This document shows, one piece after another, positions 1 through 64,000 of a stretch of 64,000 nt of DNA. The translations under genes were made by a program, and so were the position numbers. The stretch covers positions 7,192,001-7,256,000 of the forward strand of contig NZ_JAGGMR010000001.1 in assembly GCF_017875645.1 (NCBI RefSeq), written 5' to 3'. The stretch comes from Nocardia goodfellowii. GTDB taxonomy: Bacteria > Actinomycetota > Actinomycetes > Mycobacteriales > Mycobacteriaceae. The number at the start of each line of letters is the position of its first letter. Within the stretch, counting starts at the first letter, position 1. Below the pieces are notes generated by a model. It worked only from the letters and a program-made list of their open reading frames with translations. It was not told where the DNA came from and made no database searches.

Positions 1-198
1 GGCGTCAGCAGTTCCTCCGGGTTGTTCCTCGACGAAGCCCGGGAGGAGTACGCGCGTGCTGTCACCGGTGCGGGCCATCGCCCGCTCGCCCGGATCCGCA
101 CCACCCAGTTGGGCGAGGCGGCGGGCATGATCGGCGCCGCCGAACTGGCGCGCGCCGTCCTCGTCGAGACCGACCACCGGCCGTCCCGGGTCGGCTGA
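1..198 (+). CDS. ROK family sugar kinase (glucokinase-like), C-terminal fragment
   Basis: The window opens inside a gene; 65 codons are readable before TGA at 196-198. The peptide contains GHRPLARIRTTQLGEAAGMIG followed by AADLAR-like AAELAR. This matches the C-terminus of actinobacterial ROK glucokinases, where the last domain carries an ALG-x-x-AG-x-x-GAA segment. These enzymes phosphorylate glucose with ATP or polyphosphate in the cytoplasm. The N-terminal ATP loop and ROK zinc site lie outside the window, so substrate and phosphate donor cannot be judged. Family assignment rests on a short C-terminal match. Confidence 0.6.
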   Translation, partial: GVSSSSGLFLDEAREEYARAVTGAGHRPLARIRTTQLGEAAGMIGAAELARAVLVETDHRPSRVG

Positions 199-234
199 TC
201 CGCCCGCGTCCCCGCACGATTCAGCCGGGGCGAT

Positions 235-250
235 GGGAACATACGTTCGA
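235..250. promoter_or_regulatory. possible LexA (SOS) box
   Basis: GGGAACATACGTTCGA resembles the actinobacterial LexA site TCGAAC-N4-GTTCGA: the right half is perfect and the left half matches 4 of 6. It lies 163 bp upstream of the plsC start and 95 bp before the likely promoter. A single imperfect site, so tentative. Confidence 0.3.
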
Positions 251-329
251 ATCGCAACACTCTGCCACTGCCCCGGTAATCCCCTGTTCACAACCACCCC
301 TGCGAATGTGGTGAGATACCTCGCTGGGC

Positions 330-359
330 TTGGATGTGATCTGCGACCAGCGGTAAAGT
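330..359 (+). promoter_or_regulatory. candidate promoter of plsC
   Basis: TTGGAT at 330-335 and TAAAGT at 354-359 are separated by 18 bp, a plausible housekeeping -35/-10 pair. It is followed by a leader of about 45 bases and a GGGAAGGA ribosome site before the ATG at 413. Confidence 0.45.
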
Positions 360-412
360 CGGCAACTGACGCAGGTGCCCGCAACTTATCCCGCCCGTGG
401 GGGAAGGACGTC

Positions 413-1135
413 ATGCTCTACTGGCTGCTGAAGTTCGTGTTTCCTGGACCGTTCATGCATGTTTTCAATAAACCCACGGTCGAGGGTGTCGAGAACATTC
501 CCACGGACGGGCCGGCGATCATGGCGGGCAACCACCTTTCCTTCGCGGACTGGCTGTTCGGACCGTTGATGAGCCCGCGCCGAATCACCTACCTGGCCAA
601 GGCCGAATACTTCACCACCCCGGGACTCAAAGGGCGCCTGCAGAAGTGGTTCTTCAGCGGCGCCGGGCAGTACCCGATCGACCGCACCGGCGCCGACGCC
701 GCCGAGGACGCGCTCAACACCGCGAAGAAGCTGCTCGCCGAGGGTCGCCTCGTCGGCCTCTACCCGGAGGGCACCCGCTCTCCCGACGGTCGTCTGTACA
801 AGGGCAAGACCGGCCTGGCCCGGCTCGCGCTGGACACCGGCGTCCCGGTCATCCCGGTCGCCGTCATCGGCACCGACAAGGTCAGTCCGCCCGGACCGTT
901 CCGCTGGCGTTTCGCCAAGGTCACCGTGAAATTCGGTAAGCCGATCGACTTCTCGCGCTACGAGGGCATGGGCGGCAACCGTTTCGTCGAACGCGCCGTC
1001 ACCGACGAGGTCATGTACGAGCTCATGCAGCTCACCGGCCAGGAGTACGTCGACGTCTACGCGCACAGCCTCAAGGGTGTGCCGAGCGGATCCCGCCCGG
1101 ATGCCGCGCGCATCCCGGACACCGCCGCCGGCTGA
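413..1135 (+). CDS. plsC: 1-acyl-sn-glycerol-3-phosphate acyltransferase (PlsC family)
   Basis: A 240-residue PlsC/LPLAT enzyme that transfers an acyl group to lysophosphatidate or a related acceptor at the membrane, making phosphatidic acid. The HX4D motif is present as NHLSFAD near residue 41, and the substrate-binding block appears as YPEGTRSPDGRLYKGKTG around residues 118-135. The N-terminus MLYWLLKFVFPGPFMHVF is hydrophobic and probably membrane-associated. I chose ATG 413 because GGGAAGGA sits just upstream and homology begins there; an upstream in-frame ATG at 233 would add 60 unlikely residues. It is followed by a strong hairpin shared with the convergent neighbour. Confidence 0.88.
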   Translation: MLYWLLKFVFPGPFMHVFNKPTVEGVENIPTDGPAIMAGNHLSFADWLFGPLMSPRRITYLAKAEYFTTPGLKGRLQKWFFSGAGQYPIDRTGADAAEDALNTAKKLLAEGRLVGLYPEGTRSPDGRLYKGKTGLARLALDTGVPVIPVAVIGTDKVSPPGPFRWRFAKVTVKFGKPIDFSRYEGMGGNRFVERAVTDEVMYELMQLTGQEYVDVYAHSLKGVPSGSRPDAARIPDTAAG

Positions 1136-1164
1136 TCGCTGCGCACCACGTCGGCCCGAACAAC

Positions 1165-1205
1165 GCGAAAGGCCCCGAATCCGCCTGGGATTCGGGGCCT
1201 TTCGC
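1165..1205. terminator. bidirectional hairpin terminator
   Basis: A perfect 18-bp stem (1165-1182 with 1188-1205) and a 5-base loop lie between convergent plsC and the DUF4189 gene. The stem is flanked by A- and T-rich triplets on both sides. Confidence 0.85.
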
Positions 1206-1236
1206 GATGCAGCGGCGAGCTCGGTTCAGCGGCGAG

Positions 1237-1944
1237 TTACTCGAACGCGCACTTGGACCACAGCTCGAACGGACCGGACACGTTGTACACGCCGGTCGCG
1301 GTCTTGACCGCCTTGGATTCGGCTTCCTCGGCAGTGGAGCCCCAGTCCGAACCCCAGCCACCGTTCTGCCCGAACGCCAGCGCGATGCAGCCGTTACGGG
1401 ACCAGATCGGATTCGGGCAACCGCCACCACAGTCGGTCTGCACCTGGTTGGTGGCGGAGTCCTGGCTGATGGTGGAACGCACCCAGACGACCTGGTTGGT
1501 GTCTTCCTTGTAGGTCGCCGCGATCCAGGTGTCCCGCTTCGCCGACGTGGTCGGGGTCGGCGACTGCGTGGTCGTCGTCTCCGAGGTCGAGGTCGGGCTC
1601 GACGAGGTGGCCGCCGTGGTGGTGGATTCCGCGACGACGGTGGGATCGTCCTTGTTGCTGCGGATCACCAGCACGCCGACCACGCCGACGATGGCGACCA
1701 CGCCGATCAGGATCGCGACGATGATCGCGGCCATCTTCCCGCCGCCGCCACCGCCGCCCGGCGGACCGCCCGGGCCGTACGGCGGCGGCTGGTAGGGCGG
1801 ACCCGGCGGCGGGTACTGGCCTTGCTGGTACTGCGGACCCGATTGGTACGGGTCGCCCTGATAGGGCTGGCCCTGGTAGGGCTGGGTCGGCTGATAGGGC
1901 TGACCCGGTTGCTCGCCGGGATATTGCCCGTGCGGGTATGACAT
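1237..1944 (-). CDS. proline/glutamine-rich membrane protein with C-terminal DUF4189 domain
   Basis: 235 residues. The N-terminal 80 or so are low-complexity repeats of the type YQPTQPYQGQPYQGDPYQ, a cytoplasmic Pro/Gln/Tyr/Gly tail. One membrane helix follows (AAIIVAILIGVVAIVGVVGV), then a Ser/Thr-rich linker and a DUF4189 domain ending at the C-terminus. The domain contains paired cysteines (TDCGGGCPNPIW, NGCIALAFG, LWSKCAFE), which fits an extracytoplasmic disulphide-bonded fold. ATG 1944 has GGGGGA just upstream; an earlier in-frame start at 1983 is less likely. DUF4189 has no established biochemical function. Confidence 0.82.
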   Translation of the reverse strand: MSYPHGQYPGEQPGQPYQPTQPYQGQPYQGDPYQSGPQYQQGQYPPPGPPYQPPPYGPGGPPGGGGGGGKMAAIIVAILIGVVAIVGVVGVLVIRSNKDDPTVVAESTTTAATSSSPTSTSETTTTQSPTPTTSAKRDTWIAATYKEDTNQVVWVRSTISQDSATNQVQTDCGGGCPNPIWSRNGCIALAFGQNGGWGSDWGSTAEEAESKAVKTATGVYNVSGPFELWSKCAFE

Positions 1945-2143
1945 TGCGTCCCCCGGTTCGTTTTTCGACATCAAGAGCGGCACTACACTATCGGTCGCTA
2001 TATCGACTGGCGAGCTCGCGCCGTATCACCAGTATCCGACGCGACCCCCTGGCGGTGCACGCCGTTGCGGACTGTCGATGACCTCTGTCACACACCAAGC
2101 GAACGGTAAGTCCGTTTTATGGTGCGCCAGCCACGATTTGGTC

Positions 2144-2914
2144 ATGTTCAAGAAATTGCTGGCCGCCGCGGGAGTCGGCGGCGCCGAGGTCGAGACCGAA
2201 CTGTTCACCCCCGGTGTGCAGCCCGGCGGCGTCGCCGAAGGTGTGATCCGATTGCGCGGCGGAAAGGTGGCCCAGGATATCGCCGAGGTGGCGGTGGAAT
2301 TCGTGACGCGGGTCGAGCACGAGCGCGACGACCACGAGGGCGTGCGGGACATGGGTTTCGGGCGCACCTGGGTGCAGGGCCCGTTCCGGCTCGAGCCCGG
2401 CGCGGTCGCCGAATTCCGGTTCGGCGCACGGGCGCCGATGGAAACACCCATCACCTTCTACAACGGTCGCGTGCTGCCCGGGACCTGGGTGGCGCTGCGC
2501 ACCGTCGTGGACGTACCGGGTGCGGTCGACGCGACCGACACCGATCCGATCGGCGTCGGCGCGCTACCCGCCCAGCACGTGCTGCTGGCGGCGGTGGAGC
2601 GCCTGGGCTTCGGATTGCGCGGCGCCGACGTGGAATACGGGCGGATCTACCACAGCACCCAGACCCTGCCGTTCTATCAGGAGATCGAATTCGGCGGCTC
2701 ACCCCGCTATCCGCAGCTGAACCAGCTGGAGGTCACCTTCATGCCGGACGAGCAGGGCATGAGCGTGGTGCTCGAAGCCGACAAGCGCGGGAACCTGTGG
2801 TCGGCGAGCCGCGACGTGCTGGACGCGCTGCGAGTCGATTACGCCACGCTCGAGCAACGAGATTGGGCCGCCGAGCTGCACCACCGCCTCGCGGGCATGG
2901 CCTCACGACGCTGA
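2144..2914 (+). CDS. Spo0M-like (sporulation-control) protein
   Basis: 256 residues beginning MFKKLLAAAGVGGAEVETEL, the hallmark opening of the Spo0M family, whose members have an arrestin-like beta-sandwich fold. The repeated pattern V-x-GG-x-VAQDI-x-x-V then L-x-x-R-x-EH fits the N-terminal beta domain; the C-terminal half has HVLLAAVERLGFGL and the LEADKRG segment. In Bacillus Spo0M modulates sporulation control; in non-sporulating actinobacteria its role is unclear, though cytoskeletal and cell-envelope links have been suggested for the family. ATG 2144 starts the conserved region; an upstream start at 2078 would add a non-conserved tail. Monocistronic by spacing. Confidence 0.85.
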   Translation: MFKKLLAAAGVGGAEVETELFTPGVQPGGVAEGVIRLRGGKVAQDIAEVAVEFVTRVEHERDDHEGVRDMGFGRTWVQGPFRLEPGAVAEFRFGARAPMETPITFYNGRVLPGTWVALRTVVDVPGAVDATDTDPIGVGALPAQHVLLAAVERLGFGLRGADVEYGRIYHSTQTLPFYQEIEFGGSPRYPQLNQLEVTFMPDEQGMSVVLEADKRGNLWSASRDVLDALRVDYATLEQRDWAAELHHRLAGMASRR

Positions 2915-2985
2915 TAGCGTGAACCGAACGCCGGGCGGGATTCCTGTAGGGGTGGATTCGGTGCCGGCGCGCGAGTGAGGTGAGC

Positions 2986-4416
2986 ATGGTCCGCCGCGCG
3001 GACATTTCCCAGGGCGCCGACGGCCGACTACTGCGGCTGCCCGAGCAGGCCCCGGTAGACGGGGGCGGGGTCCCGCCGACGGGCAAGCTGGTGCGCGGCG
3101 CGAAGCTGGCGGGGGTGCCGGTGGCGTACGCGGGCCGGCGGATGGCCGGAGTGGGCAAGCGGGCGCTGGGCCGCTCGGTCGCGGAGGTCGATCGGGAGAT
3201 CCGGTCGCGCACCGCCCAGCACATGTTCCGGGTGCTCGGCGAACTGAAGGGGTGCGTCGCCAAACTCGGCCAGTTGCTCGCGGTCTACGAGTTCGTGCTC
3301 CCCGACGAGGTGGCGGCGCCGTATCGGGAAGCGCTGGGGCGACTCCAGGATTCGGCCCCGGCCATGCTCCCGGCGACCGTGCACGGGGTGCTGACGACGC
3401 ATATCGGCGCGGACTGGCGGTCGAGATTCCTGGAGTTCGACGATCGCCGGCCCGCGGCGGCCTCGGTGGGCCAGGTGCACCGCGCGGTCTGGCACGACGG
3501 CCGGCCGGTCGCGGTCAAGGTGATGTATCCCGGTGCGCGCCAAGCGATCTACGACGATTTGCAAGCGCTGCGCCGGGTAGGGCCGTTGTTCTCGGCGCTG
3601 CTGCCCGGCGCCGACACCGCGGCCGTGATCGAAGCGCTGTGCTCCTACATTCGCGAAGAACTCGACTACTCGATCGAAGCCGCCCAGCAGCGCGCCTTCG
3701 CCGACGCCTACGCCGACGACCCGGATTTCGTCGTGCCGCGGGTGGTCGCCCAATACGGCGACGTACTGATCACCGAATGGCTCGACGGCATCTCGCTGTC
3801 GCGCCTGATCGCACAGAGTTCGGTGGTCGACGGGCCGCTCCGCCACGAACGCGATCGCGTCGGTTTGCTCATTCTGCGGTTCCTGCTCTCCGGCCCGGCA
3901 CGCGCCGGGCTGCTCTACGGTGACCCGCATCCCGGCAATTTCCGGGTCATGCCCGACGGACGGCTGGGCGTGGTCGACTTCGGGGCCTGCGCTCCTTGGC
4001 CACCCGGCTTCCTGGACATGGCCAAGGACTTCTACCCGGCCCTGATCGCCTGTACCCCGGTGGAATTGGAAGCGGCGATCCGCCGCAACGGCTACGTCCA
4101 GCCGGGCCGCGAGCTCGACATCGACACGGTGGTCGCCCGTCTCGTCCCGATCCGGGACGCGGTCATCGCGCCGACCCTCGCGCTCACCCCAGACTGGCTG
4201 CGCACCCACCTGCGCGCCGCGACCGATCTGCGCGTCACCAATGTCGTTCGCCAGCTGACCATGCCGTCCCAGCACACCCCGGTCGCCCGCACCTCGCTCG
4301 CCGGTCTGGGCATCCTCGGCCAGCTTCGCGCCGAGCTTCCCTTGCGCGACGAATTCATCCGCTGGTTCCCGGACATCGTGGGCCTCCCGGGCCCGGACGA
4401 CCTGCCCAGGGAGTAG
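2986..4416 (+). CDS. ABC1/UbiB (ADCK-like) atypical kinase family protein
   Basis: 476 residues. Visible motifs include the family signature KLGQ (AKLGQLLAVYE), the nucleotide-binding AASVGQVHRA segment, VAVKVMYPG with the catalytic lysine, GDPHPGNFRV for the catalytic loop, and VVDFGAC for the metal-binding DFG. These proteins are ATPases or kinases linked in other organisms to isoprenoid-quinone biosynthesis and lipid homeostasis; in actinobacteria the substrate is unknown. ATG 2986 has GTGAGG five bases upstream; GTG 2980 is an alternative. No close operon partner. Confidence 0.86.
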   Translation: MVRRADISQGADGRLLRLPEQAPVDGGGVPPTGKLVRGAKLAGVPVAYAGRRMAGVGKRALGRSVAEVDREIRSRTAQHMFRVLGELKGCVAKLGQLLAVYEFVLPDEVAAPYREALGRLQDSAPAMLPATVHGVLTTHIGADWRSRFLEFDDRRPAAASVGQVHRAVWHDGRPVAVKVMYPGARQAIYDDLQALRRVGPLFSALLPGADTAAVIEALCSYIREELDYSIEAAQQRAFADAYADDPDFVVPRVVAQYGDVLITEWLDGISLSRLIAQSSVVDGPLRHERDRVGLLILRFLLSGPARAGLLYGDPHPGNFRVMPDGRLGVVDFGACAPWPPGFLDMAKDFYPALIACTPVELEAAIRRNGYVQPGRELDIDTVVARLVPIRDAVIAPTLALTPDWLRTHLRAATDLRVTNVVRQLTMPSQHTPVARTSLAGLGILGQLRAELPLRDEFIRWFPDIVGLPGPDDLPRE

Positions 4417-4549
4417 CCGCCGAGCGACGGCGTGACGCTGTCCGGCAGGCCGGTATTCCCGCTGGTCAACAGCGGTCCCAACGGTGCCGTTGGCGCACAC
4501 CGGAGTTCGGGTACGCACAACGGCCCCAGCTGTGGTTAGCTTTCGATTT

Positions 4550-5827
4550 ATGAGCACGCCGCGTACTGTTTCCGCCGCTGAATTTCTTCCTCGCGACACC
4601 GCGGATGTGGTTCGCACGGTGCGTGATTCACGAGATCGCGCCGCCCAGCTGATGGTGCGCGGCGGCGAGCAATTCGACGACGGTCTGGCGTTACCGGATC
4701 AGCGGACCGTCGTCTCGCTGCGCCGGATGAACTCGGTGCTCGACATCAACCTCGGCAGACGCATGGTGCGAGTACAGGCCGGTGCCAAACTCTCCGATAT
4801 CGATCGGCGGCTCGGCGCGCACGGGCTCGGCCTGCCGATCGTCGGGGACCACCGCGACATCACCGCGGGAGGGTTCGCCTCGGTCGGCGGCGTGAGCAGC
4901 GCCTCGCACAAGTACGGCCTGTTCATCGATCAGATCGTCGATTTGGAGTATGTCGACCCGGATGGGCGGATCGGCACCTGCGGGCGTAACCATCACACCG
5001 AGCGGTTCCATCGGATCCTCGGCGCGGGCGGGCGCGCGGGCATCATCACCGCGCTCACCCTGGACGCCGTCGACATCGACAAGGACCGCACCTGGCTCAC
5101 CACCGACGCGGACCGCTTCCTCGACTTCGACTCGTTCATCGAGCACGCCTACGCCGAGATCAGCAAGCCGGGCAATGCCGCGCTGCAGGTGGGCCGCTGG
5201 GTGGACACCGCGCCGCTGAAGGTCTCGCGTCCGGTCGGCGCCGGGCAGGTGCAGCTGGGCACCGTGCGATTCGGGCAGTGGTCCAGCCTCTACCCGACCA
5301 CCCCGACCCGGTCGCTGCGCGCTCGCCGTGAGGTCGGCACGCGCACCCGGAAGTCGCTGGGCGCCATCGCTTCCGCCGCCAGCGGCAAGGCCGGTATGCC
5401 GGTGCGCAACGCGGCGGCGGGCGCACTCATGTTCGCCCCGAAGGTGCTGACGCTGCGCGACGCGGAGTATCTGGCCGATACCGTGATCAGTTCCTCCGAA
5501 CGCGGGCCCGCCTACCGCGTCGGGATCTTCGCCCCGCTGGCCAACTACACCTCGGTGTTCTACCGGCTGCACGACCTGTTCGACGGGCACCGGGAACGCA
5601 CCGGCTGCTTCACCGTCATCTCGGCCATGACCTACGGGGTGCGCTCGAAGTACCTGCAGGCCCAGGCCGCGGCGCGGGAGCTGCCGGCCGACGACCACGC
5701 ACTGATCACCTTCACCTGCCGGTTGCGGCCCTCCGGGCTGCCGTCGGAGTTGTTGCGTGACATCGTTTCCGGCGTCGAGGAGATCTGCGCCTCCGAACAC
5801 GCCCTGCGATACGAGTCGGCGGACTAG
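4550..5827 (+). CDS. FAD-binding (FAD_binding_4/VAO-type) oxidoreductase
   Basis: 425 residues. The N-terminal half shows a PCMH-type FAD domain: VSLRRMNSVLDIN, then VRVQAGAKLSDIDRRLGAHG, GDHRDITAGGFASVGGVSS and YGLFIDQIVDLEYV, which place the flavin. The C-terminal substrate domain is not diagnostic. Enzymes of this class oxidise alcohols, lactones or hydroxy acids; the substrate here is unknown. ATG 4550 begins the conserved region. No Shine-Dalgarno is obvious, so the mRNA may be leaderless. An upstream in-frame start at 4484 is less likely. Confidence 0.75.
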   Translation: MSTPRTVSAAEFLPRDTADVVRTVRDSRDRAAQLMVRGGEQFDDGLALPDQRTVVSLRRMNSVLDINLGRRMVRVQAGAKLSDIDRRLGAHGLGLPIVGDHRDITAGGFASVGGVSSASHKYGLFIDQIVDLEYVDPDGRIGTCGRNHHTERFHRILGAGGRAGIITALTLDAVDIDKDRTWLTTDADRFLDFDSFIEHAYAEISKPGNAALQVGRWVDTAPLKVSRPVGAGQVQLGTVRFGQWSSLYPTTPTRSLRARREVGTRTRKSLGAIASAASGKAGMPVRNAAAGALMFAPKVLTLRDAEYLADTVISSSERGPAYRVGIFAPLANYTSVFYRLHDLFDGHRERTGCFTVISAMTYGVRSKYLQAQAAARELPADDHALITFTCRLRPSGLPSELLRDIVSGVEEICASEHALRYESAD

Positions 5828-5961
5828 ACTCCACTCACACCGCGATCGGTCGCCGAGGGGTTGCTCTTCCGCCCCTCAGGATCGCGGGCAAACTTCGGCA
5901 CTGTCGCGGGGTGTCGATGCGTTAGATCAGCGCTCCACCTGATGCGAAGGTTGCTGCTCCG

Positions 5962-6765
5962 ATGCTCGAATTCCGCGCTGCCCCCGTTCCGTCGTTCCGC
6001 AAGAAGCTCACCGCGGACCTGCTGCGCAAGTCCGCGCCCGACCCGGGCTGCCGCGCCGATTCCCTCGGCGGCCTGCGCGTCCTGATCACCGACGCCTGCT
6101 CCGAAATCGGGCGGGCCACCGCGGTCCGGCTCGCGTCGCACGGCGCGCAGGTGGTGCTGGTCGCCGCCCGCGGGGATCACCTCGTATCGGTGTGCGAGGA
6201 GATCATCGGCACCGGCGGCTTCGCCCGCTGGTATCGCTGTGACATCTCCGCCCTCGGCGATGTCGACCAGCTCGTCCACTGGGTGCTGACCGAATTCGGC
6301 ACCATCGACGTGCTGGTCAACAACGCGAGCCGCCCGCCACACCGACCGCTCACGCAGTCAGGCAACCGCTTCCGCGACTATCAGCGCATGATGGCCGCCA
6401 ACTACTTCGGGCCCCTGCGACTGACCCTCGGTCTGCTCCCGGCCATGCTGCGGTCCGGCACCGGACAGGTGATCAACGTGGCTGCCGGTGCCGGCCCCAC
6501 CCCGCACCTGGCCGCCTACGCCGCCGCACAGGCGGCCTGGACCACCTTCGGCGCATGCACCGACACCGAACTCGCCCCGCACGGCATCCAGGTCACCGCC
6601 GTCCAGACCCCAGCCACGGACGCCGCCGCAGCGGCCCACGCCATCGCGACCGCCATTCGCGCCCACCCCGACCGCGTCGCACCGCGTCTGACCCGGACAT
6701 TGCGCGGGCTCGCCGGCGTCGCTCCGCGGTCCGCGAACCGGTTCCGGCACGCCCTGGGCATCTGA
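5962..6765 (+). CDS. short-chain dehydrogenase/reductase (SDR) family protein with degenerate active site
   Basis: 267 residues with an SDR Rossmann pattern after a 35-residue N-terminal extension: LRVLITDACSEIGRATAVRL takes the place of the cofactor loop, and CDISALGDVDQLV, VLVNNAS and a YAAAQAAW segment follow. The canonical TGxxxGIG loop is altered to TDACSEIG, the catalytic Ser region reads VAAGAG, and the YxxxK motif reads Y-AAA-Q, so the serine and lysine are both replaced. This may be a non-catalytic or highly atypical SDR. It is convergent with ctaF across a strong hairpin. The fold call is firm; the function is unknown. Confidence 0.78.
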   Translation: MLEFRAAPVPSFRKKLTADLLRKSAPDPGCRADSLGGLRVLITDACSEIGRATAVRLASHGAQVVLVAARGDHLVSVCEEIIGTGGFARWYRCDISALGDVDQLVHWVLTEFGTIDVLVNNASRPPHRPLTQSGNRFRDYQRMMAANYFGPLRLTLGLLPAMLRSGTGQVINVAAGAGPTPHLAAYAAAQAAWTTFGACTDTELAPHGIQVTAVQTPATDAAAAAHAIATAIRAHPDRVAPRLTRTLRGLAGVAPRSANRFRHALGI

Positions 6766-6775
6766 GCCGGGACAG

Positions 6776-6811
6776 CGAAGCGCCCCACCGGAATTCCGAT
6801 GGGGCGCTTCG
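6776..6811. terminator. bidirectional hairpin terminator
   Basis: A 12-bp perfect stem (6776-6787 with 6800-6811), partly extended into the loop, lies between the convergent SDR gene and ctaF. Confidence 0.8.
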
Positions 6812-6826
6812 AAAGAAATATCCGAC

Positions 6827-7243
6827 TCAGTGCTTTTCCGGGCCGAGGTAGTACTCGAACACCAAACCCGCCGCGGCGACGAGCACGCTCACCACGCCGA
6901 TCGCGATCAGCCAGTACTGCCAGAAGGCCAGGCCCAGGGCCGCCACCGCACCGGCGCCCGCCAGCGAGATGGGCCAGAAGCTACCGGGCGAGAAGAAGCC
7001 CAGATCGCCCGCGCCGTCCACGATCTCGGCATCTTCGTAGTCCTCGGGACGCAGGTCCAGACGACGCGCGACGAACCGGAAGTAGGTGCCGATGATCAGC
7101 GACAGGCCCGCGGTCAGCACGATCGCGGTGGTACCCGCCCACTCGACGCCGGTGCGGGACTGCGCGGTGAAGAACCCGTAGATCACGCCGGTGATCACGA
7201 AGAAAATCGTGAGCAGTTCGAAAATACGCGCTTCGATCTTCAT
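6827..7243 (-). CDS. ctaF: cytochrome c oxidase subunit 4 (actinobacterial CtaF)
   Basis: 138 residues starting [20 protein letters not shown], typical of the small actinobacterial subunit IV of the aa3 oxidase in the bcc-aa3 supercomplex. Four hydrophobic segments are visible: near residues 8-25, 37-55, 93-107 and 110-130. The soluble loop contains [20 protein letters not shown]. It sits 13 bases downstream of ctaC in the same operon, the same pairing as Rv2199c-Rv2200c in M. tuberculosis. Confidence 0.93.
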
Positions 7244-7256
7244 GTCAGCTCAATCC

Positions 7257-8342
7257 TCACTTGGCTTCGGAGGCGCTCTTGACCGTGCGGTCAGTGTTGA
7301 ACGGGTGCGTAGACGTCGCGACCGGCGACTCACCGATCGAAGCCAGCGCCTCGGCGTTGGTCTTGCCCGTCTGACGCGCCTCCAGGTACTTGACGAACTT
7401 CTCCGGCGAGACCGCGCGGACCTCGAAGTTCATCATCGAGTGGAAGGTGCCGCACATTTCCGCGCAGCGGCCGACGAACGCGCCTTCCTTCTCGATCTTG
7501 GTGATCTGGAAGACGTTGTCCGACTGGTTTTCCTTCGGGTTCGGGATCACGTCCCGCTTGAACAGGAACTCCGGCACCCAGAAGGCGTGGATGACATCCG
7601 CGGCGGCGAGCTGGAACTCGATGACCCGGTTGGTCGGCAGCACCAGGACCGGGATCTCCTGCGAGGAGCCGATGGTCTCGATCTTGTCGTAGTGCAGGTA
7701 GGAGAGGTCGTTGGCCGGCTTGCCGTGCACCGGGCCGGGCTGCGGGTGACCCTTCTCGTTCTTGAGCTCCTTGTAGCCCTCGACCTGCTCCTGCGCACGC
7801 GCCTCACGCGCGGCGTCGATGCCGTCGTACTTGAAGCCGTCCTTGAAGTCGACCTCGCGATAGCCGAACTTCCAGTTCCACTGGAACGCCGTCACGTCGA
7901 CGGTGACGTCGGGATCGGCCACCTTCTCGTGCACGTAGTTCTGCACCACGACGGTGAAGTAGAACAGCACCGCGATGATGACGAACGGGATCGCCGTGTA
8001 GGTGAGCTCCAGCGGCACGTTGTAGCCGGTCTGGCGCGGGAACTCCGGGGAGTCCTTCTTCTTGCGGTGGAAGGCGACCGTCCAGAAGGTCAGACCCCAG
8101 ACCAGCACGCCCATCGCGAGCGCGGCCAGGATCGACCAGGTCCACAGCTCCCGCATCCGGGTGGCCTGCGGCGTGATGCCCGAGGGCCAGCCGAACCGCA
8201 GCCAAACATTGTCGATCGAGCAGCCCGAGACGAGCATCGCGGTGATCCCGAGGGACACCGCCAGCCCGGCCCGCCGAAGGACCGGGCCCCGCCGACCCTT
8301 CACGGGTCCGGCCCCGATCTCTTCGCTCGCCTTGTGCGCCAC
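7257..8342 (-). CDS. ctaC: cytochrome c oxidase subunit II (CtaC), lipoprotein
   Basis: 361 residues. It carries the binuclear CuA site that accepts electrons from cytochrome c for the aa3 oxidase. A lipobox LVSGC follows the signal helix, so the mature N-terminus is probably lipid-anchored. Two transmembrane helices follow, then the cupredoxin domain with the CuA ligands in CAEMCGTFHSMM near the C-terminus. An actinobacterial insertion (KELKNEKGHPQPGPVHGKP) lies before the conserved FQLAAADVIHAFWVP. I chose GTG 8342 because AGGAAGG lies seven bases upstream; a second GTG at 8348 is too close to it, and the longer reading frame to 8585 looks non-coding. Confidence 0.94.
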   Translation of the reverse strand: MAHKASEEIGAGPVKGRRGPVLRRAGLAVSLGITAMLVSGCSIDNVWLRFGWPSGITPQATRMRELWTWSILAALAMGVLVWGLTFWTVAFHRKKKDSPEFPRQTGYNVPLELTYTAIPFVIIAVLFYFTVVVQNYVHEKVADPDVTVDVTAFQWNWKFGYREVDFKDGFKYDGIDAAREARAQEQVEGYKELKNEKGHPQPGPVHGKPANDLSYLHYDKIETIGSSQEIPVLVLPTNRVIEFQLAAADVIHAFWVPEFLFKRDVIPNPKENQSDNVFQITKIEKEGAFVGRCAEMCGTFHSMMNFEVRAVSPEKFVKYLEARQTGKTNAEALASIGESPVATSTHPFNTDRTVKSASEAK

Positions 8343-8703
8343 GCTCACGCCTTCCTGGTCGCCACACATTCCGACATCTGCGCCGCCGGGGTGCGATCTC
8401 CCGGTGACACTTCCTAAGCACGTTTCAGACCCTTGCCGCAGGCACGCACAGTCGCGCACGCCAGCTGAGAAGGACCTGAGTACTACGCAGCGTAGACCAA
8501 ACCGGCGCGCAGTTCCGCGTCGGGTCGCGTTCGACACTCCGCCGATACCGAACCGGTCACGCCGCACTGCCGGGCCATCCGGCAAAAGCGCTGGACACGG
8601 GGTCGATGTGACGCCTCAGCCGCAGGCGGACACAACATTTCGGTTCCGGGTACGGCATACTCGGTGCCAACAATCCCCCGTTACGAAAGAGGTTGCCGAC
8701 GCC
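8343..8703. other. intergenic divergent promoter region (ctaC / asnB)
   Basis: About 360 bases between divergent ctaC and asnB. I see no gene with coding support. It must hold both promoters; the AGGAAGG site of ctaC is at its left end and a weak AAGAGG about 11 bases before asnB at its right. No convincing repeat or hairpin. Confidence 0.5.
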
Positions 8704-10689
8704 GTGTGTGGACTGCTCGGATTTCTGACAGCTGACGCGGCAAGCGACTCCGGGGGACGACAGTCGCCGGAGGCGGCGGGGCCGGTAAGCCCAGTGGTAC
8801 AGCGGGTGTACGACGCCCTGCACTGTGTGCGCCATCGCGGCCCCGACGAACGCGGCACCTGGCACGACGACCACGTCATCTTCGGATTCAACCGGCTGTC
8901 GATCATCGATATCGAGCACTCGCACCAGCCGTTGCGCTGGGGCCCGCCGGAGAACCGGCAGCGGTACGCGCTCGCCTTCAACGGCGAGATCTACAACTAC
9001 ATCGAGCTGCGCGAGGAACTGAGCAAGGCGCACGGGGCGGAGTTCCCGGACGGTCAGATGTTCCTGACCGAGGGCGACAGCGAGACGATCGTCGCGGCCT
9101 TCCACTACTGGGGCCCCGAGGCGGTCCGCAAGCTGCGCGGCATGTTCGCCTTCGCGATCTGGGACACCGAGACTCAGGATCTGTTCCTCGCGCGGGATCC
9201 GTTCGGCATCAAGCCGCTGTTCCTGGCGACCGGACCCGCCGGCACCGCGTTCGGCAGCGAGAAGAAGAGCCTGCTGGAGTTGCTGCCCGCGCTCGGTCTT
9301 AGCGACGCGCTGGACCCGCGCGCGCTGGAGCACTACACCGTGCTGCAATACGTGCCGGAACCCGAGACCCTGCACAAAGACATTCGCCGGCTCGAATCCG
9401 GCAGTTACGCCACCATCCGGCCCGGTCAGGAGCCGAAGATCAGCCGGTACTTCCACCCGGGTTTCAAGGTGCGCCCCTTCGCGGCGGGCTCGGAACAGGC
9501 CCGCTACCGCGAAATCGCCGCAGCCCTGGAAGATTCCGTCGCCAAGCACATGCGCGCGGACGTCACCGTCGGCTCGTTCCTGTCCGGCGGCATCGACTCC
9601 ACCGCCATCGCGGCGCTGGCCATCCGCCACAACCCGAAACTGATCACCTTCACCGCCGCCTTCGAACGCGAGGGCTACTCCGAGGCCGATGTGGCCGCCG
9701 AGAGCGCCGAGGCGATCGGCGCCCGCCATATCGTGCGGACCGTCTCCCCCGCCGAATTCGCCGCCGCCATCCCCGAGATCGTCTGGTATCTCGACGATCC
9801 GGTGGCCGACCCGGCGCTGGTGCCGCTGTACTTCGTGGCCAAGGAGGCGCGCAAGCACGTCAAGGTGGTGCTCTCCGGCGAGGGCGCCGACGAGCTGTTC
9901 GGCGGGTACACGATCTACCGGGAACCGTTGTCGCTCAAGCCCTTCGAATATCTGCCGCGGGGTGTGCGCAAGCTGGCGGGCCGGTTGTCCGACCGCATTC
10001 CGGACGGCACCCGCGGCAAGAGCCTGCTGCACCGCGGTTCGCTGACGCTGGAGGAGCGCTACTACGGCAACGCCCGCAGCTTCAACGACGCCCAGTTGCG
10101 GTCCGTGCTGCGCGAATTCCGGCCGGAGTGGACCCATCAGGACGTCACCGCCCCGATCTACGCGCAGTCGCGCGGCTGGGACCCGGTGGTGCGGATGCAG
10201 CACCTGGACCTGTTCACCTGGCTGCGCGGCGACATCCTGGTCAAGGCCGACAAGATGACCATGGCCAACTCACTGGAGCTGCGCGTACCGTTCCTGGATT
10301 CCGCGGTCTTCGAGGTCGCCGAGCGGCTGCCGTTCGAGCAGAAGATCACCAAGGACACCACCAAATACGCACTGCGCCAAGCCCTCGAGGGCATCGTGCC
10401 CGCACATGTGCTGCACCGGGCCAAACTCGGTTTCCCGGTCCCGATGCGGCATTGGCTGCGCGGCACCGAACTCTACGACTGGGCCCAGCAGACCATCGCC
10501 GACTCGCAGACCGATCACCTGCTGGACAAGGCCGCGATCAAGGGCATGCTGGACGATCACCGCGCCGGCCGCTCCGACCACAGCCGCCGGTTGTGGACGC
10601 TGCTGGTGTTCATGGTGTGGCACGGGATCTTCGTCGAGGACCGCATCAAGCCGGATATCCAGGAGCCGGTGTACCCGGTCTCGCTGTAG
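8704..10689 (+). CDS. asnB: glutamine-hydrolysing asparagine synthetase
   Basis: 661 residues. An N-terminal class II glutaminase domain begins at the essential cysteine (V-C-GLLGFL; Cys2 becomes N-terminal after processing) and contains RHRGPDE, FNRLSIID and AFNGEIYNY. The C-terminal synthetase domain has the PP-loop SFLSGGIDSTAIA and the LSGEGADELFGGY segment. It makes asparagine from aspartate, glutamine and ATP. GTG 8704 is set by the catalytic cysteine, which must be residue 2; the reading frame is open far upstream but without conserved sequence. Divergent from ctaC, as Rv2201 is from Rv2200c. Confidence 0.95.
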   Translation: MCGLLGFLTADAASDSGGRQSPEAAGPVSPVVQRVYDALHCVRHRGPDERGTWHDDHVIFGFNRLSIIDIEHSHQPLRWGPPENRQRYALAFNGEIYNYIELREELSKAHGAEFPDGQMFLTEGDSETIVAAFHYWGPEAVRKLRGMFAFAIWDTETQDLFLARDPFGIKPLFLATGPAGTAFGSEKKSLLELLPALGLSDALDPRALEHYTVLQYVPEPETLHKDIRRLESGSYATIRPGQEPKISRYFHPGFKVRPFAAGSEQARYREIAAALEDSVAKHMRADVTVGSFLSGGIDSTAIAALAIRHNPKLITFTAAFEREGYSEADVAAESAEAIGARHIVRTVSPAEFAAAIPEIVWYLDDPVADPALVPLYFVAKEARKHVKVVLSGEGADELFGGYTIYREPLSLKPFEYLPRGVRKLAGRLSDRIPDGTRGKSLLHRGSLTLEERYYGNARSFNDAQLRSVLREFRPEWTHQDVTAPIYAQSRGWDPVVRMQHLDLFTWLRGDILVKADKMTMANSLELRVPFLDSAVFEVAERLPFEQKITKDTTKYALRQALEGIVPAHVLHRAKLGFPVPMRHWLRGTELYDWAQQTIADSQTDHLLDKAAIKGMLDDHRAGRSDHSRRLWTLLVFMVWHGIFVEDRIKPDIQEPVYPVSL

Positions 10690-10702
10690 CCCCCGAGACG
10701 CC

Positions 10703-10734
10703 GAACGGCCGCACCGATTCCGGTGCGGCCGTTC
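10703..10734. terminator. bidirectional hairpin terminator
   Basis: A 13-bp perfect stem (10703-10715 with 10722-10734) sits between convergent asnB and adoK. Confidence 0.82.
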
Positions 10735-10744
10735 GTGTCTCAGC

Positions 10745-11780
<1,036 letters not shown>

Positions 11781-11795
11781 CGTATCAATCTCAGC

Positions 11796-12146
11796 TCAGT
11801 TGAAGGAGTCGCCGCAGGCGCAAGAACCCGTGGCGTTCGGGTTGTCGATGGTGAAGCCCTGCTTCTCGATGGTGTCGACGAAGTCGATCGAGGCACCCTG
11901 GACGTAGGGCGCGCTCATCCGGTCGATCGCCAGCTTGACGCCGTTGAAGTCGGCGACGAGGTCGCCGTCGAGCGAACGGTCGTCGAAGAAGAGCTGGTAG
12001 CGCAGGCCGGCGCACCCGCCCGGCTGCACAGCGATGCGCAGCGCCAGGTCGTCGCGGCCTTCCTGATCCAGCAGGGCCTTCGCCTTGAGGGCGGCGGCCT
12101 CGGTCAGGATCGCGCCGTGAGTTTCGGTCTCGTTCTGCACAGTCAT
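11796..12146 (-). CDS. erpA: HesB/IscA/ErpA family iron-sulfur cluster assembly protein
   Basis: 116 residues, an A-type Fe-S carrier that delivers clusters to apo-proteins. The three conserved cysteines are present: GGCAGLRY and the C-terminal C-A-C-G pair in TGSCACGDSFN. Other family features are LTEAAALKAKALL and the KQGFTIDNPNATGSC ending. ATG 12146 has a clear AGGAGA site; longer in-frame starts upstream are not conserved. The position matches Rv2204c. A role in lipoate synthase or respiratory cluster supply is plausible but not shown here. Confidence 0.9.
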   Translation of the reverse strand: MTVQNETETHGAILTEAAALKAKALLDQEGRDDLALRIAVQPGGCAGLRYQLFFDDRSLDGDLVADFNGVKLAIDRMSAPYVQGASIDFVDTIEKQGFTIDNPNATGSCACGDSFN

Positions 12147-12331
12147 GAACTCTCCTAAAGGGACAGCTGTGGTCAACCCGTGAACAGCGCACGGCTCGTG
12201 GTCCTCAACACCACTCAGCGGGCTGCTATTCCCTATCTTGCCACCACGGTACCCGGACCGGACATCGGCTCCTGAGGTTTGCGGGACCCGCGCGTTTCCG
12301 GTCAGCTCGGACATCGAATAGCCTGGTCGCT

Positions 12332-13000
12332 GTGAAATTGTTCCGTCGCGGCGAGTCCAGCACCACCGACGCGACCGCCGACACCACGGCGGACGCGAAC
12401 GGCGGCGTGGCCGCCGACACCCGCAACCCATCCACCGTCACCCTGGGCAAAGGGCGTCCGACACCGAAACGTCGTGACGCGCAAGGCAAACGGCGCGGCC
12501 CGGTCGCGCCCGCCCCGCTGACCGCCAAGGAGGCCCGGGCCCGGCGCAAGGCCACTCGCGGCACCAAGGCGGACCGGAAAGCGGCCTCCGCCGAGCGCCG
12601 TCTGGCCGCCCAGGACCGCCGCGCGCGCATGCTCGCCGGTGAGGACAAGTACCTGCTGCCCCGCGATCAGGGCCCGGTGCGCGCCTTCGCACGTGACGTA
12701 GTCGACGCCCGGCGCAATCTGGTCGGGTTGTTCATGCCGATGGCGCTGGTGCTGATCCTGACCACCTTCGTGCTGCCCGCCTACCAGGGCGTAGTGACCT
12801 TGGTCATGCTCGCGATGATGCTCTTCATGATGATCGAGGGCGTCATCCTCGGGCGCATGGTCAACAACCGGGTCCGCGAGCGGTTCCCCGAGACCACCGA
12901 CGGCGGCGTCAAGCTCGGCTGGTACGCGTTCGTGCGCGCCTCGCAGATCCGCAAGATGCGCGCGCCGAAGCCGCGGGTCAGCCCCGGTGACGCGATCTAG
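12332..13000 (+). CDS. DUF3043 membrane protein
   Basis: 222 residues starting with GTG (VKLFRRGESS). The N-terminal 110 residues are charged and low-complexity, rich in Lys, Arg, Ala and Thr. YLLPRDQGPVRAFARDVVDARRN then introduces the conserved DUF3043 core with two membrane helices (LFMPMALVLILTTFVLPAY and VVTLVMLAMMLFMMIEGVIL) and a basic C-terminus. Function unknown; Rv2206 is the syntenic homologue. No clear Shine-Dalgarno; a leaderless transcript is possible. Ends at a strong hairpin. Confidence 0.85.
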   Translation: MKLFRRGESSTTDATADTTADANGGVAADTRNPSTVTLGKGRPTPKRRDAQGKRRGPVAPAPLTAKEARARRKATRGTKADRKAASAERRLAAQDRRARMLAGEDKYLLPRDQGPVRAFARDVVDARRNLVGLFMPMALVLILTTFVLPAYQGVVTLVMLAMMLFMMIEGVILGRMVNNRVRERFPETTDGGVKLGWYAFVRASQIRKMRAPKPRVSPGDAI

Positions 13001-13018
13001 CACCTCCCGGACACCGGA

Positions 13019-13047
13019 CAGGCCCTTCCTGATTCAGGAAGGGCCTG
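13019..13047. terminator. bidirectional hairpin terminator
   Basis: A 12-bp stem (13019-13030 with 13036-13047) and short loop between the convergent DUF3043 gene and the small peptide pair. Confidence 0.8.
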
Positions 13048-13084
13048 TCTTCGTTCTGGGGGCTCGCCGAAATCCGGCGGCGGC

Positions 13085-13246
13085 TCAATGGTGATCGGCC
13101 GCACGACCGAACATCGCATTCAGTTCGCAGCGCAGGCGCTGGGCGTCGCGGTCCTCCACGTCGGAGGAACCGGCCAGCCCGCGACCGCGGACCGCGATGG
13201 CCACCAGGACCGCGAGGATTACCAGGGTGAGGATCAGCGTGATCAT
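13085..13246 (-). CDS. small membrane protein B of a tandem pair (53 aa)
   Basis: A 53-residue peptide: one N-terminal membrane helix (MITLILTLVILAVLVAIAV) and a short charged tail with VEDRDAQRLRCELNAMF. GGAGGAG lies nine bases before ATG 13246, and the ATG overlaps the stop of the preceding gene (ATGA), so the two are probably translationally coupled. The tail matches its neighbour's DRDTQRVQNELAAI, so the two are paralogues. Function unknown. Length and topology suggest a membrane-tethered regulator or a subunit of a larger complex, but that is inference. Confidence 0.7.
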   Translation of the reverse strand: MITLILTLVILAVLVAIAVRGRGLAGSSDVEDRDAQRLRCELNAMFGRAADHH

Positions 13247-13404
13247 GACAAGAGCGCTCCTCCGGAATAGGCGCGGATCGCGGCCAGTTCGTTCTGTACA
13301 CGCTGTGTGTCGCGGTCGGTGGCCGGCGATCCGGTCCGATTCCGGCCGCTGGCGACGACTCCGAGGGCCACGAGGACTGCTGCGATAACCAGGAAAGTAA
13401 GCAT
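13243..13404 (-). CDS. small membrane protein A of a tandem pair (53 aa)
   Basis: A 53-residue peptide, MLTFLVIAAVLVALGVVASG, followed by NRTGSPATDRDTQRVQNELA and a short end. One membrane helix and a soluble tail; same length and layout as the downstream gene, with which it shares an ATGA stop/start overlap. No strong Shine-Dalgarno precedes ATG 13404. It is divergent from the GlxA-type regulator, with a palindrome between them. Confidence 0.68.
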   Translation of the reverse strand: MLTFLVIAAVLVALGVVASGRNRTGSPATDRDTQRVQNELAAIRAYSGGALLS

Positions 13405-13429
13405 GGCAGTAATTTTGCGCTCGTTTAAT

Positions 13430-13449
13430 TACCGCCGAAAGTGGCGGTA
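13430..13449. promoter_or_regulatory. inverted repeat between divergent genes (operator candidate)
   Basis: TACCGCC (13430-13436) and GGCGGTA (13443-13449) form a 7-bp dyad with a 6-base centre, extending to 8 of 9 positions. It lies in the short divergent spacer between the small-peptide pair and the GlxA-type regulator, so it could be the regulator's own operator. Confidence 0.4.
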
Positions 13450-13490
13450 CTGTCATTGTGCGCAAAGATCCAGCCAGGTAGTCTGAACGC

Positions 13491-14465
13491 ATGCTGTCGA
13501 AGGTCGCCGTGGTACTCGCCACGAAGGTCGCCATGTTCGAGTTCGGCGTCATCTGTGAGGTTTTCGGCCTCGACCGCACCGCCGACGGCATCCCCGCCTT
13601 CGACTTCAAGGTCTGCGGCGTCGAACCGGGCGTCGGCCTGCCCTCCTCCACTCCGGGGGTCACCATCACGCCCGCCTACGGCCTCGAGCACATCGCGCGA
13701 GCCGACCTCGTCGCCCTTCCGGCCTTCCCCGCCGCCGCCATGGACGACATCGATCCGGCCGTCATCGACGCCGTCCGCGCCGCCGACGCCGCGGGCGCGA
13801 CCATCCTCACCGTTTGCTCGGGCGCCTTCCTGGCCGGTGCCGCGGGCCTGCTCGACGGCCGCAAATGCACCACCCACTGGCGCTACGTCGACGAACTCGC
13901 CGCCCGCTTCCCCGAAGCCACCGTCGACCCCGACGTCCTGTTCGTCGACGAAGGCAATCTCATCACCAGCGCGGGCACCGCCGCCGGCATCGATGCCTGC
14001 CTGCACCTGGTGCGCCGCGAAATCGGCAGCGCCGCGGCCAACTCCATCGCCCGGCGGATGGTCGTTCCGCCGCAACGCGACGGCGGCCAGCGCCAATTCA
14101 TCGAGCGCCCCGTCCCCGCCTGCACCACCGACAGCCTGCGCAGCACTCTGCAATGGCTCAACGAGAACCTCGACCACCCGCACACCATCGAGGACCTCGC
14201 GGCCCGCTCGATGATGTCCACCCGCACCTTCGCCCGCCGCTTCGCCGCCGAGACCGGCACCACCCCGGTGAAGTGGCTGACCAACCAGCGCGTCCTCTAC
14301 GCCAAGCATCTCCTCGAGGAGACCGACCACAGCCTCGAATACATCGCCACCCGAGCCGGTTTCGGTTCCGGCGCCCTGCTGCGCCATCACTTCCAGCGCC
14401 TGGTCGGCATCGCTCCCACCGAGTATCGCCGCCGCTTCGGCCCGGTCTCCTCGGTCCCGGACTGA
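13491..14465 (+). CDS. GlxA-family transcriptional regulator (DJ-1/PfpI plus AraC HTH)
   Basis: 324 residues. The N-terminal DJ-1/PfpI-like amidase domain covers residues 1-180 and includes LTVCSGAFLAGAAGLLDG with the nucleophile-elbow cysteine and CTTHWRYVDELAARFPE. The C-terminal AraC domain has HTIEDLAARSMMSTRTFARR and LLEETDHSLEYIATRAGFGS with the second helix-turn-helix, ending PTEYRRRFG. Such regulators sense small metabolites, and the amidase domain is usually not enzymatic. Targets are unknown; the divergent small-membrane-peptide operon is the most obvious candidate. Confidence 0.87.
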   Translation: MLSKVAVVLATKVAMFEFGVICEVFGLDRTADGIPAFDFKVCGVEPGVGLPSSTPGVTITPAYGLEHIARADLVALPAFPAAAMDDIDPAVIDAVRAADAAGATILTVCSGAFLAGAAGLLDGRKCTTHWRYVDELAARFPEATVDPDVLFVDEGNLITSAGTAAGIDACLHLVRREIGSAAANSIARRMVVPPQRDGGQRQFIERPVPACTTDSLRSTLQWLNENLDHPHTIEDLAARSMMSTRTFARRFAAETGTTPVKWLTNQRVLYAKHLLEETDHSLEYIATRAGFGSGALLRHHFQRLVGIAPTEYRRRFGPVSSVPD

Positions 14466-14488
14466 CCAGCTGTTGATAGCGTTCAGGC

Positions 14489-15034
14489 GTGTCGAAACCT
14501 GTGGCGCGTCCGCCGCGGACGCTGGTGCTCGGTGGGGCCCGCTCGGGTAAGTCGGCGCACGCCGAGGAACTCGCCGGTGCGGCGGGGGCGGTGCGGTACC
14601 TGGCGACATCGGTGCCGGATCCGGCCGATCTCGACTTCGCGGAGCGGATCGCCCGGCATCGGGAGCGCCGCCCCGCGGCCTGGCACGTCGTCGAAAGCGC
14701 CGATCCCGCAACAGTTTTGACCGAGACGCCGTTCGCGGGAGCGACGCTGATCGATGACATCGGCACCTGGCTGACCGCGCGGATCGATGCGCGCGCGGCA
14801 TGGGACGCGCCGCGCGGCACCATCGCTCCGGAGGCCGACGACCTGGTCGCCGCGGTCGAGTCCTATCCCTGCCGATTGGTGATCGTCAGCCCGGAGGTCG
14901 GCATGGGCGTCATCCCCGCCACCCGATCCGGACGCCTGTTCCGCGACGAGATCGGCACACTCAATCAGCGGCTCGCCGCGGTCTGTGACGAAGCTTTCCT
15001 CGTCGTCGCGGGCCTCCCCCTCCGGCTCAAATAG
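14489..15034 (+). CDS. cobU: adenosylcobinamide kinase / adenosylcobinamide-phosphate guanylyltransferase
   Basis: 181 residues starting GTG (VSKPVARPPRTLVLGGARSG). The P-loop GGARSGKSAHAEEL begins near residue 15; the ERIARHRERRPAAWHVVE segment carries the guanylylation histidine region; and LIDDIGTWLTARID and VSPEVGMGVIPATRSGRLFRD are CobU signatures. It phosphorylates adenosylcobinamide and adds GMP in the nucleotide-loop assembly of cobalamin. First gene of a cobU-cobT-cobS run. Confidence 0.92.
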   Translation: MSKPVARPPRTLVLGGARSGKSAHAEELAGAAGAVRYLATSVPDPADLDFAERIARHRERRPAAWHVVESADPATVLTETPFAGATLIDDIGTWLTARIDARAAWDAPRGTIAPEADDLVAAVESYPCRLVIVSPEVGMGVIPATRSGRLFRDEIGTLNQRLAAVCDEAFLVVAGLPLRLK

Positions 15035-15106
15035 CCGGCAGGCAAGATTGGGCGGCGGAAGCCAGGTGCGGCGACGGCCGCACCCCCCGACCCGAGAGGC
15101 TCGACA

Positions 15107-16204
15107 GTGACACACGGATTCGGACCGGTTGCGCCCCCGGACGCGCAGAGCCGTGCGGCGGCCGAACAGCGGCAGGCGCAACTGACCAAACCCGGTGGGG
15201 CGCTGGGCCGATTGGAAGATCTCGGCAACTGGGTGGCCGCCTGCCAGGGCGTGTGCCCGCCGAAACAGTTCGAGCGTGCGCGGGTCGTGGTGTTCGCCGG
15301 AGATCACGGAGTGGCGCGGCACGGTGTCTCCGCCTACCCGAGCGAGGTGACGGCGCAAATGGTCGCCAACTTCCTCGGTGGCGGCGCGGCGGTCAACGCG
15401 CTCGCGGCAGTCGCCGGGGCGACCGTCCGGGTCGCCGACATCTCCGTCGACGCCGACACCGACCCGTCGATCAGCAAGCACAAGGTGCGCCGCGCCAGCG
15501 GCTCCATCGATCGCGAGGACGCGCTCACCCTGGAAGAGGTCGCGGCCGCGTTGGCGGCGGGCAAGGTGATCGCCGACGAGGAGATCGACGCGGGGGCCGA
15601 CCTGCTCATCGCGGGCGATATGGGCATCGGGAACACCACCCCCGCCACCGTCCTCATCGCCACCCTCACCGACAAGGAACCGGTAGCGGCCGTCGGCCGC
15701 GGCACCGGCGTGGACGACGAAGGCTGGGCCCGCAAGGTCGCCGCCATCCGCGACGGCATGCGCCGCGCCCGCCCCTCCGCCAAAGACCCGGTCGACCTGC
15801 TGCGCGTCGCCGCGGGCGCCGACCTCGCCGCCATCACCGGCTTCCTCGCCCAGGCCGCCACCCGGCGCACACCCGTCATCCTCGACGGCGTCGTGGTCAC
15901 CGCCGCCGCGCTGGTCGCCGAGGACCTCGCCGCCGGCGCGTCGGCCTGGTGGCTCGCCGGTCACCGCTCCACCGAACCCGCGCACAAACTCGCCCTCGAC
16001 CATTTGCGCCTGGATCCCCTGCTCGACCTGAACATGCGCCTGGGCGAAGGTTCCGGCGCCCTCACCGCCCTACCCCTGCTCCGCGCCGCCGTCGCCACCC
16101 TGGCCGACATGTCGACCTTCGCCGAAGCCGGGGTCAGCACCGCGGATCCCGAAACCGCCTCCGCCACAGAGCTTCCCGACGCCCCACCGTCCCTGCGCAA
16201 GTGA
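15107..16204 (+). CDS. cobT: nicotinate-nucleotide-dimethylbenzimidazole phosphoribosyltransferase
   Basis: 365 residues, GTG start. CobT makes alpha-ribazole phosphate from DMB and nicotinate mononucleotide for the lower ligand of cobalamin. Signatures: [54 protein letters not shown], and the C-terminal [13 protein letters not shown] with the catalytic glutamate. Its stop overlaps the cobS GTG start (GTGA), indicating translational coupling. Confidence 0.94.
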
Positions 16205-16950
16205 CCGGGGTGCGATTGGCGTTCTCCTGGTTGACGGTGTTCCCGGTGCGCGGGCCGGAGCAGGTCGACCGGGCGGCGGCGGGACGGGCTATCGCATCCG
16301 CGCCGTTGGTCGGAGTCACGCTCGGTGCGGCGGCGGCCGGAATGCTCTGGGGCTTGGTGACGATCGGGGCGAGCGCGTTGCTGGCCGGGTTCGTGGTGGT
16401 GGCGGGGCTGGCGCTGATCACCCGGGGTATGCATCTGGATGGGCTGGCCGACACCTTCGACGGCCTCGGCAGCTATGGACCGCCGGAGCGGGCCAGACAG
16501 ATCATGAAGAGCGGCGGGGCGGGGCCGTTCGGGGTGGCGGCGATGGTGTTCGCCGTTGCCGTACAGGCGATTTCGTTCGCGGCGCTGGCCGAGGCGAACC
16601 GGTGGTTCGCGGTCGCGCTGGCGGTGGCCCTCGGACGAATCGTGGTGGTGACGGCCTGTCGGCGGGGACTCGAGGCCGCGCCGGATACCGGGTTCGGGGC
16701 GCTGGTCGCCTCGACGCAGCCGCTGTGGACCGGTGTCGTGTGGACCGGGGTCGCGACGTCGGCCGCGGTGTTCGCGGTGCCGGGCCGGCCGTGGCTCGGT
16801 CCGCTGGTGGTGCTGTGTGCGGCCGGGCTGTCGGCGATGCTCGTGCGCCATACCGCACGACGATTCGGTGGGCTCTCCGGAGACGTGCTCGGCGCCGCGC
16901 TGGAGGTCTCGGTGGCCTGTGCGGCGGCGGGACTATCGCTGCGCGTCTAG
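16201..16950 (+). CDS. cobS: adenosylcobinamide-GDP ribazoletransferase (cobalamin synthase)
   Basis: 249 residues, a polytopic membrane protein that joins adenosylcobinamide-GDP to alpha-ribazole in the last cobalamin assembly step. It begins [19 protein letters not shown]; the metal-binding [12 protein letters not shown] motif and [16 protein letters not shown] follow, and several hydrophobic helices lie beyond. The GTG start overlaps the cobT stop. With cobU and cobT this gives the nucleotide-loop assembly steps; the corrin-ring genes are not in the window. Confidence 0.92.
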
Positions 16951-17014
16951 GGTTTGCCAGAAATTCCCGCCGCTGCCGCGCCGACCGTCTGGGTCGGGAC
17001 CTAAGGTGGACCTC

Positions 17015-17728
17015 ATGTCTTCCGAGCGCCTCTATTTTCGACAGCTGCTGTCCGGACGGGATTACGCCGTCGGCGATCCGATCGCGACGCAGATGCGCAA
17101 TTTCGCCTATCTGATCGGCGACCGGGAGACCGGTGCGTGTGTGGTGGTCGATCCCGCTTACGCGGCGGGCGATCTGGTCGATATCGCCGAGGGTGACGGG
17201 CTGCGATTGACCGGTGTGCTTGCGACACACCATCATCCGGATCATGTCGGGGGCAGCATGATGGGGTTCACGCTGCGCGGGGTCCGGGAGCTGCTCGAAA
17301 AGACGAGTGTGCCGGTGCATGTCAACAAGCAGGAATTGAGCTGGGTGGCGAATGTCACCGGGATCGCGGAGAGCGAGTTGTCCGGCCACGAGCACGGAGA
17401 CAAGATCACCGTCGGCGCATTCGACATCGAGTTATTACACACGCCCGGCCACACCCCCGGTAGCCAGTGCTTCCTGTTCGACAACCGGCTCATCGCCGGC
17501 GACACCCTTTTCGTCGACGGCTGCGGCCGCACCGACTTCCCCGGCGGCGACTCCGACGAGATGTTCCGCAGCCTGCGCTACCTCGCGGGTTTGCCGAGCG
17601 ATCCCGTTGTCTACCCGGGGCATTGGTACTCGCAGGAACCCAGCGCGAACCTGTCCCACATCAAGGACAACAACTACGTCATGCGCCCGCAGACCCTGGA
17701 GCAGTGGCAGATGCTGATGCCGGGCTGA
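17015..17728 (+). CDS. metallo-beta-lactamase fold hydrolase (glyoxalase II-like)
   Basis: 237 residues. The zinc motif is THHHPDHVGG near residue 70, followed by LHTPGHTPGSQCFL, LIAGDTLFVDGCGRTDFPGGD and YPGHWYSQ, all diagnostic of the MBL superfamily and closest in layout to glyoxalase II or persulfide dioxygenase-like proteins. The substrate is not decided by the sequence. ATG 17015 follows AAGGTGG. It is convergent with ilvE. Confidence 0.85.
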   Translation: MSSERLYFRQLLSGRDYAVGDPIATQMRNFAYLIGDRETGACVVVDPAYAAGDLVDIAEGDGLRLTGVLATHHHPDHVGGSMMGFTLRGVRELLEKTSVPVHVNKQELSWVANVTGIAESELSGHEHGDKITVGAFDIELLHTPGHTPGSQCFLFDNRLIAGDTLFVDGCGRTDFPGGDSDEMFRSLRYLAGLPSDPVVYPGHWYSQEPSANLSHIKDNNYVMRPQTLEQWQMLMPG

Positions 17729-17736
17729 TCCGGCAC

Positions 17737-17781
17737 CACGAAGAACGGGCCGGGCGCGACGCACCCGGCCCGTTCTTCGTG
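17737..17781. terminator. bidirectional hairpin terminator
   Basis: A perfect 18-bp stem (17737-17754 with 17764-17781) between the convergent MBL gene and ilvE. Confidence 0.87.
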
Positions 17782-17784
17782 CAT

Positions 17785-18885
17785 TCAGCTCATCGGGTTC
17801 ATCCACCCGTGGATATCGGCGAAGGTACCGCGCTGGATGCCGGTCAACGTGTCGCGCAGCGCCATGGTGACCTCACCGGGCTGCCCGCCGCCGATGGTGA
17901 ATTCGCCATCCGCGGATCGCACCGAACCGACCGGCGTGATGACAGCGGCGGTACCGCAACCGAAAACCTCGGTGATTTCCCCGGAGTCGGCGCCCTTGCG
18001 CAATTCCTCGACCGAGACCAGCCGCTCTTCGACCTGGAACCCGGAGTCGGCGGCGAGGGTGAGCAGCGAGTCGCGGGTGATGCCGGGCAGCAGCGACCCG
18101 GACAGCGACGGGGTCACCAGGCGGGCCTGCGAACCGGAGCCGTAGACGAAGAACAGGTTGTTGGTACCCATCTCCTCGACGTAGCGGCGCTCGCACGCGT
18201 CCAGCCACACCACCTGATCACAGCCCTGCTCCGCGGCCTGCGCCTGCGCGAGCAGCGAGGCCGCGTAATTGCCCGCGACCTTCGCCTCACCGGTACCGCC
18301 CGGAGCGGCACGCACGAACTCGCTGGACAGCCACACCTTGACCGGCTTGACGCCACCCTTGAAGTAGGCGCCCGCCGGCGAACCCAGCAGCAGGTACTTG
18401 TACGAGTCGGCGGGCTTCACACCCACCCCGACCTCGGTCGCGAACATGAACGGACGCAGGTACAGCGAGTCCTCGCCGCCGGCCGCGGGCACCCAGCGCT
18501 CGTCGACCTCCAGTAACTGCCGCACCGATTCGATGAACAGCTCCTCCGGCAGTTCCGCCATCGCCATCCGGCGGGCGGAACGCTGGAAGCGAGCGGCGTT
18601 GGCGTCGATGCGGAAGCACGACAGACTGCCGTCGCCCTGCCGGTAGGCCTTCAGCCCTTCGAAGATGGCCTGGCCGTAGTGGAACACCATGGTCGCCGGA
18701 TCCATGGACAGCGAGCCGTACGGTTCGACGCGGGCGTTGCCCCACTGGCCGTCGGTGTAGTCGATGGACACCATGTGGTCGGTGAAGTAGCGCCCGAAGC
18801 CGGGTGCCGCCAGGATCTCCTGTACCCGCTGCGCCGGGGCGGGCGCAGGATGTGGAATACGGGTGAACTGTGCGGCAACGGTCAT
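17785..18885 (-). CDS. ilvE: branched-chain amino acid aminotransferase
   Basis: 366 residues, a PLP class IV aminotransferase that performs the last step of Val/Leu/Ile synthesis and their first catabolic step. Motifs: [29 protein letters not shown], the PLP-lysine region [13 protein letters not shown], and [20 protein letters not shown] 18885 gives an N-terminus comparable to other actinobacterial IlvE. It lies 168 bases downstream of gcvT on the same strand, the same order as Rv2210c-Rv2211c. Confidence 0.94.
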
Positions 18886-19053
18886 GACGCTGATCCTAAC
18901 TCTGTCCGATTTCCGGCGGTGCGCCCTGCTGGGCCGTCCGCTCGAGCCGAGGTTCGCCTACTCGGCATGACTCCCGCAAGCCGTCATCCGGCTCCTGGCA
19001 TCCCGGCCGGCAACATCCGGTTCGAGCTGGGTTCTGCTGTGCAGATAGCCCAG

Positions 19054-20154
19054 CTACGCGGTGCGCGCCTCGACGAACGGCGGCTTGACGACCTCGCAGC
19101 GCAGCCGGCGGCCACGCACGTCCACCTCGACCTCGTCGCCGGGGATCAGGTTCGCGTCGGTGTCCAGGAGCGCGAGGGCGATACCGACCTTCAACGACGG
19201 CGAGAAGGTGCCGGAGGTGGTCACGCCGACGGGCACGCCATCGCGCAGCACGTTCTGCCCTTGCCGGAGCACACCCCGGTCGAGCGCCTTGAGCCCCATC
19301 AGCAGGCGGCGCGGCCCCTCGGCCTTCTCCTTCGCCAGCGCTTCCTTGCCCCAGAACTCCGGCTTCTTCCAGCCCACGGCCCAGCCGGCGCGGGCCTGGA
19401 CCGGCGAAATCTCCAGGGACAGTTCATGTCCGTGCAACGGGTAACCCATTTCGGTGCGCAGGGTGTCGCGCGCACCGAGCCCGGCGGGCTGGCCGCCGGC
19501 GGCCCGCACCTGCTCGGTCAGCGCGCGGAACAGGTCCGCGCCGTCGGCCCAGCGCGGCAGCAACTCGTAGCCGTGCTCACCGGTGTAACCGGTACGGCAC
19601 ACCCGAACCGGACGACCGTCCCACACCGCGTCGGCGTAGGCCATGTACTCCAGCTCGGTGGGCAGCCCCAGCGCGGTCAGCACCTCGGCGGACTTCGGCC
19701 CCTGCACCGCGAACACCGCGTACTCGCGGTGTTCGTCGGTCACGGTGATCCCCGCGGGCGCCACCTTGCGCAGCTCGGCCACCACGGCCGCGGTGTTCGC
19801 GGCATTGGGCACCAGGAAAATCTCGTCATCGCTGACGTAGTAGGCGATCAGGTCATCGATGACGCCGCCGTCGGCCTGACAGCACAGCGTGTACTGCGCC
19901 TTGCCCGGCCGGATCCGCCCCAGATCGTTGGTCAGCGCCGAGTTCACGAAATCCTTCGCACCCGCGCCGCGCACAGTCGCCTTACCGAGGTGACTCACAT
20001 CGAACAACCCGACCGTGCCGCGCACCGCCTGATGCTCGGCCACCGTCCCCGCATACGACACCGGCATCTCCCACCCGCCGAATGGCGCGAAAGTAGCTCC
20101 GAGCTCGACGTGGACAGCGTGAATGGGCCCCTGCAACAGGTTCGTATCGGTCAC
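19054..20154 (-). CDS. gcvT: glycine cleavage system aminomethyltransferase (T protein)
   Basis: 366 residues. GcvT transfers the aminomethyl carbon to tetrahydrofolate. Signatures include LHAVH-like [67 protein letters not shown], and the C-terminal [16 protein letters not shown] 20154 is the homologous start; the frame remains open to 20256 but without conserved residues. No glycine riboswitch was recognised upstream. Confidence 0.93.
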
Positions 20155-20422
20155 CCCGCGCAGCTTAGTCGCTCCCCCACGCGCCACATCGCCCCTCCGA
20201 GAGCCGAGCATTCGGCCCCGTGCACCCGTCCGTAGGGAGCCGCACGACTCACCCATTCACTCCAGCTCAACCCCGGCCGGAGGGAGTCTTACGACCGGCC
20301 CGTTCGCGGCCGTCTCGCGCCTGAGCGGTCGAGGCGCATGCGCGGCAGGCGCGAGTCCCGATCGCTCGGACCCGAGACATCAGGGGCCGCGAACCCGCGC
20401 CGCCGACAACACAACCGGCCAG

Positions 20423-20428
20423 TAATCT
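20423..20428 (+). promoter_or_regulatory. candidate -10 of a leaderless leucyl aminopeptidase transcript
   Basis: TAATCT lies eight bases before ATG 20436, so the transcript would begin at or near the start codon. No Shine-Dalgarno is visible. The rest of the 281-base divergent spacer to gcvT shows no gene. Confidence 0.4.
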
Positions 20429-20435
20429 GAGCCAT

Positions 20436-21950
20436 ATGACCGCTGTCGCAGATCGCTCACTCGGACCGGAACTGGCACGCATTCAGACCATCAACCCTGA
20501 CACCGATGTCCTGGTGATCGGGTTGACGTCGTCGGAGAACGGTCCGGCCATCGTCCCCGAGGACTTGTTCGGCGATGTATTGCCCGAGGGCATCCGTACG
20601 GAACTGCTGGATCAGCTGGGCGCGGTCGGCGCGAAGGGCAAGGCGGAGGAGTTGACCCGGGTGCCCGCGCCCGCCGGCCTCGACGATGTGACCAGTGTGC
20701 TGGCGGTGGGCCTGGGCCCCGCCGACAAGATCGACGAGGAGCAGGTGCGCAAGTCCGCCGGTGTCGCCGCGCGCTCGCTGGCTGGCACCGAGTTGGTGGC
20801 GACCACGCTCGGCGGCGTCGATCTCGGTGCCGCCGCGGAGGGTTTCTACCTCGGCGCCTACACCTTCTCCACGTTCAAGTCCACCAAGTCCGCGCCGAAA
20901 CCGGACGAGCAACCGGTGGCGCGCGTCGAATTCCTAGTTCCGGAACCGAATTTCGGTGAGAACGCGCTGCTGCGGGCGCAGCTGACGGCCGAAGCCGTCG
21001 CCACCGCAAGGGATTTCGTGAACACCCCGCCGAGCCACCTTTACCCCGCCGAGTTCGCCGACCGCACCCGCCAGCTCGCGGAGGCCGCCGGACTGGAGGT
21101 CGAGATCCTCGACGAGAACGCTTTGGCCGCAGGTGGTTTCGGTGGCATCCTCGGCGTCGGCAAGGGCTCCTCGCGCCCGCCGCGCCTGGTCCGGCTGACC
21201 TATGCGGGCGGCCCGAAGAAGGTCGCGCTGGTCGGCAAGGGCATCACCTTCGACACCGGCGGCATCTCCATCAAGCCCGCGCAGAACATGGAGAACATGA
21301 CCTCGGACATGGCCGGCGCCGCCGCGGTCGTGGCCACCACGCTGCTCGCCGCTCGCCTGGGGCTCCCGATCACCGTCACCGCGACCGTGCCGATGGCCGA
21401 GAACATGCCGTCGTCCACCGCCCAGCGCCCCGGTGATGTCCTCACCCAGTACGGCGGCACCACCGTCGAGGTGCTCAACACCGACGCCGAGGGCCGCCTC
21501 ATCCTGGCCGACGCCATGGTCCGGGCCTGCGAGGACGACCCGGACTACCTCATCGACGTCGCCACCCTCACCGGCGCGCAGATGGTCGCCCTGGGCACCC
21601 GCACTCCGGGCGTCATGGGCACCGACGAGTTCCGGGACCGCGTCGCCTTCATCTCCCGCGCGGTCGGTGAGAACGGCTGGGCCATGCCGCTTCCCGCCGA
21701 GCTGCGCGCCGACCTGAACTCCAAGATCGCCGACCTCGCGAACGTCGCACCGCACCGCTGGGGCGGCATGCTCTCGGCCGGTCTGTTCCTCAAGGAGTTC
21801 GTGCCCGAGGGCGTGCAGTGGGCGCACGTCGACATCGCCGGCCCGGCCTACAACACCGGCGGCCCGTTCGGCTACATCGGCAAGGGCGGCACCGGCGTGC
21901 CGGTCCGCACCCTGATCGCCGTCATCGAGGACATCGCCGCCGCGGAGTAA
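20436..21950 (+). CDS. pepA: leucyl aminopeptidase (M17 family)
   Basis: 504 residues, a cytosolic di-metal aminopeptidase. The M17 core is complete: [16 protein letters not shown] with the metal lysine and aspartates, [14 protein letters not shown], and the signature [14 protein letters not shown]. The N-terminal alpha/beta domain covers the first 170 residues. The product releases N-terminal residues in peptide turnover and is equivalent to Rv2213 (pepB). Convergent with a small gene across a hairpin. Confidence 0.95.
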
Positions 21951-21975
21951 GCACTGCCACCATGGCGAAACCGTT

Positions 21976-22002
21976 CGGCCCGACCTGATTCCGGTCGGGC
22001 CG
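21976..22002. terminator. bidirectional hairpin terminator
   Basis: A 10-bp perfect stem (21976-21985 with 21993-22002) between the convergent leucyl aminopeptidase gene and the 120-residue conserved gene. Confidence 0.78.
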
Positions 22003-22040
22003 TTCGCATTCCGGTGCGCGTCACCGCGTGAAGCCGCCGG

Positions 22041-22403
22041 TTACAGGTCCCGTAATTCCTGTTCGAACGCGCGCTGCCGTTCGATCTTCTTGCGCGCGTC
22101 GTAATCGCGCATGCGCTGCGGGTATCCGGTCTTGCTGACGTCGTAGACGGGAATGTGCAAATCACCGGCAAGCCGCCCCGCACCCCGTTCGCCGACGATC
22201 CGGCGCGTCCATTCCCCGTCCGCGGCGATCAACACCACTGTGACATCGGTCACTGTTGTCTTCGGCTCGAGGTAACCCTCCACCCCGACATGCGTGCGGA
22301 CCCATTCGCGCATGTAGCGCAGGTCCTCCCTGGCCGAGGTACCCGCACGTGGCGCGGTACCTCCACCCCTGCCGGTGCCCTTGAACCGATCAAGAAAACC
22401 CAT
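22041..22403 (-). CDS. conserved actinobacterial protein of unknown function (120 aa)
   Basis: Starts MGFLDRFKGTGRGGG with a perfect GGAGGT ribosome site upstream. A flexible Gly-rich segment of about 20 residues precedes a soluble region containing LRYMREWVRTHVGVEGYLEP, TVVLIAADGEWTRRIVG and IPVYDVSKTGYPQRMRDYD, ending in a basic helix (ARKKIERQRAFEQELRDL). I do not recognise a characterised family. It is divergent from sucB, with about 260 bases between. Confidence 0.75.
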   Translation of the reverse strand: MGFLDRFKGTGRGGGTAPRAGTSAREDLRYMREWVRTHVGVEGYLEPKTTVTDVTVVLIAADGEWTRRIVGERGAGRLAGDLHIPVYDVSKTGYPQRMRDYDARKKIERQRAFEQELRDL

Positions 22404-22663
22404 CAGCGCCGACCTCCTAACGACACCGGAGACGCCGTCCCCCATCTTGCCAGCTCGTTAAGATTTCCCTGGTTTAGTAGCTGCCCTGTGCTACACGCCA
22501 CGCGGACGAGTGCAAGGATGGATCGCGGTACAAGGAACCACCCGGATCTCCGGTGCCACCAGAACGATCGGTGGCTGTCGGGCATTCGTCGCGACCTGCG
22601 GCGGCGGCCTGCCGAAGATCAACTGTTGCAAAATCCGTCGAGCAGTCAGAGGAGTCAACGGAC

Positions 22664-24430
22664 ATGGCCTTCTCCGTCCAGATGCCGGCTCTTGGTGAGA
22701 GCGTCACCGAGGGAACGGTGACCAGGTGGCTGAAGCAGGAAGGAGACACGGTCGAGGTCGACGAGCCACTGCTCGAGGTCTCCACCGACAAGGTCGACAC
22801 CGAGATCCCGTCCCCGGTAGCCGGTGTGCTGTCGAAGATCGTCGCCAACGAGGACGATGTGGTCGAGGTCGGTGGCGAGCTGGGTGTCATCAGCGATGCC
22901 GGTGAAGCGGCCGAATCCGCGCCTGCGCCCGAAGCATCCGCGTCTGAAGCATCCGAGCCCGAGGCCGCAGCGCCCGAGCCGGAACCCGAACCCGAGCCCG
23001 AACCCCAGCCCGCCGCCGAGGAAGCCCCCGCGGCCTCCGCCGGAAACGGCGACGCCGGCGGCTCCGGCACCCCCGTGAAGATGCCCGAGCTGGGCGAATC
23101 CGTCACCGAGGGCACCGTCACCCGCTGGCTCAAGGCCGTCGGTGACGAGGTCGCCGTCGACGAGCCGCTGCTCGAGGTCTCCACCGACAAGGTCGACACC
23201 GAGATCCCGTCGCCCGTCGCGGGCACCCTGCTGGAGATCACCGCGCAGGAAGACGACGTCGTCGCGGTCGGTGGCCAGCTGGGCGTGATCGGCAGCGGCC
23301 AGCCCGCCGCCAAGGCGCCGGAACCCAAGCCCGAACCGAAGCCGGAACCCAAGCCCGAGCCCAAGCCGGAACCCAAGCCCGAGCCGGCCCCCGCGGCCAA
23401 GGCTCCCGCTCCCGCCCCGAAGGCTCCCGCTCCGCAGCCGCCGGCGCAGGCCCCGGCCGCGTCCGCGTCGTCCACCGGTAATGGCGCGACCCCGTACGTC
23501 ACTCCGCTGGTCCGCAAGCTGGCCGACGAGAACGGCGTCGACCTGTCCTCGCTCACCGGTTCCGGTGTCGGCGGCCGCATCCGCAAGCAGGATGTGCTGG
23601 CCGCGGCCGAGGCCAAGAAGGCGCCGGCCGCCGCCACCGCGACGGCCCCCGCCCCCGCTGCCAAGGCGCCGTCCGCACCCGCGGCCGCCCGCCCGCAGCT
23701 GGCACATCTGCGCGGCACCACGCAGAAGGCCAACCGCATCCGCCAGATCACGGCTACCAAGACCCGGGAATCGCTGCAGACCACCGCGCAGCTGACCCAG
23801 GTGCACGAGGCCGACGTCACCAAAATCGCGGCCCTGCGGGCGCAGGCCAAGGCGTCGTTCAAGGAGCGCGAGGGCGTCAACCTGACGTTCCTGCCGTTCT
23901 TCGCCAAGGCCGTCGTCGAGGCCCTGGGTGTGCATCCGAACGTCAACGCGTCCTACGACGAGTCGTCCAAGGAGATCACCTACCACGCCGCGGTGCACCT
24001 CGGCATCGCCGTGGACACCGACAACGGCCTGCTGTCGCCGGTGATCCACAACGCGAGCGACCTGTCGCTGGCCGGCCTGGCCCGCGCCATCGCCGATATC
24101 GCCAACCGGGCCCGCAACGGCGGCCTCAAGCCGGACGAGCTGTCCGGTGGCACCTTCACCATCACCAACATCGGTTCGCAGGGCGCGCTCTTCGACACCC
24201 CGATCCTGCTTCCGCCGCAGGCGGGCATGCTGGGCACCGGCGCGATCGTCAAGCGCCCGGTGGTGGTGACCGACGAGACCGGCAACGAGTCCATCGGCGT
24301 CCGGTCCATGTGCTACCTGCCGCTCACCTACGATCACCGTCTCGTCGACGGCGCCGACGCGGGTCGCTTCCTGACCACGATCCGGCACCGGCTCGAGGAA
24401 GCGGCGTTCGAGGCCGATCTGGGTCTGTAA
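22664..24430 (+). CDS. sucB: dihydrolipoamide acyltransferase E2 with two lipoyl domains (SucB/DlaT)
   Basis: 588 residues. Two lipoyl domains (residues about 1-80 and 135-215) each carry the lipoylated lysine in [15 protein letters not shown]. Long flexible linkers rich in Glu-Pro, Lys-Pro and Ala-Pro separate them. A peripheral subunit-binding domain follows ([27 protein letters not shown]), then the catalytic core ending in [14 protein letters not shown] with the active-site histidine. In mycobacteria one DlaT serves pyruvate and 2-oxoglutarate dehydrogenases and the peroxynitrite reductase. GAGGAG precedes ATG 22664. It clusters with lipB and lipA, which make its cofactor. Confidence 0.93.
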
Positions 24431-24436
24431 GACGCC

Positions 24437-25381
24437 ATGAAGGTTGTGATCGCCGGGTCCTCCGGGCTGATCGGGACAGCGCTCGTCGCGGCCTTGCGCC
24501 GCGACGGGCACGAGGTGGTCCGGCTGGTGCGCCGGGCCACCGGCCGTTTCGGGCGAACTGCGAGCAGTCGCTACGGGTCGGCACCCGACGAATACAGCTG
24601 GGACCCGGTCCGCGCCGAACTCGACGCTCGCGCCCTGCGCGGCGCGGACGCGGTCGTCAACCTGTGTGGCGCTTCGATCGGCGGGCGGCGCTGGAACGGC
24701 GGCTACAAGCAAGAACTGCGCGACAGCCGCCTCACGCCGACCGACGTGCTGGCTTCCTCGGTCGCCGCCGCGGGAGTGCCGGTGCTGGTCAACGCCAGCG
24801 GCGTGCACTACTACGGCGGCGCCACCGGCGACCGGGTGGTCGACGAAACCGCCCCCGCCGGAACAGGTTTCCTCGCGACGCTATGCCGCGATTGGGAAGC
24901 GGCCACCCTGCCCGCCGCGACCACCGGCGCGCGGGTGGTCCTGTTGCGCAGCGCCCCGGTTCTCACCCGGCAGGGCGGCCTCCTCGGCCCGCTGAAGCCG
25001 CTGTATTCGCTGGGTTTGGGCGGCCGATTGGGTAACGGCCGCCAGTACACCCCCTGGATCTCGATGGACGACGAGATCGGCGCGATTCTGTTCGCGCTGA
25101 CCCACGACATCGTCTCCGGCCCAATCAACGTCGTCGGCCCAGCGCCGGTGACCAACGCCGAATTCAACCGCGCGCTCGGCAGAGCCCTGCGCCGCCCCGC
25201 CCCTTTCGTGGTCCCCGCCTTCGCCTTGCGCGCCATGGTCGGGGAGTTCGCCGACGAGGCCATCCTGCACGGTCCGCGCGCGATCCCCGCCGCGCTGGAG
25301 CACGCGGGGTACCAGTTCCGCCACCCCACCATCGGCGCGGCATTGGCGGCCACCATCGGTCGCGAGGGCGACGAGCGCTGA
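24437..25381 (+). CDS. TIGR01777 family NAD(P)-dependent epimerase/SulA-like protein
   Basis: 314 residues with the Rossmann start [20 protein letters not shown] and [25 protein letters not shown], and a C-terminal DUF1731 region ([35 protein letters not shown]). Members resemble extended SDRs, but few have known substrates. It starts six bases after sucB, in the same operon, the same order as Rv2215-Rv2216. Confidence 0.88.
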
Positions 25382-25403
25382 ACTGCCCGGGGGGCGGAAC
25401 CGG

Positions 25404-25838
25404 CTAGTGACCGCCGAGATCGGGAATGGTCACCGAGCCGTCCTCAGCCAGCGGAAACCCCGGATTGTGCGCGACCTCCCAGGCGTGACCGTCCGGGTCG
25501 ACGAACGCACTGGAGTAGAAGCCGACAGCGTTGACAGCCGCCGGTTTGGTGATGGTCCCGCCGGCCGCCACCACTGCCGCGAGCAGCGCGTCGACCTCCG
25601 CCTCGGACCGCACGTTGTGCGCCAGCGCGATCCCGCCGAACCCCGCCACCTGACCGGGTTCCAATCCGCAGTCGACAGCCAGCTTGTCGCGATCCCACAG
25701 CACCAACCCCAGACCACCGGCCTGGAAGAAGACCGTCTCCTCGACTTCTTGCCCCCGCCAGCCCAGCGCCTCGTAGAACCTCTTCGCGCGAGCGAGATCG
25801 GAAACCCCCAGGGTGACCAGAGTGATGCGCTGCTCCAT
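25404..25838 (-). CDS. VOC family (glyoxalase/bleomycin resistance-like) protein
   Basis: 144 residues. Paired beta-alpha-beta-beta-beta modules: LVTLGVSDLARAKRFYEALGW in the first and EAEVDALLAAVVAAGGTI with YSSAFVDPDGHAWEVAHNPGF in the second, where the metal-ligand Glu lies in WEV. Substrate unknown. ATG 25838 starts the conserved region; an upstream in-frame start at 25871 adds 11 residues. Confidence 0.8.
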   Translation of the reverse strand: MEQRITLVTLGVSDLARAKRFYEALGWRGQEVEETVFFQAGGLGLVLWDRDKLAVDCGLEPGQVAGFGGIALAHNVRSEAEVDALLAAVVAAGGTITKPAAVNAVGFYSSAFVDPDGHAWEVAHNPGFPLAEDGSVTIPDLGGH

Positions 25839-26090
25839 AGGGTCACGGTACTTTCGATCCTCGATCCCCAAAGGGACGAACTTGCCGCGGCGGGCGATTC
25901 AACGCGCCGCGCACGGGCTGGTTCAAATCTTGTGCAATACGGAGCTCGAGGTCACCGAGACGCGATGGCGCTCGCGGTGATTACCACCCCCGGTTCCTGT
26001 GATCTCGGTCGATCACGGGACCGTGGTAGCGAAACACGCGCGAGTATCGGCGACAATCGGGTGGTCCAGCACCTACGACAGAGGCGACCG

Positions 26091-26627
26091 ATGACCGACA
26101 CCGAGCTACGTCCCCCCACCGTCATCCGCGCTGCGCGAGAAGACGACCTGCCGGCGATCCTGGACATCCACAACGCCAATATCGCCGCGTCCACCGCCAT
26201 CTGGGATACCGATCTCGTCGGGCTCGACGATCGCCAGGCGTGGTTCCGGGACCGCACCGCCGCGGGTATGCCGATCCTGGTCGCGGAGATCGACGGTGAA
26301 CTCGCCGGCTACGCCTCCTACGGGCAGTGGCGGCCGAAGTCCGGATATCGCTACTCCGTGGAGAACTCGGTCTACATCGCTGACCGCTTCCACCGCCGTG
26401 GCCTCGCCACCGCCCTGCTCACCGAGCTGATCTCCCGCGCCGCCGCCTCCGGCCGCGTGCACACGATGATCGCCGCCATCGAGTCCTCCAACACCGCCTC
26501 GATCACCCTGCACGAACGCTTCGGCTTCGTCACCGTCGGCGAATTGCCCGAAGTCGGCCGCAAGTTCGGCCGCTGGATGGACCTCACCCTCATGCAGCTG
26601 ACGCTCCCGCTCGAACGCGCTGTGTGA
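26091..26627 (+). CDS. GNAT N-acetyltransferase (phosphinothricin acetyltransferase-like)
   Basis: 178 residues. The family features [36 protein letters not shown], and the acetyl-CoA motif [20 protein letters not shown] are clear. [14 protein letters not shown] and [19 protein letters not shown] are typical of the PAT/Bar and methionine-sulfone acetyltransferase subgroup. Likely substrates are small amines or amino acid analogues; no resistance function is implied by the sequence alone. ATG 26091 is preceded by GAGGCG. Confidence 0.83.
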
Positions 26628-26775
26628 TCGCACGGCGCCGGCCGGACCCCTCGGCACGCCATTCCCTCGATGGCACAGGCCGTTGGTTAAGCCACCGTTA
26701 ATCCCGCGATCCGGTGGCCCGAAGCGCGCCGGGGTCCCTGTACCCGGCGTGCACTCTGGGCGTAGCGTCAGAAAG

Positions 26776-27528
26776 GTGAACGACACGCGCACCACTCGGT
26801 CCGCCAGATTCGATCCGACCCCGATCGTGGTCGAGGATCTCGGGCTCATCGATTACCACAGTGCTTGGGACCTGCAGCGCACCATCGCCGCGGAACGAGC
26901 CGAGGGACTGGGATCCGATCGGCTGCTGCTGCTCGAGCACCCGTCGGTATACACCGCGGGCCGCCGCACCGAAGCCGAGGATCTGCCCATCGACGGCAGC
27001 CCGGTCGTGCAGGTGGATCGCGGCGGCAAGATCACCTGGCACGGCCCCGGACAGCTCGTCGGCTATCCCATCGTGCGGCTCGCCGAACCCGTGGACGTCG
27101 TGCACTATGTGCGCCGCCTCGAGGAAGCCCTGATCTCGGTCGTCGCCGGTTTCGGCCTCACCTGTGGCCGCGTCGAGGGCCGCTCCGGCGTGTGGCTGCC
27201 CGCCACCGACCTGTTCGCCGAACGCAAGATCGCCGCGATCGGCGTGCGCGTGCAGCGTGGCGTTGCCCTGCACGGCATCTCGCTGAATTGCACCGCCATG
27301 GACGGCTTCCAGGCCATCATCCCGTGCGGCATCCGCGACGCCGGCGTCACCACCCTCTCGCGTGAGCTGGGCCGGGCCGTCACCGTCGAGGAAGTGAAGC
27401 CCTTGGTCGCCGCCGCCATCGTGCGCGCCCTCGACGGCGAGTTGCCAGTTACCGACCACGATATTCCCCGTGTCGGAAATGCCACAGCCGCCGACACAGC
27501 CCGTCCGGCCGATTTGGCCCAGGCGTAA
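26776..27528 (+). CDS. lipB: lipoyl(octanoyl) transferase
   Basis: 250 residues. LipB moves octanoate from acyl carrier protein to lipoyl domains of E2 and GcvH proteins. Signatures: [34 protein letters not shown], the acyl-accepting lysine in [19 protein letters not shown], and the catalytic cysteine in [17 protein letters not shown] 26776 is the conserved start. Ten bases separate it from lipA. Confidence 0.94.
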
Positions 27529-27538
27529 GGTCGATCAC

Positions 27539-28555
27539 GTGACCTCAGCTCAAGCCCCGGCAGGACGCAAACTGCTGCGGATCGAAGCGCGCAACTCGGA
27601 GACCCCGATCGAGCGCAAGCCCAAGTGGATTCGTACCCGCGCCACCATGGGCCCCGAGTACTCCGAACTCAAGGGTCTGGTCAAACGCGAAGGCCTGCAC
27701 ACCGTCTGCGAAGAAGCCGGCTGTCCCAACATCTTCGAATGCTGGGAAGACCGCGAAGCCACCTTCCTGATCGGCGGCGAACAGTGCACCCGCCGCTGCG
27801 ACTTCTGCCAGATCGACACCGGCAAACCCGCCGCACTCGATCGCGACGAGCCCCGCCGCGTCGCCGAGAGCGTCCAGGCCATGGGCCTGCGCTACTCCAC
27901 CATCACCGGCGTCGCCCGCGACGACCTCGAAGACGGCGGCGCCTGGCTGTACGCGGAAACCGTCCGCGCCATCAAGGCCCTGAACCCCGCGACCGGCGTC
28001 GAACTGCTCATCCCCGACTTCAACGCCGTCCCCGAGCAACTCGCCGAGGTCTTCTCCTCACGCCCCGAGGTGCTCGCGCACAACCTGGAGACGGTCCCCC
28101 GCATCTTCAAGCGCATCCGCCCGGCCTTCCGCTACGAGCGCTCGCTCGCGGTCCTCACCGCGGCCCGCGAAGCCGGCCTGGTCACCAAGTCCAACCTGAT
28201 CCTCGGCATGGGCGAAACCCCCGAAGAGGTCACCCAGGCCATGCGCGACCTGCACGAGGCAGGCTGCGACATCCTCACCATCACCCAGTATCTCCGCCCC
28301 TCCCCCCGCCACCACCCGGTCGACCGCTGGGTGAAGCCGGAGGAATTCGTGGACCACTCGAAGATGGCCGAGGAGATCGGCTTCGCCGGCGTCATGGCCG
28401 GCCCGCTGGTCCGCTCCTCCTACCGCGCGGGCCGGTTGTACGCCCAGGCAATGGCCCACCACGGCCGCGAAATCCCGTCTGACATGGCGCATCTGGCTCA
28501 GGAAGGCACCGCCTCCCAGGAAGCCAGCTCGGTCTTGGCGCGGTTCGGCAGCTAG
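27539..28555 (+). CDS. lipA: lipoyl synthase (radical SAM)
   Basis: 338 residues. LipA inserts two sulfurs into protein-bound octanoate. Both Fe-S motifs are present: the auxiliary cluster in [12 protein letters not shown] and the radical-SAM motif CTRRCDFC. Other signatures are [22 protein letters not shown] and [11 protein letters not shown] 27539 is preceded by AAGG. A hairpin closes the lipB-lipA operon. In M. tuberculosis the next gene is the DUF4191 protein; here the accessory island intervenes. Confidence 0.95.
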
Positions 28556-28561
28556 CTCAGG

Positions 28562-28590
28562 AGCCCCGCACGTCGATGCCGTGCGGGGCT
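28562..28590 (+). terminator. hairpin terminator of the lipB-lipA operon
   Basis: A 10-bp perfect stem (28562-28571 with 28581-28590) starts six bases after the lipA stop. Confidence 0.75.
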
Positions 28591-28604
28591 ACCCGGTCAC
28601 CCCG

Positions 28605-28937
28605 ATGAACAGAGACACCCTCCCCAACCCGGTCGCCACCGGCCGCCTCCAATGGCTTTCCGGCTCACGACGCCCCGGCCCACCACCCGGGCCCGTCTTC
28701 ACGGCGAAAGCCCTCCCTGGCATCACCACGATTCGCCTGCACGACGTGCTGCTCAGCATCCACATCGAGCGCACCGGCCAAATATCAGCAGAGGGCGAAC
28801 TGGTCCAGGTCGGCTTCCTCATCCCCACCCTCGCCGACCCCCACCTCTACCCCGGCGCGGGCTGGACCATCCTGCGGGGATTGCGGCCGGTCGCGGAACT
28901 CTCGATCAAAGCGGTGCTGATCAAGGCTTCGTACTGA
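28605..28937 (+). CDS. hypothetical protein (110 aa)
   Basis: Begins MNRDTLPNPVATGRLQWLSG. The second half is strand-rich (ITTIRLHDVLLSIHIERTG, AELSIKAVLIKASY) and has no signal or membrane helix. I do not recognise the family. An in-frame GTG at 28581 overlaps the terminator stem and is unlikely. No Shine-Dalgarno is visible. First possible gene of the accessory island; coding status is moderate. Confidence 0.45.
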   Translation: MNRDTLPNPVATGRLQWLSGSRRPGPPPGPVFTAKALPGITTIRLHDVLLSIHIERTGQISAEGELVQVGFLIPTLADPHLYPGAGWTILRGLRPVAELSIKAVLIKASY

Positions 28938-29467
28938 CCACACACTCACCCGCGCGCCACGCTGATAGCGGGCGTACAGTTCCGGGTCGCCAGGTCCAGC
29001 ATCGCCACGACGACGCGTTTGAGTAGTGCCACTGTGAGTTCTCGATGTGGCGCGGGATCTCAGTGGCCATCGTGCGGATCCGTTCGAGCACCGACTCGGT
29101 AGCGTCGAGGTGCCGCAAGCGTCGCCGGTGATCGGATGCCAGGGCAAGCCGCCACGAGCGTTCCGCGAGTCGCTCGAATTCCGCCGCGCCCGTATGCGAT
29201 ACGGACAGCTCGGGTCGGCGCAGGCTGCACCGTCCAGCCACCCTCCGCCGAGTCGAATCGATCCCGGAACCGGACAATCCCTACGACAGGACCGCGGTTC
29301 GGTCCGTTTCGGTGGCTGCACGGAGAGTTACCTCCCCCGTGAAGGCGCACTCCGCTATCACCGTCCGCTGCGCGAGGCCTACGATTCTCCCGGCAAGCCG
29401 CAGTTACGATTATTCCGAGTGGTTCGAGAACGGTTGTAGCTTAACCACATCGATACGGAGTTATCCG
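28938..29467. other. 530-base stretch without a secure gene
   Basis: A minus-strand reading frame (about 28970-29240) looks partly protein-like: FERLAERSWRLALASDHRRR and LERIRTMATEIPRHIENSQ, continuing in another frame as LLKRVVVAMLDLATRN. That is what a frameshifted gene remnant would give, but no family is recognisable and no intact gene is supported. Confidence 0.35.
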
Positions 29468-30316
29468 ATGGCGACATGGCACCCGGCTCGCCGGGTATCG
29501 GCTGAGGAGATCGCGCGAGCGCGGACAGCAGCAGGCGGTTGGTCTCGCGCACAACTCGCGGAGTGGGGTGTGCCATGGCCACCCCCGACCGGCTGGAAGC
29601 AAGCGCTAGCGGACGCTACCGAGGACGCCGACCGCATGGTTGAAGCATGGACCGCGGGTACAAGTCTCGGCGATCCGGGCGTTGGCGGCTGGGGCGCGGT
29701 GCTGCGATGGGGCAACAGAACCCGGGATATCGTTGGCGCCGAGTCCCACTCGACCGTCGACCGGATGGAGTTGATGGCCGCAGTTCAGTCACTCGAGTGC
29801 CTGAACCGACCGACCCGGATTCGAATTCATTCCGGCAGTTCGTACCTTCGAGCTGGGTGCCTCCGCGAAGCCGGCTGCGGTCGACAGGCCACCAGTAACA
29901 TCGACCTCTGGCAGCGGCTGGAGACTGCCGCAAATTCGCATCGAGTGACCTGGGACTGGGCACAAAGCACCTTCGAGAACCCCGACGCCGCACACGCATT
30001 CGAACTCGCACGAAAGGCAGCAATCGAGGATGCGGCCCCGTCCTTTTGCGTGCATGAGATGAGGATCAACGAGTGCGCATACTGCACACCGCGTCGCCCC
30101 GGAGTCCTCTCGCACGGCTGGCGGACCGAGGGCGGAACCGTCTACCACAACGATCGCGACTGCGACTGGCTGCGCAAGGGGCAACGGGACGCCTTGCGGA
30201 AAGGACTGAACCTCCATGACATCGTCGCAATTGCCTGGGCCAGCGTAGATTCCACAAAGATGCAGCCCTGCGACTACTGTTGCACACCCTTGTGGGTTCG
30301 GCGCCACCGCAGTTGA
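29468..30316 (+). CDS. RNase HI-like protein with inactivated catalytic site and Cys-rich C-terminus
   Basis: 282 residues in three parts. Residues 1-47 end in the motif EWGVPWPPPTGWKQAL. Residues 60-185 align with RNase HI: LGDPGVGGWGAVLRWG, HSTVDRMELMAAVQSLE, IDLWQRLETAANSHRVTWDW. Of the catalytic residues only the Glu of DRMELM (101) remains; by alignment with E. coli RNase HI, Asp10 is Ala63, Asp70 is Gly123, Asp134 is Phe178, and His124 is lost too. Residues 190-282 hold Cys/His pairs (CVH, CAYC, YHNDRDC, PCDYCC), a likely zinc module. GGAG precedes ATG 29468. It may bind RNA:DNA or dsRNA without cutting; function unknown. Confidence 0.75.
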   Translation: MATWHPARRVSAEEIARARTAAGGWSRAQLAEWGVPWPPPTGWKQALADATEDADRMVEAWTAGTSLGDPGVGGWGAVLRWGNRTRDIVGAESHSTVDRMELMAAVQSLECLNRPTRIRIHSGSSYLRAGCLREAGCGRQATSNIDLWQRLETAANSHRVTWDWAQSTFENPDAAHAFELARKAAIEDAAPSFCVHEMRINECAYCTPRRPGVLSHGWRTEGGTVYHNDRDCDWLRKGQRDALRKGLNLHDIVAIAWASVDSTKMQPCDYCCTPLWVRRHRS

Positions 30317-30468
30317 CAGACCGGGTCAAGATCGGCCAAGTCGCGTTCGACCAGACCCCCCGTACCAGCGGGACGCTGTGTGAGCGGAGCTACAAATTCC
30401 GGCAAGTCGGTTACGCCGCCGACCCTTGCCTACCGAAGCCGCCAGCCAGCGCCGGTCGACATCGCCTA

Positions 30469-31410
30469 TCAACCGAACAGTTGCGAATTCTTCAGTCCAG
30501 GAGCGTGGTATCGACTGGCAGGTCGACACAGACAGCCCCGGACGGGACATCGCCATGCATCGAATCCGTCCGTCAGCGACTCGATCAAACTTCTGTGATC
30601 TGGCCAATCCCAGCGGAGCCATCGGGCGACACAGAGGATCGTCACCGATGCCGCACCAGCCAGTTTTGCCGCCACTGCCGCCCCCTGCGCGCTGGATCCG
30701 GTGGTCCAGGTGTCATCGACGATGAGCACGTTCTTGCGCTGAACATGCGGCAGCCACCGCTCCTCGATCAAATATCGCTGGTCTGTCATCTCGCGCTTGA
30801 TTTCGCTCCCCGGGCCTGGTGTCAGCATAAATTTTTGCAGGCTAGGAGCGCCGCTGAGTGGAGGAACTACCGAATTAGCCAGTGCGGCTACAGGATGAGT
30901 TCGATCAGGTCTTTCCTTCGAGGGCACGAAAGTCAGTGAATCCCATGGAGCACCCAGCCAGTTCTCGAAACAGCCCCGGTGTAATTCGACCACGGAAGAA
31001 ACCAGCAATTGAAGATCCTCGGCGCAATCCGCTGCCTGGGGCGTCCCTCGGTAGCCTTTATAGGCATGCATGTGATGGGCTGACTGGTGTCGCTCCCCCG
31101 CATGGTTACCGATCGCGTAGGTGAGGAGGATGGTTTTGTCCGCAAGGAGCCCCGGATAGCCCTCGCTGACCACGCGGCACCGTACGCAGGTATCGCCATC
31201 GGACGGACCACGACAGACTACACAAATACCGGGCGTGCCCGGAACGCAAGCATTGGAGAAGAATCCGCCAATCCGATCGCGTACCACACCTCTCAGCAGC
31301 AAAGCGTCATGCGACGCGTCGTGCAGCCCCTCTTCGGACGCCCTGGCTTGCTCACGGAGGAGAATCTCTGCCAGTTGACGTCTGAGCTGGTCACGCGGGG
31401 GACCTTTCAC
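30469..31410 (-). CDS. ComF-like phosphoribosyltransferase-domain protein
   Basis: 313 residues. Paired CxxC motifs (CVVC, CVRC) near residues 63-79 resemble the zinc finger of ComF. The C-terminal half is a type I PRTase with the PRPP loop VLIVDDTWTTGSSAQGAA. A helical N-terminus (DQLRRQLAEILLREQARASEE) precedes them. GTG 31410 overlaps the stop of the DprA-like gene (GTGA), so the two are co-translated. Classical ComF proteins act in natural transformation; a dedicated DprA-PRTase pair far from competence genes suggests another DNA-handling or defence role (inference). Confidence 0.75.
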   Translation of the reverse strand: MKGPPRDQLRRQLAEILLREQARASEEGLHDASHDALLLRGVVRDRIGGFFSNACVPGTPGICVVCRGPSDGDTCVRCRVVSEGYPGLLADKTILLTYAIGNHAGERHQSAHHMHAYKGYRGTPQAADCAEDLQLLVSSVVELHRGCFENWLGAPWDSLTFVPSKERPDRTHPVAALANSVVPPLSGAPSLQKFMLTPGPGSEIKREMTDQRYLIEERWLPHVQRKNVLIVDDTWTTGSSAQGAAVAAKLAGAASVTILCVARWLRWDWPDHRSLIESLTDGFDAWRCPVRGCLCRPASRYHAPGLKNSQLFG

Positions 31411-32360
31411 CGGATGCCCAAAAGCCTCGTTATCGTCATTCGCTGAGCGATGATGTTTGTCGCGTATTCGATAGCCGCTGCAGGGGAATCCGCAACGTAT
31501 ACGCCCGGCTCATCCCTGAGAGCACGACCCCACGACGTCGACTGGACCACAGTCTCGTTGAGGATGACAGGTCGCCCGTGCGCGACCGCTTCGCGAGCTT
31601 GGATCCTGGTCCCACTCTTCTCGCCCGCTTCGACGATAACCGTCGCAGTCCCGTAGGCACTCATCGTCACGTTCCGCGCAGGAAATGACCACCGGGAGGG
31701 TCCATACTCCGGCAGGAAATGGGTCAGGAGCATTCCCCGCCTGGCGATCTCGGCCTGCAGCACGCGATTCTCTCGTGGATAGAAGTGATTCAATCCATTC
31801 CCCAGAACAGCCACGGTGCGACCACCAGCATCCAGCGCAGCCTGATGCGCGGCGGTATCTATTCCCTTCGCCAAACCCGCGATCACAGTCACGTCCTGCT
31901 CGACAAGACCTCGCGAAATCCGGCGCGCGAAATCCATTCCATGGTCGGACGCGCCACGAGAACCTACAACGCAGACACCGGCATCACGCTCAACGAGGCT
32001 GCCCTGAGTGAATATGATCGGTGGCATCTGCCGAACCGATCGCAATCGCTCAGGGTATGTAGGGTCCATAAAGGTATGGAGCTGGAAGGGCGCGCTTTTC
32101 CACTCCGCTACATCGGCAACTGCCTCGGCCCACACTTCCGACTCGTCGCCGGCGCCGAAAAGATCCTCCGGATGTTCGTCGGCCCACAGTTGCCAGGCAC
32201 TGCCCCTATCGCTGATCCGCTCGGTCAACCTCGACCAGTCTGTGTTTTTCGATGTAAGCCGCATCATCGCGACAATTGCCGCCCGATCACGATCATCCCC
32301 GGGCAGCGGTTGGTCACCCGCTGAGTCGTCCCAGCCCGGGGAGGCGTGCGCGTGGGTCAC
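31407..32360 (-). CDS. DprA/Smf-like DNA-processing protein
   Basis: 317 residues. The Rossmann-type Smf domain spans about residues 105-290: GVCVVGSRGASDHGMDFARR, VTVIAGLAKGIDTAAHQAAL, GGRTVAVLGNGLNHFYPREN and AGEKSGTRIQAREAVAHGRP. The DprA region usually reading FPRRNRIIS is changed to FPARNVTMS, so this is a divergent member. In competent bacteria DprA loads RecA on incoming single-stranded DNA. GTG 32360 follows AGGAGGG. The overlapping PRTase gene downstream marks a two-gene operon. Confidence 0.78.
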   Translation of the reverse strand: MTHAHASPGWDDSAGDQPLPGDDRDRAAIVAMMRLTSKNTDWSRLTERISDRGSAWQLWADEHPEDLFGAGDESEVWAEAVADVAEWKSAPFQLHTFMDPTYPERLRSVRQMPPIIFTQGSLVERDAGVCVVGSRGASDHGMDFARRISRGLVEQDVTVIAGLAKGIDTAAHQAALDAGGRTVAVLGNGLNHFYPRENRVLQAEIARRGMLLTHFLPEYGPSRWSFPARNVTMSAYGTATVIVEAGEKSGTRIQAREAVAHGRPVILNETVVQSTSWGRALRDEPGVYVADSPAAAIEYATNIIAQRMTITRLLGIR

Positions 32361-32571
32361 CTGCCCTCCTCAACTTGCTTCGAACATTCATTCGAACTAT
32401 CGCATGGGGGACCGACAGGTCTCGTGGTTTTGCACCGAACCTGTCGAACGACGCAAGCGTAGCTCACCCTTACCGCGGTGCTGGCTCTTTGCGGTCAGCG
32501 TTGGGATGTTCTCGCGACATGCAACCGCCCGCCGGCTCACCGAGGTGGCGAACCGACGGGCGGTGGAACTG

Positions 32572-34170
32572 TCACTCGCCGCGCGCGAAGTCCGCGAGCA
32601 GACCTGGCACCGCCGCATCGAACCCGGCGACATCCAACATCCCCGCATCCGACGGATCGGCGATCGTGAAGTTCGTCGCGGTCATACCGACCACCACGAG
32701 CTTCGCCTCGGGGTTCACCTGCTCCCGGTACTGCCGGAGCGCCTGGTGCGGATGGATCTGGCCCGCCCAGGTCTCGTTGTCGGTGTACACCGTGAACACG
32801 TCGACCTCGAGCTTGCGCTCCAGCGCGTACCGCATCGGCAGCGAGCAGTCGGTCCCGCCGAACGGCAGACCCGCGGTCCGGTTCAGCACATCGTCGAGCC
32901 GTTGCCGCGGGCCGATCGGCAGCGGCGTCAGCGCGCTGTCGCGGTAGTTGTTGGTTCCCGCCGAGCTGAATCCGACGATCTCGTAGTCGGTTTCGGTGCT
33001 CGCGGTCACCATCGCCAGGGCGGCGGATGCCTCCCGCGCGCTGATCGGCAGTCCGGAAATCCCCATCGTCATCGACCCGGACACGTCCAGCGCCAGCAGG
33101 TGCCGCTGTCCGGTCGGTTCAACGGTGTCGAACGCGGCGTAGAAGGCAGCGTCGAGCGCGTCGACGATGGGACGTGCAGGCTGCCAGGTGCTTTCGCCAC
33201 GCGCGCTGCGACCCGACGCATAGGTGCGCAACGCGACCAGCACCGACACCGGATGCACCCGCGCCTTGCGCAGCCGCACCGGATCGACGAGTTGGGCTGC
33301 GACAGCACCGGTCCGAGCGCCGAGCGGCGAAAGCAACCCGAGCCGAGTCAGCCGCGGCAGTTGTCGCAGCAGTGCCGTCTGCGGAATCCCGTTGTCCAGC
33401 AGCGCTTCCCATACCGCAGTCTCGTTCAGCGCGGCATCGGGCAGCATCTCCCAGGACAGCCGGTACTCTCGCACCAGCTCCGGCACCTCGCGCACCGGCG
33501 CGGCCTGCGCCCGCTGAAATCCTTCGACGAACCGCAGCCCATCCAGGGAACCACCGCGTCCACAGATCCAATCGAACAGCCGCGCGCGGTCGTCCTCCGT
33601 CGTCACCGGATGCGACAGTCGCAGCAGGTCGCGATGCGACCAGCCTTCCCGCTGCCGGTACTTCACCACCTGATAGGCCAGGTCATCGATCGACTTCGCG
33701 GTGTACCAAGCGCCGACCGCCCGCCGCAGCCCGCGACCCCAGCCGCGGAACTGCTCGATATACCGCGCGAACAGGAACAGATGAGTGCCGGTGCGCGCGA
33801 CCAGCGGCAGCGCCTCGAGGGCGGTGCGCCGCCCGTCCTCGTCACCGAGCGACGCCGCGGCGGCGAGCGCGAACAGCGCCGGATTCTGCTTCGGCGCCCG
33901 GCCGGAAGTGGAGATCTCTACCACCTCACGAACCAGCTCGGCGGTTCGGCTCCGCGCGAAATCGACTACCACTGCAGCGTTTTCCTTCGCCAGCTCCTGC
34001 GCTCGCACGTAATAGGTGCCGCCGTCGACCCCCAGAACCAGGAACCTGCGCAGCCGAACCTCGGGCGTCACCTCGAAGGTGAATCCGCCCGCGTTGTTGC
34101 GAACCTGCCGCGGATCGGTCTGGGTGCGCTGCGCGGTCGCGCGGGCGTTGATGCCTGCCAGTGCGTCCAT
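32572..34170 (-). CDS. rsr: Ro60 orthologue Rsr (TROVE plus vWA domain)
   Basis: 532 residues. The N-terminal TROVE HEAT-repeat ring spans about residues 20-330 (FEVTPEVRLRRFLVLGVDGG, YYVRAQELAKENA, YRQREGWSHRDLLRLSHP). The C-terminal von Willebrand A domain has the MIDAS motif DVSGSM. Bacterial Rsr binds small Y RNAs and, in Deinococcus, tethers polynucleotide phosphorylase for structured-RNA decay. ATG 34170 follows GAGGA and starts the conserved region. Three Y-RNA-like genes lie directly upstream on the same strand or nearby, which is the known arrangement of bacterial Ro60 loci. Confidence 0.92.
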   Translation of the reverse strand: MDALAGINARATAQRTQTDPRQVRNNAGGFTFEVTPEVRLRRFLVLGVDGGTYYVRAQELAKENAAVVVDFARSRTAELVREVVEISTSGRAPKQNPALFALAAAASLGDEDGRRTALEALPLVARTGTHLFLFARYIEQFRGWGRGLRRAVGAWYTAKSIDDLAYQVVKYRQREGWSHRDLLRLSHPVTTEDDRARLFDWICGRGGSLDGLRFVEGFQRAQAAPVREVPELVREYRLSWEMLPDAALNETAVWEALLDNGIPQTALLRQLPRLTRLGLLSPLGARTGAVAAQLVDPVRLRKARVHPVSVLVALRTYASGRSARGESTWQPARPIVDALDAAFYAAFDTVEPTGQRHLLALDVSGSMTMGISGLPISAREASAALAMVTASTETDYEIVGFSSAGTNNYRDSALTPLPIGPRQRLDDVLNRTAGLPFGGTDCSLPMRYALERKLEVDVFTVYTDNETWAGQIHPHQALRQYREQVNPEAKLVVVGMTATNFTIADPSDAGMLDVAGFDAAVPGLLADFARGE

Positions 34171-34220
34171 GTCGTCCTCGATTCCGTGGCGACAGCCCGC
34201 CCCCACTTGTCCAATAACAG

Positions 34221-34340
34221 TGGGCGAGAAGGACAGTCGTGGATTGCCGACCGGACAAGACACCGACTTGCGTCGATGCCGTCAGGAGTTGAACCTGTGA
34301 ACCGGGTAACCGATCAGCGCCGGCCCGTCCTTCTCGCCCA
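34221..34340 (-). ncRNA. Y-RNA-like gene 3 (no D arm), adjacent to rsr
   Basis: Ends pair perfectly over 14 bp (34221-34234 with 34327-34340), the long terminal stem expected for a Y RNA. Inside is a T-arm-like hairpin, CAGG-TTCAACT-CCTG, at 34283-34297, and a GGTCGGCAATCC segment resembling the GGTCGGCATCAC block of the neighbouring Y RNA. The 5' part shares GGGCCGG and ATCGGTTACCC with the other two. There is no TAGCTC D arm and no capped acceptor stem, so tRNA mimicry is partial. It ends about 50 bases before the rsr start. Comparative evidence is good; expression is unproven. Confidence 0.6.
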
Positions 34341-34500
34341 GGCAATCCGGGGGTGGGCGGACATGTGATGCCGACCGACGTACCGCTCTGCCAGTTGAGC
34401 TACAACGACAACGCCGTTGGCGGGACTCGAACCCGCAACCTGTCCATTAGAAGTGGATAACCGACCGAACTCCGGCCCGCCCACCCCCGTCTTGCCTTAC
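34341..34500 (-). ncRNA. Y RNA 1 with circularly permuted tRNA-like module
   Basis: Read on the minus strand. Terminal stem: 34341-34345 with 34492-34496 (GGCAA/TTGCC) and 34349-34360 with 34477-34488 (12 bp), with a 3x3 internal loop. Between them the tRNA parts occur in permuted order: an anticodon-like arm (34443-34457, stem TCCA/TGGA, loop CTTCTAA), a T arm (34420-34436, GCGGG-TTCGAGT-CCCGC), a 7-bp acceptor-like stem (34413-34419 with 34403-34409) capped by three bases, then a D arm (34385-34402, TAGCTC to GAGC). Bacterial Y RNAs near Ro60 are known to mimic tRNA, which fits rsr being next door. Confidence 0.8.
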
Positions 34501-34505
34501 TCGCA

Positions 34506-34550
34506 GAACTGTAGATCGTTCCGATGCGCGCCCGCCACTGAATTTCCCGG
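34506..34550 (-). promoter_or_regulatory. conserved upstream element / promoter of Y RNA 1
   Basis: Shares AAATTCAGTGGC and TCGGAACGATCTACAGTT with the element upstream of Y RNA 2. TACAGT (34508-34513, minus strand) is a plausible -10, placing the transcript start near 34500, just before the GGCAA that opens the terminal stem. Confidence 0.6.
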
Positions 34551-34625
34551 CGATCGCGATTGCCGCCCGCAACCCCCGGCAATCGGGCACAATGACGACG
34601 CTTATCTCAATCCGATTGGAGCCCA

Positions 34626-34883
34626 ATGCGTTTCGCCGCAACCCTGGGGGCATCCGCCCTCGTCGCCGCAGGACTGATGCTGTCGATCCCCGCTCAAACG
34701 AGCGCTCAACCGCAATCCAACTGCCACGCCTCCTACACTCCCTGCGTACCGATCACCAGCGACGTCGACTGCAAGGGCGGCAGCGGAAACGGCCCGGCCT
34801 ACACCGGCCGCGTCCAGGTCATCGGCCCCGACGAGTACGACCTCGATCGCGACGGCAACGGGATCGGCTGCGAAACCAGCTGA
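34626..34883 (+). CDS. secreted excalibur-domain (calcium-binding-like) protein
   Basis: 85 residues. Signal peptide MRFAATLGASALVAAGLMLS ending around SAQ. The mature part has three cysteines and a C-terminal excalibur motif, DLDRDGNGIGCETS, whose Asp spacing resembles EF-hand calcium loops. GGAG lies five bases before ATG 34626. Excalibur domains occur in small extracellular proteins, often with nucleases; none is adjacent here. Confidence 0.8.
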   Translation: MRFAATLGASALVAAGLMLSIPAQTSAQPQSNCHASYTPCVPITSDVDCKGGSGNGPAYTGRVQVIGPDEYDLDRDGNGIGCETS

Positions 34884-34887
34884 GCGG

Positions 34888-35643
34888 CTATCCGAACAAC
34901 CGCGCGGCAGCACCCGACCGCTTCGCCGCGCGGTCCCGGACCCGGTTCAGCGTGTACCGCCACAGCGCCGTAGCAACATCCACCGGAACCCGTGGTGTCA
35001 CAGCACGTTTCGTCATCTCCAGCCGAGTCTTGCGCAGCACCTCCGCGGGCGCCTTGTCCGGATGCCCACTATCGAACGGCGGCCGCGGATCGTACTCGAT
35101 CCCCAGCTGCACCATCTGCGCCGTCTCCACCCCGGCAATCTCCCCCACCAACCACAGCCCGAGGTCGATCCCCGCGGAAACCCCTGCCGCAGTGACGATC
35201 TTCCCGCTGCGCACAATCCGATCATGCGGCCGCGACTCGGCCCCGAACGGCGCCAGCGCCGACTGCGCGGACCAGTGCGTCGTAGCCGGATGCCCTCGCA
35301 AGATATCCGCCGCCGCCAGCACCAGCGCCCCACTGCACACCGACGTCGTCCACTGCGTCCGCGGATGCACCCGCCGCAACCACTCGATCAACTCCTTATC
35401 GGCCATCGCCCGCGGCGTCGACGCCTCCGACCCCGGCACCAGCACCAAATCCGGCGCGGGCGTCTCCGCGAAGGTATGCGTCGCCCCGAGCACCAGCACC
35501 CCACTGTCGGCCACGATCGGCCCGACCTCATTCGACACGAACCTGATCTCCCCCTCCGGCAGCCCACGCAACACCTCGTAGGGCCCGATCGCATCCAGCG
35601 CGGTCAACCCCGGATACAGAACAATAGCTATCTGAAATGCCAT
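34888..35643 (-). CDS. DJ-1/PfpI family protein (isonitrile hydratase-like)
   Basis: 251 residues: QIAIVLYPGLTALDAIGPYE with the conserved Glu, the nucleophile-elbow cysteine in SVCSGALVLAAADIL, and TAAGVSAGIDLGLWLVG. It resembles isonitrile hydratase and stand-alone GlxA N-terminal domains, with an extra C-terminal helical tail of about 40 residues (KTRLEMTKRAVTPRVP, RVRDRAAKRSG). There is no AraC DNA-binding domain. Substrate unknown. AGAGG lies about ten bases before ATG 35643. Confidence 0.78.
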   Translation of the reverse strand: MAFQIAIVLYPGLTALDAIGPYEVLRGLPEGEIRFVSNEVGPIVADSGVLVLGATHTFAETPAPDLVLVPGSEASTPRAMADKELIEWLRRVHPRTQWTTSVCSGALVLAAADILRGHPATTHWSAQSALAPFGAESRPHDRIVRSGKIVTAAGVSAGIDLGLWLVGEIAGVETAQMVQLGIEYDPRPPFDSGHPDKAPAEVLRKTRLEMTKRAVTPRVPVDVATALWRYTLNRVRDRAAKRSGAAARLFG

Positions 35644-36130
35644 CGTGCACTGCCTCTTCCAGTGATCGTCGAACCGAGCGTGATACTTACCCGGCGATAC
35701 CCCAAGTGTCGATGAGAGATTCCGAGAGGGCGCGTCCGAACTCCCCAGTCCACAATCGTCGGCACCCGATCCATCGGCTGATCAGTGGTCTCCGGCACCC
35801 GCCGAGCCGCCCCCACATACGCTGAGCTGTCGCGAGAATGGACCGTGTAAGGCGGATATAGTTGCGGGCCACTGGCTCTCGCGCGGTCGCCAGGTCTCGC
35901 CGCCTCGGCCGCGAAGCCGTGCTCGCGCTGTGAACGGGCAGACAAAACCGACATCGATCTTTGCTCCACCGCGCGTCGCACCGGAAACGTCACCACCAGC
36001 GTCTATTTCAAGCAACCGCCAGCGTCCTTCTGCTTGCATCGCGTCGGCTCTTGACAGTTCTGGCCGCCCTCGGCAAGACGTGTCGATGTTCGAGCGGCGC
36101 TTGCACTCTCCGGCCCGTTCTTCTCGTCCT
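35644..36130. other. 487-base stretch without a recognisable gene
   Basis: Reading frames here look random and no family is recognisable. At its right end (36109-36130) a block resembling the 5' start of Y-RNA-like gene 3 (GAGAAGAACGGGCCGG on the minus strand) lies directly after Y RNA 2, but without the matching 3' strand, so it is probably a decayed duplicate. Confidence 0.4.
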
Positions 36131-36291
36131 GGCAAGCCGAAGGCGGGCGGGCATGGTGATGTCGACCGTCTGTACCGCTCTGCCGGTTGAGCTACATCAG
36201 CCTTCGCTGCTGGCGGGACTCGAACCCGCATCTGTCCATTGCGAGTGGATAACCGATCGACTCCGGCCCGCACACCCTCGATTTGCCGTGC
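36131..36291 (-). ncRNA. Y RNA 2 with circularly permuted tRNA-like module
   Basis: Paralogue of Y RNA 1 about 1.8 kb away. Terminal stem: 36131-36135 with 36283-36287 (GGCAA/TTGCC) and 36139-36152 with 36266-36279 (13 of 14 paired, including compensatory G-T pairs relative to Y RNA 1). The modules follow the same permuted order: anticodon-like arm (36235-36249, stem TCCA/TGGA, loop CTCGCAA), T arm (36213-36229), acceptor-like stem (36206-36212 with 36195-36201, one mismatch) capped by GAAG, and D arm (36177-36194). The bases change but the pairing is kept, which strongly supports a real structured RNA. Confidence 0.8.
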
Positions 36292-36296
36292 TCGAG

Positions 36297-36341
36297 AAAC
36301 TGTAGATCGTTCCGAGCTGGACCTGCCACTGAATTTTCACC
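36297..36341 (-). promoter_or_regulatory. conserved upstream element / promoter of Y RNA 2
   Basis: Same block as upstream of Y RNA 1: AATTCAGTGGC and CTCGGAACGATCTACAGTTT, with TACAGT at 36299-36304 (minus strand) as a likely -10. Confidence 0.6.
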
Positions 36342-36572
36342 GCACTGCGGCGGCAGCGCATATGCCTTCGCAGGCGTATCCCCGAACTCGAAAGGAGTCG
36401 ACCGTCGCAGCGCCGTAGAACACATGGCCTGTCAGCCCACCCAGCACGCCTGCCCCTGGACAGTAGACGTGCTCGCCTGCGGCATGTAGCTGTGAATCTG
36501 CCGATGCAGCTTGTGCGACGGCGGCTCCCGCCAGATCGCAGGAGGCTGCGGGGATCTCCGATATCGACCTGT

Positions 36573-36839
36573 TCAGTCCTTCGCGACAGCCAATGTGCAA
36601 CGGCCCTCCGCACACTCCCTGCGCAGCCGTCCGCGCGAAAGCGTCTGCGCGAGACCGATCGCCCAGCAGGTCGGGCAGCCGCGAAGTGCCACGAACCCGA
36701 CCGGTGCCAGTAGGAAGCTAAGTGGTCCGGTCACAGGCAGCAGAGCGAATGCTGCGATGAGGGCACCGAAGCCGAGGACTCCTCTCGCGAGGTGGCGAGG
36801 GACTGAGGTGCTGGCGAAGGTTTCGTCCCGCGTCAACAT
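36573..36839 (-). CDS. small membrane protein cotranscribed with the ECF sigma factor
   Basis: 88 residues with a hydrophobic stretch LGFGALIAAFALLPVTGPLSFLLAPVGFVA, then RGCPTCWAIGLAQTLSRGRLRREC, which has a C-x-x-C motif and basic tail. ATG 36839 overlaps the sigma-factor stop by seven bases. Its position directly after an ECF sigma gene suggests an anti-sigma or sensor partner, but no anti-sigma fold is recognised. A frameshifted copy lies at 51622-51905. Confidence 0.72.
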   Translation of the reverse strand: MLTRDETFASTSVPRHLARGVLGFGALIAAFALLPVTGPLSFLLAPVGFVALRGCPTCWAIGLAQTLSRGRLRRECAEGRCTLAVAKD

Positions 36840-37381
36840 TTCTCGTCCCAGTACGAGTCGTGCAGTGAATGGTGCAGCGCGGTCCGGGCTCTGTGTAGCC
36901 GCGATTTCATCGCCGCGGCGCTCAGGCCGAGCAGCTCGGCGACCATTCGCCCGCTATAGCCCTGGATATCGCGCATCATCAGCACCTGCCGCTGATCGGC
37001 CGGCAGTGCCGCGATGGCCGCGGCGACCCGTTCGGCCTCGATTCGACGGAGCACATCGTCTTCTGCGGAGGGGGCGTCCGTGTCGGTCACCGGCTCGAAA
37101 TGCCGTGCCCGCAACCGCAGTTGGCGCAGACATTCGTTGCGGACGATCCGGAACATCCACGACAGCAGAGCACCGGAGGCACGGAGTGTGCCGACTTTGC
37201 GATACAGGATGATCAACGCCTCCTGCGCCGCGTCCTCGGCGTCTTCGGGCGTCGCGCACAGCGAGTACGCGAACCGCCGGACGTGCGGATGGGACCCTGA
37301 GACCAGGGCGGCGACCGACTCCACGTTGCCCGCGCGGGCCGCTGCCACCAGATCCTCATCCGGCCAGCTCAACTCAGCCAC
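36833..37381 (-). CDS. ECF (extracytoplasmic function) RNA polymerase sigma factor
   Basis: 182 residues. Sigma region 2: VRRFAYSLCATPEDAEDAAQEALIILYR. Region 4: IAALPADQRQVLMMRDIQGYSGRMVAELLGLSAAAMKSRLHRAR, with the helix-turn-helix. It directs RNA polymerase to a dedicated promoter set. GTG 37381 with GGTGGAG upstream is preferred; GTG 37390 is an alternative. It overlaps both the 29-residue peptide upstream and the membrane protein downstream, so all three are probably co-expressed. The shared 58-base block upstream may be its autoregulated promoter. Confidence 0.88.
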   Translation of the reverse strand: MAELSWPDEDLVAAARAGNVESVAALVSGSHPHVRRFAYSLCATPEDAEDAAQEALIILYRKVGTLRASGALLSWMFRIVRNECLRQLRLRARHFEPVTDTDAPSAEDDVLRRIEAERVAAAIAALPADQRQVLMMRDIQGYSGRMVAELLGLSAAAMKSRLHRARTALHHSLHDSYWDEKC

Positions 37382-37463
37382 GACGACCACTCCACCGGCG
37401 GAAAGCGACGACGCTGCACGTACACACAAGTACAGCACCGACGATGATCGCAGCGATAACCAT
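37374..37463 (-). CDS. 29-residue membrane peptide
   Basis: The whole peptide is one membrane helix and a basic tail: MVIAAIIVGAVLVCTCSVVA, then FRRWSGRRG. A perfect GGAGGT site lies upstream of ATG 37463, stronger than that of the following sigma gene, whose start it overlaps. It resembles the repeated helix of the 40.2-40.6 kb membrane protein. Likely real because of the ribosome site and codon pattern; function unknown. Confidence 0.6.
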   Translation of the reverse strand: MVIAAIIVGAVLVCTCSVVAFRRWSGRRG

Positions 37464-37480
37464 GGGAACCTCCTGTTCAC

Positions 37481-37538
37481 GTACCGGCGTGGTTGCCGGT
37501 ACGTACATAAGAGGTGGTGACCGGGTGAAAGGATTCAG
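37481..37538 (-). promoter_or_regulatory. conserved upstream block, copy 1 (dyad plus CTGAATCCTTTCACC)
   Basis: An 8-bp dyad GTACCGGC (37481-37488) / GCCGGTAC (37495-37502) and, further upstream on the minus strand, CTGAATCCTTTCACC. The same block recurs at 51955-52012 in the same orientation. It could be an ECF-type autoregulated promoter with an operator or leader hairpin. Confidence 0.5.
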
Positions 37539-38009
37539 ATCGATCAGTAGTTGTTCTCTACCACGGGCCACCTTTCGGCCCAGGCCATCGTGTTGAGGTT
37601 CCCACCCGTACCTCCGATCCCCACACCATGCGCTAGGAGCGCTTGGTCGAGTAGAAGGGACTCACACTCCTTGCCGCCTCTGCGCTCACATACCATTCGC
37701 GCGACTCGCGATCCTTATCTTCCTGCGGCCGAAGGGGTGCTGCCCTATGCTGGACGTTCTCCAAATGACCAGTACCTGCGGAAACGCTACTAACGGACTG
37801 GGCAGCGAGCGACCAGCTGGCCGCGGTAGCTGTCCCGACTGCACGACGACGGCTAGGTCGCAGGACGGTGATGTCTATCTTGGACATTCCCGCACCGATG
37901 GGGCGGTTCCGGGCAATCACCGTCGACGCGGTAGATTGCCAACCGAGAGTCCCAGTATTGCACGCGGATTTTCCTTTCTCGCAATAGGTTTCACGCTTGG
38001 GGGCTACCT
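37539..38009. other. 471-base stretch without a recognisable gene
   Basis: Divergent spacer between the sigma operon and the nuclease-helicase gene. Short frames on both strands have no recognisable family or ribosome site. A GGGGG run precedes GTG 38010. Confidence 0.4.
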
Positions 38010-39968
38010 GTGACACTTCGACCGTACCGCTCGACCGCCGACGCCATCGCCCGCTTTCCGTCAGAGGAAGAGCTACGGAAGGTTCCCCTCGAGGATCGGC
38101 TGTCCGCGATCATCGTTGCCGCAAGAGGGCAAGGGGCCGGCCCATCGGAACGGAAGTCGTGGGACGTGAGCCTGCCGATTCTCGCGAAGCTCTTGGTCGA
38201 GGCGAATCTCGGCCAAGTCGAAATGCTGATCGAGTATCCGATGCCGGAAACCGACGCGCGCGCCGATGTCGTACTCGCGGGGATACATCCAGAAACCGGT
38301 GCCGACAGCTATCTGGTGGTCGAGCTGAAACAGTGGGACGAAGCGGTGCCGGTGTGGGACACCGATCATCTGGTCCAGGGGCCCAAAACGCACGGGATCA
38401 AAGTCCATCCAGTCGCCCAGGTACGCGGCTACTGCACCTACCTACTGCAATACGTGGAGGTCCTGCGGACACCGCCGGCCACGTTGTATGGGATAGCCTA
38501 TCTGCACAACGCTACCGAAGCTTCCGTTCGCAAGTTGCGTACCGCAGCTCCAGATGACCTGGGCCGGTTGTTCACCGGCGAGGAGCGTGAGGCACTCAAA
38601 GAGTACCTGCGCGGAAAACTCTCCACCGAATCGGGTGCCCCAGCAGGAAAACGGTTGCAGGATAGCCCAATTCAACCGAGGCAACAACTCACACAGATCG
38701 TAACCGCGGGACTTCGCGGAGAATCTCATTACTCGCTGATCGGCAATCAACTACTCGCCTACGAACATGTCGTCAACCAGGTCAAATTAGCATTCGAGGA
38801 AGACCAAAAGAAGGTGATCATCGTCACGGGCGGCCCCGGCACCGGAAAAAGCTTGATCGCCGCCTCGTTGGTCATGGACCTCCACGAAGAGTACAGGGTT
38901 CGTTTCTCGAGCGGATCCATTACCATCACCGAGACCATGCGAAGATTCGCCAGCAAGGTGAAACCTGGGCTCAAGAATTTATTTACATACTACCGGGATT
39001 TCTCTGGGGCTAAACCGAACTCGGTGGACGTACTGCTTTGCGATGAGGCGCACCGGGTCCGGAAGACGTCGACCTATCGTCGGCAAAAGAAGGAACTCCG
39101 GACCGATCGTCCACAGCTGGACGAATTGATGTCTGCAGCGCGGGTCCCGGTGTTCTTCCTCGATGAGCACCAAGTCATCCGCCCTGACGAGGTGGGGACG
39201 CTGGCAACGATCATGGCCCAGGCGGCCCGGAAGGGATACTCGGTACAGCACATCGAGCTCGACAAACAGTTCCGCAGCAGAGGAAGCGCGGCGTACCAGG
39301 ACTGGGTGTTGCGGTTGGTCGGCTTACGAAGCGGTCCACCGGCTCTGTGGCAGGGAGACGACTTCGACGTACGGGTTGCGAGCTCACCACAGGAGATGGA
39401 AACTTTCCTTCGCGAAAAGAATCGCCGCGGGTACACAGCGCGAATAGCGGCGGGGTACTGCTGGCCATGGAGCGGAACCCGACCCGACGGTACGCTCGTA
39501 CACGACGTGAAGATCGATGACTGGTCGATGCCGTGGAACAAGAAAGACCCCAAAGTGGGTGGCGAAGCACCACCTTCCGCACTGTGGGCAACCGATCCTC
39601 GTGGCTTCGGCCAAATCGGATGCATCTATACGGCGCAGGGACTCGAGTATGACTGGGCCGGAGTAATTCTAGGAGAAGACATTGTATTCGACGGCCGCTA
39701 TCTAGCGGTGCGCAGGGAATTCAATCAAGATCCGGCACTCCGAGGAACGAAGAAAGAGCCATATTCCGACGCGCAGATAGAACGGGTCGTGCGCAACATT
39801 TACCACGTTCTATTGACTCGAGGAATGTTGGGCGTGGTCATTTATGCAGTCGACCCGGCTACGAGAAAGTTCATTTCGCAGTTGGCGGGCCCGCTCGGTT
39901 CGATCGGCCCGGCTACCTTCGACGCTCAGCCGGGAGTCGACATCGCGTGGCGACCGAAGGCTGACTGA
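38010..39968 (+). CDS. PD-(D/E)XK-like nuclease fused to DUF2075 superfamily 1 helicase
   Basis: 652 residues. The N-terminal domain shows a nuclease-like D-x(18)-ExK pattern: D86 in ARADVVLAG and E105-x-K107 in YLVVELKQW, after MLIEYPMPET. The helicase part has Walker A VTGGPGTGKS (about 272-281), Walker B LLCDEAHR (about 342-349), a KQFRSRG motif, and IYTAQGLEYDWAGVILG, which are features of DUF2075 proteins. Such proteins are frequent in defence islands; together with Wadjet this suggests anti-phage or anti-plasmid function (inference). GTG 38010 is preceded by GGGGG. Confidence 0.82.
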   Translation: MTLRPYRSTADAIARFPSEEELRKVPLEDRLSAIIVAARGQGAGPSERKSWDVSLPILAKLLVEANLGQVEMLIEYPMPETDARADVVLAGIHPETGADSYLVVELKQWDEAVPVWDTDHLVQGPKTHGIKVHPVAQVRGYCTYLLQYVEVLRTPPATLYGIAYLHNATEASVRKLRTAAPDDLGRLFTGEEREALKEYLRGKLSTESGAPAGKRLQDSPIQPRQQLTQIVTAGLRGESHYSLIGNQLLAYEHVVNQVKLAFEEDQKKVIIVTGGPGTGKSLIAASLVMDLHEEYRVRFSSGSITITETMRRFASKVKPGLKNLFTYYRDFSGAKPNSVDVLLCDEAHRVRKTSTYRRQKKELRTDRPQLDELMSAARVPVFFLDEHQVIRPDEVGTLATIMAQAARKGYSVQHIELDKQFRSRGSAAYQDWVLRLVGLRSGPPALWQGDDFDVRVASSPQEMETFLREKNRRGYTARIAAGYCWPWSGTRPDGTLVHDVKIDDWSMPWNKKDPKVGGEAPPSALWATDPRGFGQIGCIYTAQGLEYDWAGVILGEDIVFDGRYLAVRREFNQDPALRGTKKEPYSDAQIERVVRNIYHVLLTRGMLGVVIYAVDPATRKFISQLAGPLGSIGPATFDAQPGVDIAWRPKAD

Positions 39969-40099
39969 GCCCGAACGAAGATCTTCCTACAAGCGACCGA
40001 AGTTCCTGATTTAAGTCGAGCGGTCCGGGATCCATCGACCCGGCGTAGATCCTCTCATCGCGTTCGGTTCCGTGGGTGTCGTCGAGGATCACCTCGGCG

Positions 40100-40180
40100 T
40101 ACAAAAACCCCACCGCCCCAGCCCTGACCTTCTCCCCTGCCGAGCGGGACGCCTTCACCGCTCAAGTGCGCATTCGCTGA
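40100..40180 (+). pseudogene. DUF397 C-terminal remnant
   Basis: The frame YKNPTAPALTFSPAERDAFT followed by AQVRIR and TGA matches the C-terminus of DUF397 proteins, the usual small partner of actinobacterial XRE regulators. Nothing upstream in frame is conserved and no XRE gene is present, so it is a fragment. The call rests on about 25 residues. Confidence 0.35.
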
Positions 40181-40653
40181 GCCGCTAGTGCCGCCGCCCC
40201 GGGCACCCAGGCGTGCACCTGCTCCAGATGGACGTACAAGACGTTCGGGTTGTGGTTATGCGGCCCATAGCCGCTCTGAGCGGTGACCAGCAGGTAAGCC
40301 CCCGGGGGTATGTGCCAGTTCCAAAACCAGGCGTCCTGGACCAGTCCGGTTTCGTGCCAACGAATTTCGGCCTTCGAGCCGCGTCGCGCCTGCTGGTAGA
40401 CCCGGATGACTTGGATCAGATGGCCGCCACTGGTCGCCCGCTGGTGCAGAAGGCTTTCCCATTGGGCAGCCAATCGCGCCGTACGCTTGCCCGCAGATCG
40501 CACCCGAAGGGCGATAACGGCGCAGGTCAAGACAATCCCCATCAGTATCGCTCCGAGGGAGCCCACGCTGCCCATGACGGCGCAGATCAAGACGGCGCCT
40601 ACGAGAATCGCTGCGACGGAGCCCATGCTGTCCATGATCGCGCTTCGGGGCAC
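40162..40653 (-). CDS. membrane protein with duplicated N-terminal helix (hypothetical)
   Basis: 163 residues from GTG 40653, or 157 from ATG 40635. Two near-identical membrane helices, MGSVAAILVGAVLICAV and SLGAILMGIVLTCAVIAL, are followed by a basic stretch and a soluble domain (WESLLHQRATSGGHLIQVIR, RWHETGLVQDAWFWNWHIPP, YLLVTAQSGYGPHNHNPNVL). The helices come from a 60-base tandem duplication. The soluble domain is not recognised. It overlaps the DUF397 remnant on the opposite strand. Confidence 0.6.
   Translation of the reverse strand: MPRSAIMDSMGSVAAILVGAVLICAVMGSVGSLGAILMGIVLTCAVIALRVRSAGKRTARLAAQWESLLHQRATSGGHLIQVIRVYQQARRGSKAEIRWHETGLVQDAWFWNWHIPPGAYLLVTAQSGYGPHNHNPNVLYVHLEQVHAWVPGAAALAAQRMRT
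40518..40637. repeat. tandem 60-base direct repeat inside a coding region
   Basis: 40518-40577 and 40578-40637 are two imperfect 60-base units in the same frame. Each encodes one membrane helix of the protein at 40162-40653. Confidence 0.75.
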
Positions 40654-40687
40654 GCGTCACAATCGGATCGGTTTCCGGAACTTCCCG

Positions 40688-43498
40688 TCACGGCAGCCGG
40701 CCGAGGAACCGGCGGACCTGTGCCGCCTCGCCGCTTCCGGTGGTCGGCAGCCGCAGTAGCTGGAAGTTGTAACGCCGACAGATCTCGTTCTTCAGCTCGT
40801 CTCGGGCGCGCTGCTCCGGGACGGCCTCGTGTGCACTGAAGCCGTCGACTTCGATGGCGCCGACGTTCGCGTTGGTGATCCGGTTGAAGAGAACGAAGTC
40901 GAACGAGGATCGGTCTCGGACGAACGCGCGCTGCCGCTCGTCGAGCAGGTCCAATTCGGGCGGGAACACATGATGCAAATAGACCTGCCGGTGTACCGCC
41001 AGATGACTGAACAGAGGTTCAGCGATCACCCCCTCCAGCATGGCCAAGGCGATGTCTTCCGAGGGCACGTCCGTGCGGCCCCAGCGGATCCGAGGGTGTG
41101 CACGCCGACGCTGATTCAGCTCGGTGTACAGCAGGTCGAAGATCGACACGATGTCGCTGTCGATGACCGCGTGGTTCGGGTCGCGGTATCGGATGTAGCC
41201 GATCAGGTCGCGCAGGTACCGGCTCATCGGTAACTCGGAGTGATGGGTGACCAGAACGAACATGCGCATCGCCCGGGATACGGCCACATTGATCAGGTTC
41301 GGGTCGTCGGCAAACTGCAAGGCCCGCTGACTACTCGGTGAGTCGTCCAAGACCGTGGTCATGACAACCGCGTGCTTCTCCCTGCCCTGGAATTTGTGCA
41401 CGGTGTCGGATTCGATGGCTTCGATCAGGGCCTCGGTCGCCTTGTCGGCCTGACGGCGGTACGGCGTGGTCACCCCAATTTGGTGCGACGGGATATCGGC
41501 GATCCACGGGAGGACCTCGTGCAGGATGATGTCAATCTCGCGCTGGTTGCTGCGCCCGTTCGACCTCGGGTCGTCGTCACCGTAGATGTGGCGCATATGG
41601 TTGCCAGGTTGGGTCCGGACCACTGCCATCGGGATGGAGCCCGGTGTACTACGGGTATAGGGAATCAGCTTGCCGCCGTAGAATGTTCGGTTGCAAAACC
41701 CGATGATGTCGGGATCGCACCGATAGTGTTCACGCAACATCCTGCGGGGTGCCTGATCGCGGTACAGGTCGATGATCGAGGACAGAACGCTGTGCCGGTA
41801 GTCGAAACCCGGATCGGGTGGGGGCGGCGGATCGACGCGGTCATTCGTGACCGGCGGGAGCTGCTCGAGGTCGCCGACCACAATCAGATTGCGGGCACAG
41901 GCCAATGCCGGACCTACGGTCACCAGATCCACCTGCGAGGCTTCGTCGATGATCAAGTAATCCAGCAGAGCCGAGGGACCGATGCTTTTCTGGAGCGAAT
42001 GACAGGTGCTCAGGATCAGTGGGTAGTCGCCGGCGAACTCACTGAACTGCTTGACGTACCGCCAGTCGTAGACTTTGCGCGAGACCGAGCCGTATCGAGT
42101 GCACAACGCCTCCTGCAGCAATATCCGTGACAGGTTCGCCTGTTCGGCCAACAGTTCGTCGAACTTCTTACCCTCCAGCATTTTTGTGAGCTGCTGGTCT
42201 CGTCGCTCGAGTTCGGCGATTTTCTTCTCGTAGTACAGGCGCTCGATCCGCAGCACGACATCGACGTCGCCGGCATCGACCATGCGGAGCGCCCGGTATT
42301 TGAAGTAGCGATTCATCGCGCCGACGATCCGGCCCCAGCCGGTGTCGCGGATCCATTGCGGATCGGTGTCGCGGATGAAATCGAGCAGCTTGCCGGCACT
42401 GTAGCGGCGCAGCAGCGGCAAATCTGCGGCGTCCGGGACTTCGTGGCGGTCGAAGAACGACTGGAAATGCCTTTTTTCCAGCTGGAATGCGTGCAGCTGA
42501 TGTCGCAGTTCGGCCCGCAGGCGATCGTGTTCCAGCAGCGTGGCGAGACGGCTGTTCACCTTGTCCAGTTGGGCGGCGGCGTCCGCGGCAGGTGCGAATC
42601 CCGCGCGCAGCATCGCATCGACTGCCGCGTTACGCGGGCCTTGACCGTTGAAGAACTCGTCCCGCTTGGCGGAGCGCCCGAGATTGGCGGCCACGATCCC
42701 GAAGCCTTCCTTGGTCAGCTTCTCGAAAACGTTGTCCACTGCCGAGTTGCTGAACGACACCACGCCCACCGTCGCACCGGGGCGGCAGACTATCGAGGCG
42801 ATGATATTGAGGATCGTCTGCGTCTTCCCCGTTCCCGGCGGGCCGTCGATCACCGAGATCGGATAGCGCAGCGCGTTGAGAACCGCCGCACTCTGGCTGA
42901 TATTGGTACGGAACGGGTAGAGCGGCAGCGGTATCTGATCAGCCGGTCGCGGTTCGATCGGTGCTTGCTCGAGGATGCGGGCCAGTGCACTCTCGGAATG
43001 CACGAACTCCAGGCACTTGTGGTTTCGGAGCAGCACATCGGACAGTTGCGCCGCAACACCGCGCCAGTACGCCAGCACATCCTGGGCGCGGGGGGTCGCG
43101 GCGCCATTCGGCAGCACCTCGACCTGATCGGCACGGTAGACCTGCCATCCACCAGCACTTTTCAGCACATGCCACCACGATCCAGCCTGCGGTGGGCCGG
43201 TGAACAGGTACGCCTCGGTCGCATCTACCGCGGACCCGTCGGCGAACAATCGTGTGTGCGGTCCCAGGGAGACCGGCGTCGGCCGGTCGAGGATCACCAC
43301 TCGATCCCAGCCGAAGGGGTAAGTCTTGGACCCACCGAACCGCACAAACGCCCGATCCGGACGCGGGTCGAATACGGAGATCTCCAGGGTCTTGTCCTCG
43401 GGGACCCTCTCCCGATGAATGACAATCGCCGTTTTCCGCGGATCAAGCATCGCGCCCCCTCGCTGCCGCTGCTGGAGTAGAAATTCTACCGTTTCCAC
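40688..43498 (-). CDS. superfamily 1 (DNA2/NAM7-type) helicase with C-terminal DUF2726-like nuclease
   Basis: 936 residues from GTG 43498 (AAGGAAC upstream), or 920 from ATG 43450 (GAGGGGG upstream); both are plausible. Helicase motifs: ISVIDGPPGTGKTQTILNII (Walker A), LLDYLIIDEASQVDL (Walker B), VGDLEQLPPV, REHYRCDPDII, and VHKFQGREKHAVVM. The C-terminal domain has SSFDFVLFNR then GAIEVDGFSAHE, with QRARDELKNEICRRYNFQLL, typical of DUF2726 PD-(D/E)XK nucleases. Such helicase-nuclease fusions are common in defence islands. The neighbouring Wadjet operon lies immediately upstream on the same strand. Confidence 0.84.
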   Translation of the reverse strand: METVEFLLQQRQRGGAMLDPRKTAIVIHRERVPEDKTLEISVFDPRPDRAFVRFGGSKTYPFGWDRVVILDRPTPVSLGPHTRLFADGSAVDATEAYLFTGPPQAGSWWHVLKSAGGWQVYRADQVEVLPNGAATPRAQDVLAYWRGVAAQLSDVLLRNHKCLEFVHSESALARILEQAPIEPRPADQIPLPLYPFRTNISQSAAVLNALRYPISVIDGPPGTGKTQTILNIIASIVCRPGATVGVVSFSNSAVDNVFEKLTKEGFGIVAANLGRSAKRDEFFNGQGPRNAAVDAMLRAGFAPAADAAAQLDKVNSRLATLLEHDRLRAELRHQLHAFQLEKRHFQSFFDRHEVPDAADLPLLRRYSAGKLLDFIRDTDPQWIRDTGWGRIVGAMNRYFKYRALRMVDAGDVDVVLRIERLYYEKKIAELERRDQQLTKMLEGKKFDELLAEQANLSRILLQEALCTRYGSVSRKVYDWRYVKQFSEFAGDYPLILSTCHSLQKSIGPSALLDYLIIDEASQVDLVTVGPALACARNLIVVGDLEQLPPVTNDRVDPPPPPDPGFDYRHSVLSSIIDLYRDQAPRRMLREHYRCDPDIIGFCNRTFYGGKLIPYTRSTPGSIPMAVVRTQPGNHMRHIYGDDDPRSNGRSNQREIDIILHEVLPWIADIPSHQIGVTTPYRRQADKATEALIEAIESDTVHKFQGREKHAVVMTTVLDDSPSSQRALQFADDPNLINVAVSRAMRMFVLVTHHSELPMSRYLRDLIGYIRYRDPNHAVIDSDIVSIFDLLYTELNQRRRAHPRIRWGRTDVPSEDIALAMLEGVIAEPLFSHLAVHRQVYLHHVFPPELDLLDERQRAFVRDRSSFDFVLFNRITNANVGAIEVDGFSAHEAVPEQRARDELKNEICRRYNFQLLRLPTTGSGEAAQVRRFLGRLP

Positions 43499-43566
43499 TC
43501 AGTTCCTTTGCGGCACTGGGGCGTCGACCCGGGCGCGGCGTGGCAGCACGGTTCATCCCTTTCGCC

Positions 43567-46500
43567 TCACCCCGGCAGCAACTCACGCCCATCCCAAGTA
43601 AACCGCGCCGTCGTCACCGCATCATCCCCATCCCCCGTCAGGATCTGATGTATCCCGATCCCACTCAACTCCGCGTACGTGCACCATTCATGGTCGGAGG
43701 TGAGCATGAGGTCCAGGTCCAAAGCTGACAGCAGCGCGAAAATCTGGCCGCGGTTCACCGTGTCCACACCGACGAAGACCTCGTCGAGCAGGATGGCCCG
43801 AGGCGCGGACGGTGCCGCCTGGTAGTGCGCGGCTACAGCGGCGAACAGAGGAAGGTGCAGGGCGATTGCCTTCTCGCCGCCTGAGAGCGCGCCGTGCAGC
43901 TTCTTGGTCAGCTCCTTGTAGCCCTCGCCGTTGCCCCGATCGATCTTGACGACGAACCGGTGCCATGCCGTGTAGTCGAAGACCTGGGCCAGTTGTTGTT
44001 CCCAACTCGCCGCCGTGTCATCTGCTTTCGCTTCCTCGATGCGGTCGCGCAGGAACCGGTGCAGGGAGTCGCGGTCGGCGTCGCTGAGCCGGATCGGGTC
44101 CTTCAACAACAGGTCACGGGCGGCCTTGGTGCCGGGTGGGAGGTCTTGGCGTACTTGCCAAACCAGTTGGACGGCAACGTTGGACGCGGTGCGGACCCGT
44201 TCCAGGCGGGCGTTCATACCGTCGACGAGGTCGTTGGCTTGGCGGATGCGGGCGGCGAGGTGGCGGCGGGTGTCGCCGGTGAGGGTTTGGTCGAATAGTT
44301 CGCGTTCCCGTTCGGTGATTTCGTTTTTGGACTGGTCGGCTTCGGCGGTCAGGATTTTGAGGAGTTCGGCGCAGCCGACGCGGATGCCATCGACGACGGC
44401 GGTGAAAACCTGGATGTCGTTGTCGGTTTCGAGGTCGAGGTCGGCGCGGCTGGACAGCGCGGTGCGGCATTCGTGGACGGAGTCGGTCAGCCTGCGCAGG
44501 GCCTCGCCCAGGTGCGCGGGTTCGTGCGGGATGGTCGGCCAGGCCGCGGCGATCAGGCGGGCGGCGTTGCGGGCCGCGCGGACGCCTTCCGAACCGGACA
44601 GGGTTTCGCGAAACGTTTCCAGGTCGGGGATCGCGCTGTCGGCGGGGAAGGTGCCGCTGGCCACATGCCGGAAGCGGGCTGTGAGGTGGTCGCGGTTCGT
44701 GGCGGCTCGGTCGCGGGCGTCGATGTCGGCGTAATGCTTGGTTTTCAGGCTGCCGAGTTCGCCAGCGAGTTGAATGATGGTGGCGCGGTTGGCCTCGATG
44801 CTGTCGGTGAGTTGGTCGATTCTGGTTCGGAGCTGGTCGATTTCGGCGAGCACCTCGCGGTAGTCGCGGCCGACGGAACCTTCGATGGCTTCGAGTTCGG
44901 TGGCGAGCGCGCGGTGTTCGTCCGCGGCGGTGGTGGCGGCCTCGGCGGCGGCAACGGCGGCTGCCGCGGATTCTTCGGCGCGGCCGGCGCGGTCGGCGGT
45001 GATGCGACGAGCAGCGGCAAGGGCGCGGTGGGCGTCGAGCCAAGTTTCGGATTGGCCGGCGAAATCGTCTATGGCATTGCCGAGCGCGGTGAGCGCGCCG
45101 CGCTCGGTGGGCAGCGCGGTTTCGGCCGCCAGCACGGACAGCGCGTGTAGTGCTTGTTTGACCTCGGCTTCCTTGGCGGCCAGACCGGCCACCCGCGCGC
45201 GCACCTGACCGTCTGCACTGCGGACAGCGAATTCCGTTCGAGTGACCTCGTTTTCGGCTGCGATGAGCAGATCGCGGGCTGGCAGCGCGGCGCGCTCCAG
45301 GCCGATGAGTTCCCGCTGCATCGTCAACTGCTGGTGCTCGTCCCGCAGCGTTGCCAAGGTCTGCTCGTGGACCGTGATCGCTGCGCCGAGTTCGCGGATC
45401 CGATGCTGACGCGCCCGCTCCCGGGTGGCTGCGCCGATGTAGGCAGCCTGTCTTTTGGACCAGCTACCGGTGAGATTGCCTACGCGCCATGAGCCATCGG
45501 CGCTGACAGCGACAACTGAATCGGCAGGCAGCTTCTCGCCGAAGGCGATTGTGCTGAGCAAGCGGTGCACGGCGTCGGTATCCACCCCGGTGTCCGGAAC
45601 GGGGACAAGCACTTCGGCCAACGATCGCCCGTATACGGGCGCCAGCGTGGTGTGGTCTGCGAAGAGGTCGTGTCCTTCGATATCGCCGCGTGGACCGACC
45701 CAGGCATCCAACAGCCCGGCCGACTCCAGCGCCGCCTCGATCGCCGCGGCGGCGGGCAGGTCCGCGGCGAAGTCGACGAGACGCCACAGTGGAGCGCCTG
45801 CTCTTCGGGAGCGGTCCGCGGTCCGCCAAATCGGGGCCGCCGGCGGAATATCCTGCTCGGATTCCAGCCGGGCCCGGTCGGCGACCAGTTCATCACGAGC
45901 CCCTTCGGCAGCACCGATCCGCTGCTGACACAGTGCGATTCGTACACTGACAGTCTCGGAAGCGGCCGTGACCGCCGTACTCACCATGTCGATCAGGGCG
46001 GGTCCGCGGCTGGCCAGTTCGGCAACTGCCGCCGGATCCGGGAACGAGAGCGCGCGACAGCCGACGGCCCACTCCCGCAGTCGATCACGCAACGCCTCGA
46101 GTTCATCCTCGCGTTGCTGCACTGCTTTTCGATTGGCGTCGTTGGCCTCGATGAAAGCTGTTCTTGCGGAGTCGAGTTCATGTTCTGCCTCGGTGCGGGC
46201 GTCCACGGCGCGCTCGTGCCGGTCGAAAGCCGAAGCCATGGCCGTCAACTGGTCTCGCCTGCCCCGGACTGCACCGCGCAGCAGGGCACGCGCGCCGTCG
46301 GATTCCGGGTCGCCGGCGAGTTCGCCGTAGACGGCAGCCATACCCACTCGATGCGCACTTTGCTGGACATCCACACCACAGGCGATGGCATGGCCTTCGT
46401 ACTCCCGCTCATCTTCGAGGGCGGCGGCGTGCTGGGCGGAGTCGGTGGCGGCTCTGCCCCTTTCACGCTGCGCGGCAGCCTCGGAGTCGAGCGCCCGCCG

Positions 46501-47532
46501 GTGCGCGCCGCGGGTCTGTTTACGGAGTTCGTCGAGCCGCAAACCTTGTTTGTAGGCTTCGGATTTCATCAACCCGTCGCGCCTGGATCGCGCACTCGAC
46601 AGGTCCGAATTCTGCGCGGCCAGCAACTGCTCGGCCTCGGCCTTCCGCGACCCGGTCTGCCCGAGATCGTCAGCGGATTGCTTTGCGGCGGTGGACAGTT
46701 TGTCCAGTTCCGAGGTGACCGTCAGCAGTGCGGCCGCCCCGGCGCGCAGTACCCGCTGGGCGTAGGTGCGTTGCTGCCGGGCGAGTGTGCCGGTCGCCTT
46801 GACCTCCGCGTCCAACCGAACCAGGCGCTCGCGTTGTGCATCGAGTCGCTCGAACCCTTCTGCCAGATCGGCGATTTCGGTCTGCCCGAGCGGCGGCAAC
46901 GCCCGCGAAAGCAACGTCGACAGCAGCGCCGGATCCAGTCGCTGCGACAGCTTGGGCGTGCGCAACTGCAGCAGCGCGGTGATCAACGCGTCGTAGCGCT
47001 GCTCGGTCAGGTTCGGAAACAACGTCGAACGCACCCGGTCGCGATACTCGGACGCGCTCTCGCACACCTTGCCGTGGGCGCCGATCCGGTCCGCGAGCGC
47101 GGCCCGGGTCAGCGGGCGTCCGGCATCGGTCAATTCCAGAGCACCGATCCGCAACTCGGTGGTGAAGTAGTCCGCCTGCACGGTGGTGGTGCGGCTGGTG
47201 GCCTGCAGACGCGCACCGCAGGTGAACCACCGATCCGCCAGCCGGAACTCCAGCCACACGTATCCGACGCGCGTCGCTCCGGTTGTGCCCTCCCCCATCA
47301 TGTTCCAGTGCATGCTGCGCTCGCCGGTGCCGAAGGTCGACAGTCGGTTGGCGCGCAGGCTGGCATCAAAAAGGAACGGCAGCAACAACTCCAGCGCTTT
47401 GGATTTGCCGCTGCCGTTCGGGCCGCGCAGCAGCAACCTGCCCTCGTGGAACTCGAAGACCTCGTCGTAGTAGCGCCAGACGTTGAGGATGCCCGCGCGG
47501 GTGGGCACCCACCGCGGCTCGGCAATGGTCAT
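43567..47532 (-). CDS. jetC: Wadjet type II SMC-like ATPase JetC (TIGR02680)
   Basis: 1321 residues, an SMC/MukB-like ATPase. Walker A RGPNGSGKSKALELLLPFLF lies near residues 36-55; two long coiled-coil arms are rich in Ala, Arg, Glu and Gln; the C-terminus has the ABC signature LSGGEKAIALHLPLFAAVAA and Walker B AILLDEVFVGVD. JetC with JetA and JetB forms a loop-extruding motor that recognises small circular DNA, which JetD then cleaves. ATG 47532 overlaps the jetB stop (ATGA). Confidence 0.92.
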   Translation of the reverse strand: MTIAEPRWVPTRAGILNVWRYYDEVFEFHEGRLLLRGPNGSGKSKALELLLPFLFDASLRANRLSTFGTGERSMHWNMMGEGTTGATRVGYVWLEFRLADRWFTCGARLQATSRTTTVQADYFTTELRIGALELTDAGRPLTRAALADRIGAHGKVCESASEYRDRVRSTLFPNLTEQRYDALITALLQLRTPKLSQRLDPALLSTLLSRALPPLGQTEIADLAEGFERLDAQRERLVRLDAEVKATGTLARQQRTYAQRVLRAGAAALLTVTSELDKLSTAAKQSADDLGQTGSRKAEAEQLLAAQNSDLSSARSRRDGLMKSEAYKQGLRLDELRKQTRGAHRRALDSEAAAQRERGRAATDSAQHAAALEDEREYEGHAIACGVDVQQSAHRVGMAAVYGELAGDPESDGARALLRGAVRGRRDQLTAMASAFDRHERAVDARTEAEHELDSARTAFIEANDANRKAVQQREDELEALRDRLREWAVGCRALSFPDPAAVAELASRGPALIDMVSTAVTAASETVSVRIALCQQRIGAAEGARDELVADRARLESEQDIPPAAPIWRTADRSRRAGAPLWRLVDFAADLPAAAAIEAALESAGLLDAWVGPRGDIEGHDLFADHTTLAPVYGRSLAEVLVPVPDTGVDTDAVHRLLSTIAFGEKLPADSVVAVSADGSWRVGNLTGSWSKRQAAYIGAATRERARQHRIRELGAAITVHEQTLATLRDEHQQLTMQRELIGLERAALPARDLLIAAENEVTRTEFAVRSADGQVRARVAGLAAKEAEVKQALHALSVLAAETALPTERGALTALGNAIDDFAGQSETWLDAHRALAAARRITADRAGRAEESAAAAVAAAEAATTAADEHRALATELEAIEGSVGRDYREVLAEIDQLRTRIDQLTDSIEANRATIIQLAGELGSLKTKHYADIDARDRAATNRDHLTARFRHVASGTFPADSAIPDLETFRETLSGSEGVRAARNAARLIAAAWPTIPHEPAHLGEALRRLTDSVHECRTALSSRADLDLETDNDIQVFTAVVDGIRVGCAELLKILTAEADQSKNEITERERELFDQTLTGDTRRHLAARIRQANDLVDGMNARLERVRTASNVAVQLVWQVRQDLPPGTKAARDLLLKDPIRLSDADRDSLHRFLRDRIEEAKADDTAASWEQQLAQVFDYTAWHRFVVKIDRGNGEGYKELTKKLHGALSGGEKAIALHLPLFAAVAAHYQAAPSAPRAILLDEVFVGVDTVNRGQIFALLSALDLDLMLTSDHEWCTYAELSGIGIHQILTGDGDDAVTTARFTWDGRELLPG

Positions 47533-48785
47533 TGTGCTTCCTCGCCTTCGACAGACGCGCGGATTTCACCGACGCGATACCGCCACGCCGCCGGCCGCGG
47601 GATCACCAGTCCAGCCGATGTCGTGCGGACCAGTCCGAACGCGACCAGCGTGGCCACCGCGTCCGAAGCCAACTCCTGCGCGCCGTTGTCTCCGCGATAG
47701 GTGCGCGCCCAGCGTGGAAAGCGTTCCAGGATTTCTGCGGCTGGCCGCGCCAGTTGCTCGACGGTGGTCGGCCCGGGCATCGTGTCCAGCATGAGCAGTG
47801 CCGCCACCTTGGCGGTGGCCGCATCGTCGGGGAACTTGTTGTCGGTCGCGATCGCGTCCGGATCGACGAACAGCACGCCCTCCGCCCGCTCCTCGAGCAC
47901 GAACCCCCCTTGCTCCGCGGCGTTGCGGAGCAGTCGCCGGCCGGTGGGCGAGGCGATATAGGCGTGTTCGTCCGCGCTGAGATCCTCGAAATACACCACC
48001 GGGTCGTCGACCAGGCGCCGAAAGACACTGTGCCGCAACCAGAGATTCCGTTGCACTTCGGACACCGCGCTGCTGTCGGCATGCTTGCCCGACAACGAAC
48101 TCGCCAGCCCGTACCGGCGCTCCCGCGTGAGCTCGCTCAGCACTCCGTCGAACCGCAGCGGCACCTCCGCCGCGGGTACACCGAGCTGGGATGGCCCCAC
48201 CGGTGTAGCCAGCAGGCGCAGCAGCAAGGTCGTGTCGACCCGGAAAAGCACCTTGGCCGTATCGGATTCGACGTATGCCTCGGCCAAGCCGTCGACGGCG
48301 TCGAGCACTCCGAAGGACTCCAGGAGCCGCACGACGTCCACGAAGGCCATGCGTTCGGAGCGGCTGCTGCTATCGAAGTTCGTCAGCATCGGATCTTCTG
48401 CGGTGGCCGCGCGGATCTTGGCGGCGAGCAGCCCGATCGTGGTCACCGGCGCCGCGAGAAGTTCGGCGGCAACCACGCAGAGCAGCACGTAGCGTCGGCG
48501 ATCGAATTCTGCACGGGTGGAGCGAATTCGGCGCGCAGGGCGGGTCGGATCGAGCACCGGCCGCACCTTCGCCAGGCGTGCGTAGCCCAGGCGCGGCTCG
48601 ACGGTCAACACCCATCCGCAGTAGTAATCGAACCATCTCACGATCGGGTCCCGCCGGCGGCGGATGATGTCGAAGATCTCCGGTGCGGTGCGTTCGGTGA
48701 CGAGCGGGTCGGCCAGCAGATGCCGTACGCCGCGGGTGATCTCTTCTCGCTCGGCGATCACCAGCTGATTAGCGAGCTCACTCAC
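47529..48785 (-). CDS. jetB: Wadjet type II subunit JetB (TIGR02678/DUF2398)
   Basis: 418 residues. The DUF2398 pattern is visible: REEITRGVRHLLADPLVTER near the start, PEIFDIIRRRRDPIVRWFDY, GWVLTVEPRLGYARLAKV, and a winged-helix-like region ending in VIPRPAAWRYRVGEI. It corresponds to the MukE-like kleisin-associated subunit. GTG 48785 overlaps the jetA stop; its own stop overlaps the jetC ATG, giving tight coupling. Confidence 0.9.
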   Translation of the reverse strand: MSELANQLVIAEREEITRGVRHLLADPLVTERTAPEIFDIIRRRRDPIVRWFDYYCGWVLTVEPRLGYARLAKVRPVLDPTRPARRIRSTRAEFDRRRYVLLCVVAAELLAAPVTTIGLLAAKIRAATAEDPMLTNFDSSSRSERMAFVDVVRLLESFGVLDAVDGLAEAYVESDTAKVLFRVDTTLLLRLLATPVGPSQLGVPAAEVPLRFDGVLSELTRERRYGLASSLSGKHADSSAVSEVQRNLWLRHSVFRRLVDDPVVYFEDLSADEHAYIASPTGRRLLRNAAEQGGFVLEERAEGVLFVDPDAIATDNKFPDDAATAKVAALLMLDTMPGPTTVEQLARPAAEILERFPRWARTYRGDNGAQELASDAVATLVAFGLVRTTSAGLVIPRPAAWRYRVGEIRASVEGEEAQ

Positions 48786-50293
48786 ACGCCACTCCTACCC
48801 GGTGCGCTGATCTCCACGATGTAGTCCGGTCCGCGGAACAGCCCGAGCGGCGTCTTCAGTTCGCAGATCCCGCTCGCGGCGGGGCGGAGCAGGATCTCGA
48901 TCCGGCCGTCGGTGGTGGTCCCACGCCGGGTGCCGGTCGAGTCCGGCGCGTTGCCCAGTGCTCGACCGAGCAACTCCAGCAACCGCTCGAAGACGCCGTG
49001 GTCGAGATCGCCGAAGACCGAAAGACGCACAGCGCCCGCAGTGTCCAGCATGTCCCAGGCCGCCTGCAGTTCGGCCCGTTCGACCGCCGCTCGTGCCGCA
49101 CGCTCCCGTTTGATTGCCGCGACATCCGGTATCGCGCCGGTCCGGCCGATCCGTGCGGTGCGTCCAGCGGCACGCAGCAGCGGCGAAACCTCCACCGCGG
49201 GCGCTTCTCCCCACCGGGCGGTCCAGCTCACCGACTCCGGATCGGGATGGGCCAGATGCGCATGCCGCGCTGAACTCAGGCCGAAGGCGGTGGACCACAG
49301 CCGATGCAGATCGCGCTGTTCCGGCAGCACCGAAAACCAGCGGGCCAGCTCCCGGAAGTCGGCAACCGCGCTACTGGAACGCCTGCGCGACTCGGTGATT
49401 CGATCAAGCACCTGTAGCAGGGTGACGATCGCCTTCCGCCCGACCTGCCGCAGCTGGTCGATGCGCGGGGCGGTGCCGTCCCGGGGAAGGAACCACGCCC
49501 GCAGCCCATCCCAGCGCGCCCGCCGAAGACCCAACCACGCCAGGCCGGGATCCACGCCGGTCAACTTCGGGAGCTCGGCGCCTTGCAGAGCACGCTGGTG
49601 CAGGCGGGCTACACCGTGGTCCTCGACCGCTTGCACCCGAGCGGCGATAACATGCCCGCGAAGTTCGATATTGGTGAGGAATTCCTCGAGATAGGCCACT
49701 GTCGCTGCCTTGACCTCATGGAACACCCCGCGATCGACGCCCTCGGCCCGCATCAACCGCTGCAGTTCGCCGTTGAACTGTTTGGTGTTGGTACGCAACG
49801 CCTCCAGGTGGCCTTCGAGCTCCATCAGTACGGTGAATATGCGGCGATTCGTACCGGATTCCAACTCCTGCAGCAGGGTGCCGAGCTTGTCTCCGATCGC
49901 GTCGAGCACGGCGGTTTGTAGCGCGCCGGAGGACGCGAGCACCGTTATCGCATGCAGCACACCCGCAAACGCGGCCTCGCCCTGCCTGGTCAACGAGTAC
50001 TGCAGATTGCGACGTTCGTATTCGGTTGCGGTGCGGTAGTTTTCAGAGTGATTCTGGATGACGTCAACCAGGTTCCAGCTTCGCAACTGGTCCAGCGCCT
50101 TACCCAGCTCCTCATCCTCGACGGACTCCAGCCAGCCGACAGTCCGCAGCCGAGCCCGCACCTCGTCGATGCCGAGCGCGGTCTCCAATCGTTCGTTCGC
50201 CTCACCGAAGGCGTGCAGGATCGACACGTACAGACCGGCCCGGTCGCCGCTGGTGAAGCGGAACATCTCGGGCGGGACGCGGATCGGATCCAT
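48782..50293 (-). CDS. jetA: Wadjet type II subunit JetA (TIGR02677/DUF2397)
   Basis: 503 residues. DUF2397 signatures: MFRFTSGDRAGLYVSILHAF at the N-terminus, TEYERRNLQYSLTRQGEAAF, and RDLHRLWSTAFGLSSARHAH in the C-terminal half. This is the MukF-like kleisin of the complex. It starts 56 bases downstream of jetD and overlaps jetB by GTGA. Confidence 0.9.
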   Translation of the reverse strand: MDPIRVPPEMFRFTSGDRAGLYVSILHAFGEANERLETALGIDEVRARLRTVGWLESVEDEELGKALDQLRSWNLVDVIQNHSENYRTATEYERRNLQYSLTRQGEAAFAGVLHAITVLASSGALQTAVLDAIGDKLGTLLQELESGTNRRIFTVLMELEGHLEALRTNTKQFNGELQRLMRAEGVDRGVFHEVKAATVAYLEEFLTNIELRGHVIAARVQAVEDHGVARLHQRALQGAELPKLTGVDPGLAWLGLRRARWDGLRAWFLPRDGTAPRIDQLRQVGRKAIVTLLQVLDRITESRRRSSSAVADFRELARWFSVLPEQRDLHRLWSTAFGLSSARHAHLAHPDPESVSWTARWGEAPAVEVSPLLRAAGRTARIGRTGAIPDVAAIKRERAARAAVERAELQAAWDMLDTAGAVRLSVFGDLDHGVFERLLELLGRALGNAPDSTGTRRGTTTDGRIEILLRPAASGICELKTPLGLFRGPDYIVEISAPGRSGV

Positions 50294-50349
50294 AGCGGCG
50301 CTCTCTCGATCGATGTCTCGGCTGCCACGATATCCGGCGCAACCGACAG

Positions 50350-51564
50350 CTACGGTGCGATATCGGCGAGCAGGAACTCGACGACACGTTCTTCTGGCAC
50401 CGCTCGGCCGTGGCGTTGCATGTGCCCTGCCAGGTCGTCATCCCACGGCACCGCGGTCACCCGGCCGACCGGCGGGCCCCCACCGGCCGCCTGCAGATAG
50501 TCCGCGCTGCTCATCCGCCACGGTGACGCGCCGAGGCGGGCCACCACGTTCGCCGCGATCCGCAATCCTTCACCATCGAAATCGCCGTGATAGCGCAGCT
50601 CGGCGCCGGCCTGCGTGAGCATTTCGAGCAGCCGCACGCCCGCACTACTCGGCCACCCGGATATGCACACCAGCGGCGGACAACGAGCACCGAATCGCTT
50701 GAGTGCCATGGCTAGGACGCTCGGATTCTCGACCACCCAGACGACGTCCGCGGCGACCTCCACCCGGCCTGCAGCACGCAATTGTTGCAAAGTCAGGACC
50801 CCGGCGATCCCAGCGTCGGCACACAATCCGAGCAGCTGGCCAGCCACCGAGCCGGCACCTGTCGGCCGTCCGGCGACCAGCACCGTCGAGGACAATTCAT
50901 CGTCGGCGACGCCGGCGCGCTCCCACAAGGCTCGTAACTCGGTCGCATCCCGCGGGGCCGGGCAATCGAACAGAGCAGTCAACGCGCGAACCACCATGGA
51001 GTGCAGGCGGGTGCCATCGTCCAGGTCGTGCGGGTCGGCCAATAGGTTCTCCGCGAAGATTGGCAAAGGTGTTCCTGCACTGGGCAATACCCGCAGCACC
51101 GACAGCGCACGCGCTAGTTCGACTCTGGTCCGCTCAGCGGATCCTCCGATCAAACCGGTGCGCCGCATGGCCTCCGCCCAATCCCGCAAAGCCGGCTGCG
51201 AGCGTACAACTTCATGATCGGAGAGCCACTCCCACAATTGATTTCGTTCGCGCTCGGCCCACTGACGTTCGGCCGCCAGGTCTCCGATCGGCCCGATGAG
51301 CTTTGTCACGACAGCACGCGAATCCGATCCGGTCGCTGCGCGCAGCACGGTGTCCAGTTCCGCCAGTCCGACGTTCCGATACTCCCCGGGTAATCGAGGC
51401 AACCCGAACAGATCTGCGAGCGCCTCCTGCTGACGGAGGTCCAGGGGGCCGACCTTCACCCGCTGCACCGGACGCCCCGTGGACAACCGCCGGTGCAGCA
51501 CCTCCCACAATGGCGCCAGATGAGGGGACAGCTGGTGGACTGTCCGGCGCATCGAGGAATCCAT
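50350..51564 (-). CDS. jetD: Wadjet type II nuclease JetD (TIGR02679/DUF2399, Toprim)
   Basis: 404 residues. The N-terminal DUF3323-type region includes VKVGPLDLRQQEALADLFG. The C-terminal DUF2399 Toprim domain has the catalytic glutamate in VVWVVENPSVLAMAL and the acidic DFDGEGLRIA in RYHGDFDGEG. JetD is the topoisomerase-like nuclease that cuts small closed circular DNA, notably plasmids. It is first in the operon here (D-A-B-C). The window contains all four subunits, so the system is complete. Confidence 0.9.
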   Translation of the reverse strand: MDSSMRRTVHQLSPHLAPLWEVLHRRLSTGRPVQRVKVGPLDLRQQEALADLFGLPRLPGEYRNVGLAELDTVLRAATGSDSRAVVTKLIGPIGDLAAERQWAERERNQLWEWLSDHEVVRSQPALRDWAEAMRRTGLIGGSAERTRVELARALSVLRVLPSAGTPLPIFAENLLADPHDLDDGTRLHSMVVRALTALFDCPAPRDATELRALWERAGVADDELSSTVLVAGRPTGAGSVAGQLLGLCADAGIAGVLTLQQLRAAGRVEVAADVVWVVENPSVLAMALKRFGARCPPLVCISGWPSSAGVRLLEMLTQAGAELRYHGDFDGEGLRIAANVVARLGASPWRMSSADYLQAAGGGPPVGRVTAVPWDDDLAGHMQRHGRAVPEERVVEFLLADIAP

Positions 51565-51621
51565 CGCGCTATTCTCGCGCAGGGTCAGCAGCGCGGGGTC
51601 AGCAAATCATCCAGCCTCCGA

Positions 51622-51905
51622 CTACCGCACAGGATCTCGCCCGCGAGTCAGCGTGCAATGCCCGTCGTTGCACGCTCGACGCAACCGTCCGCGCGAGATC
51701 GTCTGAACGAGACCGATCGCCCAGCAGGCAGGGCACCCGCGCACCGCGACGAGCCCGAGCGGTGCCACAGCAGGCTCACCGGTCCCCTCACGGGCGTCAG
51801 CGCGAACGACGCGATCAACGCGCCGAGTCCGACGAATCCGACGAATCCTCTGACGAGGTGCCGGGGCACGGACGCACTGGCAAAAGTGCGTTCCCCGGTC
51901 CTCAT
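51622..51905 (-). pseudogene. frameshifted copy of the sigma-associated membrane protein
   Basis: From ATG 51903-51905: SVPRHLVRGFVGFVGLGALI matches the intact protein at 36573-36839, but after GPVSLL the frame is lost by one base. In the shifted frame the homologous ending resumes (APLGLVAVRGCPACWAIGLV, SRGRLRRACNDGHCTL) to TAG at 51622. A one-base deletion in this copy explains it; a sequencing error cannot be excluded. Confidence 0.7.
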
Positions 51906-51952
51906 TTCAAGTCCGACGGGTCACTCAGCGCGCTCTGCAGTGCGGCTTGATC
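51902..51952 (-). pseudogene. 3' remnant of a second ECF sigma gene
   Basis: The frame AALQSALSDPSDLK then TGA, overlapping the pseudogene ATG as ATGA, matches the end of the intact sigma factor (ALHHSLHDSYWDEKC). The rest of the gene is missing: the remnant is fused almost directly to the shared upstream block. Confidence 0.55.
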
Positions 51953-51954
51953 AT

Positions 51955-52012
51955 GTACCGGCCTGGTTGCCGGTACGCAGACTAGAGGGTCTGGCTCGGT
52001 GAAAGGATTCAG
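51955..52012 (-). repeat. conserved upstream block, copy 2
   Basis: Repeats the 37481-37538 block in the same orientation: GTACCGGC/GCCGGTAC dyad (51955-51962 with 51969-51976) and CTGAATCCTTTCACC at the far end. It overlaps the 3' end of the next gene. Confidence 0.6.
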
Positions 52013-52254
52013 CAGTTCGCGGCGAGCAGTTGACGTTCCAGTCTGCGGATGCGAGTTTCGAGGCCGGAGTGCTGGCTCGTGTTGGACTGGCTCAGTTCGC
52101 GTTCGGCGCGGTCGAGGGCAAGGCGGAGGGCGAGGCAGCTTTGCGATTGGGTTCCGGTGAGGGCCGGGGCGGCGGTGGCCGCCGGCAGTGCGATGGTGAG
52201 GGCAGTTGCGGCGGCAAATGCTCCGGCGAGAATACGGATTGCGGTGACAGACAT
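52009..52254 (-). CDS. small secreted protein (81 aa)
   Basis: Signal peptide MSVTAIRILAGAFAAATALT followed by ALPAATAAPALT, a plausible cleavage after AAA/TAA-type residues. The mature part is short, with two cysteines (SQSCLALRL and the terminal AANC) and a coiled-coil-like segment LDRAERELSQSNTSQ, LETRIRRLERQLLA. GGAG precedes ATG 52254. I do not recognise the family. Confidence 0.65.
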   Translation of the reverse strand: MSVTAIRILAGAFAAATALTIALPAATAAPALTGTQSQSCLALRLALDRAERELSQSNTSQHSGLETRIRRLERQLLAANC

Positions 52255-52379
52255 GGGTCTCCTGACATTTCGAGGGGCTGTCTTCGATGATGTCGTTGGT
52301 CCGGATGCCTTACCACCCACCCTGGGGTGCGGGAATGCCAACCTGTCCTCGCGCCGAGGAGGCTGCGTAACATCCGATC

Positions 52380-52790
52380 TCACTCGGACTTTGCGCCATG
52401 CCCTTCCGCTGTCGAGGACCGCTCCTCCAATATCGCGCGGATCTCCCGCAGCTGCGACTTGATCTCCTCCTGCTCCTCGTGTTTGAACGCATCGTTGTCC
52501 ACGATGAGTTTGCTCGCGAAGTGGGCGGTGATCAGCGGGATGACAAGCAGCACCATGATCGAGATGAGACCGCCTGCCAAGAACCTGCCCGCCGCGGAAT
52601 TGGGATACAGGTCGCCGTAGCCGACGGTCGACGCGGTGACCACCGCCCACCAGATCGCGTCGCCAAAGGATTTGTTTTCCTCGAACGACCAGAACAGCAG
52701 GGCGCTGACGAAGATCAGGGTCAGATAGGTGCCCAGCAATGCTTTGGGTGAGTTGGTGGCCGTCAGCAGGACATGCTTCAACAATTTCAT
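52380..52790 (-). CDS. two-helix potassium channel family protein
   Basis: 136 residues. One helix (ALLGTYLTLIFVSALLFWSF), the pore loop with selectivity filter TVGYGD, a second helix (FLAGGLISIMVLLVIPLITA) and a charged C-terminal coiled coil (HEEQEEIKSQLREIRAILEE). This is the KcsA/Ion_trans_2 layout for a tetrameric K+ channel without a regulatory RCK domain. ATG 52790 is used; a GTG at 52805 adds five residues. Confidence 0.83.
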   Translation of the reverse strand: MKLLKHVLLTATNSPKALLGTYLTLIFVSALLFWSFEENKSFGDAIWWAVVTASTVGYGDLYPNSAAGRFLAGGLISIMVLLVIPLITAHFASKLIVDNDAFKHEEQEEIKSQLREIRAILEERSSTAEGHGAKSE

Positions 52791-52889
52791 CGCTACATGG
52801 TGCACTGCGCGAGCACCATGAGCGATCAGTTGAGCATATTCGCGAGCGACCGGTCACGAGTGGGGACCATACTGTTGCTGTATAGGTAA

Positions 52890-53316
52890 TTACCTGCCGT
52901 GCATGGTCCCATCGGGCAAGTCAGCCTCCGAAAAGCCACCGCGTATGAATCGATCTACCCCGTCCTGACTACCCAGTTCGGCCCGGAGCAACGGGTTGCG
53001 AAGAGAGCGCACAAGCCGGGCAGCGAGAATAGAAAGAACCGCGAGCCCTGCGGTCCAGTCATCGTCGAGCGATGCCAAGAAGACCCGGGAGACCCGCCCA
53101 TACCGGTGCCTCACCAGTCACGGTCTCCCAGATCAAGCTCAACGGCATCGGGAGGATGACCAGCCCCATCACGAACGGCGCTACCGCATACCTGGGCGGG
53201 CGTGAACATCGCGAGTCCCGCGCACTCCCGAAATCACCTCGCGAGGCCCCACTCTCGCCGCGACGACAAAGGCGGCAAATAGTGGTATCAATCTCCCCGA
53301 TCGACCGGCACGTCAA
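52890..53316 (-). pseudogene. remnant of a PH-like/membrane T7SS-associated protein
   Basis: A frame ending at 53059 has the membrane segment FVMGLVILPMPLSLIWETVT; another frame (about 52890-53114) resumes as LVRSLRNPLLRAELGSQDGV, which matches the C-terminus of the intact protein at 56463-57341 (LLRFYLRNPALRYELGTQAG). Two frames and loss of most of the N-terminus show a decayed paralogue. Confidence 0.55.
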
Positions 53317-54224
53317 GCGCTCGCAGACCTGATCCCGGCCTCGGACGCACCCTGCACAGCCTGAATGACTTTCGGCACCAACCCGACCATGGTCGAAGCC
53401 TCTTTCGCCGCCGCGGCCAAGATTGCCGATAGCTTCGTGCCCGCGCCCGAGATACTGAATACGGCACGGGCGACAACTGCGGGGGAAGCCGTCCCCCCAG
53501 TGGCGATGATGATGGCAGCGGCCTCGACCAGCACGCCGGCCAGCCAGTTCAGGAGTTCGACCACCACCCCACGAACGCCCTCGACCATATCCCCGAGCGC
53601 AGCATTTACTTTGGCGAGTGAGCTGGCCAGCGAGGACTGAGCTTCGATGTCCGCCATAAAAGCGTCAGCCTTGGTCTTGTAGGCCGACCCCGCCGCGCCA
53701 GCCCATTCGCTGACATCCTTCTCGAGTTCCGTGTTCCAAGTCTCGGCTGCCTTGGTCAGCGTCTCAGAGATACTTTCCCAGGACTTGGAATAGGCTTTGA
53801 CCATGTCCGGGTTACCGGTTACCGAGTCGAGCGCTTTACGCAACGGTTCGACGTTATCCAGCATCCAGCCCATCAGCAGGGAACCTACAATATTGAAGGG
53901 GTCGAACTTCGCCAGGGGGACCCCCATAGCCATGCGCTGCCGATACTCCAGCACGTCTGTCACAGCGACGGCGACGCCAGAGGCTTTCAGGGCCGCTCCG
54001 TACAGGTTCCTGACCGGATCCTCGCCATTCGCAGCTTCTTTGAGCAGACCGATCCCTTCCCATGCGTCGCCCAGTGGCGTCGCTTTGAGGAGACCTGGCT
54101 CGGCACCGTCACTGTTGATCCTGGGGAGCAGAGCCTTGTCGTCGTAGCCGTAGGCCTTGTTGTGATCGACATTCTCGTCGATCAGGTCATTACTCTCCGG
54201 GGCCGCGGTATCGTTGAACGGCAT
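53313..54224 (-). CDS. WXG-like T7SS substrate with hydrophobic C-terminal region
   Basis: 303 residues. A WAG turn in KDVSEWAGAAGSAYKTKADA lies between helices, as in WXG100/ESX proteins. The C-terminal part is long and hydrophobic (VVVELLNWLAGVLVEAAAII, AVFSISGAGTKLSAILAAAA). GGGAGGGG lies just before ATG 54224. Last of three genes (YbaB-like, EspC-like, WXG), about 11 bases after the EspC-like one. Probably a T7SS substrate or effector; the secretion apparatus is not in the window. Confidence 0.72.
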   Translation of the reverse strand: MPFNDTAAPESNDLIDENVDHNKAYGYDDKALLPRINSDGAEPGLLKATPLGDAWEGIGLLKEAANGEDPVRNLYGAALKASGVAVAVTDVLEYRQRMAMGVPLAKFDPFNIVGSLLMGWMLDNVEPLRKALDSVTGNPDMVKAYSKSWESISETLTKAAETWNTELEKDVSEWAGAAGSAYKTKADAFMADIEAQSSLASSLAKVNAALGDMVEGVRGVVVELLNWLAGVLVEAAAIIIATGGTASPAVVARAVFSISGAGTKLSAILAAAAKEASTMVGLVPKVIQAVQGASEAGIRSASA

Positions 54225-54235
54225 AGTCCCCTCCC

Positions 54236-54562
54236 CTATTTGATCTGGTTTTGCTGACTCTCGATCGCCGCCTTGCGGGCAGCGTCGAGGTTTTCGAAGG
54301 TATCCGCGCAATGCCGTAGCGTTTTCGGCAATGCCTCAGTCGTTTCGACGATCTTCTGCAGACTGTCGGTTATCCGGTTGTGCAGCGAGCTGACCGTCAG
54401 GTCCGCGAACCCACCGACGAACCACCCGTAGCCGTCATCCAACTCGGCCAGATAGTCCGCAGCTTCCTTGGCTTTACTGACGTTTTCGAGCGTCGACTCG
54501 ACCGCGCCGGCGTGCGTGCGCACCTTCTCTGGATTGACTACGACGTCATCGCTGTTCCACAT
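54236..54562 (-). CDS. EspC-like (DUF2580) T7SS substrate
   Basis: 108 residues. It begins MWNSDDVVVNPEKVRTHAGA, the DUF2580/EspC opening, with a helical hairpin (VESTLENVSKAKEAADYLAE) and a C-terminal helix (LRHCADTFENLDAARKAAIE) containing a YxxxD-like secretion region. EspC is a secreted ESX-1 component in mycobacteria. GGAG precedes ATG 54562. Middle gene of the cassette. Confidence 0.78.
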   Translation of the reverse strand: MWNSDDVVVNPEKVRTHAGAVESTLENVSKAKEAADYLAELDDGYGWFVGGFADLTVSSLHNRITDSLQKIVETTEALPKTLRHCADTFENLDAARKAAIESQQNQIK

Positions 54563-54571
54563 CTATCTGTC

Positions 54572-55138
54572 TCACTCCAGCCATGACTTCTTGTTGAAGT
54601 ACTCGTCATCCTCATCCGGCTCGTCGGGCGTGACGATCCGGTCCCGATCCGGCTTCCGGCTGAACGTTTGCGGTGCAGACGATTCCCATGGCGCCTGCGT
54701 GGACGCGGCACTGACCGACGGCGGGGTGTACGTGGGCTGCGGATGGACGTGCTCAGTGGCGGCGTCCGGCTCCACGTCCGGGAATCGGTCGTCGAGAATC
54801 GCAATGATCGACTCTCCTGCCGAGTCATTGCCGACGGTGGCGTGCACGACATCGGCAACCTCGCTTCGGAGCTTGATTTGCGCCTTGCGCATACACGACA
54901 GGATTTCCGACGACAGCGCGGCGGGGTCCATGCCCCGCACTCCCGACCCCAGGTCGATCGCCGTCGGCACGCCGGTGCTGTCCACCGTGACGCCAACTCG
55001 CCCGCCAGCGCTGGACGCGGAAGCTGACACTGTGGCCATCCGCCCCTGCAGTTCTTCGTACCGCTTGGCCTTCTGCTCGAGGTTTGCGGCGAACTGCGCC
55101 AAATCCTCCGCGGCACGGCTCGGATCGAAGCCGACCAT
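54572..55138 (-). CDS. YbaB/EbfC-like T7SS-associated protein with conserved acidic C-terminus
   Basis: 188 residues. A YbaB fold: AAEDLAQFAANLEQKAKRYE, GGRVGVTVDSTGVPTAIDLG, and LSSEILSCMRKAQIKLRSEV. A Pro-rich linker leads to the C-terminal tail DRDRIVTPDEPDEDDEYFNK ending SWLE, which recurs in the protein at 57338-57814. GGGAGG lies before ATG 55138. First gene of the cassette; divergent from the hydrolase. Confidence 0.76.
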   Translation of the reverse strand: MVGFDPSRAAEDLAQFAANLEQKAKRYEELQGRMATVSASASSAGGRVGVTVDSTGVPTAIDLGSGVRGMDPAALSSEILSCMRKAQIKLRSEVADVVHATVGNDSAGESIIAILDDRFPDVEPDAATEHVHPQPTYTPPSVSAASTQAPWESSAPQTFSRKPDRDRIVTPDEPDEDDEYFNKKSWLE

Positions 55139-55347
55139 CGATACCTCCCACTCCCAAAGCAACCTTCTGGTCCGACCGAACCCTGTCAACGAAACCCACA
55201 TCGCGCAAATCCCAGAGCGATCCTTCGGTTTCGTCTTCTGGTTCAGACGCGCCGGAGATCCCATCGGTTCCATCGAATTCCCCCTGCCCAACCGGCTCAG
55301 GGGACTCCTGGATGCGCCACCCATCAAGATCGCACAGACTCGACTAC

Positions 55348-56424
55348 ATGCGACTCCTCCGATTTCTCGCTGCCGCAGCGATTCTCATTACCGCACTCGC
55401 CGCCGCCGGCCCGGCCTCCGCCGCCACCCGGCACCCGCTGCCCGCCCCCACCGGCCCGTTCGCCGTCGGCATCCGAGAGTTCCACCTGATCGACGACCGC
55501 CCGGACCTGTGGGTCCCCGAACGCAACCGCGAGCTGATGGTCTCCGCCTGGTACCCGGCCCTCGCGCCGGTCGGCAAGCAGGACCCGTATGCGACCCCGC
55601 AGGAGTCCGCCCTGATCCTCGCTTCGCAGAAAGTCGACGGCCTCGCGCCCGAGGCGCTGAGCGAGGTGGCGACCCATGCTTACGTCGACGCACCCCAGCT
55701 GGGCATCCCGCTGCCCACTGTCGTGCTCTCCCCCGGCTTCAGCATGCCGCGATTTTCTCTCACCGCTCTCGCCGAGGAGCTGGCCAGTCGCGGCTATCTC
55801 GTCCTGGGCATCGATCACACCCATGAGGCGGCGGCGATCACCTTTCCGGACGGACGCATCACCGAATGTCTTGCCTGCCAAGGGCGTCCGGATGCGGCGA
55901 AGTTCTCTGCGAACCGTGCGCAGGACGTGTCGTTCGTGCTGGACCAGCTGATCCCCCGCCTGCCCGTCGACCGGTCCCGCATCGCCATGGGCGGCCATTC
56001 CGCCGGCGGATTCACCGCGCCGTACGCACTCGCGGAAGACGTCCGCATCCGCGCCGGGTTCAATCTGGACGGCGGCTTCCCGGCACTCCCCTACGGTCGG
56101 GCGGTGAACCTTCCGTTTCTCATGATGGGTGCGCCCCACCACGCTCCGAGCGGTGCGTACGGCTCGCGGTGGGCTGCGGTCTACGAGGCGTTCAACGGCT
56201 GGAAGCGGTGGCTGATCGTCGACGGCGCGACGCACGGATCGTTCACCGATTACGCCCCGATCGCTGACCACCTGGGCGTCGAGTTGCCAGGCAACACGTT
56301 GCACGGCGCCCGCGCGATCGAGCTGACCCGCAAGTACGTGTCCGCCTTCCTCGATCACCACCTGAGCGGTGTGCCCACGCCGATTTTGGACGCCGCCGCC
56401 GACCCGGAAATCCGGATCGCCTGA
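55348..56424 (+). CDS. secreted alpha/beta hydrolase (PAF-acetylhydrolase/lipase-like)
   Basis: 358 residues. Signal peptide MRLLRFLAAAAILITALAAA to about ASAATR. Catalytic serine in GGHSAGGFTAPYAL; FLMMGAPHHAPSG and ATHGSFTDY place the Asp/His region. The oxyanion-loop context VVLSPGFSMPRFSLTAL fits platelet-activating-factor acetylhydrolase-like esterases. The substrate is probably a lipid ester outside the cell. It lies between the two T7SS cassettes. Confidence 0.78.
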   Translation: MRLLRFLAAAAILITALAAAGPASAATRHPLPAPTGPFAVGIREFHLIDDRPDLWVPERNRELMVSAWYPALAPVGKQDPYATPQESALILASQKVDGLAPEALSEVATHAYVDAPQLGIPLPTVVLSPGFSMPRFSLTALAEELASRGYLVLGIDHTHEAAAITFPDGRITECLACQGRPDAAKFSANRAQDVSFVLDQLIPRLPVDRSRIAMGGHSAGGFTAPYALAEDVRIRAGFNLDGGFPALPYGRAVNLPFLMMGAPHHAPSGAYGSRWAAVYEAFNGWKRWLIVDGATHGSFTDYAPIADHLGVELPGNTLHGARAIELTRKYVSAFLDHHLSGVPTPILDAAADPEIRIA

Positions 56425-56462
56425 CCTCGCTGCACGAACCACCATGGGGCGGACGTGCGGCG

Positions 56463-57341
56463 CTACTCCGGGGTTGAGTCGTATCCACCGCAGCGGAACC
56501 GTTCCACGCCCGCCTGGGTGCCGAGTTCGTACCGCAACGCAGGATTACGCAAGTAGAAGCGGAGAAGGTGAAAGACGCGGGTGGGATCGGTCGCGAGTTG
56601 TTTATGGGTGAGTTCATAGGCGAGATAGCCCGATCCCTGAAAACGCGGATCCTCGGTGGTCGTGGTGTTGCCGGCACCGAGGAGAACAGCGATGGTGTTG
56701 ACGCGGGGCGTCCAGACGATCCCACCGGCCCGCTTGTGACTGCCGGCACGGATAGCCGCGATATCTTGCCACGCAACAGTTATCGGTCCGGAACCGAACT
56801 CGGTGATGATGCGATCCGGGGTGAGGAAGATGCCGGTGTTATTTGCGGCTACCCCTGGCTCGTGACTGATATAGGCAAGGTAGATCGCCAGCGCGCCGAC
56901 GCCCGCGAGAACCACGAAGATCAGGAAGCCGGTTTGAGGGTTCGCTCTGACCATGGCGATCAGCACGAACACACCGAGCGCGAGGCAGTAGAGACCACCA
57001 GCAACAGCGGCAATCAAACCAAGTCTCGACTGCTGACGAATCGGAAGCTGCACCGCAGAGCCATCGAGGCGGGCGGCGGCGACGGCGGTTCGTGGCCACA
57101 GTGACCAGCCGTTGACCAGGTAACCGAGCGTCATCGCGGTGAGAACCGGGAGGAAGCCCACAGTAACGACGAGTGGGGGACGTTCGTCATCGAACAGGAT
57201 GCCGAACAATGAGCCCGCAAGTACCAGCAGCAGCACCAGAAAACCGCACAGCGTGACCAGTGCATACCTATATGCGTAGAACGCCTTTCGGTCCCATTCC
57301 GCCGGCAGCGGCAATTCGGATGAAGTCCGATACCCGATCAT
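56463..57341 (-). CDS. multi-pass membrane protein with C-terminal PH-like domain (T7SS cassette)
   Basis: 292 residues. Four hydrophobic segments: VTLCGFLVLLLVLAGSLFGI, VVTVGFLPVLTAMTLGYLV, LIAAVAGGLYCLALGVFVLI and GFLIFVVLAGVGALAIYLAY. A soluble C-terminal domain follows (NNTGIFLTPDRIITEFGSGP, ITVAWQDIAAIRAGSHKRAG), resembling bacterial PH domains. ATG 57341 overlaps the preceding stop by ATGA; an in-frame TTG at 57350 is less likely. A decayed relative is at 52890-53316. Confidence 0.68.
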   Translation of the reverse strand: MIGYRTSSELPLPAEWDRKAFYAYRYALVTLCGFLVLLLVLAGSLFGILFDDERPPLVVTVGFLPVLTAMTLGYLVNGWSLWPRTAVAAARLDGSAVQLPIRQQSRLGLIAAVAGGLYCLALGVFVLIAMVRANPQTGFLIFVVLAGVGALAIYLAYISHEPGVAANNTGIFLTPDRIITEFGSGPITVAWQDIAAIRAGSHKRAGGIVWTPRVNTIAVLLGAGNTTTTEDPRFQGSGYLAYELTHKQLATDPTRVFHLLRFYLRNPALRYELGTQAGVERFRCGGYDSTPE

Positions 57342-57814
57342 TCGAGCCAACCCCGGCTCCGCCGTTCCTGGAAATACAGATCGTCGTCATCCGGCTCGTC
57401 AGGTGTCACTATCAGATCACGATTCGGCTTCCGGGTGCCCTGCACGGTGAGTCCGACATCGGCTGGCGGGGGCGGATCGGACCGCACCGATGAGGCCGCT
57501 TCCGAATCCAGATTTCGGAGCCGCTCGAGTTCCGCTTCTCCTTGCGCAGCTAAGCGACTGCGCTCCTCCTCCGACATCGATGCGGCCTGTTCGAAGGCGT
57601 GCTTCGGGACCCCGTCGAGCAATTTCGCGAAGGCATCGGACAATCCGAACTCTCGCATACTTGCTCGCCCCGCCAGGACATCTTCCAGCCGCCTGCGCAC
57701 TTCCGGATCCGGCGTGGCAGATTTGAGGATCTCCAGGGACCTGCGCAGGCCCCGAGATACTCCGAGATCGCCTCCTGCCACATCGAAGACGACCTCTGGT
57801 TGGTTCGACATCAT
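57338..57814 (-). CDS. T7SS-cassette protein with conserved acidic C-terminus (hypothetical)
   Basis: 158 residues. The N-terminal half is helical (LRRSLEILKSATPDPEVRRR, FAKLLDGVPKHAFEQAASMS). The C-terminus NRDLIVTPDEPDDDDLYFQE ending RGWLE closely matches the YbaB-like protein at 54572-55138. ATG 57814 overlaps the WXG gene stop and its own stop overlaps the membrane-protein ATG, so it is cotranslated with both. No known family. Confidence 0.7.
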   Translation of the reverse strand: MMSNQPEVVFDVAGGDLGVSRGLRRSLEILKSATPDPEVRRRLEDVLAGRASMREFGLSDAFAKLLDGVPKHAFEQAASMSEEERSRLAAQGEAELERLRNLDSEAASSVRSDPPPPADVGLTVQGTRKPNRDLIVTPDEPDDDDLYFQERRSRGWLE

Positions 57815-58533
57815 GCTCCCGGATGGTCGTAGTTCTTATCGCCCAGCGTCGGAAACTCCCCCAAGTCCCCGCTCGACAGCTGCAGCGCGGCCGCGCCGAG
57901 CCCGACCACGGCCTGGAAAACCATCGCGACCTTGCCGACCGCCACCTCGAACTTCATGAAGATCGCGACCGCTTGCGCAGCAGCGAGGGCGTACATGGCC
58001 GGAGCGGCACCAGAAGCGACGAGGGAGGACGCGGCAATATTCGCCGCCGCGATCTGCGCCAGCCAGAGAATAACCATGTCGACGAGCGTCTGCAGAATAT
58101 CGCCGAGCACGCGGGCCAGGTTCACCATCGAATTACTGATGTTGTTCAAGGTCCGCTCGATCTCGTCGAGCGCACTCACCTGCCACTTGACCGCACCCGA
58201 AAGACTCTTGAAAAAGGCATCGGCCTGCTCGGCCGCGTTGCCGCGCCAGGATTGCTCCAGCATGCCCTGCCAGTCATTCGTGATCGTGGCGCTGTATGCG
58301 GTGTTGAAGTCAGCGAGTTTACCTGCGGCTTCCGCTGCCTTCTTCACCGCTTCCCAATCCCCGGCCACCTGCTGGGAAGCCCAGCCGAAGGCATCGACCC
58401 CGGTGAGGGATTTGATCCCTGCGTTGATGTAGTACGCGGGCGATATGAAGTTCCCGCCTACAAAGAAAGGGATCCAGCTGGCCAATGGGTCTTCGGCTTG
58501 CGGCTCTTGCAGCGATTCGGATGGCTTGGTCAC
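57811..58533 (-). CDS. WXG-like T7SS substrate
   Basis: 240 residues. A W-R-G turn in MLEQSWRGNAAEQADAFFKS between long helices is the WXG100 hallmark; the C-terminal region is hydrophobic (VDMVILWLAQIAAANIAASS, ALAAAQAVAIFMKFEVAVGK) and ends in a short polar tail. GTG 58533 overlaps the EspC-like stop (GTGA). Second gene of cassette B. Confidence 0.72.
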   Translation of the reverse strand: MTKPSESLQEPQAEDPLASWIPFFVGGNFISPAYYINAGIKSLTGVDAFGWASQQVAGDWEAVKKAAEAAGKLADFNTAYSATITNDWQGMLEQSWRGNAAEQADAFFKSLSGAVKWQVSALDEIERTLNNISNSMVNLARVLGDILQTLVDMVILWLAQIAAANIAASSLVASGAAPAMYALAAAQAVAIFMKFEVAVGKVAMVFQAVVGLGAAALQLSSGDLGEFPTLGDKNYDHPGA

Positions 58534-58850
58534 TTGATCGCCTGAGTGTATTTGGTGTCCATGTGCTTTGCCGTTTCGAAATCGGTCGTCCGATACATCT
58601 CGGCGGTCTTGCCCAACTCGGTAGCCGAATTCTCACTGAGGGTCTTCAACTTCTCGTAATTGGCTTCCAGGTTCTGGCGAATCGCATCGAGCTTGTCCTT
58701 GACTCCCATATAGATCCGCCCGTCGTTGTCGTCGAACGCGAACCACTTGGTCGCATAGTCTTTGGCGGAACCAGCTTGGGTTGACAGCTCTCGCATCGAT
58801 GTAGCGAACTTGTCCACCTCTTCCGGTGTCACCTTCAACTCTTCCGCCAT
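58530..58850 (-). CDS. EspC-like (DUF2580) T7SS substrate
   Basis: 106 residues, first gene of cassette B. Opening MAEELKVTPEEVDKFATSMR with helices LSTQAGSAKDYATKWFAFDD and AIRQNLEANYEKLKTLSENS. A YRTTDFETAKH segment near the C-terminus fits the secretion-motif region. GGAGGG precedes ATG 58850. Divergent from fusA2. Confidence 0.74.
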   Translation of the reverse strand: MAEELKVTPEEVDKFATSMRELSTQAGSAKDYATKWFAFDDNDGRIYMGVKDKLDAIRQNLEANYEKLKTLSENSATELGKTAEMYRTTDFETAKHMDTKYTQAIK

Positions 58851-59071
58851 GTGGGCCCTCCGCTCCCTTCGCTGTGCACTGCCCGAGACACTCTCGCTGC
58901 ACGGATGCCGTGACGCAAGTCGCGTTACATGGTTCGACGCTGCCTGGGCAGATTCGGTTCCATCGGGTCCCCAGTCGTCGGCGCCGCACCCCGCCTTTCC
59001 CCGAACCATGGACGTGACCCACACCACAGTGGGAAGCTCGAAGGTACGTGTCGACGCGAGGGATCAAGACC

Positions 59072-61273
59072 ATGGCGGACAAGACGGGTGGCTCTGCGGG
59101 GGGCAACGGCAGAGTATTCACGGTGGACCGGCCGGAGCGGATCCGGAATGTGGTGCTGGTCGGGCACAGTGGGTCGGGGAAGACGACGTTGGTGGAGGCG
59201 ATGGCGCTGACCGCGGGGGCGGTGAATCGGGCGGGGCGGGTGGAGGACGGGACGTCGCTGTCGGATTATGACGAGATCGAGCATCGGCAGCACCGGTCTG
59301 TGCAGTTGTCGGTGGTGCCGATGGCGTGGGCGGACATGAAGGTCAACCTGGTGGATACACCGGGGTACGCGGATTTCGTCGGGGAACTGCGGGCGGGACT
59401 CAGGGCGGCGGATGCCGCCCTGTTCGTTGTGTCGGCGGCGGAGGGGCCGGAGGGGGTGAGCGGTACGACGCGGGCGCTGTGGGAGGAGTGCGCCGCGGTC
59501 GGGATGCCGCGGGCCATCGTGATCACGCATTTGGACACCGCGCGTGGGGATTTCGACGAGATGGTGGCGACCTGTCAGGCGGTGCTCGGCGGTGGGTCCT
59601 CGGAAAGTATTCTGCCGCTGCATCTTCCGGTGTACGGACCGAAGAGCCCGGACGGTCATCGCCCGGTGACCGGGTTGGTGGAATTGTTGCCGAATTGCGT
59701 GGTCGACTACTCCTCCGGGGAAGGCGTGCGGCACGAACCCACCGGGGAGCAGCGGGAATTGCTGGAGGAGGCGCGGAACCGCCTCATCGAGGGCATTATC
59801 GCCGAGAGCGAAGACGAATCGCTGATGGACCGCTATCTCGGCGGTGAAGACATCGAATTGTCCACTCTTGTCATTGATTTGGAGCGCGCGGTGGCGCGTG
59901 GCAGCTTTCATCCGGTGTTGTTCGGCGCGCCCGCACCCGAAGGCGCCCGGCAAGGACTCGGCACGATCGAGCTGCTGGACTTGATCACCGGCGGCTTCCC
60001 CACGCCCGCCGAGCACGTCGTCTCGGCCGCACCGCTGGGGACCGGCGCGAAAACCCGTCCACTGCCCTGCGATCCGGAGGCCGAACTCGCCGCCGAGGTG
60101 ATCCGCACCGCTTCCGATCCTTACGTCGGGCGGGTCTCGCTGGTCCGCGTCTTCTCCGGCACGCTGCGCGCGGATGACACGGTGCACGTCTGCGGGCACG
60201 GTCTGGCCGCGCGCGGCCGCCCGGATCACGACGCCGACGAACGAGTCGGCGGAGTGACGGCGCCGTTCGGCAAACAGCAACGCCCGCAGGGCCTTGTCAT
60301 CGCGGGCGACATCGCCTACGTCACCAAACTGAGTCACGCGGAGACCGGTGACACTCTCTCCGGCACCGGCACTCCCCTGATCATCGATCCATGGCCGATG
60401 CCGGAGCCTTTGCTGCCCATCGCGATTCGCGCACACAGCAAGGCCGATGAGGACAAGCTCTCGCAGGGTCTGAGCCGGTTGGCCGCCGAGGACCCGGCCG
60501 TCCGGGTCGAGCACAACGCGCAGACTCATCAGCTGGTGCTGTGGTGCCTGGGTGAAGCGCACCGCGATGTGGCCCTGGAGCGACTGCGCACCCGATTCGG
60601 CGTGCAGGTCGATGTGACCGAGCACAAGGTGGCACTGCGGGAAACCTTCGCGGGTACAGCGAAAGCGCGTGGGCGGCATGTGAAACAGTCCGGCGGCCAC
60701 GGCCAGTACGCGGTCTGCGAGATCGAGGTGGAACCGCTGCCGGGCGGGTCCGGCATCGAGTTCGTCGACAAGGTGGTGGGCGGTGTCGTTCCGCGGCAAT
60801 TCATTCCGTCCGTCGAGAAAGGCGTGCGGGCACAGGCATCGAAAGGCGTGGCCGCCGGTTATCCCCTGGTCGATATTCGAGTCACGCTCTTCGACGGCAA
60901 AGCGCACTCCGTCGACTCCTCCGACGCCGCCTTCCAGACCGCGGGCGCGCTCGCGCTACGGGAAGCCGCGAGCAGCGCGGGCATCGATCTCCTGGAACCG
61001 ATCGCCGATGTCTGGGTGGTTGTCACCGACGACTATGTCGGTCCGGTGCTCAGCGACCTGTCCAGTCGACGCGGCCGTGTCCTCGGCACGGAACCGCACG
61101 GCAGCGGACGCACGCGCGTCCATGCCGAAGTCCCCGAACTGGAACTCAGCCGCTACGCCATCGACCTGCGCTCGGTCTCGCACGGCACCGGCGACTTCAG
61201 CCGCACCTACACCCGGCACGAACCCATGCCGTCCCAGCTCGCGGCGGCTGTCCGAGCGCAGGCGAAAGACTGA
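59072..61273 (+). CDS. fusA2: elongation factor G-like GTPase (FusA2 type)
   Basis: 733 residues with EF-G architecture: P-loop VVLVGHSGSGKTTLVEAMAL, NLVDTPGYADFVGELRAGLR (G3), a G4 region reading THLD instead of NKMD, domain II, and C-terminal KQSGGHGQYAVCEIEVEPLP and LSDLSSRRGRVLGTEPHGSG. The EF-G switch I sequence (ERGITI) is replaced by EHRQHRSVQLSV. These changes mark the FusA2 subgroup (Rv0120c in M. tuberculosis), whose role in translation is not settled. ATG 59072 follows GAGGGA; an earlier ATG at 59048 is possible. Confidence 0.88.
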   Translation: MADKTGGSAGGNGRVFTVDRPERIRNVVLVGHSGSGKTTLVEAMALTAGAVNRAGRVEDGTSLSDYDEIEHRQHRSVQLSVVPMAWADMKVNLVDTPGYADFVGELRAGLRAADAALFVVSAAEGPEGVSGTTRALWEECAAVGMPRAIVITHLDTARGDFDEMVATCQAVLGGGSSESILPLHLPVYGPKSPDGHRPVTGLVELLPNCVVDYSSGEGVRHEPTGEQRELLEEARNRLIEGIIAESEDESLMDRYLGGEDIELSTLVIDLERAVARGSFHPVLFGAPAPEGARQGLGTIELLDLITGGFPTPAEHVVSAAPLGTGAKTRPLPCDPEAELAAEVIRTASDPYVGRVSLVRVFSGTLRADDTVHVCGHGLAARGRPDHDADERVGGVTAPFGKQQRPQGLVIAGDIAYVTKLSHAETGDTLSGTGTPLIIDPWPMPEPLLPIAIRAHSKADEDKLSQGLSRLAAEDPAVRVEHNAQTHQLVLWCLGEAHRDVALERLRTRFGVQVDVTEHKVALRETFAGTAKARGRHVKQSGGHGQYAVCEIEVEPLPGGSGIEFVDKVVGGVVPRQFIPSVEKGVRAQASKGVAAGYPLVDIRVTLFDGKAHSVDSSDAAFQTAGALALREAASSAGIDLLEPIADVWVVVTDDYVGPVLSDLSSRRGRVLGTEPHGSGRTRVHAEVPELELSRYAIDLRSVSHGTGDFSRTYTRHEPMPSQLAAAVRAQAKD

Positions 61274-61329
61274 GACACGGAATTGATCCGCTGCCCAGTC
61301 GGACATACCCAGCCACTATCCTGAGACGC

Positions 61330-62073
61330 ATGGCACCAGGTAAGGGCGGCACGCCGTCGAAGGAAGCGAAGGCCGCGGCGAAAGCGGCCCGCAAGCAGGC
61401 CTCGAAAGAGCGTCGCCAGCAGCTGTGGCAGGCGTTCCAGATGCAGCGCAAGGAAGACAAGTGGCTGTTGCCGCTGATGATCGGCGCGCTGCTCGGCCTG
61501 ACCGCGATCGCCCTGGTGATCGGCCTGCTCACCGGCCTGCAGTGGTTCCTGCTGCCGCTGGGCATTCTGCTCGGCGTGCTGGCGGCGTTCATCATCTTCG
61601 GCCGCCGGGTGCAGAAGAACGTGTTCGCCAAGGCGGAGGGACAGGCCGGGGCGGGTGCCTGGGTGCTGGACAATTTGCAGGGCAAGTGGCGGGTCAAGCA
61701 GGGTGTCGCCGCCACCACGCAGCTGGACGCGGTGCATCGTGTGATCGGCCTGCCGGGCGTCATCCTGGTCGGTGAGGGCAATCCGCAGCGGTTGAAGAGT
61801 CTGATCGCGCAGGAGAAGAAGCGCACCGCCCGCCTCATCGGCGACACCCCGATCTACGACGTCACCATCGGTAACGAGGAAGGGCAGATCGCGCTCAAGG
61901 ATCTGCAGCGCTGGCTGACCAAGCTCCCGCGCAATATCGACACCAAGCGGATGGACAATATCGAGGGCCGGCTGGCCGCGCTCAGCGCGCGCACCGGTCC
62001 GGCGCTGCCGAAGGGTCCGATGCCCGCCGGGGCCAAGATGCGCGGCGTGCAGCGCACGATTCGCCGCCGCTGA
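61330..62073 (+). CDS. DUF4191 membrane protein
   Basis: 247 residues. A basic N-terminal coiled region (SKEAKAAAKAARKQASKERR) precedes two membrane helices (LLPLMIGALLGLTAIALVIG and WFLLPLGILLGVLAAFIIFG) and a soluble C-terminal domain (VLDNLQGKWRVKQGVAATTQ, PQRLKSLIAQEKKRTARLIG). It is the homologue of Rv2219, which directly follows lipA in M. tuberculosis. Function unknown. Ends in a strong hairpin. Confidence 0.88.
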   Translation: MAPGKGGTPSKEAKAAAKAARKQASKERRQQLWQAFQMQRKEDKWLLPLMIGALLGLTAIALVIGLLTGLQWFLLPLGILLGVLAAFIIFGRRVQKNVFAKAEGQAGAGAWVLDNLQGKWRVKQGVAATTQLDAVHRVIGLPGVILVGEGNPQRLKSLIAQEKKRTARLIGDTPIYDVTIGNEEGQIALKDLQRWLTKLPRNIDTKRMDNIEGRLAALSARTGPALPKGPMPAGAKMRGVQRTIRRR

Positions 62074-62084
62074 TTCTGTTCCAC

Positions 62085-62123
62085 CGAAGGCCCGCGTCCC
62101 ACTGATCGGGACGCGGGCCTTCG
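62085..62123 (+). terminator. hairpin terminator of the DUF4191 gene
   Basis: A perfect 16-bp stem (62085-62100 with 62108-62123), 11 bases after the stop codon. Confidence 0.82.
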
Positions 62124-62240
62124 TGTATCCGCGATAGCCACAAGACATATCGCCAGCTCCGCGCGTTCGCGGTCAGGCAGGCTGAAAAAAGTTCGGCCGC
62201 TTGGGAACAACGCGTCGCAATATAACCCTTAAAGACATAT

Positions 62241-62257
62241 GAGCGGTTATACCGCTC
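62241..62257. promoter_or_regulatory. palindromic operator candidate upstream of the hydrolase
   Basis: GAGCGGT-TAT-ACCGCTC: a perfect 7-bp dyad with 3-base centre, 23 bases before ATG 62281. No regulator gene is adjacent, so the cognate factor is unknown. Confidence 0.4.
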
Positions 62258-62280
62258 TATCGTTCGAGCAAGGAGAACCC

Positions 62281-63147
62281 ATGACCGCAGTGCAGCACCA
62301 CACCGTGCAGATCCAGGGCCACAACGTCTTCTATCGCGAAGCGGGCGACCCGGCGAACCCGACCATCGTCCTGCTGCACGGCTTTCCGAGCAGCTCGGCG
62401 ATGTTCCGCAACCTGCTGCGCGACCTGAGCGACAGCTACCACCTGATCGCGCCGGACCACCTCGGCTTCGGACAGTCCGCGATGCCGCCGGTGCACGAAT
62501 TCGACTACAGCTTCGACAAACTCACCGAGATCACCGCCGAACTGCTCGACACCCTCGGCATCGACGAATTCGCCCTCTACCTTCAGGACTACGGTGCTCC
62601 CATCGGACTGCGCATCGCCAGCAGAAATCCGGAGCGGGTCACCGCGATCATCACTCAGAGCGGCAACGCCTACCTCGAGGGCTTCACCCCCTTCTGGGAC
62701 CTGCTGTTCGCACACGCCAAGGACCGCGCGGCCAACGAAGCCGAAGTCCGCGAACTGCTCGAACTCGACGCCACCATCTGGCAGTACCGGCACGGCGTCC
62801 CGGCGGATCGGCTCGCGCTGATCAGCCCCGACACCTGGACGCTGGATCAGGCCTACCTGGATCGGCCCGGCAACAAGGAGATCCAGCTCCAACTGTTCTG
62901 GGACTACCAGTTCAACCTCGACGGCTACCCCGAATTCCAGAAGTACTTCGCCGAACACCGGCCTCCCGTACTGATCACCTGGGGTGCGCACGACGAGATC
63001 TTCGGCGCGGACGGCGCCCGCGCCTACCTGCGCGACCTGCCCGACGCGGAACTGCATCTGCTCGACGCGGGCCACTTCGCGCTGGAGACCCATGGTCCCG
63101 AGATCGCGGGGCTCATCCGGGACTTTCTGGGTCGCGCACTGCGCTGA
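62281..63147 (+). CDS. alpha/beta hydrolase (haloalkane dehalogenase/epoxide hydrolase-like)
   Basis: 288 residues. HG oxyanion motif IVLLHGFPSSSAMFRNLL, the nucleophile elbow LQDYGAPIGLRIA with Asp as nucleophile, and the histidine in LLDAGHFALETHG. The Asp nucleophile and overall length fit the haloalkane dehalogenase, epoxide hydrolase or fluoroacetate dehalogenase subgroups rather than esterases; the substrate cannot be chosen from sequence. AGGAGA precedes ATG 62281; an upstream ATG at 62239 overlaps the palindrome and is unlikely. Confidence 0.8.
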   Translation: MTAVQHHTVQIQGHNVFYREAGDPANPTIVLLHGFPSSSAMFRNLLRDLSDSYHLIAPDHLGFGQSAMPPVHEFDYSFDKLTEITAELLDTLGIDEFALYLQDYGAPIGLRIASRNPERVTAIITQSGNAYLEGFTPFWDLLFAHAKDRAANEAEVRELLELDATIWQYRHGVPADRLALISPDTWTLDQAYLDRPGNKEIQLQLFWDYQFNLDGYPEFQKYFAEHRPPVLITWGAHDEIFGADGARAYLRDLPDAELHLLDAGHFALETHGPEIAGLIRDFLGRALR

Positions 63148-63156
63148 GCATGTGAA

Positions 63157-63190
63157 AAGGCCCGCACCCCATGCCGGTACTGCGGGCCTT
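63157..63190. terminator. bidirectional hairpin terminator
   Basis: A 10-bp stem (63157-63166 with 63181-63190) between the convergent hydrolase and RDD genes. Confidence 0.72.
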
Positions 63191-63205
63191 CTCTAAATGA
63201 ACAAC

Positions 63206-63736
63206 CTACCGAGCGCGCGCCAAACCTGTTCCGGTCGCGCGATCGTGCATACCGCGGCCATCGGCGTCGGTGAACAGCGCCGGAACCACGAACACCAGCA
63301 GCACTTGCCGGCCCAGCGCCCGCAGGAATCCGACCGGCGCGGGCGCGTCCACACGGATCACCCGGATCTTCAAGAAGTACTGCCCCGGCGTGAACCCGAA
63401 CAGCGTCACCGCGAGCACCCCGATCACGAACCAGACCCCCCAGGTCGGGGTGCTCAGCGCGTTGATCACCGCTTCCATTTCCGACGGCGGCGTCTGACCG
63501 GCCGGGACATTGAGGTCCGACACGATCTGCGCACCGTTCGGCCGGACGATCATCGCGGCGATACCGATCGACAGAATCCAGTCCACGAACAACGCCGCGA
63601 TCCGGCGCCCCATGCCCACCAGTGACCCGACACCGTCGCGCGGCAGACCCAAATGCTCGCCCGGAAACTCCGGGGTTGCCGGGTCGCCCGGCTCGGGAGA
63701 AGGTCCGGACAGCCAGGAGCCGGTCATGCGTGCCAT
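63206..63736 (-). CDS. RDD family membrane protein
   Basis: 176 residues. RDD pattern: GRRIAALFVDWILSIGIAAM with the Arg-Asp pair, two more helices (WGVWFVIGVLAVTLFGFTPG, LGRQVLLVFVVPALFTDADG) and the terminal DGRGMHDRATGT. Homologue of Rv2219A, next to glnA1 in M. tuberculosis. RDD proteins may act as transporters or sensors; the function here is unknown. ATG 63736 is used; ATG 63727 is possible. Confidence 0.86.
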   Translation of the reverse strand: MARMTGSWLSGPSPEPGDPATPEFPGEHLGLPRDGVGSLVGMGRRIAALFVDWILSIGIAAMIVRPNGAQIVSDLNVPAGQTPPSEMEAVINALSTPTWGVWFVIGVLAVTLFGFTPGQYFLKIRVIRVDAPAPVGFLRALGRQVLLVFVVPALFTDADGRGMHDRATGTGLARAR

Positions 63737-63852
63737 GCACCCACAATAAGGGGCTGTCGAGCCCCCTCCTACGCCGGAGCCAGCAGGGCAGATGGCAGGA
63801 TTACGGTGCTGGTCTAGCCCGGGTGGCGATCCTCACCCGTTCAGCCGCACGT

Positions 63853-63890
63853 GTAACACTGGCGAAACACAGCCTTGACTGCCGGGAAAC
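63853..63890 (+). promoter_or_regulatory. tandem GlnR boxes in the glnA promoter
   Basis: GTAAC-N6-GAAAC at 63853-63868, six bases, then TTGAC-N6-GAAAC at 63875-63890: two adjacent copies of the actinobacterial GlnR a-b site. This fits nitrogen control of glnA. Confidence 0.65.
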
Positions 63891-63965
63891 TTCGCATCCA
63901 TAGCGTCTGGCGCGACGAACCCATGCAATCGACACAGGCTGGGAACCGATCCGTAAGGAGAACAA

Positions 63966-64000
63966 GTGACGTTCAGCACGGCCGACGAGGTCATCAAGCA
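63966..64000 (+). CDS. glnA: type I glutamine synthetase, N-terminal fragment
   Basis: GTG 63966 with AGGAG upstream; VTFSTADEVIK is readable before the window ends. Position next to the RDD gene and the GlnR boxes matches glnA1 (Rv2220). Only 11 codons are seen, so the identity rests on context and this short start. Confidence 0.75.
   Translation, partial: MTFSTADEVIK

What the first reader, a model, noticed from the sequence alone, without database searches (positions are those of the whole stretch)
34341..34500. Y RNA 1: circularly permuted tRNA-like module next to a Ro60 gene
On the minus strand the 3' half of a tRNA-like fold (anticodon-like arm, T arm, acceptor 3' strand) precedes the 5' half (acceptor 5' strand, D arm), the two halves being joined by a 3-base cap. 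A 12-bp plus 5-bp terminal stem encloses the module. Established: bacterial Y RNAs near Ro60 (rsr) often mimic tRNA. The rsr gene is 170 bases downstream. A standard tRNA finder would miss or mislabel it.
Basis: partly seen in the sequence, partly recalled or inferred. Interest (0 to 1): 0.85.

Follow-up and report, generated by a model that had tools for sequence, protein, structure and literature searches.

The report
Y RNA mimicking a whole tRNA
Next to a Ro60-like gene this Nocardia-like bacterium encodes a small RNA that copies a transfer RNA with its two halves swapped; the swap is already known in such RNAs, but this form also keeps a complete anticodon arm, which related bacteria and phages share.

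Summary
On the minus strand, 34341-34496, a 5-bp plus 12-bp stem encloses a circularly permuted tRNA module, 170 bases upstream of an rsr (Ro60) gene. Rfam's YrlA model matches it below its curated cut-off. It is a bacterial Y RNA of the YrlA kind; tRNA mimicry and permutation of YrlA are already in print.

What differs: in canonical YrlA (Rfam consensus) the Ro-binding stem stands where the anticodon loop would be. Here a complete anticodon arm is kept. Its 3' strand (39-43) pairs partly with bases after the D arm (27', 28') and partly with bases before the loop (29-31), so the Ro stem enters at a nick in the anticodon stem. Of 209 permuted modules collected, 102 have this form ("type II") and 60 the YrlA form. 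All five pairs covary. The 7-base loop often equals a real tRNA anticodon loop; here it equals the host's tRNA-Arg(UCU) loop. Phages carry the form beside Ro-like genes. Rfam reports no YrlA at its cut-off in 53 loci tested.

The arm's function is inferred: mimicry towards a protein that reads anticodon arms. Single-sequence energy folding does not favour the tRNA-like form, and the key Y RNA papers could not be read.

The parts
34341..34496 (-). Y RNA 1 (156 nt), whole element
   Evidence: Rfam YrlA 41.8 bits, E 3e-7, at 34352-34477 (cut-off 69); model R1 130.5 bits at 34341-34493 (Y1 is one of the rows R1 was built from)
34492..34496 (-). 5-bp terminal stem, 5' strand GGCAA
34341..34345 (-). 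5-bp terminal stem, 3' strand UUGCC
34477..34488 (-). 12-bp stem, 5' strand
   Evidence: pair probability 0.98-1.0
34349..34360 (-). 12-bp stem, 3' strand
34458..34478 (-). conserved 5' strand GGGCCGGAG...UCGGUCGGUUA, likely Ro60-binding region; 34461-34468 pairs with 34371-34378
   Evidence: conserved and covarying in 33 rows; Ro60 binding inferred from the family, not tested
34371..34378 (-). 3' strand UCGGUCGG of the upper Ro helix
34443..34457 (-). anticodon-like hairpin; loop CUUCUAA at 34447-34453, triplet UCU at 34449-34451
   Evidence: loop equals the host's tRNA-Arg(UCU) loop
34442..34443 (-). positions 43 and 42, pairing with 27' and 28'
   Evidence: 12 and 19 pairing-preserving double changes on the tree
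34382..34383 (-). positions 28' (34382) and 27' (34383) after the D arm; position 26 is 34384
34437..34441 (-). variable loop AGGUU
34420..34436 (-). T arm GCGGG-UUCGAGU-CCCGC
34403..34419 (-). acceptor stem closed by cap GUU (34410-34412)
   Evidence: 7 of 7 pairs with changes on both sides among 33 rows
34385..34400 (-). D arm GCUC-AACUGGCA-GAGC
   Evidence: invariant pairs in 33 rows, so no covariation evidence for this helix
34221..34340 (-). Y RNA 2: reduced second Y RNA abutting Y RNA 1; Ro-like motif, T-arm-like hairpin, closed acceptor-like stem, no D arm seen
   Evidence: z = -5.1, 0 of 200 shuffles; R1 35.4 bits, E 1.8e-6
36131..36284 (-). Y RNA 3: diverged copy of Y RNA 1, loop CUCGCAA, variable loop one base shorter
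   Evidence: (114 bits); Rfam YrlA 30.8 bits over part of the model
32572..34170 (-). rsr, Ro60 orthologue (532 aa from the ATG at 34170)
   Evidence: TROVE and vWA_Ro60; length; start inferred

Best explanation
34341-34496 (minus) is a bacterial Y RNA that partners the Ro60 protein encoded just downstream. Its long terminal stem carries the Ro60-binding site; the enclosed module is a complete tRNA mimic, circularly permuted and closed at the acceptor end, so it cannot be charged with an amino acid. Unlike canonical YrlA, where the Ro stem stands in place of the anticodon loop, the Ro stem here joins at a nick in the 5' strand of the anticodon stem (between 28 and 29), leaving a free 7-base anticodon loop. 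Most likely the module is the effector-binding arm of the Ro-Y RNA particle, and the anticodon arm extends the mimicry so that a protein that grips tRNAs by that arm (a nuclease, a modification enzyme or another tRNA-binding factor) is recruited or titrated. Architecture and conservation are shown by sequence comparison; Ro60 binding follows from the family; recruitment or decoy action through the anticodon arm is inference. The confidence given is for Y RNA identity plus the split anticodon arm; for the inferred role of the arm I would give about 0.4.
For: Ro60 gene next door, the only TROVE gene found in the genome. Rfam YrlA match, model end to end, E 3e-7. Pairing kept and covarying in 33 rows. 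Unbiased register test: of all loop lengths 3-12 and registers, the 7-base loop at the canonical tRNA register is commonest, 104 of 209 modules at 3 bp (next register 61; shuffled mean 14.6) and 57 of 209 at 4 bp (next 34; shuffled mean 5.8). On a tree built without the tested columns, pairing-preserving double changes number 12, 19, 10, 16, 20 for the five anticodon-stem pairs, against 0-2 for nine wrong registers. Loop composition U33 in 95 of 102, A/G37 in 90, A38 in 79. 58 of 102 loops are identical to a loop among 307 ARAGORN tRNAs, column-shuffled mean 29.6, maximum 41 of 1000; distinct loops 20 of 58 against 10.3; with this genome's own 48 loops 49 of 102 against 21.4, distinct 13 of 58 against 6.0, reached by 5 of 2000 shuffles. 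In phage loci found through the Ro protein, 9 of 15 upstream modules are type II with different stems.
Against: The energy model prefers another fold of Y1 (-78.8 against -60.0 kcal/mol); pair probabilities are 0.13-0.15 for the hairpin, 0.00 for 42-28' and 43-27', 0.21-0.23 for the acceptor, 0.12-0.13 for the D arm; tRNA tertiary contacts are not in that model. In 22 of 209 modules both forms fit and in 25 neither. In Y1 itself 27'-31' could also pair with 39-43 at 4 of 5 positions. The three hairpin pairs define the type II class, so their 100% pairing is by construction, and the assignment took the best of several variable-loop lengths. Other registers than the canonical one also exceed shuffles. 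D-arm pairs do not vary. No transcript evidence was available.
Confidence: 0.85

Rival explanations
1. It is an ordinary YrlA Y RNA in which 39-43 pairs with 27'-31' after the D arm as in type I, and the extra hairpin is only a spacer or part of the Ro-binding region, with no tRNA mimicry of its own.
For: 60 of 209 modules are type I and 22 fit both; Y1 can form 4 of 5 type I pairs; CCA/UGG is often conserved as sequence.
Against: The hairpin pairs change on both sides with pairing kept, 10, 16 and 20 branches, against 0-2 when 39-41 is set against 29'-31' in the type II rows. Loop length and register are those of a tRNA, U33 and a purine at 37 are kept, and loops equal real anticodon loops more often than column shuffles. 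In the named-phage type II modules the bases 29'-31' do not pair (inn 0 or 1 of 3).
Confidence: 0.1
2. It is a circularly permuted tRNA gene whose transcript is circularised and processed into a working tRNA-Arg(UCU).
For: Order of halves and a genuine UCU loop; ARAGORN labels related modules as tRNAs.
Against: The acceptor strands are joined by 3 bases and pair with each other, so no free CCA end; a 17-bp outer stem encloses the module; the triplet varies widely among relatives; the genome has its own tRNA-Arg(UCU); the element sits beside rsr in related loci.
Confidence: 0.03
3. It is a chance or degenerate product of neighbouring tRNA genes (3' half of one, 5' half of the next).
For: Tandem tRNA pairs do match the central part of the model, and 2 of the 209 modules are such pairs.
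Against: No tRNA gene in the window; the acceptor strands and the enclosing stem covary. Both tandem cases fall in the ambiguous class, none in type II. Tandem tRNAs remain a possible evolutionary source of the permuted order; not tested.
Confidence: 0.01

Closest known systems
YrlA (Rfam RF02553; Salmonella YrlA, PDB 6CU1)
   Same: Terminal stem, T arm, closed acceptor stem and D arm in the same permuted order, with near-identical T and D arm sequence; gene near rsr (review PMC8394870, passages).
   Different: About 11 extra bases before the variable loop form an anticodon hairpin; the anticodon stem is split instead of running into the Ro stem; scores 41.8 bits against a cut-off of 69.
Mycobacterium smegmatis Yrl RNA (Chen et al. 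2014; known here only through PMC4726728, passages)
   Same: An actinobacterial Y RNA reported to bind Rsr by its lower stem. Mycolicibacterium relatives in my set (L054, L065) are type II.
   Different: I could not read the paper, so I cannot say whether an anticodon arm was drawn there; this limits any claim of priority.
Deinococcus radiodurans Y RNA in the Ro60-PNPase particle (RYPER)
   Same: Ro60-bound stem and an effector-binding side (PMC4726728 and PMC8394870, passages).
   Different: No anticodon arm known to me (recalled); PNPase tethering was not tested here.
Circularly permuted tRNA genes of algae and archaea
   Same: 3' half before 5' half.
   Different: Those give free working tRNAs (recalled; review PMC3978253 seen only in the listing). 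Here the acceptor end is closed and an outer stem encloses the module.

Membership tests
Bacterial Y RNA, YrlA class | Gene close to an rsr (Ro60) gene | tested here: met
   62 of 81 rsr sources (80 named loci plus the window) hold a permuted module by my filters
Bacterial Y RNA, YrlA class | Long stem between 5' and 3' ends with a conserved Ro-binding region | tested here: met
   protein binding itself not tested
Bacterial Y RNA, YrlA class | tRNA-like module with T arm, closed acceptor and D arm in permuted order | tested here: met
Bacterial Y RNA, YrlA class | Rfam RF02553 at the curated cut-off | tested here: not met
   41.8 bits against 69, E 3e-7; also no YrlA at the cut-off in 53 further loci. 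A cut-off is not a biological feature, so I still file it as a variant
Bacterial Y RNA, YrlA class | Anticodon stem formed by 27'-31' with 39-43 and running into the Ro stem | tested here: not met
   Split stem, type II; hence 'variant', not 'canonical YrlA'
Bacterial Y RNA, YrlA class | Transcribed and bound by Rsr | not testable with these tools
   -
tRNA gene (permuted) | Free 3' acceptor end able to carry CCA | tested here: not met
   Acceptor strands joined by a 3-base cap
tRNA gene (permuted) | Recognised as a tRNA by a standard finder or by Rfam RF00005 at its cut-off | tested here: not met
   ARAGORN 0 genes; RF00005 27.1 bits against 29, though ARAGORN does call some relatives

The most novel reading that the evidence does not exclude
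Type II Y RNAs are Ro-anchored anticodon-arm decoys: by keeping real tRNA anticodon loops on a molecule that cannot be charged, the Ro particle captures or blocks enzymes that cut or read tRNA anticodon arms. Phages that carry such Y RNAs, often in arrays, with their own Ro gene would use them against tRNA-cutting defences.
Probability: 0.2. Interest if true: 0.88.

Novelty: new variant of a known kind. Interest (0 to 1): 0.6.

Why it matters
What the tRNA-like arm of bacterial Y RNAs does is open. A form that keeps a full, often genuine, anticodon loop narrows the search to proteins that contact the anticodon arm. It makes a published suggestion testable: Hughes et al. [quoted passage not shown] Practically, these RNAs fall below Rfam's cut-off, and some are labelled as tRNAs, in at least one deposited phage genome too.

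Tried and rejected
Counting genomes from the class-wide and genus-wide model searches (345 of 394 genomes with a match; 86 of 150) was rejected: many partial hits (model positions 36-111) are neighbouring tRNA genes; of the loci fetched those with such hits that I checked mostly carry adjacent ARAGORN tRNAs. Two of the 209 modules are tandem tRNA-Asn pairs.

Single-sequence folding does not give the tRNA-like form; I rely on comparison and say so.

A preference for U36-A37-A38 looked striking in the pattern-matching modules of the 18 viral contigs, but loops of phages found through the Ro protein (AUUGCAA, AUUGAAA, CUGCAAA and others) do not share it; not claimed.

A tblastn test for rsr in short whole-genome loci (46 of 138 loci) was set aside as too insensitive for divergent Ro proteins: TROVE searches find rsr in 20 of 20 and 24 of 24 genomes, all chosen because they had model hits. 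RtcB exists in this genome about 280 kb away, so rsr is not in an rtcBA operon here. Plasmids: one weak hit. No promoter was assigned; the upstream block shared by Y1 and Y3 is only noted.

Full report
What is there. On the minus strand 34341-34496 holds a 156-nt element. From 5' to 3': a 5-bp and a 12-bp outer helix; a conserved strand GGGCCGGAG...UCGGUCGGUUA whose UCGGUCGG pairs with its counterpart; an anticodon-like hairpin with loop CUUCUAA; variable loop AGGUU; a T arm; acceptor 3' strand, cap GUU, acceptor 5' strand; UA; a D arm; and the return strands. The gene downstream is a Ro60 orthologue, the only TROVE gene found in the genome; relatives suggest that it starts at 34170. Between them lies a second, reduced Y RNA that abuts the first (34221-34340), and at 36131-36284 a diverged copy of the first. 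A fourth element with 64.9 bits lies elsewhere in the genome, away from the only rsr.

Is it a Y RNA? At curated cut-offs Rfam finds nothing in the window. With a permissive threshold YrlA (RF02553) matches end to end of its model at 41.8 bits, E 3e-7, against a cut-off of 69; its consensus has T arm, closed acceptor and D arm in the same order. Chen 2014, Wang 2018 and the 2018 and 2020 reviews are not held. A review (PMC8394870, passages) says that YrlA has a long terminal stem and a domain like the D, T and acceptor arms, is modified by DusA and TruB, and forms with Rsr and PNPase a degradation machine. [quoted passage not shown] smegmatis. Bohdan et al. 2024 (PMC11472068, passages) call the Y RNA-tRNA match circularly permuted. 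So the permutation is known.

What differs. Among the 80 rsr loci plus the window, 62 of 81 sources hold a permuted module by my filters; 40 of the 81 hold a type II or ambiguous one, 33 a clear type II. Two architectures appear. In type I, bases 27'-31' after the D arm pair with 39-43 and the Ro stem takes the place of the anticodon loop, as in YrlA. In type II, 39-43 is still one strand, but 43 and 42 pair with 27' and 28' after the D arm, while 41, 40 and 39 pair with 29, 30 and 31 from the other side, leaving 7 loop bases. That is a 5-bp stem, a 7-base loop and a variable loop of 5 (83 of 102), 4 (16) or 6 bases (3). The Ro stem thus enters at a nick in the 5' strand of the anticodon stem.

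Tests. (a) In a 33-row alignment (9 of 42 candidate rows left out) the named structure is 95.9% paired; 26 of 36 pairs have changes on both sides; 0 of 500 shuffles are as high; slid versions are 38-46% paired. (b) 209 distinct modules, found by T arm, closed acceptor, D arm, a Ro-like motif and an outer helix but not by the anticodon arm, divide into 102 type II, 60 type I, 22 that fit both and 25 that fit neither; two of the ambiguous ones are tandem tRNA pairs. (c) Over all loop lengths 3-12 and registers, the 7-base loop at the canonical register is commonest: 104 of 209 at 3 bp (next 61, shuffled mean 14.6) and 57 of 209 at 4 bp (next 34, shuffled mean 5.8); some other registers also exceed shuffles. 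(d) On a tree of the 102 type II modules built without the tested columns, pairing-preserving double changes number 12, 19, 10, 16 and 20 for the five pairs, against 0-2 for nine wrong registers. The three hairpin pairs define the class, so their 100% pairing is by construction. (e) The loop is tRNA-like: U33 in 95 of 102, A or G at 37 in 90, A38 in 79. 58 of 102 loops are identical to a loop among 307 ARAGORN tRNAs (uncurated), against 29.6 (maximum 41) with shuffled columns; counting each loop once, 20 of 58 against 10.3 (maximum 19). With this genome's own tRNAs only, 49 of 102 against 21.4, and 13 of 58 against 6.0, reached by 5 of 2000 shuffles. Y1's loop equals the host's tRNA-Arg(UCU) loop; Y3's loop CUCGCAA matched none in the set.

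Against it. The energy model prefers another fold of Y1 by almost 19 kcal/mol and gives the hairpin a probability of 0.13-0.15 and the 42-28' and 43-27' pairs about 0. tRNA tertiary contacts are not in that model, but without probing this stands as evidence against. Y1 can also form 4 of 5 type I pairs.

Where else. Armatimonadetes (L068) and Eremiobacterota (L081) MAGs show the type II form. A pattern that itself asks for the hairpin found 18 viral contigs, several of them near-identical; 13 of the 18 hold two to five model hits, and 13 of the 18 stretches encode an Rsr relative. In annotated phages 341 of 50,697 records encode an Rsr relative. I looked at 12 of these loci. Upstream of the gene the scan finds 15 permuted modules, of which 9, from 7 of the 12 loci, have the full type II form with different 5' stems (CCA, CUC, UCC, CCU, CUU); three loci show no upstream module, though two of these have strong model hits downstream of the gene. 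In prophiGD43A-5 the type II Y RNA is annotated as tRNA-Thr(tgt) (model hit at L294:2036-2190). In 53 bacterial and phage loci Rfam reports no YrlA at its cut-off (20, 20 and 13 loci). A survey of mycobacteria (PMC9569102, passages) lists yrlA among ncRNAs predicted in only some mycobacteria.

How it may work. Shown: architecture and conservation. From the family: Rsr binds the stem, and the module is the effector side. Inferred: the anticodon arm serves a protein that reads that arm. Triplets vary while U33 and a purine at 37 stay, which argues for shape rather than codon reading. Hughes et al. 2020 (PMC7790460, passages) report that Salmonella YrlA is not cut by the SOS-induced anticodon nuclease and suggest it may inhibit it. 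A form with a real loop is a better candidate for that role, or a substrate.

Literature limits. Eight searches of the held library gave no paper that, in its listing or in the passages I read, describes an anticodon arm in a Y RNA. The main papers on bacterial Y RNAs were not readable, and M. smegmatis Y RNA is in print, so priority is not claimed.

Noticed in passing
window 34221-34340 (-): A second, reduced Y RNA with no gap after Y RNA 1 and about 50 bases before the rsr start: Ro-like motif, T-arm-like hairpin and closed acceptor-like stem, no D arm seen. In some relatives (L003, L014, L067) a second module near rsr has a D arm of another kind.
   Followed up: partly
window 36131-36370 (-): Y RNA 3 is a diverged copy of Y RNA 1 that includes the upstream DNA; the block CGGAACGATCTACAGTT upstream is identical in both, perhaps a promoter.
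   Followed up: partly
L132:2862-3021 (-) = G000:C1:5645861-5646020: A fourth Y RNA of type I (64.9 bits) far from the only rsr of the genome; by my reading of the ORFs between a dehydrogenase-like gene and urease accessory-like genes, not tested by family search.
   Followed up: partly
L276-L293: Viral contigs with arrays of up to five Y RNA hits with different loops, most beside an Rsr gene.
   Followed up: partly
L294:2040-2118 (MW584167.1): A deposited prophage genome annotates a type II Y RNA as tRNA-Thr(tgt), upstream of a Ro-like gene; a BrnT-like toxin and antitoxin pair is annotated just before it.
   Followed up: no
L300:2179-2387 (NC_042040.1): Rhodococcus phage Trina has a 209-base 'tRNA-OTHER' pseudogene just upstream of its Ro gene, overlapping model hits; perhaps Y RNAs.
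   Followed up: no
L094:1501-1661 (-): A type II Y RNA model hit (79 bits) in a gap of a cluster of 15 tRNA genes.
   Followed up: no
L116-L119, L122-L124: Neighbouring tRNA genes imitate the permuted module and match model positions 36-111; a trap for such searches and a possible source of the permuted order.
   Followed up: partly
window 38010-39968 (+): A gene with a Schlafen group 3 DNA/RNA helicase domain (PF09848) about 4 kb from the rsr start.
   Followed up: no
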